From a virus, in IMG/VR virus record IMGVR_UViG_3300046169_000025, positions 1-32,060 of that record: DNA of 32,060 nucleotides. The stretch is one strand, 5' to 3'. The number at the start of each line of letters is the position of its first letter. Position 1 is the stretch's first letter. A model generated the notes under the pieces. The model was not told the DNA's origin. It saw only the letters and a list, made by a program, of their open reading frames with translations, and searched no databases. Positions 1 through 32,060 of this stretch are shown here, in pieces. The translations under genes were made by a program, and so were the position numbers.

Positions 1-1316
1 TTTAGATAAGGTAGAACAGTGTCCGCTTGCTTAGCCCATCTTCCACCTTTACCAAAGTCCATAGTCTGTCTAGAGTCATTAGTAGCTAGTCTTTCTATTT
101 TTTCTAATTCCTTAGCATTAGGTTTTCTTCCATTTACGCTTTCGAACTCTTTTGTTCTATTAGATATTTGCCTTGAACGAACAGCCATACGAACCATAAT
201 CTCTGATGTCTCGCCAAACCAAGATAAAGCGTTAAATACATTTTTAGATGTCTTTTGTGTTCTGCTATCTCCTTTATTTATATTCACCTTACCTTGAGTA
301 GATAAAAAATCCATACCCATCCCTTGAGATATAGCTTTTTGATAATCCTCACCTCTAGATACACTTGTGGAAGCGTTAGAAAGTATATCATAAGATAGTT
401 TAGCAGCTGAAACAGGAAGTATCGTTCCATATGTATCCGTACTCATTATAACATGAACAAAGTCTCTAGGAAGGTTTCCTAAAGCAAATAGTGGATTTAT
501 ACCTGTAGCAAATGTTTTTAGTATCTGAGAGCCAGACACCCATCTAAGCCATCCTGGTAGATTTTGAGTGCCACCATCAAAGCTTTGAGCCATCTCTTGG
601 TCTATAGCCATGCTTATTTTTTTTCCATCAACCATTACATCCATAGATACATATCCATCCATTAAAGGATTTTTCCTATCTATAACGTATCCAAAATCAG
701 AAATATCTTTTCCATCATTAACTGATTGATTAATTACTTCTAGTAATCCTTTTCTAGCTCTATTCTTAAATGCAAGTTTATAAGTTCCAGATATTTGTTT
801 CTGTATTAAGTCAGTAGCATCATTATGCAAAGACTTACCAGAACCTCCATCTAAAGATTTCAAAGGAGATGATAGCTGCTCAACAGTTCTATCCGTTTTA
901 CCTGCGTCCTCTACAGACATCATGTGTTCAATAAAAGCTCTTGGAGAATATTTCATTTCACTTAACCTATCATACGTCTCCTTATCTATCAATCCTTCCT
1001 CAAGTTTAAATTTAAGAAGATTGCTTGTAGCATCAAAGTAAATGTCAGCTCTCTCTTTAGCTCTTTCGTAATCAGGATTGTTAGACATCTCTCTATCTAT
1101 AAAAGATTGAGCGTCTTCTCCACTTATCATTTCTCCATCCTGTCCCACAGGGTGTTTTAGTCTCCATGGAAATGTTTCAGTATCTAAACCTTCTGGAACA
1201 GTCTCTTCACCCATCATAAGATTTCCGTTTTCAGAATCAAATGTTAATCCCATTTTATCTGATAACATATTAATCTTATCTAAAGTCTCATTGTAAGAAT
1301 CTGTTTCAACCTCCAT
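1..1316 (-). CDS. Large virion/polyvalent-type protein, N-terminal 438 residues (cut by window edge)
   Basis: The frame is open from an ATG at 1316 to base 1, so the C-terminus lies outside the window. The first 150 residues are acidic and helical. Around residues 305-330 there is a segment reading TGINPLFALGNLPRDFVHV. This resembles the 'NP.FALtNl.RD' core that I associate with large polyvalent protein domains (LPD38-like) in phage and conjugative-element proteins. A helical region just before it (ERAKERADIYFDATSNLLKF, then GLIDKETYDRL) also fits such proteins. The start lies 17 nt past the stop of the 1735-aa gene and in another frame; no earlier ATG in this frame was seen. A role as a packaged, ejected protein is inferred from its position after the tail genes. 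No RNA polymerase DxDGD motif is visible in the part present. Confidence 0.75.
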   Translation of the reverse strand, partial: MEVETDSYNETLDKINMLSDKMGLTFDSENGNLMMGEETVPEGLDTETFPWRLKHPVGQDGEMISGEDAQSFIDREMSNNPDYERAKERADIYFDATSNLLKFKLEEGLIDKETYDRLSEMKYSPRAFIEHMMSVEDAGKTDRTVEQLSSPLKSLDGGSGKSLHNDATDLIQKQISGTYKLAFKNRARKGLLEVINQSVNDGKDISDFGYVIDRKNPLMDGYVSMDVMVDGKKISMAIDQEMAQSFDGGTQNLPGWLRWVSGSQILKTFATGINPLFALGNLPRDFVHVIMSTDTYGTILPVSAAKLSYDILSNASTSVSRGEDYQKAISQGMGMDFLSTQGKVNINKGDSRTQKTSKNVFNALSWFGETSEIMVRMAVRSRQISNRTKEFESVNGRKPNAKELEKIERLATNDSRQTMDFGKGGRWAKQADTVLPYL

Positions 1317-1333
1317 TGTTGATAAATCATTAA

Positions 1334-4300
1334 TCAATCATCAACCTGTAATTTCATTTTATCATAATGCTTATCTAAGGATATGATTCTTTCAGCTTCT
1401 ATTAATCTGTCACTTAAATCTCTTTCAGACTTGTTTAAATGGGACTTACCTACACCCCCATCCATTTTTCTAGTAACTTCTTCTGAGTAGTTCTTAGCAG
1501 CCGCAGAAGCTCCATTCTGTAATTCTCTATTTGCTATAGCGTTTAGAGCCTCTTCAGTAAGATTGTTTTCTTCGGCTAACTTCAGGAGTTCTCTTTTTAT
1601 TCTATAGTTTTCATCAAATCCTAACTCGTTGAGTTTAATTCTAAATTCCTCAATAGTAAATCTCTTTCTGCTTTTCTCATAGTCTGACTTTCTTTTTTTA
1701 TCAGCACCATCCATTCTTGAAGCATCACCAGGTCTATTTGTTTGAACAGTTTCTGGTTCAGCCTCATTGTTAATTATCTCAACAGGCTCTGACTCTAATT
1801 CTGTTTCATTAACCTCTATAATTCCATCAGAGTTTCTGTTAGGATTATTTATGTTAGCTGAAGTTTTAGAGTTGTTTGGACTGTCGGTAAACTGAGCCTT
1901 AAATGAATCTTCATCAAATATTTCATCAGAAGGCTTATTAGTCTTTATGTAATCAATAGCTTGTTGCATTGCATTAGCTACACTTACTCCAGCTCTTAGG
2001 GCCTTCTGCATTACCACAAGTCCAGCTCTCACTGTAGCTGTAACTAAAAACGGGTCAGCAGGTGATAATAAATCAATATTTTCAATATACTCTTGAATCT
2101 TATTATCTAGTTTATTGACATAAGACTCTGTTACATTAGCTGTCTCAATCTCAGACAATCTCTCTGTGATTTCAGGAAGTCCCTCTACAGTTTCTCCAGT
2201 GCCTCCAACTTCAATAACTTTACCTTTTTCCAAATCATAAAAAGATTCCTGATTGTAAGCTATAGCTAATTGCTCAGCTTGAACAGCATTAGAGGATGGT
2301 ACTAAAGCAACTATATCTAGATAAGACTTTCCAGATAAACCGCTAGTAAATGTTCCTACCGCTAAGTTTTTACTTCTATCTAATATATCCTTATGCTTTA
2401 CCTTAAAGGCCTCAATCTCTTGTTGAGTAAATGTTTCCCCAGATTCTTTTACTAAGGACATTTCAGGGAATATACTTACAGAAAATAATTTCTTTCCGTC
2501 AAGATTTCCTATTTCTTCATTAAATGTAGTTCCTCCTTCTACAGTTCCGTTTTGAGTTCTTTCCATGTTGAGCTCAAACTGCTCTTTGTTTAACTCAGGC
2601 TTATTGAACACATAAGGTGTATCCTTAGTTACCTTTATGTCTTCTTTTAAGTTCTGTGAGTCTGATACAGAAACACTGGTTCTAACTACTTTCTTTCCAT
2701 CTACCCCTAAAAATTTAATCTCACCAGAATCATACATAGTTCTTAGTGCGTCTTCTAGTTGAGCTCTTTCATCACTCTCTACATTATTGACGTAATCGCT
2801 AATACCCTTTTGAATATTAACTGTACTCATGCCTAGGTCAAGTCTACCTAATTTATTGTTATTCTTTCCGTCTACCTTATTAGATAAAGCGTTTTCTATT
2901 TGTTCAGAAACAAACGTATTAGATTCTTCACTAAATTCTACAGTAGTCTCAACATCAACATCTTCAGTTATAACTGTCTGCATGTCAGGAAGTTGATTAA
3001 CTATATCATCAGGAAGTAGTCCTATCTTTTGGTCTGCATATTCTCTTTCAGATAGAGGAACGTAGTCAGGGTCGCCTTTCTTAGGTATGGAGCCATCTTC
3101 TCTTCTTATCTGCTTGCCAAAGTTAACCCAAGAGTTTTGTCCTCTTGTCTCTGTTGTCATAGCTCTTCTAGCCTCAGGACTATACATACGAGAATGATTG
3201 ACCCAAGCGTTCTCCTCACCCTTTGGTCCAAATCCATTTCCTAGCTCTGTATGACCGAAAAAGTCATGGACAAATCTAAATAAGTCATTGACCACCAATG
3301 GCTCTCCATTAATATCGGTAAACTCTGTTTCAGATAGTAAAGGATTTTCTGCTCTCTGCTCTTTAGTAATTCCTTCTTGACCAAAACCAGACTCAGTAGA
3401 ATAGATATACATATGTTTGTTGTCCCTAACATCCTTAATCATCTCTGCTGAGTTAGCGTAAGGTTCTCCCTCACCCTTCCATATTTCTACTTTATATCCT
3501 TTGTTAGACACTAAGTTAAACTGGTCTATAGTTTCCTTAGCCATAGCCTCATAAGCTGCTACAACCTCAGGATTTGTAGGTTCGTGCTTCATAGCATCGA
3601 AAGCATCAGCTATACGTTTAGAATTTTCTATGTCTATCTCTGGAATAGGTCTAGCACCAGTAGGAGTTACACCTAAGCCTTCAGAGTTGTTCTGTAGATA
3701 TTCATCAGCTATCAAAGCTGTTTCTTTTACAGGGTCGTTAAACAGTTTGGAGCCTTCAGTAACTAATATTGCCTCTCCGCCTCTTTGTTTAATAGACTCA
3801 TCATCAACTAAAACTGTTCCTTCAACGAAAGCTTCATTATCAAGTAAAGATAACTGAGTTCCAGGTTCGCTTTGTTTATGTTTTTCTATTAGTAGGTTTA
3901 GTTTAGCTAAAGCCTCTTTTATTTTTTTATCTTGATTAGGGTCTCCATACTTTTGATTAATCTCATCTATCGTAAGATTAAGCATACCCGCATTGAATGC
4001 AGAAGAGAACATAGTACATGTCAAAGCCGTAGCAACTAACTTATCTAAAGCTTCATCACCAGTTCTACCAAATGTTTGCTCCAGTGCATTTTCCCAATCA
4101 AATCCATTTTTAGTTAGATTGTTAAGCATGTCGCCAGAATATTCAGCAATAGTCTCTCCTGCTCCACCGCCTAAAATTCTAATAGAATATGCTCCTATAT
4201 TTATTCCTTTAGCACCAGCACTTTCAAATGCTCTCCTTATAATATGATACGCTTTGGATTGAGGAAAGAATGTCTCAAAAACAGCACCAGCTGTACCCTC

Positions 4301-6541
4301 ACCAACGCCCATGGCTACACTTATATTGTCTGAAGGAACAAGACCGAAAGAAGTAGCACCAGTAAGTATATCTTCTGATAATTTTAAAGCAAATTTACCA
4401 GTAGTTCCATAGCTATTAGCATATGCCGTTAAAGCCTTGTATCTCGATGTTTGTCTTAACTTACCTATCAAAGATAAAGGAATCTTTCTTGTTAACATTA
4501 TCTGAGCCATTATAGGTAAAGAAGTACCTAGACCGCTAGCAACCATATCAGATATATCTGTAGTGGTTTGTTTAATCTGGTCTTCAGTCATCTCAATACC
4601 ATTCTCTTGCATAATCTGACCAAACGTAGCTATGAAATCGGCATCAGTCTTAATATCAGGATTATCAACAAATATATCTAGAAAGCCTTCTCCAAAACCT
4701 TCAGCAAATAATTTTAGATTAGCAAATCCACCCTTATCTATTGAGCCTGGGTCTGTGTTTGTAGCCAAAACTCTAGTAGCTGCTATAAGTTTAGATTCAT
4801 TCTCCTCATATAGTCTTTTGTAGTTACCTACAACTCTTCTAATATTTTTTTCAGATTCTGGCTCTAATCCTAAATATCCAATAGCATCATCTATAGTACC
4901 TCCAAGAACACCCATTCTATCAATATTCTTTTTTTCAAAAGCATCTTTAATAGATATTGGCTGACCTAATAAGTCTTTAAATGTTAATGTCTCAAAATCG
5001 TTCTCTAGTTGTTTTTTAATAGATGAGTACCTTTCATATACAGTCATTAATTCACCTCTATCGGTCTGGTCAAACATTTGATAGTTTAATTCTACCTGTT
5101 GATTAAATGATTGTACATTCTCTTTATTAGCAAACTCTCTATCAATTCTTTCTCCGTCAACATTAAACATAGGTGTAGTTATATTTATACTACCTATACC
5201 ACGTTTTATTTGTCTTAGCTCTTTACGAAGTTCATTGGCGTTCTCAGCTCTAGGATTATTCTCTAATTCTTTTTCTATTTCGTAAGCTCTATTACTTAGC
5301 TTAGCTTTCTGTATATCTTCATCAGTAAGATATTTCTTGGCATTGTCCTCTAAGTCAGATTCAAAATTAAATATAATATTATTAGTTAAATCTTCTTTAC
5401 TGTATTCAGAAAATCCAAACTCGCTAATAGTATTACCAACTATTCCGTAATTATTGTTAGCTCTATCAGAAAGCAACTCTCCTTGATAGTTTAGTAATTC
5501 TTGAGTCGTTAATCCTCTTCCAAATATTTTTGTAGCGTCTTCATTGTAAAAGTGCTCTGAAGGTAAAGAGTATATTATCTTTGCATCCCAGTCCTTTTCA
5601 TTGCCTCTAAATGAATTTAAACTATTGTTTAATTGTATAGTTTTATTTTTATCTATGTTTTGTTTTATTTGCTGGTCTACTAAATCGAACTCAGATTGCT
5701 TTTCTGATAATTGTTTCAATATTTCTTTTGAAACTTTCCCTGGTAATTGTGGAGCCTCAGACATTCTATTATATCTAGACTTCAAACTATCTAACTCTTC
5801 TTTTAAAGTGTTATAAGTTTTGTTGAGTTCTTGCCCTTCACTATCAACATATACAAGAGTATCATCTTCTCCAAATCTTATAGTAGATAGGTACTCTCCG
5901 TCATCTCCTAATCCTACTGGATATGAGTGAACTATAGCATCTTTACCTAAATTTACTTGAGCTGCAATATCATCTTCAGATTCTTTAATTGGCTGCTGCT
6001 CACTGTATACCCTTTCTTTTTCAAAGTCAGGAACTTGAGATGCGTCTACTACAGAGCCATCTTTAAGCCATACTTGTGTTTGTAAGTTGTAATCAAAAAC
6101 GCTTGAATCCGAAGCACCATCTTCCGAGTCTGATGTAGAACCATCCGTATCCGAAATTTTTTTTTTACCGTATTTTTGCTTGAAATCGTTTACAAGAAAA
6201 TTAATATCATCAGAAGACTCGTTATTAGATTCCATTTGAATAACTATACCGTCTAATTTAACTCTGTCTTCCTCGGACAGCATTAAATCTTTAGAATCAA
6301 CTTTAGCATCCTCAGCATTTTTAGTAAGAATATTCATTCTTTCAGTAGACTCAGAAGATAGCTCACCATTATTGTAAGCATTCATTAATTCTTCGTTGTT
6401 GCTAAAGTCTTCTATCTCTTTTTTTTGCTCAAAATCTACTGGAGTATCTATACCGCTTTCTTTTCTAGGGTCTCCCTCTGGAAGTGATTTAATGTACTCA
6501 TTGTATTCTCTTAATCTTTTTTCTTCTTCAGTCTCTTCCAT
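1334..6541 (-). CDS. Giant 1735-aa putative virion cargo / polyvalent protein
   Basis: This is the largest gene of the window. The N-terminal ~550 residues are very acidic and largely helical or disordered. Residues ~640-870 form a glycine- and alanine-rich, partly hydrophobic region containing GGGAGETIAEYSGDML. Residues ~1010-1190 contain FVHDFFGH followed by ENAWVNHSRMYSPEA and TTETRGQNSWVNFG. I recall this histidine-rich block from giant internal proteins of other phages, but its function is unknown to me. Residues ~1340-1440 (FSVSIFPEMS ... AYNQESFYDLEKG ... GGTGE) match another block found in such proteins. The C-terminus is charged. The start codon overlaps the stop of the upstream 596-aa gene as TAATG, and the stop is TGA. 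The likely role is a packaged protein delivered with the DNA; any enzymatic activity is unproven. An RNA polymerase role was considered, but no DxDGD motif was found. Confidence 0.8.
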   Translation of the reverse strand: MEETEEEKRLREYNEYIKSLPEGDPRKESGIDTPVDFEQKKEIEDFSNNEELMNAYNNGELSSESTERMNILTKNAEDAKVDSKDLMLSEEDRVKLDGIVIQMESNNESSDDINFLVNDFKQKYGKKKISDTDGSTSDSEDGASDSSVFDYNLQTQVWLKDGSVVDASQVPDFEKERVYSEQQPIKESEDDIAAQVNLGKDAIVHSYPVGLGDDGEYLSTIRFGEDDTLVYVDSEGQELNKTYNTLKEELDSLKSRYNRMSEAPQLPGKVSKEILKQLSEKQSEFDLVDQQIKQNIDKNKTIQLNNSLNSFRGNEKDWDAKIIYSLPSEHFYNEDATKIFGRGLTTQELLNYQGELLSDRANNNYGIVGNTISEFGFSEYSKEDLTNNIIFNFESDLEDNAKKYLTDEDIQKAKLSNRAYEIEKELENNPRAENANELRKELRQIKRGIGSINITTPMFNVDGERIDREFANKENVQSFNQQVELNYQMFDQTDRGELMTVYERYSSIKKQLENDFETLTFKDLLGQPISIKDAFEKKNIDRMGVLGGTIDDAIGYLGLEPESEKNIRRVVGNYKRLYEENESKLIAATRVLATNTDPGSIDKGGFANLKLFAEGFGEGFLDIFVDNPDIKTDADFIATFGQIMQENGIEMTEDQIKQTTTDISDMVASGLGTSLPIMAQIMLTRKIPLSLIGKLRQTSRYKALTAYANSYGTTGKFALKLSEDILTGATSFGLVPSDNISVAMGVGEGTAGAVFETFFPQSKAYHIIRRAFESAGAKGINIGAYSIRILGGGAGETIAEYSGDMLNNLTKNGFDWENALEQTFGRTGDEALDKLVATALTCTMFSSAFNAGMLNLTIDEINQKYGDPNQDKKIKEALAKLNLLIEKHKQSEPGTQLSLLDNEAFVEGTVLVDDESIKQRGGEAILVTEGSKLFNDPVKETALIADEYLQNNSEGLGVTPTGARPIPEIDIENSKRIADAFDAMKHEPTNPEVVAAYEAMAKETIDQFNLVSNKGYKVEIWKGEGEPYANSAEMIKDVRDNKHMYIYSTESGFGQEGITKEQRAENPLLSETEFTDINGEPLVVNDLFRFVHDFFGHTELGNGFGPKGEENAWVNHSRMYSPEARRAMTTETRGQNSWVNFGKQIRREDGSIPKKGDPDYVPLSEREYADQKIGLLPDDIVNQLPDMQTVITEDVDVETTVEFSEESNTFVSEQIENALSNKVDGKNNNKLGRLDLGMSTVNIQKGISDYVNNVESDERAQLEDALRTMYDSGEIKFLGVDGKKVVRTSVSVSDSQNLKEDIKVTKDTPYVFNKPELNKEQFELNMERTQNGTVEGGTTFNEEIGNLDGKKLFSVSIFPEMSLVKESGETFTQQEIEAFKVKHKDILDRSKNLAVGTFTSGLSGKSYLDIVALVPSSNAVQAEQLAIAYNQESFYDLEKGKVIEVGGTGETVEGLPEITERLSEIETANVTESYVNKLDNKIQEYIENIDLLSPADPFLVTATVRAGLVVMQKALRAGVSVANAMQQAIDYIKTNKPSDEIFDEDSFKAQFTDSPNNSKTSANINNPNRNSDGIIEVNETELESEPVEIINNEAEPETVQTNRPGDASRMDGADKKRKSDYEKSRKRFTIEEFRIKLNELGFDENYRIKRELLKLAEENNLTEEALNAIANRELQNGASAAAKNYSEEVTRKMDGGVGKSHLNKSERDLSDRLIEAERIISLDKHYDKMKLQVDD

Positions 6542-8331
6542 TAGTAATTGTATTTATTCCTCATGTTTGTCTTTTTGTTTTCTAACTCTTCGTCAGATAA
6601 ATTAGAGTTTATAGAATCGTGCTCTTTGTTTAGTTTTTCTGCCATATCTACAATAGACTTGAACTGAGCTAATTCTTTGTTTGTAAACATTTGACTCAAA
6701 GGTACTAAAATTTCAGTTGTTTTATCCTGCTTTGTTAGTAAATCTTGCAGTTGCGAGAATGAGTCCCTGTCCTCTTTAGGTATATCATTTAAGGTTTTTA
6801 AATACTGTTCAGAACTCATAGGAATATTTGACTGAGCCTTAGCTAATGCGTAAGGAATAAACTTAACATTAGGGTCTCCAGACTCTATCTGTTCTTTAGT
6901 TGCTACTTGATTTGTAGATATGTCTACTGGCTGTATCCTTACGTTATCAGTAACAACTCTAAAAGTTTTGTCTTTAAGTTTTTCAAATCCAGCTACAGCT
7001 CTAGGAAATATAACCCCAGGCTTTAAAACTAAAGTTTGTAGAGTTTTAGGATTATTAAGATTAGCCTCAGAATAAGCTAATGTTGTTATAGGTGTTGCTG
7101 CTCCTCCATCCACAATAGCAGTATAGTTTGATAATTCTCTGAAATCATCTGAAGCTAAAGAACCTGCAAAGTAATCCTTAGATTTGCCTCCCCCAACAAA
7201 AGAACTTACTGGTTTAGCTGGTCTATATGACCTTCCTTCAGACCATCTATCGTACAGCTTATCTTCTGCGTAATCAGAAAATGTTTGACCTCCATATCCA
7301 GGAGTATCAGGATTTCCTGTAATTTCTAGTATTGCGCTTTCAGTAGGGTCTGAATTTCCTTGAATCTCATCAAGATACATTATAGCTATTTCATTAATAG
7401 CTCCTACACTATTTTCATTAGAATAACTTCCATCAGTTTTTAATTTTATTAATCCTTTTATTTGTTCTCTAGCTGATAATTCACCTTCTTCATTTATTTT
7501 ACCAGTTTCAGGATTAAAGCCTCCACTTAAAACTTTTACAGAATTGGTTATTCCTCCTAAATAGTCTATTGGTTTTGGAGCTGATATTAATTCAGACTTT
7601 TCAAAGTTTAATTCAGGAATCTTACTTACAGGAACTCCATTATATTCAGCTTCATTTTTACCAAAATCAAATCCATTTGGGTCTAAGGAGTCTATGTATT
7701 GTCTCCTCTTTTCAAATTCATATACATCTGAGTCTACTGTAGAGCCGTCAGAATTATGAGCTACTATTCTTTTCCCATCCTCATCAATTAGATAACCATC
7801 ATTATCTAATATATAATCTCCTGATTCTTCATCTTTCATCGGTGATTGCTCTCCAAATAAGTAAAAGTAGTCTTGACCATCACTTACATTTGAACTAGCT
7901 GAAACAACATCTTCAGGAGTCAACATCTTAGGAACTTTTTTTAAAGAATCTATATCGTACAATAAATTTCCTTTTTCGTCATAAGGATTTTGAACAGAAG
8001 TACTTAAAAACTCATAGGCTTGAGCCTCTCCACTAGAAAACTTTCCTAAATCTATTATCTGTCTCTTATAATCCTCTATGGTAGCATTTACCTCAGGCTC
8101 ATCATATCTGCCAGCCATCTCAACCTCATATTGATTGAGCTTTTCAAGAAGATTTTTTCTTATATTCATATAAGGCTTATCAAACTCTCCAGTAACCTTA
8201 CTTAATTTTGGTTTAGGAGTTTTTCTTGAATTATCCAAACCATTATTAAGATTAGAGTTAGCCTTTTGTTTGTTGACTATTTCAGCAAACTTAGGAGTTT
8301 CAGCTGCCTGATAATAAATATACTTTGACAT
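6541..8331 (-). CDS. Putative virion cargo protein (596 aa)
   Basis: This is an acidic, mostly soluble protein with no domain that I recognise. It begins MSKYIYYQAAETPKFAEIVN. Segments with GxG turns and alternating charge (for example residues ~150-190, rich in D and G) alternate with probable helices, and the last 60 residues are probably coiled coil. It sits between a lysine/alanine-rich virion-type protein and the giant 1735-aa protein, and is joined to both by one-base TAATG overlaps, which suggests coupled translation. In crAss-like phages the genes directly after the muzzle gene encode cargo proteins packed in the capsid and tail. That position, not similarity, is the basis of the call. 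Confidence 0.65.
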   Translation of the reverse strand: MSKYIYYQAAETPKFAEIVNKQKANSNLNNGLDNSRKTPKPKLSKVTGEFDKPYMNIRKNLLEKLNQYEVEMAGRYDEPEVNATIEDYKRQIIDLGKFSSGEAQAYEFLSTSVQNPYDEKGNLLYDIDSLKKVPKMLTPEDVVSASSNVSDGQDYFYLFGEQSPMKDEESGDYILDNDGYLIDEDGKRIVAHNSDGSTVDSDVYEFEKRRQYIDSLDPNGFDFGKNEAEYNGVPVSKIPELNFEKSELISAPKPIDYLGGITNSVKVLSGGFNPETGKINEEGELSAREQIKGLIKLKTDGSYSNENSVGAINEIAIMYLDEIQGNSDPTESAILEITGNPDTPGYGGQTFSDYAEDKLYDRWSEGRSYRPAKPVSSFVGGGKSKDYFAGSLASDDFRELSNYTAIVDGGAATPITTLAYSEANLNNPKTLQTLVLKPGVIFPRAVAGFEKLKDKTFRVVTDNVRIQPVDISTNQVATKEQIESGDPNVKFIPYALAKAQSNIPMSSEQYLKTLNDIPKEDRDSFSQLQDLLTKQDKTTEILVPLSQMFTNKELAQFKSIVDMAEKLNKEHDSINSNLSDEELENKKTNMRNKYNY

Positions 8332-9431
8332 TATTTTTTAAATTTGAATTTAGGTTTATAGGAGCCTCCACTCATATACTTTTTAGCAAGCTCAGAGCTC
8401 ATCTTTTCTTGAACAGACTCAGGAAGACTTGAAAAGCCTTTCATTTTGCTAGGAATTTTTCCGCTATCTTTATACATAATGCCTTTCTTAGCCATTTGCT
8501 CTTCAGCTTCATTTTCCATGTGTTCTAGGTCCTGCTTTTCAAACCTATCAAATAACATAGCCATATGATTCATCAATCCTTTCTCATCACCATCTTTCAC
8601 TAAGTCTTGCATTTTCTTAGTATCTTCAGGGTTAAATATAGACTCACCTCCAGTAAGCTCTCCTACCTTCTCTCCATCCTGCTCTACATCAGAAACTCCA
8701 CCCTTATCCATAATATCTATAGGATTTTTATCGTGGTCAAATTTACCTCTACTAACTTGAGGCTTTCCTTTTTTAGGAGTTATCATTCCTTCTTTAGCTT
8801 CTACAGCATCAACAGCAAGTGATGCTCCACCAGTAGCCGCAGCCTTTACAGCCTCTTTACCTACCTCATATGCGTCTTCACCAGCAGAAACAAAAGCTTG
8901 TTGTTTAGCCATTCTAGCTGCTAATGCTGAATCCTTAGATTCTTTTAAAGATGTTTGCATTCCTTTTAGTTCTTCCGTAGCTAATCCTCTTCTAACCACA
9001 TCTTGAGAGCCTTCTTCAGAAGCTTTAGCTTGTTGAGCTGAAGTCAAAGCAGCTTGAGATTTATCCATAGCAGCCAAGTCAGCTGATTGTCCAGAAGCTA
9101 GTATAGCAGAAAGGCCAGCCATTGCTGATTTAGCTCCACCTTTTTGAGCAGCACCCATTGCTGTAGCTTCAGTAGTTTTTTGAGCCTCTTGTTTAGCCTC
9201 AACTAAACTTTGTGATATTGGCTCGTCAACCATCTTTTGAAGAGTGGTAGAACCTTTCATTTGAAGTGAGCTCTTATCGAAAGCATCTATATCAGACTGA
9301 GTTTGAGCGGCCTTTTGTTCAAATTCTTTTTGAAGTTTACCAGCCTGTATACCTCTTACAACATTACCTCCGACACTGTACTTAATCTTTGGTCTGTATT
9401 TCTTTTTAGATTTCTTGTTAGATTTTTTCAT
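8331..9431 (-). CDS. Putative virion cargo protein, Lys-rich ends and Ala/Gln-rich helical core (366 aa)
   Basis: The N-terminus is strongly basic (MKKSNKKSKKKYRPKIKYS), as is the C-terminus (YKPKFKFKK). Between residues ~30 and 210 the protein is a long alanine-, glutamine- and lysine-rich region that should form amphipathic helices. A short conserved-looking block around residues 240-270 reads KVGELTGGESIFNPEDTKK; similar 'TGGE..FNPED' motifs occur in internal virion proteins of other phages. The gene comes first after the muzzle gene, behind its own promoter-like TATATTTG, and is coupled by TAATG to the 596-aa gene. The composition suits a flexible DNA-binding or internal head protein comparable to the smaller crAss-like cargo proteins; this is an inference. 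Confidence 0.65.
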   Translation of the reverse strand: MKKSNKKSKKKYRPKIKYSVGGNVVRGIQAGKLQKEFEQKAAQTQSDIDAFDKSSLQMKGSTTLQKMVDEPISQSLVEAKQEAQKTTEATAMGAAQKGGAKSAMAGLSAILASGQSADLAAMDKSQAALTSAQQAKASEEGSQDVVRRGLATEELKGMQTSLKESKDSALAARMAKQQAFVSAGEDAYEVGKEAVKAAATGGASLAVDAVEAKEGMITPKKGKPQVSRGKFDHDKNPIDIMDKGGVSDVEQDGEKVGELTGGESIFNPEDTKKMQDLVKDGDEKGLMNHMAMLFDRFEKQDLEHMENEAEEQMAKKGIMYKDSGKIPSKMKGFSSLPESVQEKMSSELAKKYMSGGSYKPKFKFKK

Positions 9432-9444
9432 TTCTAAATTTTTA

Positions 9445-9452
9445 CAAATATA
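9445..9452 (-). promoter_or_regulatory. Bacteroidota-type promoter -7 element (TATATTTG) before cargo genes
   Basis: The minus strand reads TATATTTG, matching TAnnTTTG, in the 26-bp gap between the muzzle gene and the 366-aa gene, 13 bases before the ATG. Transcription would begin only a few bases before the start codon. No clear TTTG is present at the -33 position, so it is weaker than the promoter at 29223-29255. Confidence 0.45.
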
Positions 9453-9457
9453 ATAAA

Positions 9458-12400
9458 TTATTCTTCACTAAGCTCGCTTTTAGAGTTGTTAGAATTAACA
9501 CTATATATCTCTATTGGCTTCTTAGTCCTCTTAGTTAAAGTAACATTCATAAAGTTACCTTTCATTCTATCCCCTTCAGCTTCTCCTGACTTAATAACAT
9601 AGGCAAAACTGCTTGTTAATGCTGAGTTTGCATTTGATGTCAACGTATATGTGGTAGCTCCTATTGATTGTATAGTTCCAATTAGAGTGTGACCACCTGC
9701 TTGACTAAAATATATATTATCTCCTACATTAACCCCATTATTTGGAGTATCCGCTAAAGTAACAGTAGCTGAATCTACAGCTGTAGTTATGTTTCCTAAT
9801 CCAAAAAACTCACTATTCCCAGGTTCTCCATCAATATCTCCAGTAGCAAAAGGAATGTCAGAATACAATAATCCTTCTTTTCTATTGTATGTGGTTTTAT
9901 CTATACTAGTAGAAGATAGATTTGTATCTAATGTCGTGTCGTATGATGTCTTAGTTCCAGAGTTAACTCCATCAACAGTAGTATCTTCAGCAAAAGTACC
10001 ATCCACAGTTAGAGATTGATATGTTTTTACTTTATTAGGTAATCCATTAAAAGGAAACTTTAATTTAGTTTCAAAGGTTTTACCATAAAATGTAGAGTGG
10101 TCTGAGTTTGAGTCATGATGCCATAACTCACCATCTTTAAAAGAGAAAAATCTTCTATTTATCTTACCATACATCTCTGGCTCATAACTATGAAAAGAAG
10201 TCCACCTTTGATTTACTTCTGACCACACTACAGTATCATAAGGAGCAGTAATAGTGTAGACAGGTATTTGCTCTTCAGGTTTTTCGTTTTTTACTTCCCA
10301 TTTAACATTGTCATTGTCATATCTAGAATCATCTTTATAAACTCTAGGAAATGTAATAACATATTCATTGTGCTTAGGATTATAAGCTCCTAATATTCTA
10401 AAGGAATAGTTTACTAAATTAAATTGCTCTGGTATTGTGTGACTTAATGGCTCATCATACCAGTTACTAATATTATACGTAAATCCTGCTGTAGGATTTG
10501 CCTCTCTATACAACTCCGATTTATCTCTAAAATAGTCTAACATGTTAACTTTAGATATAGGTTTAAGCTCATTGCCTTTTAGTCTTAAAACAGCACCTTT
10601 CTTTATGTCTACCCAGTATAATATATTTCCATTAAAATCAAAAGACTCAGGATTTTTACTTATACCGTAGTGCTCTGAAAAAGCTATAGAATTTCCTAGT
10701 ACATTAGAAGATAATCCTACATTTGCGCTACCATCAGCATTAGTTATAATATCTTTATTTATAGAAACCTTATAAGTCCTATCTTCCTGTATGACAATCA
10801 TGTCAGTATCTCTAGAATGTATTTTTTGTATTGAGCCATCAGCCTTATCTAAATCAGAATAACTAAACAATTCAAAAGTGCTTAGACCATTATAATTTAC
10901 ATCAGGTTGAAAAGGCTCAGAATAAGTAATACTAGATTCCTTCAGTTCTTCTCTAGCGTAAGGATTGAATACATTTGGCCTTCCTATGTTTATGTGATTA
11001 GTAGGATAAAAATCATTCAAATAATAATCTTCTACAAAAGAAGTGGTAAATCTAAGTCCTTCAGTATCGTTATTAGAGTTTCTCATTATTCTCCTTTTAA
11101 AGAATACATCACCCTCATCAAAATATCCTCTTGCTGGAGATACCCCAACTACTTGAGTATGAGTCATTCCTCTATGAGCTCTATTTGGTTCATGAGGATT
11201 AGCTATAGTGTGTTTAAACCCAAACTCATAATAAACTCTAGTTGACTCATCTTCAGACTCTTTCAAAGGTCTGTATATTTCAAACAAACCATCACCAAAA
11301 AAGTTTGCTGTGCTGCCTGACGTTGATACATGGTCATAAGTTCCTCCAGATAGTGAATCTATACTGTCTATAGTTATGAAGTATCCTTGCTCCTCTAAAG
11401 GTTCCCCTAGTTCAGTTGAGCCATTATAAAGGTCGTATCCAGTAATAGCAACATCTATATATACGTCTGTATGAGCAGTTGGCGTATCGTAATTCCAAGG
11501 AGAGGTTATAAACCTTATTCTATCCCCCTCAACATAACTATAATCTATTAATGGATTATTTTGAGTTCTATAAGAGTCAGGAGAACCTTTTAAAGATTGT
11601 AATGATAAAAATATTCTAGACTCTCCAGTAGCTGGAATTGTTGATGTAAAAGCTCCAGGACATATAAACTGTATAAACTCATCAACAGATGTATTCTTAG
11701 AATATGCCCAACTCCAATACTTAGCCCACACAGGAGGCTGATGATTTACCGACCAGTCTATTCTGGCCTTTCCGTAGTTGTTATTTTGACCAGGATTTAT
11801 AGATTCGTCAGCATTAAAACCTCTTTCACTAAAAAATTTAACATAACACTTAGATGTTCCATTTTCGCTATCTATAGCTACAGTAGAATTTCTTCCTTTT
11901 CCGTCATAATAAATTATTCCAAAGTCGTGAAAAGCACCAGCTTTAAAGCTACCAGACTTTCCGTCTCCACCGCCAACACCTATAACCTCCATAGCAAAAG
12001 TGTTGTCTTTATTTGCTCCGCTCAACTGTGGGTCTTCATTAGCGAATGTAGGGTTATTAAAGTTTAATGATATACCAGCTTTTTTACCACTGTCAAATAT
12101 CTCACCATCAGCATCTGGATGAACATGCTCTTCAACACATATTAATCTAAATTTTCTACCTTCACTTCCTTGAGGAACTCCATCAATATCAATAAAATTA
12201 TTTTTAGTACTTGATATAAGAGGCAATACTAAAATCTTTTTTTCTGTATCAACGTAAGGACCATGTAACCATGCGTAGTCTCCATCGTCAGGCTTATCCG
12301 ATATAGAGGAGTATTTTGAATAGGCTGCTCCTAATTGCTCAGCTACATAAATCATTTGTTGGTCTAATCCAGAAGAACCATCGGAAAAATCTATTCCAGA

Positions 12401-12520
12401 AGATGCGGTGTTTATTGATTTCTGAATATCAATTATATGTACCTTACTATCTTGAACTATATCTCTTGTAACCAAATTACCTGGATTTTGAACTCTGCAA
12501 GCAAAATCTTGCGCTAGCAT
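9458..12520 (-). CDS. Tail stabilisation/'muzzle' protein, C-terminal part (1020 aa)
   Basis: This holds the larger part of the crAss-like muzzle (tail-tip stabilisation) protein. Diagnostic stretches are FKAGAFHDFGIIYYDGKGRN (residues ~185-205) followed by HQPPVWAKYWSWAYSKNTSV (~255-275). A later part looks like a beta-propeller (AFSEHYGISKNPESF and NILYWVDIKKGAVLRL, residues ~625-660; then NPKHNEYVITFPRV). In related phages these segments follow in one polypeptide the segments encoded here by the two upstream frames. The ATG at 12520 lies 41 bases inside the end of the 546-aa gene and in the +1 frame, so this part is either made from its own internal start or reached by a frame change near 12503-12506. 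The protein would form the distal tail tube and its closing plug. Assignment to the family is firm; independent translation is uncertain. Confidence 0.85.
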   Translation of the reverse strand: MLAQDFACRVQNPGNLVTRDIVQDSKVHIIDIQKSINTASSGIDFSDGSSGLDQQMIYVAEQLGAAYSKYSSISDKPDDGDYAWLHGPYVDTEKKILVLPLISSTKNNFIDIDGVPQGSEGRKFRLICVEEHVHPDADGEIFDSGKKAGISLNFNNPTFANEDPQLSGANKDNTFAMEVIGVGGGDGKSGSFKAGAFHDFGIIYYDGKGRNSTVAIDSENGTSKCYVKFFSERGFNADESINPGQNNNYGKARIDWSVNHQPPVWAKYWSWAYSKNTSVDEFIQFICPGAFTSTIPATGESRIFLSLQSLKGSPDSYRTQNNPLIDYSYVEGDRIRFITSPWNYDTPTAHTDVYIDVAITGYDLYNGSTELGEPLEEQGYFITIDSIDSLSGGTYDHVSTSGSTANFFGDGLFEIYRPLKESEDESTRVYYEFGFKHTIANPHEPNRAHRGMTHTQVVGVSPARGYFDEGDVFFKRRIMRNSNNDTEGLRFTTSFVEDYYLNDFYPTNHINIGRPNVFNPYAREELKESSITYSEPFQPDVNYNGLSTFELFSYSDLDKADGSIQKIHSRDTDMIVIQEDRTYKVSINKDIITNADGSANVGLSSNVLGNSIAFSEHYGISKNPESFDFNGNILYWVDIKKGAVLRLKGNELKPISKVNMLDYFRDKSELYREANPTAGFTYNISNWYDEPLSHTIPEQFNLVNYSFRILGAYNPKHNEYVITFPRVYKDDSRYDNDNVKWEVKNEKPEEQIPVYTITAPYDTVVWSEVNQRWTSFHSYEPEMYGKINRRFFSFKDGELWHHDSNSDHSTFYGKTFETKLKFPFNGLPNKVKTYQSLTVDGTFAEDTTVDGVNSGTKTSYDTTLDTNLSSTSIDKTTYNRKEGLLYSDIPFATGDIDGEPGNSEFFGLGNITTAVDSATVTLADTPNNGVNVGDNIYFSQAGGHTLIGTIQSIGATTYTLTSNANSALTSSFAYVIKSGEAEGDRMKGNFMNVTLTKRTKKPIEIYSVNSNNSKSELSEE

Positions 12521-14117
12521 TTATGTTTACTATTTGATTTTCAGAAGTCTCAATATCACCGTAGTAAAAAGCAAATGTTATTTGAGGGTATCCACTAGTT
12601 CCTCCAGTTTTAGTTCCGCAAAAAGAACTTTGTCTTGCTTCGTCAACTGGAGTCGGATATTTTACTAGTTGATTTATTTGATATGTTTCTCTATCGGTTC
12701 CATGACTATCTTGACCATTGGTATCTCTGTTGTAATTTCCAGCTACATTGAATTGTCCATCATAAGGACCGTATTTATGTCTAGATTTATATGATGAATT
12801 ATAAGGGCCTATTACAATATTTATGTTCGAGCCGCCCTCTTCAAGACCTTTACTAGAAATCTCCCAAGTCTTAGATGCGTCCTGAGCCAATCCTACTAAA
12901 TTAGAAATAGATGTATTTTTTAATGTTATAGAATGAGGACTACCACTAGTAGTTCTATCGGCATAGGCACTAGATTTTTGGTTATCAATATTAGTACCAC
13001 TCCATCCTCCTGAAAGTTGTCCTGAGCTATTTACAGTCCAACCAGGATATATTATTGCTGAAAGCTTATCTGAACTAGTAACACCTCCATATTTTGGTTG
13101 AAGCTCAACATCTATACTTTCTACATCAAATCCCTCAAGGTAATTTGCGTATGAAATTCTATTATCAGATATTAATGTTTGAGTTCTGGCTCTCTTAGGA
13201 ACATTGTCGTAAATCTTTGCTATATCATTCTTGTCAGCAAAAGGATATATCTTGTCATTAAAAAAACTAAAATTAAGAGACTCTTCATTCAAAAATTTAT
13301 CGTAATCATTCTTCACCTTAGCTATTACAAAGAAATCACCTCTATTACCCTGCTTGTCTACATCAAAATCTTTACATATTCTAGCGCAAAGCTCTATGTA
13401 TTCTACCTGATGATTTCCAGCTATATACCTTATATTTATAATATTATCTGAAGAAGCATCAGAGTTCAAGTTAGCAACATTAGATTTCATATCATCAGTA
13501 TGAGTAGCGTCACTTATTCTACTCCATTCTGTTACTTGCTTGTCGTAAAAATGATACCTATACCTAAATTGAAATGACTTTCCAAATATGTTGTTTTTCT
13601 TTATAGAAGAATTTGTATCAAAAGACACCGAAGGTTTTGTGTATGGAGGTCTCTTTTTAACCTCTACGTACTGTTTTTTAACATCTCTAGTTTCTTGATA
13701 GGGATAGTTATTTACGGCTCCAGCATCATTAGGAGTATACATAGAATACGGATAATACTTATCAGGTTCAGCCTTCATTATTTGAGATGAAGCCTCAACA
13801 TATCCATATTCATTTATGACCTTCATTGACTCTTTAGACTTAACCACATTTATTTCTTGAGGTTCACCATATCTATCAGAAGTAAAGTAAAGAATGTCTC
13901 CTATTTTATTTATTTCTGTTATCAAGAAGTTTTCTCTCCATAAAAACAAGTTATCTGAGTCAGACATACAGTCTCTAAATATTTCAGAAACTGTATCTGT
14001 TATTAAATCGTATTCTAATATATAGTGGTCTAAAAGATTAGAGAAAACAAAATAATACATTTTATCTTTATGTGTGTCCTCATATGAACCAATACATTTG
14101 TGAATTTCTCTAGCCAT
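12477..14117 (-). CDS. Tail stabilisation/'muzzle' protein, middle part (546 aa)
   Basis: The protein opens MAREIHKCIGSYEDTHKDKM and continues YYFVFSNLLDHYILEYD, the classic 'IGSYED...i.yfv.....h.Il.yd' block that lies ~200 residues into muzzle/stabilisation proteins. Further typical blocks are ITEINKIGDILYFTSDRYGEP and LISDNRISYANYLEGFDVES (residue ~320). It is beta-rich throughout. Its first ATG lies only one codon (AAA) after the in-frame TAG that ends the upstream 209-aa frame, so the two are contiguous in the same frame. Its last residues (NINASARFCLQSSKSR) look like out-of-frame reading after residue ~538, because shifting by +1 at the TTTT gives ARFACRVQNPG and then the downstream protein. 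It may be a natural separate subunit or part of an interrupted gene. Confidence 0.8.
   Translation of the reverse strand: MAREIHKCIGSYEDTHKDKMYYFVFSNLLDHYILEYDLITDTVSEIFRDCMSDSDNLFLWRENFLITEINKIGDILYFTSDRYGEPQEINVVKSKESMKVINEYGYVEASSQIMKAEPDKYYPYSMYTPNDAGAVNNYPYQETRDVKKQYVEVKKRPPYTKPSVSFDTNSSIKKNNIFGKSFQFRYRYHFYDKQVTEWSRISDATHTDDMKSNVANLNSDASSDNIINIRYIAGNHQVEYIELCARICKDFDVDKQGNRGDFFVIAKVKNDYDKFLNEESLNFSFFNDKIYPFADKNDIAKIYDNVPKRARTQTLISDNRISYANYLEGFDVESIDVELQPKYGGVTSSDKLSAIIYPGWTVNSSGQLSGGWSGTNIDNQKSSAYADRTTSGSPHSITLKNTSISNLVGLAQDASKTWEISSKGLEEGGSNINIVIGPYNSSYKSRHKYGPYDGQFNVAGNYNRDTNGQDSHGTDRETYQINQLVKYPTPVDEARQSSFCGTKTGGTSGYPQITFAFYYGDIETSENQIVNINASARFCLQSSKSR
12503..12506 (-). other. Possible +1 frameshift/indel site (TTTT) in muzzle gene
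   Basis: On the minus strand the sequence is GCA AGA TTT TGC TTG. Dropping one T gives GCA AGA TTT GCT TGC AGA GTT and joins the middle frame smoothly to the C-terminal frame (ARF-ACRVQNPG). Without the shift the middle frame stops nine codons after the TTT, at TAA 12477-12479. A homopolymer sequencing error, a true mutation, or a translational event would all look the same here. Confidence 0.5.
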
Positions 14118-14120
14118 TTT

Positions 14121-14123
14121 CTA
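14121..14123 (-). other. In-frame TAG inside the muzzle coding region
   Basis: The minus strand reads GTA GGG AGA TAG AAA ATG GCT AGA. The TAG is in frame with both the 209-aa and the 546-aa reading frames, which together read as consecutive parts of one family. Most other genes here stop at TAA, two at TGA, and only one other at TAG. The TAG may be a true stop with reinitiation, a suppressed amber codon, or a mutation. Confidence 0.6.
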
Positions 14124-14750
14124 TCTCCCTACGTTAAATTGTTTATTAAAAAAATTAAAATTTCTAGACACCTTATTGTTGTCAACATCAGCTCCAAAAA
14201 CATCAATATTTAAAGAATCTCCATCGTTAGTTAATAAAAAAACTAAACAAGGTAAAGATAATGAACTTTTAGATATTCCTTTTTCAGCGTACTTTACATC
14301 AACACCCCTAGAAAGTAGTTCTACTGCATTTTTTTCAACAAATCCTGCCATCCATTTTTTTAGCTCCTCTACGTCATTAAGATTTACTGAAGAGTATGAG
14401 GATTTATATGAGCCTCCCAACATGTCAAAATTAAAATCTAAGCTTCCAGAGGGTAAAGAGTCAGGTAAAAAATAAACTACACTTTTAGGAACATCTCCTC
14501 CATGACCAGAGTCTGCATGCCCATTGAAAATACCATCTCCAACATATAATATAGGTAATTTTTTTTTATTAAAGTTAAAAGTTATTTTTGTGTTTCCCGG
14601 TATATTCTGAATAACACCTATGCTATTTGAGTCAGAAGACTGATTTCTTATATTTAAAGAGTCAACATAGTCTCCCTCTTTCACAAATCTTTCGTCAGAA
14701 TCTCTATCTAGCCCTCCTATAAAAAGTTTCTTTTCCTGCAAGCCAGCCAT
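14121..14750 (-). CDS. Tail stabilisation/'muzzle' protein, N-terminal part (209 aa)
   Basis: The beginning, AGLQEKKLFIGGLDRDSDER, then EGDYVDSLNIRNQSS and GVIQNIPGNTKI, is the standard opening of phage tail stabilisation proteins ('...g.m..D.derli..geY.dalNi....sd...gtvqN..GN'). The remainder is beta-rich. It ends at TAG (14121-14123), with the codons AAA ATG of the 546-aa frame following in the same reading frame. The piece is far shorter than the >1000-residue family members, consistent with it being only the first segment. It follows the ring protein gene with a 4-bp gap. Reinitiation at the adjacent ATG or partial reading of the TAG would both yield the next segment. Confidence 0.8.
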   Translation of the reverse strand: MAGLQEKKLFIGGLDRDSDERFVKEGDYVDSLNIRNQSSDSNSIGVIQNIPGNTKITFNFNKKKLPILYVGDGIFNGHADSGHGGDVPKSVVYFLPDSLPSGSLDFNFDMLGGSYKSSYSSVNLNDVEELKKWMAGFVEKNAVELLSRGVDVKYAEKGISKSSLSLPCLVFLLTNDGDSLNIDVFGADVDNNKVSRNFNFFNKQFNVGR

Positions 14751-14754
14751 TTAA

Positions 14755-15483
14755 TTATAATTTAGGAGATTGCTTAAATGCTTTTCTAGATGTTTGAAGT
14801 GCCTCAGATTTATTAAATGAGTTCATTCTAGCTCTAGCCAATCTCTTTTGGTTATAAAATTCTTTTCTAGCTAATTGTTTTTCATTAGCGTTTATACCTC
14901 TTTTTCTCTGTATTGATTTCCAGTATACAAATGAAGCCAATGCCTCCTGAGCGAAAGTGTGAACCTGAATATTATCGCCAGTAACTCCACTAGAGCCATC
15001 CGATATATATTCTAATATAATTTTATTCAAATCTCCAGAAACAGAAGAAAACTCTATAGTGTCTCCATCTAAATTCTCTCTATAATATCCATTAGAATTA
15101 TTACCTCCACCAAAACCATATCTAGCATAAATACCATTATCTACATTGTCATAATAGAGACTGTCGTCTCCATCATCAGAAGAAACTGCACCAGTTGTAA
15201 GGTTTAATTTTTCTTTTCTTCCTAGATATTGCAACTCTCCGTTTGAGCCTACTACAGATATACTTACGAATTTAACGTAATCTGTTGGAAGTGTAATAGT
15301 GTTAGTAGATGAATTAACAGTTACCTCAACAGCTTTAATCATTCTTACAGTATCAAAGTTTAATTCTTTTAATCCCTTTAATCCTATATTGTAGTATCTT
15401 AAAAATTCAGCCTGAGTGTTTTTTCCTTCATCAACTAAAAGGCCATTTACTACCTCTTCTAAACTAACAAATTGTGCGCTCAT
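14755..15483 (-). CDS. Ring/connector protein, tail tubular (P22 gp4-like) type (242 aa)
   Basis: The N-terminal region FVSLEEVVNGLLVDEGKNTQ, followed by FLRYYNIGLKGLKELNFDTV and then a strand TLPTDYVKFVSISV (residues ~75-95), is typical of the ring/adaptor proteins directly upstream of the muzzle in crAss-like phages (compare ring protein 1 of phicrAss001). A C-terminal helical, basic tail (KRGINANEKQLARKEFYNQK) follows. These proteins form the dodecameric collar between portal and tail. Spacing is tight: 4 bp to the muzzle gene and 1 bp from the preceding ring gene. The family call rests on pattern recognition and on position. Confidence 0.75.
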   Translation of the reverse strand: MSAQFVSLEEVVNGLLVDEGKNTQAEFLRYYNIGLKGLKELNFDTVRMIKAVEVTVNSSTNTITLPTDYVKFVSISVVGSNGELQYLGRKEKLNLTTGAVSSDDGDDSLYYDNVDNGIYARYGFGGGNNSNGYYRENLDGDTIEFSSVSGDLNKIILEYISDGSSGVTGDNIQVHTFAQEALASFVYWKSIQRKRGINANEKQLARKEFYNQKRLARARMNSFNKSEALQTSRKAFKQSPKL

Positions 15484-15484
15484 A

Positions 15485-16108
15485 TTATCCTATGTTATTG
15501 TTTTTATAATCCTCTTCAGCTCCCTTCATCAATGTAAACACATCTACTAAGTTTTTAACTATAGTGGCTTCCATGTCGGCAGGAATTGGGTAGGTACCTG
15601 TATCAGATAAACTACTAGAAGTAGCAATATAAGCAACACTAACAGTTGCAGAAGTATCTTGATATAAGTATAATTCATTTCCCTGAACATACCAGAACTT
15701 TTTATTAGTACTAGTTACTGTATTGTGATATAAAGGATTATTATTAGTGGAAGAAGTACCTCCACCATAAGGCATTCTAATGTATTCGTTAGAACTTGAA
15801 TAAACTCTAACTATACCCATATCGTTAGGTAATGTTATTGGTTGACTAGGCAACTCTACCTTATTACTAGTTACTGATAAACTTGAATCTACAGTAATAA
15901 AGTCTCCAGTTATTTCTAATTCGGCTTTATTAGTCGTTGTGCTTTTAGTGTAAAATCTATCTTCTATTAATTGCCTTACTAGACTGTCTCTTTCCTGGTC
16001 AACTAAAACCATTATTTCACGAATGTCTATCCTTGTATCATCTGATACATTACCACCCTCAATTATTCTTTGAACCTGTTCAGCTATTTTTCTTCTTGTA
16101 GTTGCCAT
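15485..16108 (-). CDS. Ring/connector protein (207 aa)
   Basis: The protein begins TRRKIAEQVQRIIEGGNVSD and continues DIREIMVLVDQERDSLVRQL, a pattern I know from the second ring protein of crAss-like and Cellulophaga podophages. A middle beta-rich part contains LPNDMGIVRVYSSSNEYIRMP, a strand typical of collar proteins that take the P22 gp4 fold. The C-terminal helix (MEATIVKNLVDVFTLMKGAE) would pack against neighbours. It lies between two other ring genes (3 bp and 1 bp gaps), so the three are almost certainly co-transcribed and assemble together below the portal. Confidence 0.75.
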   Translation of the reverse strand: MATTRRKIAEQVQRIIEGGNVSDDTRIDIREIMVLVDQERDSLVRQLIEDRFYTKSTTTNKAELEITGDFITVDSSLSVTSNKVELPSQPITLPNDMGIVRVYSSSNEYIRMPYGGGTSSTNNNPLYHNTVTSTNKKFWYVQGNELYLYQDTSATVSVAYIATSSSLSDTGTYPIPADMEATIVKNLVDVFTLMKGAEEDYKNNNIG

Positions 16109-16111
16109 TTA

Positions 16112-16753
16112 TTATTGTTCTTTAGATGATAATCCAAAACTAGCTCCAAAAGTTACCACATCTTCATCTCTTAAACTAACACCAACGTATTCAGCTATTT
16201 TATGACAAATATCTTTATGTGTGCTTGATGGTAGAGTTAATCCTTGAGCATCAGCAGCTGAACCGTTATATACAGGAGCACCGTTAACAATAGTATAGGT
16301 CCACTTAGGAGCAGTAGGTTCTTTTATGTAAGACATAGTTACAGTCCCACTAGATGCTGGTGTGCTTCCGTTATTATATATTTTAAATCCACTATTAATC
16401 ATAACTGCCAATGGATAAGTTTGTGATGGAGATACTATACTACTATCAACTCTATACTGTAATTTTTCAAGACCTATAAGTTCAACAGCGTTGCCTCCTA
16501 TTTCAAGACTAACAAAATGGAGAAATCCAGCAGGGTAAGTCCAAGACGGAGAGCTATAAGCTAAAGCTACTACATTCACAACAGGAGCTAAGTCATCTAA
16601 ATTTTTATGAGAATTTCTCTCCTTAAATTTTTCCTCTATAACATCTAATTGAGCCCTAGTTGCAGCTAAATTAAACTCACTAGGCTTAATAAAACCTCTT
16701 TGGTCTTTGTTAGCTATGAACTGAATAAATCTATATACCTCGTCTATTGTCAT
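16112..16753 (-). CDS. Ring/connector protein, first gene of tail operon (213 aa)
   Basis: The N-terminal helices (FIQFIANKDQRGFIKPSEFN, then LAATRAQLDVIEEKF) match the start of crAss-like ring proteins, which usually read 'n..q.G.i.p.efn..a..aq....e.'. The middle part SWTYPAGFLHFVSLEI followed by LEKLQYRVDSSIVSPSQTYP and the strand GTVTMSYIKEPTAPKW is also family-typical. The C-terminal helix contains HKDICHKIAEYVGVSLRD. It follows a terminator and a TATATTTG element, so it appears to be the first gene of a transcription unit for the ring, muzzle and cargo proteins. Confidence 0.75.
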   Translation of the reverse strand: MTIDEVYRFIQFIANKDQRGFIKPSEFNLAATRAQLDVIEEKFKERNSHKNLDDLAPVVNVVALAYSSPSWTYPAGFLHFVSLEIGGNAVELIGLEKLQYRVDSSIVSPSQTYPLAVMINSGFKIYNNGSTPASSGTVTMSYIKEPTAPKWTYTIVNGAPVYNGSAADAQGLTLPSSTHKDICHKIAEYVGVSLRDEDVVTFGASFGLSSKEQ

Positions 16754-16774
16754 TACGTATGATGAATTTCATAG

Positions 16775-16782
16775 CAAATATA
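16775..16782 (-). promoter_or_regulatory. Bacteroidota-type promoter -7 element (TATATTTG) before ring genes
   Basis: The minus strand reads TATATTTG 21 bases before the ATG of the 213-aa ring gene and just after the T-tract of a terminator. The position fits transcription restarting for the tail module. A TTGG sits roughly 18-20 bases upstream, in the terminator loop and stem, which is a weak -33 match. Confidence 0.55.
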
Positions 16783-16784
16783 AC

Positions 16785-16815
16785 AAAAAAAAGAGAGATA
16801 CCAATGGCACCTCTC
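16785..16815 (-). terminator. Intrinsic terminator after the 299-aa gene
   Basis: The minus strand has GAGAGGTGCC, loop ATT, GGTATCTCTC, and then eight T. The 10-bp stem includes two G-T wobbles. It lies 22 bases past the stop of the 299-aa gene. Confidence 0.85.
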
Positions 16816-16837
16816 CTTATTAAAAATATAGTTTATA

Positions 16838-17737
16838 TTAATTGTATCTAGAAAGCTGAGCTTTTATCTGAGAAAGTATAGGCTCACCATCAACAGTTAA
16901 GCATAATTCAGCTAAATGGTCTAAAGCTTTAATACCCATAGGAACATTAGAAACAAGCTGCTTCGTGTCTCCTATAGTCCAGTTAATTCTATTAGACTCC
17001 ATCTTTAATATTTTGTATTCAGAAGCTTTCAATATCAGTTCTTTCATTTCGGTTAATGGACTGTCTAATCCAGCGATAAATCCTGAAGGGTCTTTTTCAG
17101 CTAGCATTTTCATGTCATAACGAATCTCATCAGTTGAGTTCTTAACATTAACTCCAAGAACTTTAGCGTAACCAACTAACTTATCTAAAGACATAGTTAA
17201 TACAGTTGTCACAGCATCCATTTCCATTCTACTTCTTTCCAATCTCTCTTTAGCTTTCTTTTCAGAGTCTTCTAAACCAAAAGAAGGAGCAGATGATGAA
17301 AGTCTATTAGGATTGTTAAGATTTGCATTACACAAGTCTAAGTATTTTTTAAGATTAGGATTTGTGTATTCTACAATTAAAAACCCATTGTTAAATGTTA
17401 TAGGAGTTTTTGCTAGAAGTTCTTTGTCCTGCTCATCAACAAATATAGACCTCTGACCTTTAATGTATCTTATAGCTCTCTGAGTTCCTGACTCAGGGTC
17501 AAAAATTACATCTTCAGCCTTTAACATATATACGATTGGATATTTATCCGCACCTGTTCTTGAGTCTTTATCTCTTGATATTAATTTATAAATAGAGGGC
17601 TTTCTACTTACTTGATTACCAAAGCTTGGTAAAGGTTTAGAAACTACTGGAGCCTCTTTGATTGGTGTTGATTCTACAACTGGAGTATCTACTACAGGAG
17701 TCACAACATTTGATTTTTTTACAGTTTTACGTGCCAT
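16838..17737 (-). CDS. Putative virion structural protein (299 aa)
   Basis: The function is not recognised. The first ~45 residues are basic then proline- and valine-rich (repeats like TPVVDTPVVESTP), suggesting a flexible arm. Residues ~50-125 are beta-rich and end FNNGFLIVEYTNPNLKKYLD. Residues ~150-290 are predominantly helical and charged (EKKAKERLERSRMEMDAV). It is flanked on both sides by intrinsic terminators, so it appears to be transcribed either as a single gene or by read-through from the capsid operon. It lies between head genes and ring genes, where crAss-like phages carry auxiliary capsid or connector proteins. No TAnnTTTG element is visible in its own leader. Confidence 0.6.
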   Translation of the reverse strand: MARKTVKKSNVVTPVVDTPVVESTPIKEAPVVSKPLPSFGNQVSRKPSIYKLISRDKDSRTGADKYPIVYMLKAEDVIFDPESGTQRAIRYIKGQRSIFVDEQDKELLAKTPITFNNGFLIVEYTNPNLKKYLDLCNANLNNPNRLSSSAPSFGLEDSEKKAKERLERSRMEMDAVTTVLTMSLDKLVGYAKVLGVNVKNSTDEIRYDMKMLAEKDPSGFIAGLDSPLTEMKELILKASEYKILKMESNRINWTIGDTKQLVSNVPMGIKALDHLAELCLTVDGEPILSQIKAQLSRYN

Positions 17738-17767
17738 TTTTGTTATTATTAAATTAAATTAAAAATT

Positions 17768-17799
17768 AAAAAAAAAAGAAGGAGGGGTTAACCTCCCTC
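17768..17799 (-). terminator. Strong intrinsic terminator closing the capsid gene cluster
   Basis: The minus strand has GAGGGAGG, loop TTAACC, CCTCCTTC (one G-T wobble), followed by ten T. It lies 12 bases beyond the stop of the third structural paralog. Confidence 0.92.
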
Positions 17800-17811
17800 T
17801 AATTAGAGTTA

Positions 17812-18213
17812 TTAAGATGCGACAGCAGCGATACCAATAGCACCTACCTCAGCAATGTGAGTAGATACATATTGCAAATCTCTATCATCAGCAACATTAA
17901 GGAATTTATTTTTAGAGTGACAAGCAACATTAAGTTGTTTAGTCATGTCTTCAATAAAATCTTTTGGCGTTGAGCCAGCTTTTAAGCTTATTACAACAGC
18001 ATCAGATACAACTACTCCATTTGTAACGTAGTCAGCACCATCGTGCATTTGCATAGACTTAAAATACATTTTTACTTTATTTACACCAGAAGCAGCAGTT
18101 GCTTCGTAACCAGCAAAAGAAGACAAAGGAAAAAGACATGAGTCGTTTTCAGCATCGTCATTAGCTACGGTTGGCTGTGTTCTAAAGTAGAGATATAGTT
18201 CTTCGTTATACAT
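17812..18213 (-). CDS. Small structural protein, third tandem paralog (133 aa)
   Basis: It shares with the two upstream genes an ordered set of motifs: ANDDAENDSCLFPLSSFAG, then VKMYFKSMQMHDGAD, then VVVSDAVVISL and a helix with a threonine/lysine start (STPKDFIEDMTKQLN). The C-terminus GAIGIAAVAS parallels AITVAAANS and SIDVSAVNS in the others. It is a small, mixed alpha/beta protein without membrane spans or a signal peptide. Being directly downstream of the major capsid gene and present in three copies suggests an abundant capsid-associated protein, such as a decoration or minor head protein. This function is inferred and no named family was recognised. A terminator follows. Confidence 0.75.
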   Translation of the reverse strand: MYNEELYLYFRTQPTVANDDAENDSCLFPLSSFAGYEATAASGVNKVKMYFKSMQMHDGADYVTNGVVVSDAVVISLKAGSTPKDFIEDMTKQLNVACHSKNKFLNVADDRDLQYVSTHIAEVGAIGIAAVAS

Positions 18214-18241
18214 AATATTAGTTTTTAAAGATTAAGAATTA
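18211..18241 (-). repeat. Direct repeat copy 2 at paralog junction
   Basis: This 31-bp segment spans the start codon of the third paralog, the spacer, and the stop codon with the preceding codon of the second paralog. It matches 18610-18640 at 27 of 31 positions by hand alignment (CATAATATT... and ...AAGATTAAGAATTA on the plus strand are identical). Confidence 0.8.
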
Positions 18242-18612
18242 ACAGCACTTACGTCTATAGACTCAACACTAGTTATTTCTGAAAAACAGTATTCACCAGT
18301 TACATCATCACCAAGAACAATCATACCATCTCTATCGGAAGAAAAAGCATTAATAACACCTTCCATAACCTCTTTATGAGTGTTTACAGGAAGGAAGTTT
18401 AATACAACCTCATCAGAATGAACTACAGCATCTCCAGTGTTATCAAAACCATCATAGTTAGTCATAGACTTAAAAAATAATGATAATTTACCATCATCAG
18501 AAGGAGCTGCTCCAGAAAAAGAGCTCAATGGGTAGCAAGCAGAGTCAACAGTAACTGCATCGTCATTAGCTACCTCAGCAACGGCTCTTATATATACAAA
18601 TTTATTTTCCAT
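18232..18612 (-). CDS. Small structural protein, second tandem paralog (126 aa)
   Basis: This is a paralog of the genes on both sides: NDDAVTVDSACYPLSSFSG, LSLFFKSMTNYDGFD, VHSDEVVLNFLPVNTHKEV and C-terminal SIDVSAVNS match by order and spacing. It is the same size as the third copy and lacks the inserted domain of the first. The junction to the third copy repeats the junction between the first and second copies, indicating that the gene and its spacer were duplicated together. Probable role: capsid-associated protein, as for its paralogs. Confidence 0.75.
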   Translation of the reverse strand: MENKFVYIRAVAEVANDDAVTVDSACYPLSSFSGAAPSDDGKLSLFFKSMTNYDGFDNTGDAVVHSDEVVLNFLPVNTHKEVMEGVINAFSSDRDGMIVLGDDVTGEYCFSEITSVESIDVSAVNS

Positions 18613-18640
18613 AATATTTATTATTTAAGATTAAGAATTA
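18610..18640 (-). repeat. Direct repeat copy 1 at paralog junction
   Basis: This is the counterpart of 18211-18241, spanning the start of the second paralog, the spacer and the end of the first paralog, at 27 of 31 positions by hand alignment. Confidence 0.8.
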
Positions 18641-19287
18641 GCTGCTGCTACAGTTATTGCTCCAACATTGCTGAAAAGCTTACCTACTGAGTCTAAATCA
18701 TCAGGATTATCATCAAAAGAAATTAATCCGTCATTACCATTAGCAGAATTAATCTGCTCTATGATAGCCTGCATAGCATCTCTGTGAGTATTAGCTGTTT
18801 CTAAATTAAGAATAACCTTATCAGAAATAATTAAAGCATTTGCTCCAGCATCACTTCCATCAAAGTTTTTAGCTGATTTAAAGTATAAGTTTAAAGCAGA
18901 GTCTCCAGATGGTTGCATTCCAGCAAAACTAGATAAAGGAAAACTAAATGAGTCAGTCTCAGAAAGAGCTAAGTACTGAATAGAAACAGCAGCAGTTACA
19001 GCTGTAGAACCAGTACTTGTAGCAACTACCAAAGCAGAAGCGTCAGCAGAAGCATTTATTGCATCTCTCATAGTAACTGCCGTTTGGTCATCACTAGTTC
19101 CAATAGCTACAGTTATAGATTTACCACTAACAGTAACAGCTGAAGTAGATTCAGTTCCAGATTCAACAATAGTAAGAGCAATCTCTTGTCCTATAGGACC
19201 TCCAGCTACAGCAGTTAAAGTAAGCTCTCCTTCAGTTACCGCAGCTTTAGTAGCAGTTTGAAAGAAAAAATATTTTTTAGCATTCAT
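18631..19287 (-). CDS. Small structural protein, first tandem paralog with inserted domain (218 aa)
   Basis: The C-terminal ~110 residues align with the two following genes (SFSFPLSSFAGMQPSG, LNLYFKSAKNFDGSD, IISDKVILNLETANTHRDAM). Between the short common N-terminus (MNAKKYFFFQTA) and this part lies an extra ~95-residue Ala/Thr/Ser/Val-rich segment. Its pattern (GGPIGQEIALTIVES, ITVAIGTSDDQTAVTMRDAI) resembles a repeat-type domain of phage structural proteins. I chose the ATG at 19287, not the upstream in-frame ATG at 19338, because the extra 17 residues would be encoded by a stable hairpin and the paralogs begin at the later point. It follows the major capsid gene. Probable role: capsid decoration or minor head protein, inferred. 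Confidence 0.75.
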   Translation of the reverse strand: MNAKKYFFFQTATKAAVTEGELTLTAVAGGPIGQEIALTIVESGTESTSAVTVSGKSITVAIGTSDDQTAVTMRDAINASADASALVVATSTGSTAVTAAVSIQYLALSETDSFSFPLSSFAGMQPSGDSALNLYFKSAKNFDGSDAGANALIISDKVILNLETANTHRDAMQAIIEQINSANGNDGLISFDDNPDDLDSVGKLFSNVGAITVAAANS

Positions 19288-19313
19288 AATTATAGTATTT
19301 AGTAGACTATATA

Positions 19314-19335
19314 GTGGGCAGCCGAAGCCACCCAC
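19314..19335 (-). other. UUCG-tetraloop hairpin between capsid gene and paralog cluster
   Basis: The minus strand reads GTGGGTGGC, TTCG, GCTGCCCAC, a 9-bp stem with two wobbles and a stabilising TTCG loop, 19 bases after the capsid stop codon. No T-tract follows, so it is unlikely to be a full intrinsic terminator. It may stabilise the capsid mRNA 3' end, mark an RNase site, or attenuate transcription. Confidence 0.7.
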
Positions 19336-19354
19336 CATTAAGTCAGATTATTAA

Positions 19355-20773
19355 TTATGATTTTTTGATAAGCATGTAGCGATTAGCTGCATAACCTTCA
19401 AATCCTCTTTCGCAACGGTAGTGTGATTTCAACACATCCTCAGTATTAGTTTTATTCTGAAGAACAGCAGAACCAGTTAACCAGTGCTCCATGTCTCTTG
19501 AATAACCATTAGCTGCTTTGTAACGTATTCTCAATGAAGGAATAGCATCACCACTTTTAGCATCTTTCTGAGTATCCATAGGAATAATCATACCATATCC
19601 ATTGTACTTTTGACCAGTAGCACCAAGTAATTTTGGGTGGTTGAATAAGTCATAAGTTTTCTTGTGGAAAGTATAACCACCACGAGTAAACGAATTGAAA
19701 CCTAAGTTCAACGCCATATCCTTGTTGTTTTGGAAAGTACCGTAGTTAGCACCACCAGCAGCATAAGCTCCTTGAGCAGCTAACAAGTCATCAATATCTA
19801 AAGATAAGTTAATACCAGCGTAAAGAGCATTCTCTTTAGCACCTCTGTACTTGTCTAAAGACTTAACCATAGCATCAAAGTCAGCCATAGTAATAGAAGA
19901 AGCTCCTAAGTCCATAGACTGTCCTTTGTTTTCGATAAATGGTAATAAACCTTCAGTACCTCTTAAACTAGAGTTAGAGTATGCAGTACCATCTAAAGTA
20001 GAAGATGTACCTGTTAAGTTAGTGTTGTTGATAGCTTGACCAAGAACCATCTGAATCTCAGAATAATCCTGGAATCTTTGGTAAGTATCAGCTTCACCTT
20101 TTAAGTACCATAAGTATCCAGAACCCATTTCTTCGTTATCTACTTTTACATAAACTACGTTAGTAGCTTCTGAACCAGTAACCTCGAAAGATTCTTTGAT
20201 AATTTGTACTTGGTTTTCATAGTGATGTAAGCGTGGGCTTAATCCTACTGGCTGAGCAGAACCCTCTGCAAAAGCATTACCAATGATTACAGCGTTTACA
20301 TCTACTGAACCAGCATTAGCTGAAACAAAACCACCTGAAGTTAAAGGATAGATAGTTGCAGAAACGTCATCAGCCTTAGCCTGAACATAAACTTGAGTAC
20401 CATCTTCTAACAACATAATATCACCTACTCTTACAGCAGGAATACCTGAAACTAAAGAATCAGTTTGAATAGTGATTTCTTCAACTGTAGCAGCAGCAGC
20501 AACAACAGCAGAATCAAATTGGAATTTTACATCATTGTGTAAGAAAGCTTCTTCGTAGTGTTCGAATTTAGTTTGAGAAGTTGGAGCCTTAGCACCCATT
20601 AACTCAAGAAGGCCAGTAATACCCTGACTTCCATATCTTTTTACTAACTGCTCAGAAACATCTCTTTTGTGCAAGTTCGCTGTTGTCAACGCACTTACGT
20701 AGTTATCGTTAGTAGCTTGTGCAGTTGCCGTAGGCTTTAGCACCATGCCACTAGGAATTGAAACATTTGACAT
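19355..20773 (-). CDS. Major capsid protein (472 aa)
   Basis: The length and position (after portal and scaffold-like genes) fit the HK97-fold major capsid protein of crAss-like phages. Typical features are an N-terminal arm rich in A/T/N (MSNVSIPSGMVLKPTATAQA), the segment LLELMGAKAPTSQTKFEHYE (residues ~55-75), a beta-rich E-loop-like region, and a C-terminal part with MIIPMDTQKDAKSGDAIPSL and RDMEHWLTGSAVLQ. It assembles into the icosahedral head on the scaffold and around the portal. The leader of 32 bases is AT-only apart from one C, with no Shine-Dalgarno. Codon choice appears less AT-biased than in the neighbours (for example more GAC, AAC and CGT), consistent with high expression; this was judged by eye only. 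Confidence 0.85.
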   Translation of the reverse strand: MSNVSIPSGMVLKPTATAQATNDNYVSALTTANLHKRDVSEQLVKRYGSQGITGLLELMGAKAPTSQTKFEHYEEAFLHNDVKFQFDSAVVAAAATVEEITIQTDSLVSGIPAVRVGDIMLLEDGTQVYVQAKADDVSATIYPLTSGGFVSANAGSVDVNAVIIGNAFAEGSAQPVGLSPRLHHYENQVQIIKESFEVTGSEATNVVYVKVDNEEMGSGYLWYLKGEADTYQRFQDYSEIQMVLGQAINNTNLTGTSSTLDGTAYSNSSLRGTEGLLPFIENKGQSMDLGASSITMADFDAMVKSLDKYRGAKENALYAGINLSLDIDDLLAAQGAYAAGGANYGTFQNNKDMALNLGFNSFTRGGYTFHKKTYDLFNHPKLLGATGQKYNGYGMIIPMDTQKDAKSGDAIPSLRIRYKAANGYSRDMEHWLTGSAVLQNKTNTEDVLKSHYRCERGFEGYAANRYMLIKKS

Positions 20774-20805
20774 TTTTAAAAAATTTAGTTATTATTAATT
20801 ATTAA

Positions 20806-21912
20806 TTATCTATTCCACATAGAACTTCCTTTATATATCTGTTCAGAAACTTGCTCAAGGATTGATTTAGAACCTTGAACATCTTTTTGTTCTGGAGTAA
20901 ATGATGGGTTTTTAATCTCGTCAATAACCTGCTCGGTTCCTTTTGACCTATACTGATTAGCCACTGCTCTAACTATAGCATCGAAGTTATCTCTAACGAA
21001 CATATCCATAGCTAAAGTATCATGGTCCCAATTACCCTCAGAGTCAATATACTTGTCAAAGTAGTTATCAAGATTACCAGCTGTTTCTTTTGCTAAGCTT
21101 TTCTGTTCATCAGATAAAGCATAAGTAAAGACTTCGCCAGAATCATTAATATCAAACTCTATAGACTCAACAGAATCAACTTCAGAGGACATGTTTTCTA
21201 TAAAAGCTTGTTGTAGTTGCTGCTCTTCCTCAGAACTATAAGCACCTTCTTTAGGCATCTTATACGAGTCTTGAGTTTCTAGCAACTCTTTACGAGCTAT
21301 AGAAGCATCCTTTTTCAGCTGAACTGATTGAGGAGTAATCTTTCCTTCTTCCTGCTCCGAAGATTTGTATTGAGATTCGAAATAAACATCAATTTCCTCT
21401 TTGGATAAGTCTGGATTATTAGCTCTCAAATACTCTTTTACAACATTGTCATTAGACATTTCGTTATAATCAACTGTTTGAGTTCTTAAAAAATCATTAA
21501 CAGAACGACCTGTTTCCCTAACAAACTTGTCCATTGCCTCTAACTGCTCGTTAGCGTAGCTGGACTCATTTTTTGGAGAATCAGATAATTCATTAAACCT
21601 ATCAACTAATTGCTCTATAGATTCAAAATCAGAGCCTAGTTGTTGATTTAATTCAGACATGTAGTCAGAAGTAGAATCTGAACTTTCAATATTTAAAGAA
21701 CTTTCTTCTTGTGCGCTTGAAGACTCAATAGGAGCCTTTTCAGCGGTTAAGTCAACCACCTGTGCAGGTTCTTCCTGAAAAGATGATTGTTCTTGTTGAG
21801 GTTCATTAGTGGTTAAGTCTACAATATTTGACTCTGTACCATTGTTTGGAGTTACAACCTCGCCTCCAAAAGCACCAGCGATTAAATCGCCTATTCCTTT
21901 ATTCTCTTCCAT
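20806..21912 (-). CDS. Putative capsid scaffold protein (368 aa)
   Basis: The protein is highly acidic and rich in Q, S, E and D. Residues 1-95 are low-complexity (TNEPQQEQSSFQEEPAQ, PIESSSAQEESS), followed by helical segments (QLEAMDKFVRETGRSVNDFL, residues ~120-140; DKYIDSEGNWDHDTLAMDMF near 290-310) and a C-terminal helix-plus-basic end (ILEQVSEQIYKGSSMWNR). Acidic helical proteins located between portal and major capsid genes are usually scaffolds, and the basic C-terminus would bind the capsid protein. No protease motif was seen. It is preceded by a 63-bp gap with a promoter-like TATATTTG and is probably co-transcribed with the capsid gene, 32 bp downstream. Confidence 0.7.
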   Translation of the reverse strand: MEENKGIGDLIAGAFGGEVVTPNNGTESNIVDLTTNEPQQEQSSFQEEPAQVVDLTAEKAPIESSSAQEESSLNIESSDSTSDYMSELNQQLGSDFESIEQLVDRFNELSDSPKNESSYANEQLEAMDKFVRETGRSVNDFLRTQTVDYNEMSNDNVVKEYLRANNPDLSKEEIDVYFESQYKSSEQEEGKITPQSVQLKKDASIARKELLETQDSYKMPKEGAYSSEEEQQLQQAFIENMSSEVDSVESIEFDINDSGEVFTYALSDEQKSLAKETAGNLDNYFDKYIDSEGNWDHDTLAMDMFVRDNFDAIVRAVANQYRSKGTEQVIDEIKNPSFTPEQKDVQGSKSILEQVSEQIYKGSSMWNR

Positions 21913-21942
21913 ATTATTGATATTTAATTAAATTTATTTTTG

Positions 21943-21950
21943 CAAATATA
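21943..21950 (-). promoter_or_regulatory. Bacteroidota-type promoter -7 element (TATATTTG) before scaffold and capsid genes
   Basis: The minus strand reads TATATTTG 30 bases before the ATG of the scaffold-like gene, in the largest gap of the head gene cluster. It would give the scaffold and capsid genes extra transcription beyond that from the upstream promoter. There is no obvious TTTG at -33. Confidence 0.5.
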
Positions 21951-21975
21951 GTTTATTTTAATTATAAAGAGTAAT

Positions 21976-24372
21976 TTACTCTATAATTTGTGGTAAAATA
22001 TTATCAGGGTTATCTATAGGGCCTCTTTTATCTTTTCTCTGCTCAATCATTTGAGACTGATAGTAAGCACTTTTCTCTATAGAACCCTCTCTAGAACTAC
22101 CTAAAGCCTTATTAGCTTTTTCCTTTACACTTCCACTAATTTGAAGTTCAGCCATTCTTCTCTCATGCTCTGCTTGAGCAAAATTGTTTTTAAGCTCATA
22201 CTCAGCTTGAAGAAGCTGCATCTTAACATTTAGGTCTGATTGAGAGCCAGCTTGGTCTACCTGCATCTGAGCCTGCATCTCTTGCTGTTTAGCTTGAGAA
22301 GCCGCTGCTATAGACTGTTGTTGTTGAGCAGCATTAGCTTCAGCGTTTTTCTTAGCTTGTTCAGACACCTCTTCTTGATACTTCTTTCTTCTTAAAACAA
22401 GCATTTGATTAGCCAACTTATTATTAACTACAGAACGTATAGATATAGCATCCTCTAATCTCAGTTCTTTTTGAGCTAAAGACATTTGAATGTTTTGCTC
22501 TAATAATTGTTTTTCAGATTCATCTGGTGCCACCTCAATAAATATACCGAAGTCATATAAAGAAACCTCTTTAGTTAGCTCTATGTTTTTCATAGTTGTC
22601 TCTCCTAAAGCACTAATATATCCTCTTAATGGCTTATCGTATTTTAATAAATCCTGAAGCCTCATAGATACTGACTGCCCAGTTCTTTTAATTATATTAA
22701 GGTATCCTTGATTTATAAATCTAGTGGCATTATTAGAAGCTGATAAAGCTAATTTCTGAACACCTACTAGTGCGTCAGAAGAAGGTTTAGATGCGTCTCT
22801 TGCTTCATTGACTCCAGTTACGTCTCTAATCATCTGTAAATTATGCTGATATATATTTATCAACTTACTTATATCATTACCTATACCGTTCTCTAATTCA
22901 ACGATAGGCATTGATTGAGTCTGATTACCCTCATCATCAGTCCTTCTGAAATAAATATTACCAGTCTGGTCAAATATTTCCTGAAGTTCAAGAGGAGTAA
23001 AATTACCACCGTCTCCTTTAGATACATTCTCCAATGAACCAATTTCAAAAGCAGCACCCTTTGGTCTAGCCTTAGCTAAAAGCTGTTGCATCTTTAAGTG
23101 AGCTAACTGTATTTGGTCAGCAAAAGGTAGCATTCTCTCAACTAAAGATATATTTCTTCCAGACCTTATATTTGGAGTATAAATTATATACGATAAATTA
23201 GTCTCTGATAGATTAGACTTAGGTCTCATCATATTCTTAGCTAATCCGTAATCAAATATATAATCACTTCCTACAATATATTTACCAGAAAAAACAGCCT
23301 TAACAGTGTTTTGAACAACTTTTCTTTTTTCATTTTGTTTTATCTTTTTGTTTACGCTTCTCCTGTTTAAAGAATATCCTCCAAACTTATTTATCTTCTT
23401 TTCGTATTTTAAGTAATACGAACTCATAAACTCAGCATCTAATATTTCTATAGTGTATCCATCATACTCGTCAGAATATTTATTTGTTTCTGAACCAAAA
23501 CCAGTAGATGAATTATAGTTAGATGATTTTTTTCCGTAAGTAGTAGCTATATCCTTATACTCTTCATCAGTAAATTGACTTCCAGCCATTTGCTTTAACT
23601 CAGATATAGTAACCTTGTAAACCTCCCCAGCATGCTGAATATTTTTAAAGTCAGGAGAAGAACTACCAGATGTAACCAAGTTGATAGGGTCTACATATTT
23701 TATTTTAACTCCACTAGATGGACATATTGATGTTTTAATGGCACCCTGTCCGACAACAATTAAATCTCTTAAAATTCTTCTTTTTGTTTCTTCAAAATCA
23801 TTTTTCTGAGTAACAAACTTTATCCCTTCTTCTAAGGCTATTTCATGAGACTGCTTATAACTAAGCTGCATATATAAATCAAGTTCTTCACTAGACTCAG
23901 GAACAAATCCTTTAGGGTTGTAGTCCATTTTAGTGACCTCTGTAAGCTCAGCCAAGAAATCTTTGTTAATCATCTTTAACATTAGATTGTTCTTTTCCTT
24001 TATCCTAATGTCTTCAGATATATTATCAACAGCTTTAGCTTTTATCTCTAAATCTTGATTAGATAAATCACCAACTATAACATCAACAAACTTTGGTATT
24101 ATGCTTACAGGTGTCCAATCTATATTCATGAATGAAGTATCTCCTTCAACATCTAATAAGTCTTTGTACTTAGAAACATCCTGAACTCCATCTGAATATT
24201 TTCTTGATGTATTCATGTTTCTTCTTCTTAAAGAGTAGGTCGATTCACCAGACTTCTTGAAGTCGTAATACATTGTTTTAAAGTACTGAATACCGTAATC
24301 ATCAGACTTTTTTTCTTCATTACTCACGAAAGGAGTAGGGTATCCTCCTATTGTTTCAAACTTAATTTTCAT
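21976..24372 (-). CDS. Portal protein (798 aa)
   Basis: This matches large podoviral/crAss-like portal proteins in length and motif order: an N-terminal part with IDWTPVSIIPKFVDVIVGDL (residues ~85-105); IKYVDPINLVTSGSSSPDF (~225-245); the central helix FADQIQLAHLKMQQLLAKAR (~420-440); and EIFDQTGNIYFRRTDDEGNQ. Residues ~660-745 form a long Q/A-rich helix (NAAQQQQSIAAASQAKQQEM) like the crown/barrel of these portals. The protein forms the dodecameric channel through which terminase pumps DNA and to which ring proteins attach. It overlaps the terminase stop by ATGA. Confidence 0.9.
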   Translation of the reverse strand: MKIKFETIGGYPTPFVSNEEKKSDDYGIQYFKTMYYDFKKSGESTYSLRRRNMNTSRKYSDGVQDVSKYKDLLDVEGDTSFMNIDWTPVSIIPKFVDVIVGDLSNQDLEIKAKAVDNISEDIRIKEKNNLMLKMINKDFLAELTEVTKMDYNPKGFVPESSEELDLYMQLSYKQSHEIALEEGIKFVTQKNDFEETKRRILRDLIVVGQGAIKTSICPSSGVKIKYVDPINLVTSGSSSPDFKNIQHAGEVYKVTISELKQMAGSQFTDEEYKDIATTYGKKSSNYNSSTGFGSETNKYSDEYDGYTIEILDAEFMSSYYLKYEKKINKFGGYSLNRRSVNKKIKQNEKRKVVQNTVKAVFSGKYIVGSDYIFDYGLAKNMMRPKSNLSETNLSYIIYTPNIRSGRNISLVERMLPFADQIQLAHLKMQQLLAKARPKGAAFEIGSLENVSKGDGGNFTPLELQEIFDQTGNIYFRRTDDEGNQTQSMPIVELENGIGNDISKLINIYQHNLQMIRDVTGVNEARDASKPSSDALVGVQKLALSASNNATRFINQGYLNIIKRTGQSVSMRLQDLLKYDKPLRGYISALGETTMKNIELTKEVSLYDFGIFIEVAPDESEKQLLEQNIQMSLAQKELRLEDAISIRSVVNNKLANQMLVLRRKKYQEEVSEQAKKNAEANAAQQQQSIAAASQAKQQEMQAQMQVDQAGSQSDLNVKMQLLQAEYELKNNFAQAEHERRMAELQISGSVKEKANKALGSSREGSIEKSAYYQSQMIEQRKDKRGPIDNPDNILPQIIE

Positions 24373-26396
24373 ATTCTTTTAGAAATTATTCCAGTATTTT
24401 TATATTTCTTAACAAACTGATTCATGTTAAATGTTTGTTCTTTTTTTGGCTTTATGTATTTCTGTGAGCCCAGCAAAGCTATACTAGAAGCTACAGTAGC
24501 ATCATATTTAGTTCTATTATCTATTTCAAACTTACTCCAATCCTCTAGTAGATTATTAAAGTAACACTTTCCTATTTCACCAGTTTCTTGGTTTATTCCA
24601 ACGTGGTCATAAACATAAGATGAAACAGCTTCAGCTTGAGCAGCTATAACAGAGGCTCCTGTACTAGGAATACCTTTTGTCTTTTGAGCTCTACTTGATG
24701 AAGTGTGAGTTGACTCTGGTCTATCCATTAGGTAATTGTTATATCCTCTTCGTTCAAAATACTTTATAATCCCAACCTTGTTATTCTCTACAAGTATTTG
24801 GCAGCCGTAAAAATAACACATTTTTATCATATCTTCATAAAAAATGTCAGCTTTCGGTGGTCTGTGTATATATTCACATACAAAAACATTAGAAAAGTCG
24901 TCTCTCATTGAGAATTTTTTATATACGTATGCTGCTGCATCAGACCTTCTTCCGTCAGTTGTAGTGTCGTGGTCATAAGGGTCACAACCTGCAACTACCT
25001 CAATATCATTACCTGGAAAGACTCTTCCATTATTGGTTGTTTTATTGTTTCTTCTATCTTCTGGGGGTATCCAAGCTATAGTAAACTTGCCATTTTTTCT
25101 AGGCTGCCATATAACCTCTGAGTCTTCAACTCCTCCCTTCCAAACAAAATCTCCATTAACGGTCATTCCTTTAGATGCGTTATTATAATCTATCTGTTGA
25201 TAAATCCTCTCCACATCAAATATACTATTGTTAACGTCACTTCTAAAGGCTTCATCAATACTAAATGGCCTTTGTCTTTTTTCTTCAGAAAGCTTTGAAG
25301 TATTATTTTTATATGAAGACCTTATGTTATCTAAAAACTCCTTAGCTCCAATTTTCTTGTCTATAAATTTAGATTGCTCATTATCGGGAGTGTCTACTAC
25401 AGACATGCCGTACTCATCAATAAATCCTTCATATCCATCATAAGCTGGAGTAAAGTATTGATACAAACCTGAACGAGTTCTTCCGTTAGCATCTAAATCA
25501 TTAGGGTCGCTATCATTCCATAAGTTCTTGAAGTTCTCACCGCCAGATTTTGACAATTCATTAACCGTTGAAGGCATAAAACATTTACCTATTATTTTAT
25601 CTCCTAGTGTTAGGCATGAGCGAACAACCTCCCAGTTCTTCTCTACATTAGCGTCAACCCACTTACCTGCCTCATCACATAAATACCTAACTAACTTAAC
25701 GGAGTCATATGAGTTTTCCTTAGTGTTTCTCCAGTCAATCTTTGAGTTAAGTGCTTCAGACTTAGTTACAGTCTTAAAGTTCTTGCTTATCTTTTGTCCT
25801 GGCTGATTAAAACTTAAAGTAGACTTAGGATTGTCAGAACCATCAATTATAGGCTGAAAGAAAAATGGCAGATTTCTAAACATATAAACCATCTTATCAG
25901 TAAACAATGATTTAGCATCCGCACCAGTTTTACTAATAATACCACCATGAGCATTGTAATTGGCTGTAACCTCATATAAAAGCATAGCAGCTCCCTTGTA
26001 AGATGCTCCCTCTCGTCTGTGCTTAACCATAACCATTCCAAAACAATTAGGGTCTTTAGAGCAGTATTCCCAGAAAATATAAAATCTTCTATCTCTATCT
26101 CTATATTGAGGGTATCCTATATCTAATTTACACCAGTTTAAATAATAATAATGCTCCCCTGTTATATAAGTAGGAACTCCATTATTCATAAACCAAACAC
26201 CGTTCTCTCTTCTTTCAAATTCCTGCTTTATAAAGTCAGCATATTTAGAGGATGTTTCAGGATATAATCCAGGAGGTAATTCTGTCCTAGACCATTTCTG
26301 TTTTTTCTTAGGTAGACCAGAAAACAAAATATCTTTCTTCTTGGGCTTTTCAGGAAGCTCAATCTTTATACCAGATATTTCTTCAAACATAGACAT
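24369..26396 (-). CDS. terL: Terminase large subunit (675 aa)
   Basis: The ATPase part has an atypical P-loop VKHRREGASYKG (residues 124-135) and a Walker B with catalytic acid in VRYLCDEAGKW (~240). The nuclease part begins VVAGCDPYDHDTT (~470), continues with RSDAAAYVYKK and QILVENNKVGIIKYFERRGY (~540), and ends with KYDATVASSIALLG (~640), supplying the conserved acidic residues of an RNase H-like fold. It cuts concatemeric DNA and pumps it into the prohead through the portal. It is joined by TAATG to the 93-aa gene upstream and by ATGA to the portal gene. Both catalytic halves appear intact. Confidence 0.95.
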   Translation of the reverse strand: MSMFEEISGIKIELPEKPKKKDILFSGLPKKKQKWSRTELPPGLYPETSSKYADFIKQEFERRENGVWFMNNGVPTYITGEHYYYLNWCKLDIGYPQYRDRDRRFYIFWEYCSKDPNCFGMVMVKHRREGASYKGAAMLLYEVTANYNAHGGIISKTGADAKSLFTDKMVYMFRNLPFFFQPIIDGSDNPKSTLSFNQPGQKISKNFKTVTKSEALNSKIDWRNTKENSYDSVKLVRYLCDEAGKWVDANVEKNWEVVRSCLTLGDKIIGKCFMPSTVNELSKSGGENFKNLWNDSDPNDLDANGRTRSGLYQYFTPAYDGYEGFIDEYGMSVVDTPDNEQSKFIDKKIGAKEFLDNIRSSYKNNTSKLSEEKRQRPFSIDEAFRSDVNNSIFDVERIYQQIDYNNASKGMTVNGDFVWKGGVEDSEVIWQPRKNGKFTIAWIPPEDRRNNKTTNNGRVFPGNDIEVVAGCDPYDHDTTTDGRRSDAAAYVYKKFSMRDDFSNVFVCEYIHRPPKADIFYEDMIKMCYFYGCQILVENNKVGIIKYFERRGYNNYLMDRPESTHTSSSRAQKTKGIPSTGASVIAAQAEAVSSYVYDHVGINQETGEIGKCYFNNLLEDWSKFEIDNRTKYDATVASSIALLGSQKYIKPKKEQTFNMNQFVKKYKNTGIISKRI

Positions 26397-26677
26397 TATT
26401 TTTTGGCAAACTTTTCTACAAAACCAGCAGTAAAAGATTTCTCTTCCTCTACCTCATCTTCATCTTCTCCGTTGACCTGATTCTCAATCTTCTTTATAGA
26501 AGAAAGTATTTCTTTAGCGTCAAGAAAACATTCTTTCTTAGCCTTCATAGCGTTACGTCTTTTATCATCTTGTAACTCTTCGTCTAGAGGTCTTTTAATT
26601 TCTTCAACAAGTATTTCGTAAGCCTCCAAACCAGCCTGCATAAGCTCTTCTAGTTTTTTGTTTACATCTATACTCAT
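26396..26677 (-). CDS. Small acidic helical protein upstream of terL (93 aa)
   Basis: This short protein is probably all helix (KKLEELMQAGLEAYEILVEE; DAKEILSSIKKIENQVNG) with an acidic linker (GEDEDEVEEEKS) and a Lys/Phe-rich end. It directly precedes the large terminase, joined by TAATG, and is itself joined to the GroES-like gene by TAATG. Its place suggests a packaging partner such as a small terminase subunit, but no helix-turn-helix is visible, so the function remains open. Confidence 0.6.
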   Translation of the reverse strand: MSIDVNKKLEELMQAGLEAYEILVEEIKRPLDEELQDDKRRNAMKAKKECFLDAKEILSSIKKIENQVNGEDEDEVEEEKSFTAGFVEKFAKK

Positions 26678-27255
26678 TATTCTACGACAGCTAATATATC
26701 TATGTTTCGCATTCTTAGGAGCTCCTTTCCTTCTACAGTCATCTGATACTCAGAGTTTTCTGAGAATATAATCTCATCATCTAACTTTGCTCCGTAATCT
26801 ATAATCTCATTATTTGCGTGTCTCAAATAACCTCTAAGCTCTTCTGCTTCTATGTCGGTCTTTATATATATACCAGATTCGGTTTTATAATTTTCTTCTG
26901 GCTCTTTTTTAGGCTCAACAAAACACCAGAAGTTCTGCATAATAATCTCTCCGTCTCTCACAGCACAATATACTTGTCCAGCATCAACCTGAAGAATGTT
27001 ATTACCATCTTCATCTTCTGTTATTTTGTTTTTTTTATCCGATATAAAATGATGAAAGTATATTCTGTCTCCAACTTTTACATCCATTGAGTCGCTAGTT
27101 AAATTTTCTGGTATAACAACAACTTCTCCATACTGCCTAGTATGATTCATTGGGTCATAACTGCTATCAAAGTATATGTCTACACCATTTATATTTACAG
27201 TATCTTCCTCTAATTTATCTACTTTTACTAAAAATCTATCTTTAATTAATTTCAT
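26677..27255 (-). CDS. GroES-like co-chaperonin with two tandem domains (192 aa)
   Basis: The first domain (residues 1-~105) has DRFLVKVDKLEEDTVNINGV, then RQYGEVVVIPENL, VKVGDRIYFHHF and QVYCAVRDGEII. The second (~108-192) has FWCFVEPKKEPEENYKTESG (the mobile loop and following Gly), a short middle, DYGAKLDDEIIFSENSEY and GKELLRMRNIDILAVVE, which closely follows the GroES 'vGdkVlfsky...g.eylimre.DILAvve' end. Cpn10 proteins are usually ~95 residues, so this is a double-length version. Phage co-chaperonins work with host GroEL to fold bulky capsid proteins, which fits the placement just before packaging and head genes. No groEL is present here. Confidence 0.85.
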   Translation of the reverse strand: MKLIKDRFLVKVDKLEEDTVNINGVDIYFDSSYDPMNHTRQYGEVVVIPENLTSDSMDVKVGDRIYFHHFISDKKNKITEDEDGNNILQVDAGQVYCAVRDGEIIMQNFWCFVEPKKEPEENYKTESGIYIKTDIEAEELRGYLRHANNEIIDYGAKLDDEIIFSENSEYQMTVEGKELLRMRNIDILAVVE

Positions 27256-27256
27256 A

Positions 27257-27541
27257 TTACATTATATTATATTCACTTCTATCTTGTATGTCAAACTCTA
27301 TTGATGTAGGTTGAGAGAAAAACCTTTTCCAAGGCTTAGAATAACTCTCTCCGTCTCTTTTGACGTAAACATCATATACAACTTGTTGATGCTTATACCA
27401 AGCAGCCTCATCCTGTATTATAGCTGTTACCTCTAACTGACCTCTCATCATTGTTTGACCAACAACATAAGTCAATCCTTCCTTCATGTCTCCTATAGTA
27501 ATCTTTCTAATTATAGGTTTTATGTCTTCTACTAGCTCCAT
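27257..27541 (-). CDS. Hypothetical small protein (94 aa)
   Basis: No family recognised. It is a small soluble protein with probable beta strands (TIGDMKEGLTYVVGQTMMRG, LEVTAIIQDEAAWYKHQQVV, YDVYVKRDGESYSKPWKRFF), aromatic and mixed charge. It overlaps the end of the DUF1599-like gene by 10 bp and is separated by 1 bp from the GroES-like gene, so it belongs to the same transcript. Confidence 0.6.
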   Translation of the reverse strand: MELVEDIKPIIRKITIGDMKEGLTYVVGQTMMRGQLEVTAIIQDEAAWYKHQQVVYDVYVKRDGESYSKPWKRFFSQPTSIEFDIQDRSEYNIM

Positions 27542-27846
27542 GAGGATGTATATAAAGATTGATATTCTTCATGAGTATCAGAATCAGAATCTTTAATCAT
27601 AGCTACTTTGAGTAATATTAAGTATCCTATAATATCATTTACAGTGTCTTCTGTCTGGTCATTTATACCTTTGTTTTTTATTCTCATCAATTTATCATCT
27701 AGCCTAGCTGAGATATTTTCGATAGGGGAGCCCTTAGCAAATATGTTTACTGGATTAGTCGCACTATCTCCGTAGGCTCTGTTTTTTTCGATTAGCAAAT
27801 CTATTACAGATGTACCAACCTCTTTAATAAGGTCTTCTGTTTTCAT
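27532..27846 (-). CDS. DUF1599/Nmad1-like protein (104 aa)
   Basis: The order of motifs KNRAYGDSATNPVNIFAKG (residues ~20-38), ENISARLDDKLMRIKN (~44-59) and EDTVNDIIGYLILLKVA (~66-82) matches the DUF1599 family, also called nucleotide modification-associated domain 1, common in phages and related in pattern to MazG-like all-helical nucleotide enzymes. The activity is not established for this member. The gene ends with two consecutive in-frame TAG codons, then AAG ACA TAA. It is placed between a fibre-like gene and the chaperonin gene. Confidence in the family is good, in function low. Confidence 0.75.
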   Translation of the reverse strand: MKTEDLIKEVGTSVIDLLIEKNRAYGDSATNPVNIFAKGSPIENISARLDDKLMRIKNKGINDQTEDTVNDIIGYLILLKVAMIKDSDSDTHEEYQSLYTSSWS

Positions 27847-27883
27847 TTTTTTATTTAATTTAATTAATATATAAAAGTATTGC

Positions 27884-29200
27884 TTATATAAGCATACTTA
27901 ACTTTTTGTAAATCAATCCAAAAGCTTTAGTCGAAGCAGCTAATGCACTTATACCTGTAAAAGGTTCTAGCTCAGTATCGTCAGTCAAAGCATTTGATTT
28001 TGTAGTAGAGCTAGCAGCTGTTCCACCTCCTGCTGTAGCGGAAGTAACTAAACCGTACTGAGCGCCATTTACAAAAACACTCACTTGTCTATTTGAATCA
28101 ATCTCAATTTTTAATCTTAACTTATCGTTAGCTGACACGCTGAGACCTAAGTTAGTTATATAGTCAGTGCCAGCAACACTATATATAAAATGCAACTTAG
28201 TATTATCTGTTAAAGTATTTGTTGCTCCCTCAACAGTATCTCCTGTAGCAAAATAAAAATAAGCCTGGTCTGAATCTGTAGCATAATTCCAAGCGTTAGT
28301 TAATTTTAAGCCAGACATGAAAGCCATATCTGCAACATCTATAAATTGAACGTAAGATTCATAAATCAAAGATTTACGAGTGTTCCATCCAATGTTTTTC
28401 CAAGCAGTTTGATTACTATCCGTATGAGGCTGAACAATTATATCATCTCCAGAAGCTCCGTCCGTTTGAATGAATAATCCTGCTACGGCTCCAGCATTCC
28501 AAGTAACATCACTATCAGTGGCGTTTGTTCCTGTAATCTCATAGTTTCTATTAAACGCTATACCAACACTGCCATTAACTCCTGGTCTCTGTTCAAAAAA
28601 CTCTTTTAAAGTATATCTTTCTGGAGCCTCGCTAAATGATTTTTCAACTATAAGGTCACCATCAATAGTAACTTTATTATTAGCTGTGTCTACTTTAAAT
28701 AAATTGTTTACATCAAATGCAGATGTGTTAGAAGCTAAAGAAAATTTTACTGTACCACTATTACTTCCTACATGTAAAGAATGTGAAGGAGTGTCGTTAT
28801 TTATACCTACGTTAGTAGCTTTAGCTATAATACTACTTGATGAGTCTTTAACATATAACGAAGTATCATTACCAGAAGAAGAACCAGTAATATCACCCAT
28901 TTTGACATTAAAGTTAGAAAGAGTGTCTCCAATATAAAATTGGTCATGACCTACTCCGTCTTCAACTAAAACAGGCTGAGAGACATTACTAACTATATGT
29001 AATTGTGTCGTGGGAATTTCTATTCCTATGCCAAAATAACCATTTTTTATAGCAGCTGAATCAGTCCCTAAACTTAAACTTGTTTTTACACCCTGACCAT
29101 CCTCTATTGTTCCAATAGTTGAGTTTATACCAGTATCAGCAGATGTTTTTAATAAAGTCTGAAATGTTTCGCTTATATTTTTACCTTCTAAAGTAGACAT
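27884..29200 (-). CDS. Fibre-like virion protein (438 aa)
   Basis: Residues ~50-190 contain the loop pattern known from phage and adhesin fibres, for example GIGIEIPTTQLHIVSN and VGINNDTPSHSLHVG ('vGIg...P...LhV'). Residues ~215-435 look like a jelly-roll/lectin-like domain: NAGAVAGLFIQTDGASGDD, YVQFIDVADMAFMSGLKL, LRLKIEIDSNRQVSVFVN. There is no S74 intramolecular chaperone motif. In crAss-like phages head-fibre genes lie near portal and terminase, so this may be a head fibre or a receptor-binding accessory. It is the first gene of the leftward block and has the best promoter. Confidence 0.7.
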   Translation of the reverse strand: MSTLEGKNISETFQTLLKTSADTGINSTIGTIEDGQGVKTSLSLGTDSAAIKNGYFGIGIEIPTTQLHIVSNVSQPVLVEDGVGHDQFYIGDTLSNFNVKMGDITGSSSGNDTSLYVKDSSSSIIAKATNVGINNDTPSHSLHVGSNSGTVKFSLASNTSAFDVNNLFKVDTANNKVTIDGDLIVEKSFSEAPERYTLKEFFEQRPGVNGSVGIAFNRNYEITGTNATDSDVTWNAGAVAGLFIQTDGASGDDIIVQPHTDSNQTAWKNIGWNTRKSLIYESYVQFIDVADMAFMSGLKLTNAWNYATDSDQAYFYFATGDTVEGATNTLTDNTKLHFIYSVAGTDYITNLGLSVSANDKLRLKIEIDSNRQVSVFVNGAQYGLVTSATAGGGTAASSTTKSNALTDDTELEPFTGISALAASTKAFGLIYKKLSMLI

Positions 29201-29222
29201 ATTTAATAAAATTAATTATCAG

Positions 29223-29255
29223 CAAATATACAATAAAATACTTAACTTTGCCAAA
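29223..29255 (-). promoter_or_regulatory. Bacteroidota-type promoter for leftward block (TTTG-21-TATATTTG)
   Basis: On the minus strand TTTG (29255-29252) is followed after 21 bases by TATATTTG (29230-29223), then 22 bases to the ATG at 29200. This matches the -33/-7 elements of Bacteroidota housekeeping promoters and is the most complete such site seen in the window. Confidence 0.75.
29243..29250 (+). promoter_or_regulatory. Bacteroidota-type promoter -7 element (TAACTTTG) for rightward block
   Basis: TAACTTTG matches TAnnTTTG and sits 22 bases before the ATG at 29273. Its transcription start region overlaps the -33 element of the opposing promoter, so binding at the two sites is likely to interfere. 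No clear TTTG lies at -33 on this strand. Confidence 0.65.
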
Positions 29256-29272
29256 ACAATTAAATTCAATCA

Positions 29273-29599
29273 ATGCCCAATCCTGGATACCTAAAAAACT
29301 ATAGGCCAGTACTTTATTACTTTAGAGATGCTTACGGTCTTTCAGTAAATGAATTAGAGTTCCTTTTTCATGTTTACGATATTAAATATTTTAACTACAC
29401 CTATGTTGTTAGAAATTTTAGAGCCTCAGATAGATTCGCTTCCTCTAAAGTTCCTAGATTAAATAAGTTAGGTTATTTGTTTATATACTTAGAAAAAGCA
29501 CACGATAGAGAAAGAAGATTTGCTATATCACAAAAAGGAAAGCTATTAGTTAGTAGATTTTATAGAGTTCTTGAGGGAAAAGAAATCGTTTATAGATAA
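29273..29599 (+). CDS. Winged helix-turn-helix (MarR-like) regulator candidate (108 aa)
   Basis: The segment LSVNELEFLFHVYDIKYFN (residues ~23-41) resembles the first helices of a MarR-like fold. It is followed by a probable recognition helix around SDRFASSKVPRLNKLGYLF (~52-70) and a beta-wing (IYLEKAHDRERRFAISQKGK, ~71-90) with the usual 'r...is.kGk' strand. The protein is small and basic. It begins 72 bp from the divergent gene and directly downstream of the promoter pair, the classic location for a regulator controlling both directions. The DNA site and signal are unknown. A protein with a similar fold but no regulatory role is possible. Confidence 0.65.
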   Translation: MPNPGYLKNYRPVLYYFRDAYGLSVNELEFLFHVYDIKYFNYTYVVRNFRASDRFASSKVPRLNKLGYLFIYLEKAHDRERRFAISQKGKLLVSRFYRVLEGKEIVYR

Positions 29600-29605
29600 T
29601 TTTGT

Positions 29606-29613
29606 TATATTTG
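29606..29613 (+). promoter_or_regulatory. Bacteroidota-type promoter -7 element (TATATTTG) before 129-aa gene
   Basis: TATATTTG sits 24 bases before the ATG at 29638, in the gap after the regulator-like gene. This suggests the small structural genes can be transcribed separately from the regulator. No convincing -33 element. Confidence 0.5.
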
Positions 29614-29637
29614 TATGAATTTTAAAAAAATAATAAC

Positions 29638-30027
29638 ATGGCATTAACAGGAACAAAATACCAAGAATTTTCACTTGGTCAATACGGTTCTATATATTTA
29701 AAAGCAGATGGCTCTAAGGTTGACTTAAATGGAAACTCAGCAAATAGATACGTTGCTGGAATAACATTTTTAGAAGAAACTACTTTTCAAGCTCTAGAAA
29801 ATATGGGCGGTGTAACTAATTCTATAAGCACAGTTGATGGTGAAGATGAGACAGGAGATACATTTGGTGCGGTAACAGATTTAACTGACACTGGAGAATC
29901 TTTAATAATTACTACTTCTCACACTTTCCCTGCTGGAGTAACAATATTTGGAACCTGGGACTTTGTTGAATTAAATGGCGGCTCTTGCATAGTTTATCTA
30001 GCACCTAGAGCTACGCCTGTAAGTTAA
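29638..30027 (+). CDS. Small beta-rich putative structural protein (129 aa)
   Basis: The N-terminal part (MALTGTKYQEFSLGQYGSIY) is followed by YVAGITFLEETTFQALENMG (residues ~38-57). The C-terminal half (SHTFPAGVTIFGTWDFVELN) has the 'FP.Gvti.G.w' pattern I know from small phage virion proteins of marine phages; their exact role is not known to me. Predicted strands and no signal peptide suggest a trimeric or decoration-type virion component. It stands before the lysis-like pair and the fibre gene. Confidence 0.6.
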   Translation: MALTGTKYQEFSLGQYGSIYLKADGSKVDLNGNSANRYVAGITFLEETTFQALENMGGVTNSISTVDGEDETGDTFGAVTDLTDTGESLIITTSHTFPAGVTIFGTWDFVELNGGSCIVYLAPRATPVS

Positions 30028-30038
30028 TATTTACAGCG

Positions 30039-30278
30039 ATGGCCACAACAGCTCAAGAAATAGCTTTAATGAAACAGAGGATGGATAACATGGATAAGAA
30101 GTTAGATAAGATGGATGAAAAGCTAGATATGCTAACTAGAAATCTTCTTGACCCTGACAATGGAGTAACAGCCAGAGTTAACCAAAATACTTCCGCTAGG
30201 AAAACTCTATCTAGAGCTATGTGGATTATTTATGGAATTGTAGCTGCCGCATTAGCTAAGCTGTTTTTCGGACAATAA
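30039..30278 (+). CDS. Coiled-coil membrane protein, holin/XhlA-like candidate (79 aa)
   Basis: The first ~35 residues are a heptad-like coiled coil (MKQRMDNMDKKLDKMDEKLD), and residues ~58-76 form a single transmembrane segment (AMWIIYGIVAAALAKLFFG). This layout, coiled coil then C-terminal membrane span, is that of XhlA-type proteins that act with holins. It is coupled by TAATG to another small membrane protein. A lysis role is plausible but not proven; no endolysin is in the window. Confidence 0.6.
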   Translation: MATTAQEIALMKQRMDNMDKKLDKMDEKLDMLTRNLLDPDNGVTARVNQNTSARKTLSRAMWIIYGIVAAALAKLFFGQ

Positions 30279-30493
30279 TGAAAAAAGACTTTACTATAAG
30301 TATCGGTAACATCATTTGGATTATCGGTATTATATTTACTATGGGCATAGCCTATAGTCAAATAGGCCAGCTAGAAGAAGATATTGTTGTTTTAGAAAGA
30401 AGGTTAGAAAAGAAGATAAAGGTCATCAACGAGCTTGATGAGAAGATAAATAAATTAGAAATAGAGTTAGCTAAGTTAAATTCTTGTAAATAA
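30278..30493 (+). CDS. Small membrane protein with coiled coil, inner spanin-like candidate (71 aa)
   Basis: An N-terminal transmembrane segment (IGNIIWIIGIIFTMGIAYS, residues ~8-26) is followed by a charged coiled coil (QLEEDIVVLERRLEKKIKVI ... KINKLEIELAKLN) ending in a cysteine. Type II membrane topology with a periplasmic coiled coil is that of inner-membrane spanins (Rz-like), though it is shorter than most. It starts inside the stop codon of the preceding gene. No matching outer lipoprotein spanin was seen. Confidence 0.55.
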   Translation: MKKDFTISIGNIIWIIGIIFTMGIAYSQIGQLEEDIVVLERRLEKKIKVINELDEKINKLEIELAKLNSCK

Positions 30494-30499
30494 ATATTT

Positions 30500-32060
30500 A
30501 TGTCAAAGATAACAAAAATATCTAAAATAAAAGAACTAGCTCCGTTAGAAGCTAGCTTAGTTTTCGAGAAAGTGAGAAACGACGAAGGTGCTACAATACC
30601 TGTGGGTACACCTGTATATTCTAAGGGAGAAATTGGAGCTAGCGGAAGAATAAAGGTGGGTATTGCTGATGCCTCTGATTCTTCTAAAATGCCAGCTATT
30701 GGTATTACAAATTCAGAATTATCCACTAGTGGAGATGGACAAGACGGTACAGTAACACTAATGGGTGTTTACAATACAAACATTTCAGGCTTTAGTAGTG
30801 TCAATGTAAATGATATTGTATATGTAGCTGTAGGTGGTGGTCTTACTGTAACAAAGCCTACAGGTGTTAACTTAATACAAAACGTAGGTATAGTTTTAAA
30901 AACAAACGGTACTATTATACAAGGTCTTCAAGTTACTTGCATTGGTAGAACTAACGACACGCCTAACGTAATAAAGTTTAGAAATGAAAGCGGCGTAGAT
31001 AATACTTCTATACAATATAATGATAACGACATCTCTACATGGCAACTTCAGCCTGAAAATTTTTACGTAAATCCACAAGAAAGTACTCCTGAAGCTATAT
31101 TCTTTAAGCCTGACGGAACTAAAATGTATATTCTTGGTAGGTCTGGGGATGATGTAGGTGAATATGCTTTATCTACAGCTTGGGATATTTCTACGGCTAC
31201 ATATACAGACGCTTTAACTGGCTTAGGTTCTTCGCCAGCCAGTGAGCCAAATCCTTATGGTATGTATATTTCTCCTGACGGCATATACTTATATATTGTT
31301 GGACATAGCACTGACCAAGTAGTTCAATATACAATGAGCGCTGCTTGGGACGTTTCTACAGCATCTTATACTAGGGAGCAAGGGCTAACAGACGCTGGGG
31401 GAACTTTTGCAAACCCAACGGGAATACACTTCAAGCCTGACGGAACTATGTTTTGGGCTTGTTCTTACGATGAAGATGCTATTCAACAATACACCTTGTC
31501 TACCGCGTGGGACGTGTCTACGCTATCTGTAGGCCATAGCTTTAGCTTAATTGATTTCTTTATTTTAAACGATTTTGGCTCTTCAGGCACAAATGCTGAT
31601 ATAGGTTCTTGTGAAGATTTATTTTTTAGTGAAGATGGTAAAAAAGTTTGGTTAGTAGAAAATGGTTACGATTCTGTACATCAGCTAAAGCTATCAACAG
31701 CCTGGGATATAAGAACCGCGGTATACGATGGTAAAGGAATAAGACATGGTCAGTTTGAGAGTGTAGTAGAAGGAATATACGTAAACGAAACCGCTGGCAA
31801 AGCTTTTACGGTTTCAAGTAGTAGCGACAGAGTAAGAAGCTTTAATTTTGGTGGAACTGTTTTTTCTAGCGTCAACAACGCTAACGTAGGTTTTGATAGT
31901 GGTATTGGTGTAAAAGGTAACTCTTCTTTCAGTGGAACAACCTCGTTTGTAGATATTCAAACTCAAGCTGCTTATGTTTACGGTGGCTTTGCTACATATT
32001 CAACAAGTAGTCTTGTTCATGGAAACGGAGGTACTACAAACATAAACGACGGAACAGTAT
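30500..32060 (+). CDS. Tail/receptor-binding fibre with tandem propeller-like repeats (520+ aa, cut by window edge)
   Basis: The frame is open from ATG 30500 to the right end, so the C-terminus is missing. Residues ~20-70 (VRNDEGATIPVGTPVYSKGE, then IKVGIADASDSSKMPAIGIT) form a small beta domain often found at the virion-anchoring end of phage fibres. Residues ~198-450 hold at least four repeats of the form FKPDGTKMYILG ... V.EYALSTAWDISTATYT, resembling blades of a beta-propeller, and a weaker fifth. The last part is glycine/serine/threonine-rich with small strands, as in beta-helical fibre shafts. The likely role is host recognition; similar 'PDGTkmyv.g' proteins are frequent in marine phage sequences. 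Confidence 0.7.
   Translation, partial: MSKITKISKIKELAPLEASLVFEKVRNDEGATIPVGTPVYSKGEIGASGRIKVGIADASDSSKMPAIGITNSELSTSGDGQDGTVTLMGVYNTNISGFSSVNVNDIVYVAVGGGLTVTKPTGVNLIQNVGIVLKTNGTIIQGLQVTCIGRTNDTPNVIKFRNESGVDNTSIQYNDNDISTWQLQPENFYVNPQESTPEAIFFKPDGTKMYILGRSGDDVGEYALSTAWDISTATYTDALTGLGSSPASEPNPYGMYISPDGIYLYIVGHSTDQVVQYTMSAAWDVSTASYTREQGLTDAGGTFANPTGIHFKPDGTMFWACSYDEDAIQQYTLSTAWDVSTLSVGHSFSLIDFFILNDFGSSGTNADIGSCEDLFFSEDGKKVWLVENGYDSVHQLKLSTAWDIRTAVYDGKGIRHGQFESVVEGIYVNETAGKAFTVSSSSDRVRSFNFGGTVFSSVNNANVGFDSGIGVKGNSSFSGTTSFVDIQTQAAYVYGGFATYSTSSLVHGNGGTTNINDGTV
31090..31850 (+). repeat. Tandem coding repeat in fibre gene (four clear units, one weak)
   Basis: Units begin near 31095, 31259, 31421, 31614 and, weakly, 31768. 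Each encodes a 'f.pDGt.my..' strand pair and, in the first four, a later 'STAWD(I/V)' motif about 25 residues on. Unit length varies (about 155-195 bp), so this is protein-level repetition, not a recent DNA duplication. Confidence 0.75.

Follow-up and report, generated by a model that had tools for sequence, protein, structure and literature searches.

In the crAss-like phage crAss001 the muzzle protein gp44 (PDB 7QOK, 7QOL and 8CKB) forms a hexamer that comprises a ring-joining domain and a seven-bladed propeller and docks on a dodecameric ring (PMC10172136). It is made as one chain of 1371 aa, and the gene of the ring protein gp43 lies immediately upstream. Cellulophaga phage phi38:1, Flavobacterium phage elemo, Tenacibaculum phage Gundel_1 and the isolate ctfjg026 have the gene order and a homologous C-terminal region in common with the locus described here; their muzzles are annotated as one gene, and none of the four has the split near the N-terminus that is the subject of this analysis. 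A muzzle that is naturally made from two adjacent genes is found in phage phi19:3 (gp120/gp121, with stop and ATG three bases apart), where the cut lies near the C-terminal domain as opposed to the N-terminus. This domain is an ORF of its own both in phi19:3 (L003, 9101-9109), where it adjoins the main ORF, and in L046, L049, L051 and L052, the distance being about 450 bases in L046-L052. In Maribacter phage Panino (L001, about 8455-8480) the muzzle changes frame between two annotated CDS with the homology unbroken; that genome was sequenced by Nanopore Flongle and the frame change may be a sequence error. No report of a muzzle split in the manner of the present locus was found in the open-licence literature.

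The DNA analysed here, referred to as the window, comprises all 32,060 bases of one virus record and is probably a genome fragment. It carries three consecutive ORFs on the minus strand, A (14750-14121, 209 aa), B (14117-12477, 546 aa) and C (12520-9458, 1020 aa), which a sequence-only reading had described as one muzzle split over three frames, and the ORF listing agrees with the frames and strand given there. Terminase, portal, SU10-like major capsid protein and ring-like tail genes flank the three ORFs, pointing to the virion block of a podovirus, with Flavobacterium and Cellulophaga phages as its kin to judge from the terminase matches. The source phage is marine; blastn against phages gave no matches, and no relative was found in the bacterial genomes searched. 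Just as the gp43 gene precedes gp44 in crAss001, two ring-like tail genes (14755..16108, minus strand; SU10_adaptor and CrAss_Ring_2, both below cut-off) lie immediately upstream of A. Elsewhere on the same strand, a phage gene at 26677-27255, just upstream of the terminase gene, encodes a GroES-like co-chaperonin whose N-terminal extension is long, and a 1735-aa protein encoded downstream of the muzzle (1438-6541) has only 93% DNA identity to the sibling contig L005, a divergence far greater than that of the rest of the window, with many indels toward its C-terminal end.

Matches to known muzzle families follow in order along the three pieces: the start of crAss_MUZ in A, phrog_14478, which matches both B and C strongly, and crAss_MUZ_C in C. 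Residues 5-64 of A align to positions 2-63 of Pfam crAss_MUZ with a score of 26.4 against a cut-off of 27, and crAss_MUZ_C (PF25729) is matched at 9851..10099 on the minus strand (E 5.5e-5, 24.0 bits, cut-off 27). Both matches fall slightly under the curated cut-off, above which lie those of the relatives L002, L023 and L035, the crAss_MUZ_C cut-off being reached in L002 and L023. Comparison by hhalign with crAss001 gp44, using profiles of relatives, indicates homology at both ends: a profile of twelve relatives matches the C-terminal region (prob 95.8%, E 8.2e-9), and a 12-sequence profile of the N-terminus matches residues 1-68 (E 6.5e-6), although the narrow A1 alignment gave a weak match (prob 2.6%) and the broader A6 was required. 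The window's own chain gave a poor model; for the N-terminal, propeller and Ig region of the L035 homologue (modelled with pLDDT 65) the top PDB matches are 7qol and 7qok (E 1.1e-7 and 2.9e-7). The pieces are not chance ORFs, because relatives have a collinear B-C protein along its whole length. Taken on sequence and homologous fold, A, B and C together appear to be a crAss-like muzzle (tail stabilisation) protein, and the order of the family matches upholds the proposal that they are consecutive blocks of one such protein. Relative to the single chain of crAss001, the first segment is a separate gene, about 150 residues are additional and the main chain is longer.

The two junctions between the pieces differ in kind. 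At junction 1 (14115..14123, minus strand) the window reads GGG AGA TAG AAA ATG GCT in a single frame, with one in-frame TAG followed by AAA ATG, as the sequence-only reading had it; gaps of 1-4 nt are usual between the neighbouring tail genes. The boundary between A and B is kept in all 12 clade contigs that cover it (the window counted, and L018 and L026 being one contig), and B starts with ATG in every one of them. What varies is the stop codon, the spacer and the frame: TAG with a 3-nt spacer in the window, L006 and L027; TAA with a 3-nt spacer in L007, L010, L014-L016 and L025; and TAA with a 2-nt spacer, which places A and B in different frames, in L009, L018/L026 and L019, so that the spacer is three bases long in nine contigs and two bases long in three. 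Separate-gene homologues had been named beforehand as the mark of natural fission, and for A versus B-C they are found in the clade. These comparisons indicate that junction 1 is a real and conserved gene boundary, the product of natural fission.

Given that A and B share a frame in the window and lie three bases apart, and that TAG serves as a sense codon in some crAss-like phages (PMC7886860), it is conceivable that readthrough or reassignment of the TAG yields an A-B fusion. However, this is very improbable for three reasons: first, most relatives have TAA in place of TAG, and every contig provides B with a separate ATG. Second, readthrough is impossible in L009, L018/L026 and L019, because the frames of A and B differ there and the two could not be joined. 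Third, within the 22 ORFs listed for the window, 20 stop at TAA or TGA and TAG interrupts none of them. Nor was a suppressor tRNA seen, there being no tRNA gene found in the 32,060-base window, itself probably a fragment of the genome. Genetic code 15 is ruled out by the relatives with TAA and by those with A and B out of frame. Readthrough is unnecessary for the in-frame members of the clade; a minor A-B readthrough product may nevertheless occur in the window and the eight related contigs in which the frame is shared.

Gene A (14121..14750, minus strand), identified by its crAss_MUZ match as the N-terminal piece of the muzzle, would be made as a protein of its own. Every contig of the clade encodes its orthologue as a distinct ORF, 209-245 aa in length; dN/dS values are 0.22-0.55, and A is under purifying selection. 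The first 60 residues (14571..14750) form the conserved segment that is homologous to residues 1-68 of crAss001 gp44, and the motif they carry recurs at the N-terminus of one-gene muzzles. The remaining part of about 150 aa (14124..14570) is specific to the clade and occupies a site that holds from 0 to about 2000 extra residues elsewhere; it has no counterpart in phi38:1, phi19:3, L023 and L035, and one of about 200 aa in L034. Sequence searches of solved structures with A1 and A2 returned chance matches only. For residues 58-209 no homologue was detected outside the clade, and it could therefore be argued that A is an unrelated small gene that shares just a motif and that B alone is the complete muzzle. 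This is improbable, given that B is without the N-terminal segment found in every one-gene muzzle, that the adjoining upstream gene A has exactly this segment, and that L034 unites both in one ORF.

At junction 2 (12503..12506, minus strand) B and C have 44 nt in common, and the translation runs smoothly through ARF-ACRVQNPG after a frame change in the T run, as had been noted. Compared with every relative aligned there, this T run has one extra base, a difference private to the window's contig. B-C is one open frame in every relative that covers the junction, being a complete single ORF of about 1550-1650 aa in L006, L007, L008/L025, L009 and L018/L026 and staying open up to the contig end in L005, L010 and L027. 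Of particular weight is L027, which comes from a different metagenome and matches the window at 99.89% identity along 10,866 nt. The alignment contains 10 mismatches and two gaps, each of a single base: the extra base of junction 2 and an intergenic one at 17777. In the 14.7 kb alignment with L006, junction 2 is the sole single-base indel that breaks a frame within an ORF, all remaining gaps inside ORFs being multiples of three or mutually cancelling. A 31-mer scan of viral contigs, which may omit the window's own record and near-identical copies, found the shorter form in three and the window's form in none. The ATG at 12520 is present in L005, L006 and L027 but is out of frame there, where B-C is one frame; C is therefore no gene of its own, coding continues into it from B, and the idea that C is a third subunit was rejected, given that relatives offer no separate start for it. 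The main muzzle gene is thus B and C together (9458..14117, minus strand), broken in the window's contig only.

The overlapping frames and the smooth joined protein would suit a programmed +1 frameshift at the TTTT, and yet a programmed site should persist in relatives and none of the eight has it, the 99.9% identical L027 included, which leaves this explanation with next to no credibility. Differences between siblings peak inside the muzzle gene at 11100-11400 and 12000-12900, which are perhaps surface-exposed variable regions. Given that real variants occur in so diverse a zone, the extra base could be a genuine private mutation that breaks an essential tail gene, or a minority variant. This is unlikely for two reasons: first, loss of a tail-tip protein should not become the consensus in a lytic population. 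Second, the change is a one-base difference in homopolymer length at a place where two sibling assemblies break, L005 starting at 12904 and L027 stopping near 12254; contig ends at 12.0-12.9 kb are as expected where strain variants trouble the assembler. The simplest and most likely cause of the extra base is an error of sequence or assembly.

An intron or intein between the parts does not agree with either junction, the first having only three bases from stop to start and the second a 44-nt overlap. Very probably, then, the locus encodes a two-gene muzzle (A and B-C) that arose by natural fission at an insertion hot-spot, with a one-base error or, less likely, a mutation confined to this contig, and unusual translation is needed at neither break. 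The earlier proposals fare accordingly unevenly. That the pieces are separate subunits holds for the chains, of which there are two rather than three; that the sequence has errors is favoured for junction 2, absent as it is from all relatives, and disfavoured for junction 1, a conserved boundary. Passage of the ribosome finds no support at either point, as the second break is private to the contig and the first differs between relatives in stop, spacer and frame, and the treatment of both junctions as one kind of event falls with it.

The site of the split is occupied differently in other lineages. The N-terminal motif is directly continuous with the B part, in one ORF, in phi38:1, phi19:3, L023, L035 and others, and L034, the sister of the window's clade (support 99/96), keeps a single ORF in which about 200 aa are inserted at the split point. 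One ORF with an insert of about 1500-2100 aa at this point is found in L028, L030, L036, L038, L040, L042, L043 and L053, the large inserts across L028-L045 ranging over 1180-2100 aa. These follow the N-terminal segment, ahead of the first propeller blade, and are partly coiled-coil-like; the only Pfam matches to them were coiled-coil-like and below cut-off. The resulting muzzle ORFs reach about 3200-3800 aa (L028, 3340-13986; L030, 3415-14196; L036, 2602-14088; L040, 4462-14052). A second split lineage of seven contigs (L029, L031-L033, L039, L044 and L045) has two ORFs, as does the single contig L041, which is separate from the seven and is probably a third lineage with the same boundary split; the first protein of L041 can be aligned over its full length with the fused protein of L040. 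All eight are split at the homologous point, immediately before the first blade, as in the window, and are placed apart from the window's clade on the tree; their upstream protein is 1181-1526 aa long with coiled-coil-like stretches, against 209-245 aa in the window's clade. The tree, on which several outgroup branches are long, requires at least three changes between the fused and split states, and there may have been re-fusion in part of it. The position of L034 fits an order of events in which the insert came first and fission second.

The first predicted four-stranded propeller blade (13971..14102, minus strand) follows directly after the start of B. In the L035 model four strands are at the homologous place (pLDDT about 81-86), and the blade begins at the residue where B starts in the split phages; the AlphaFold model in which A and B are read through as one chain is poor (pLDDT 49) and was used for strand order only, which is the same as in the L035 model. 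Judged by these models, the cut would fall at a domain edge, such that two chains could meet with the blade intact. Fission very probably occurred between the N-terminal segment and the first blade, at the site that also takes large insertions elsewhere, leaving gene A with the N-terminal segment and the main gene, from 14117 to 9458, with the propeller, Ig-like and distal domains. Translation of A and B would be that of any two closely spaced genes. Homology with the one-chain muzzle suggests that their products come together in the tail tip as two chains, where A would anchor at the ring and hold B, taking over from the N-terminal segment of that muzzle. A more speculative and rather doubtful extension is that twelve copies of A bind the twelve-fold ring, with B forming the six-fold muzzle, or that A is an exchangeable adaptor; if true, the freed copy number of A would explain both the repeated split and the giant inserts at this boundary.

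The two-gene muzzle is a variant of a known machine and not a new kind. Comparison with relatives removes a false case of double recoding, in that one of the two breaks is specific to a contig. An annotation that assumes one muzzle gene will overlook the short piece A. The split site is an insertion hot-spot beyond the IG2 and crass domains described for crAss001, with 1500-2100 extra residues in some marine phages. That separate lineages have split the muzzle at one and the same domain boundary suggests that more than one chain can be used to build this essential part of the tail tip.
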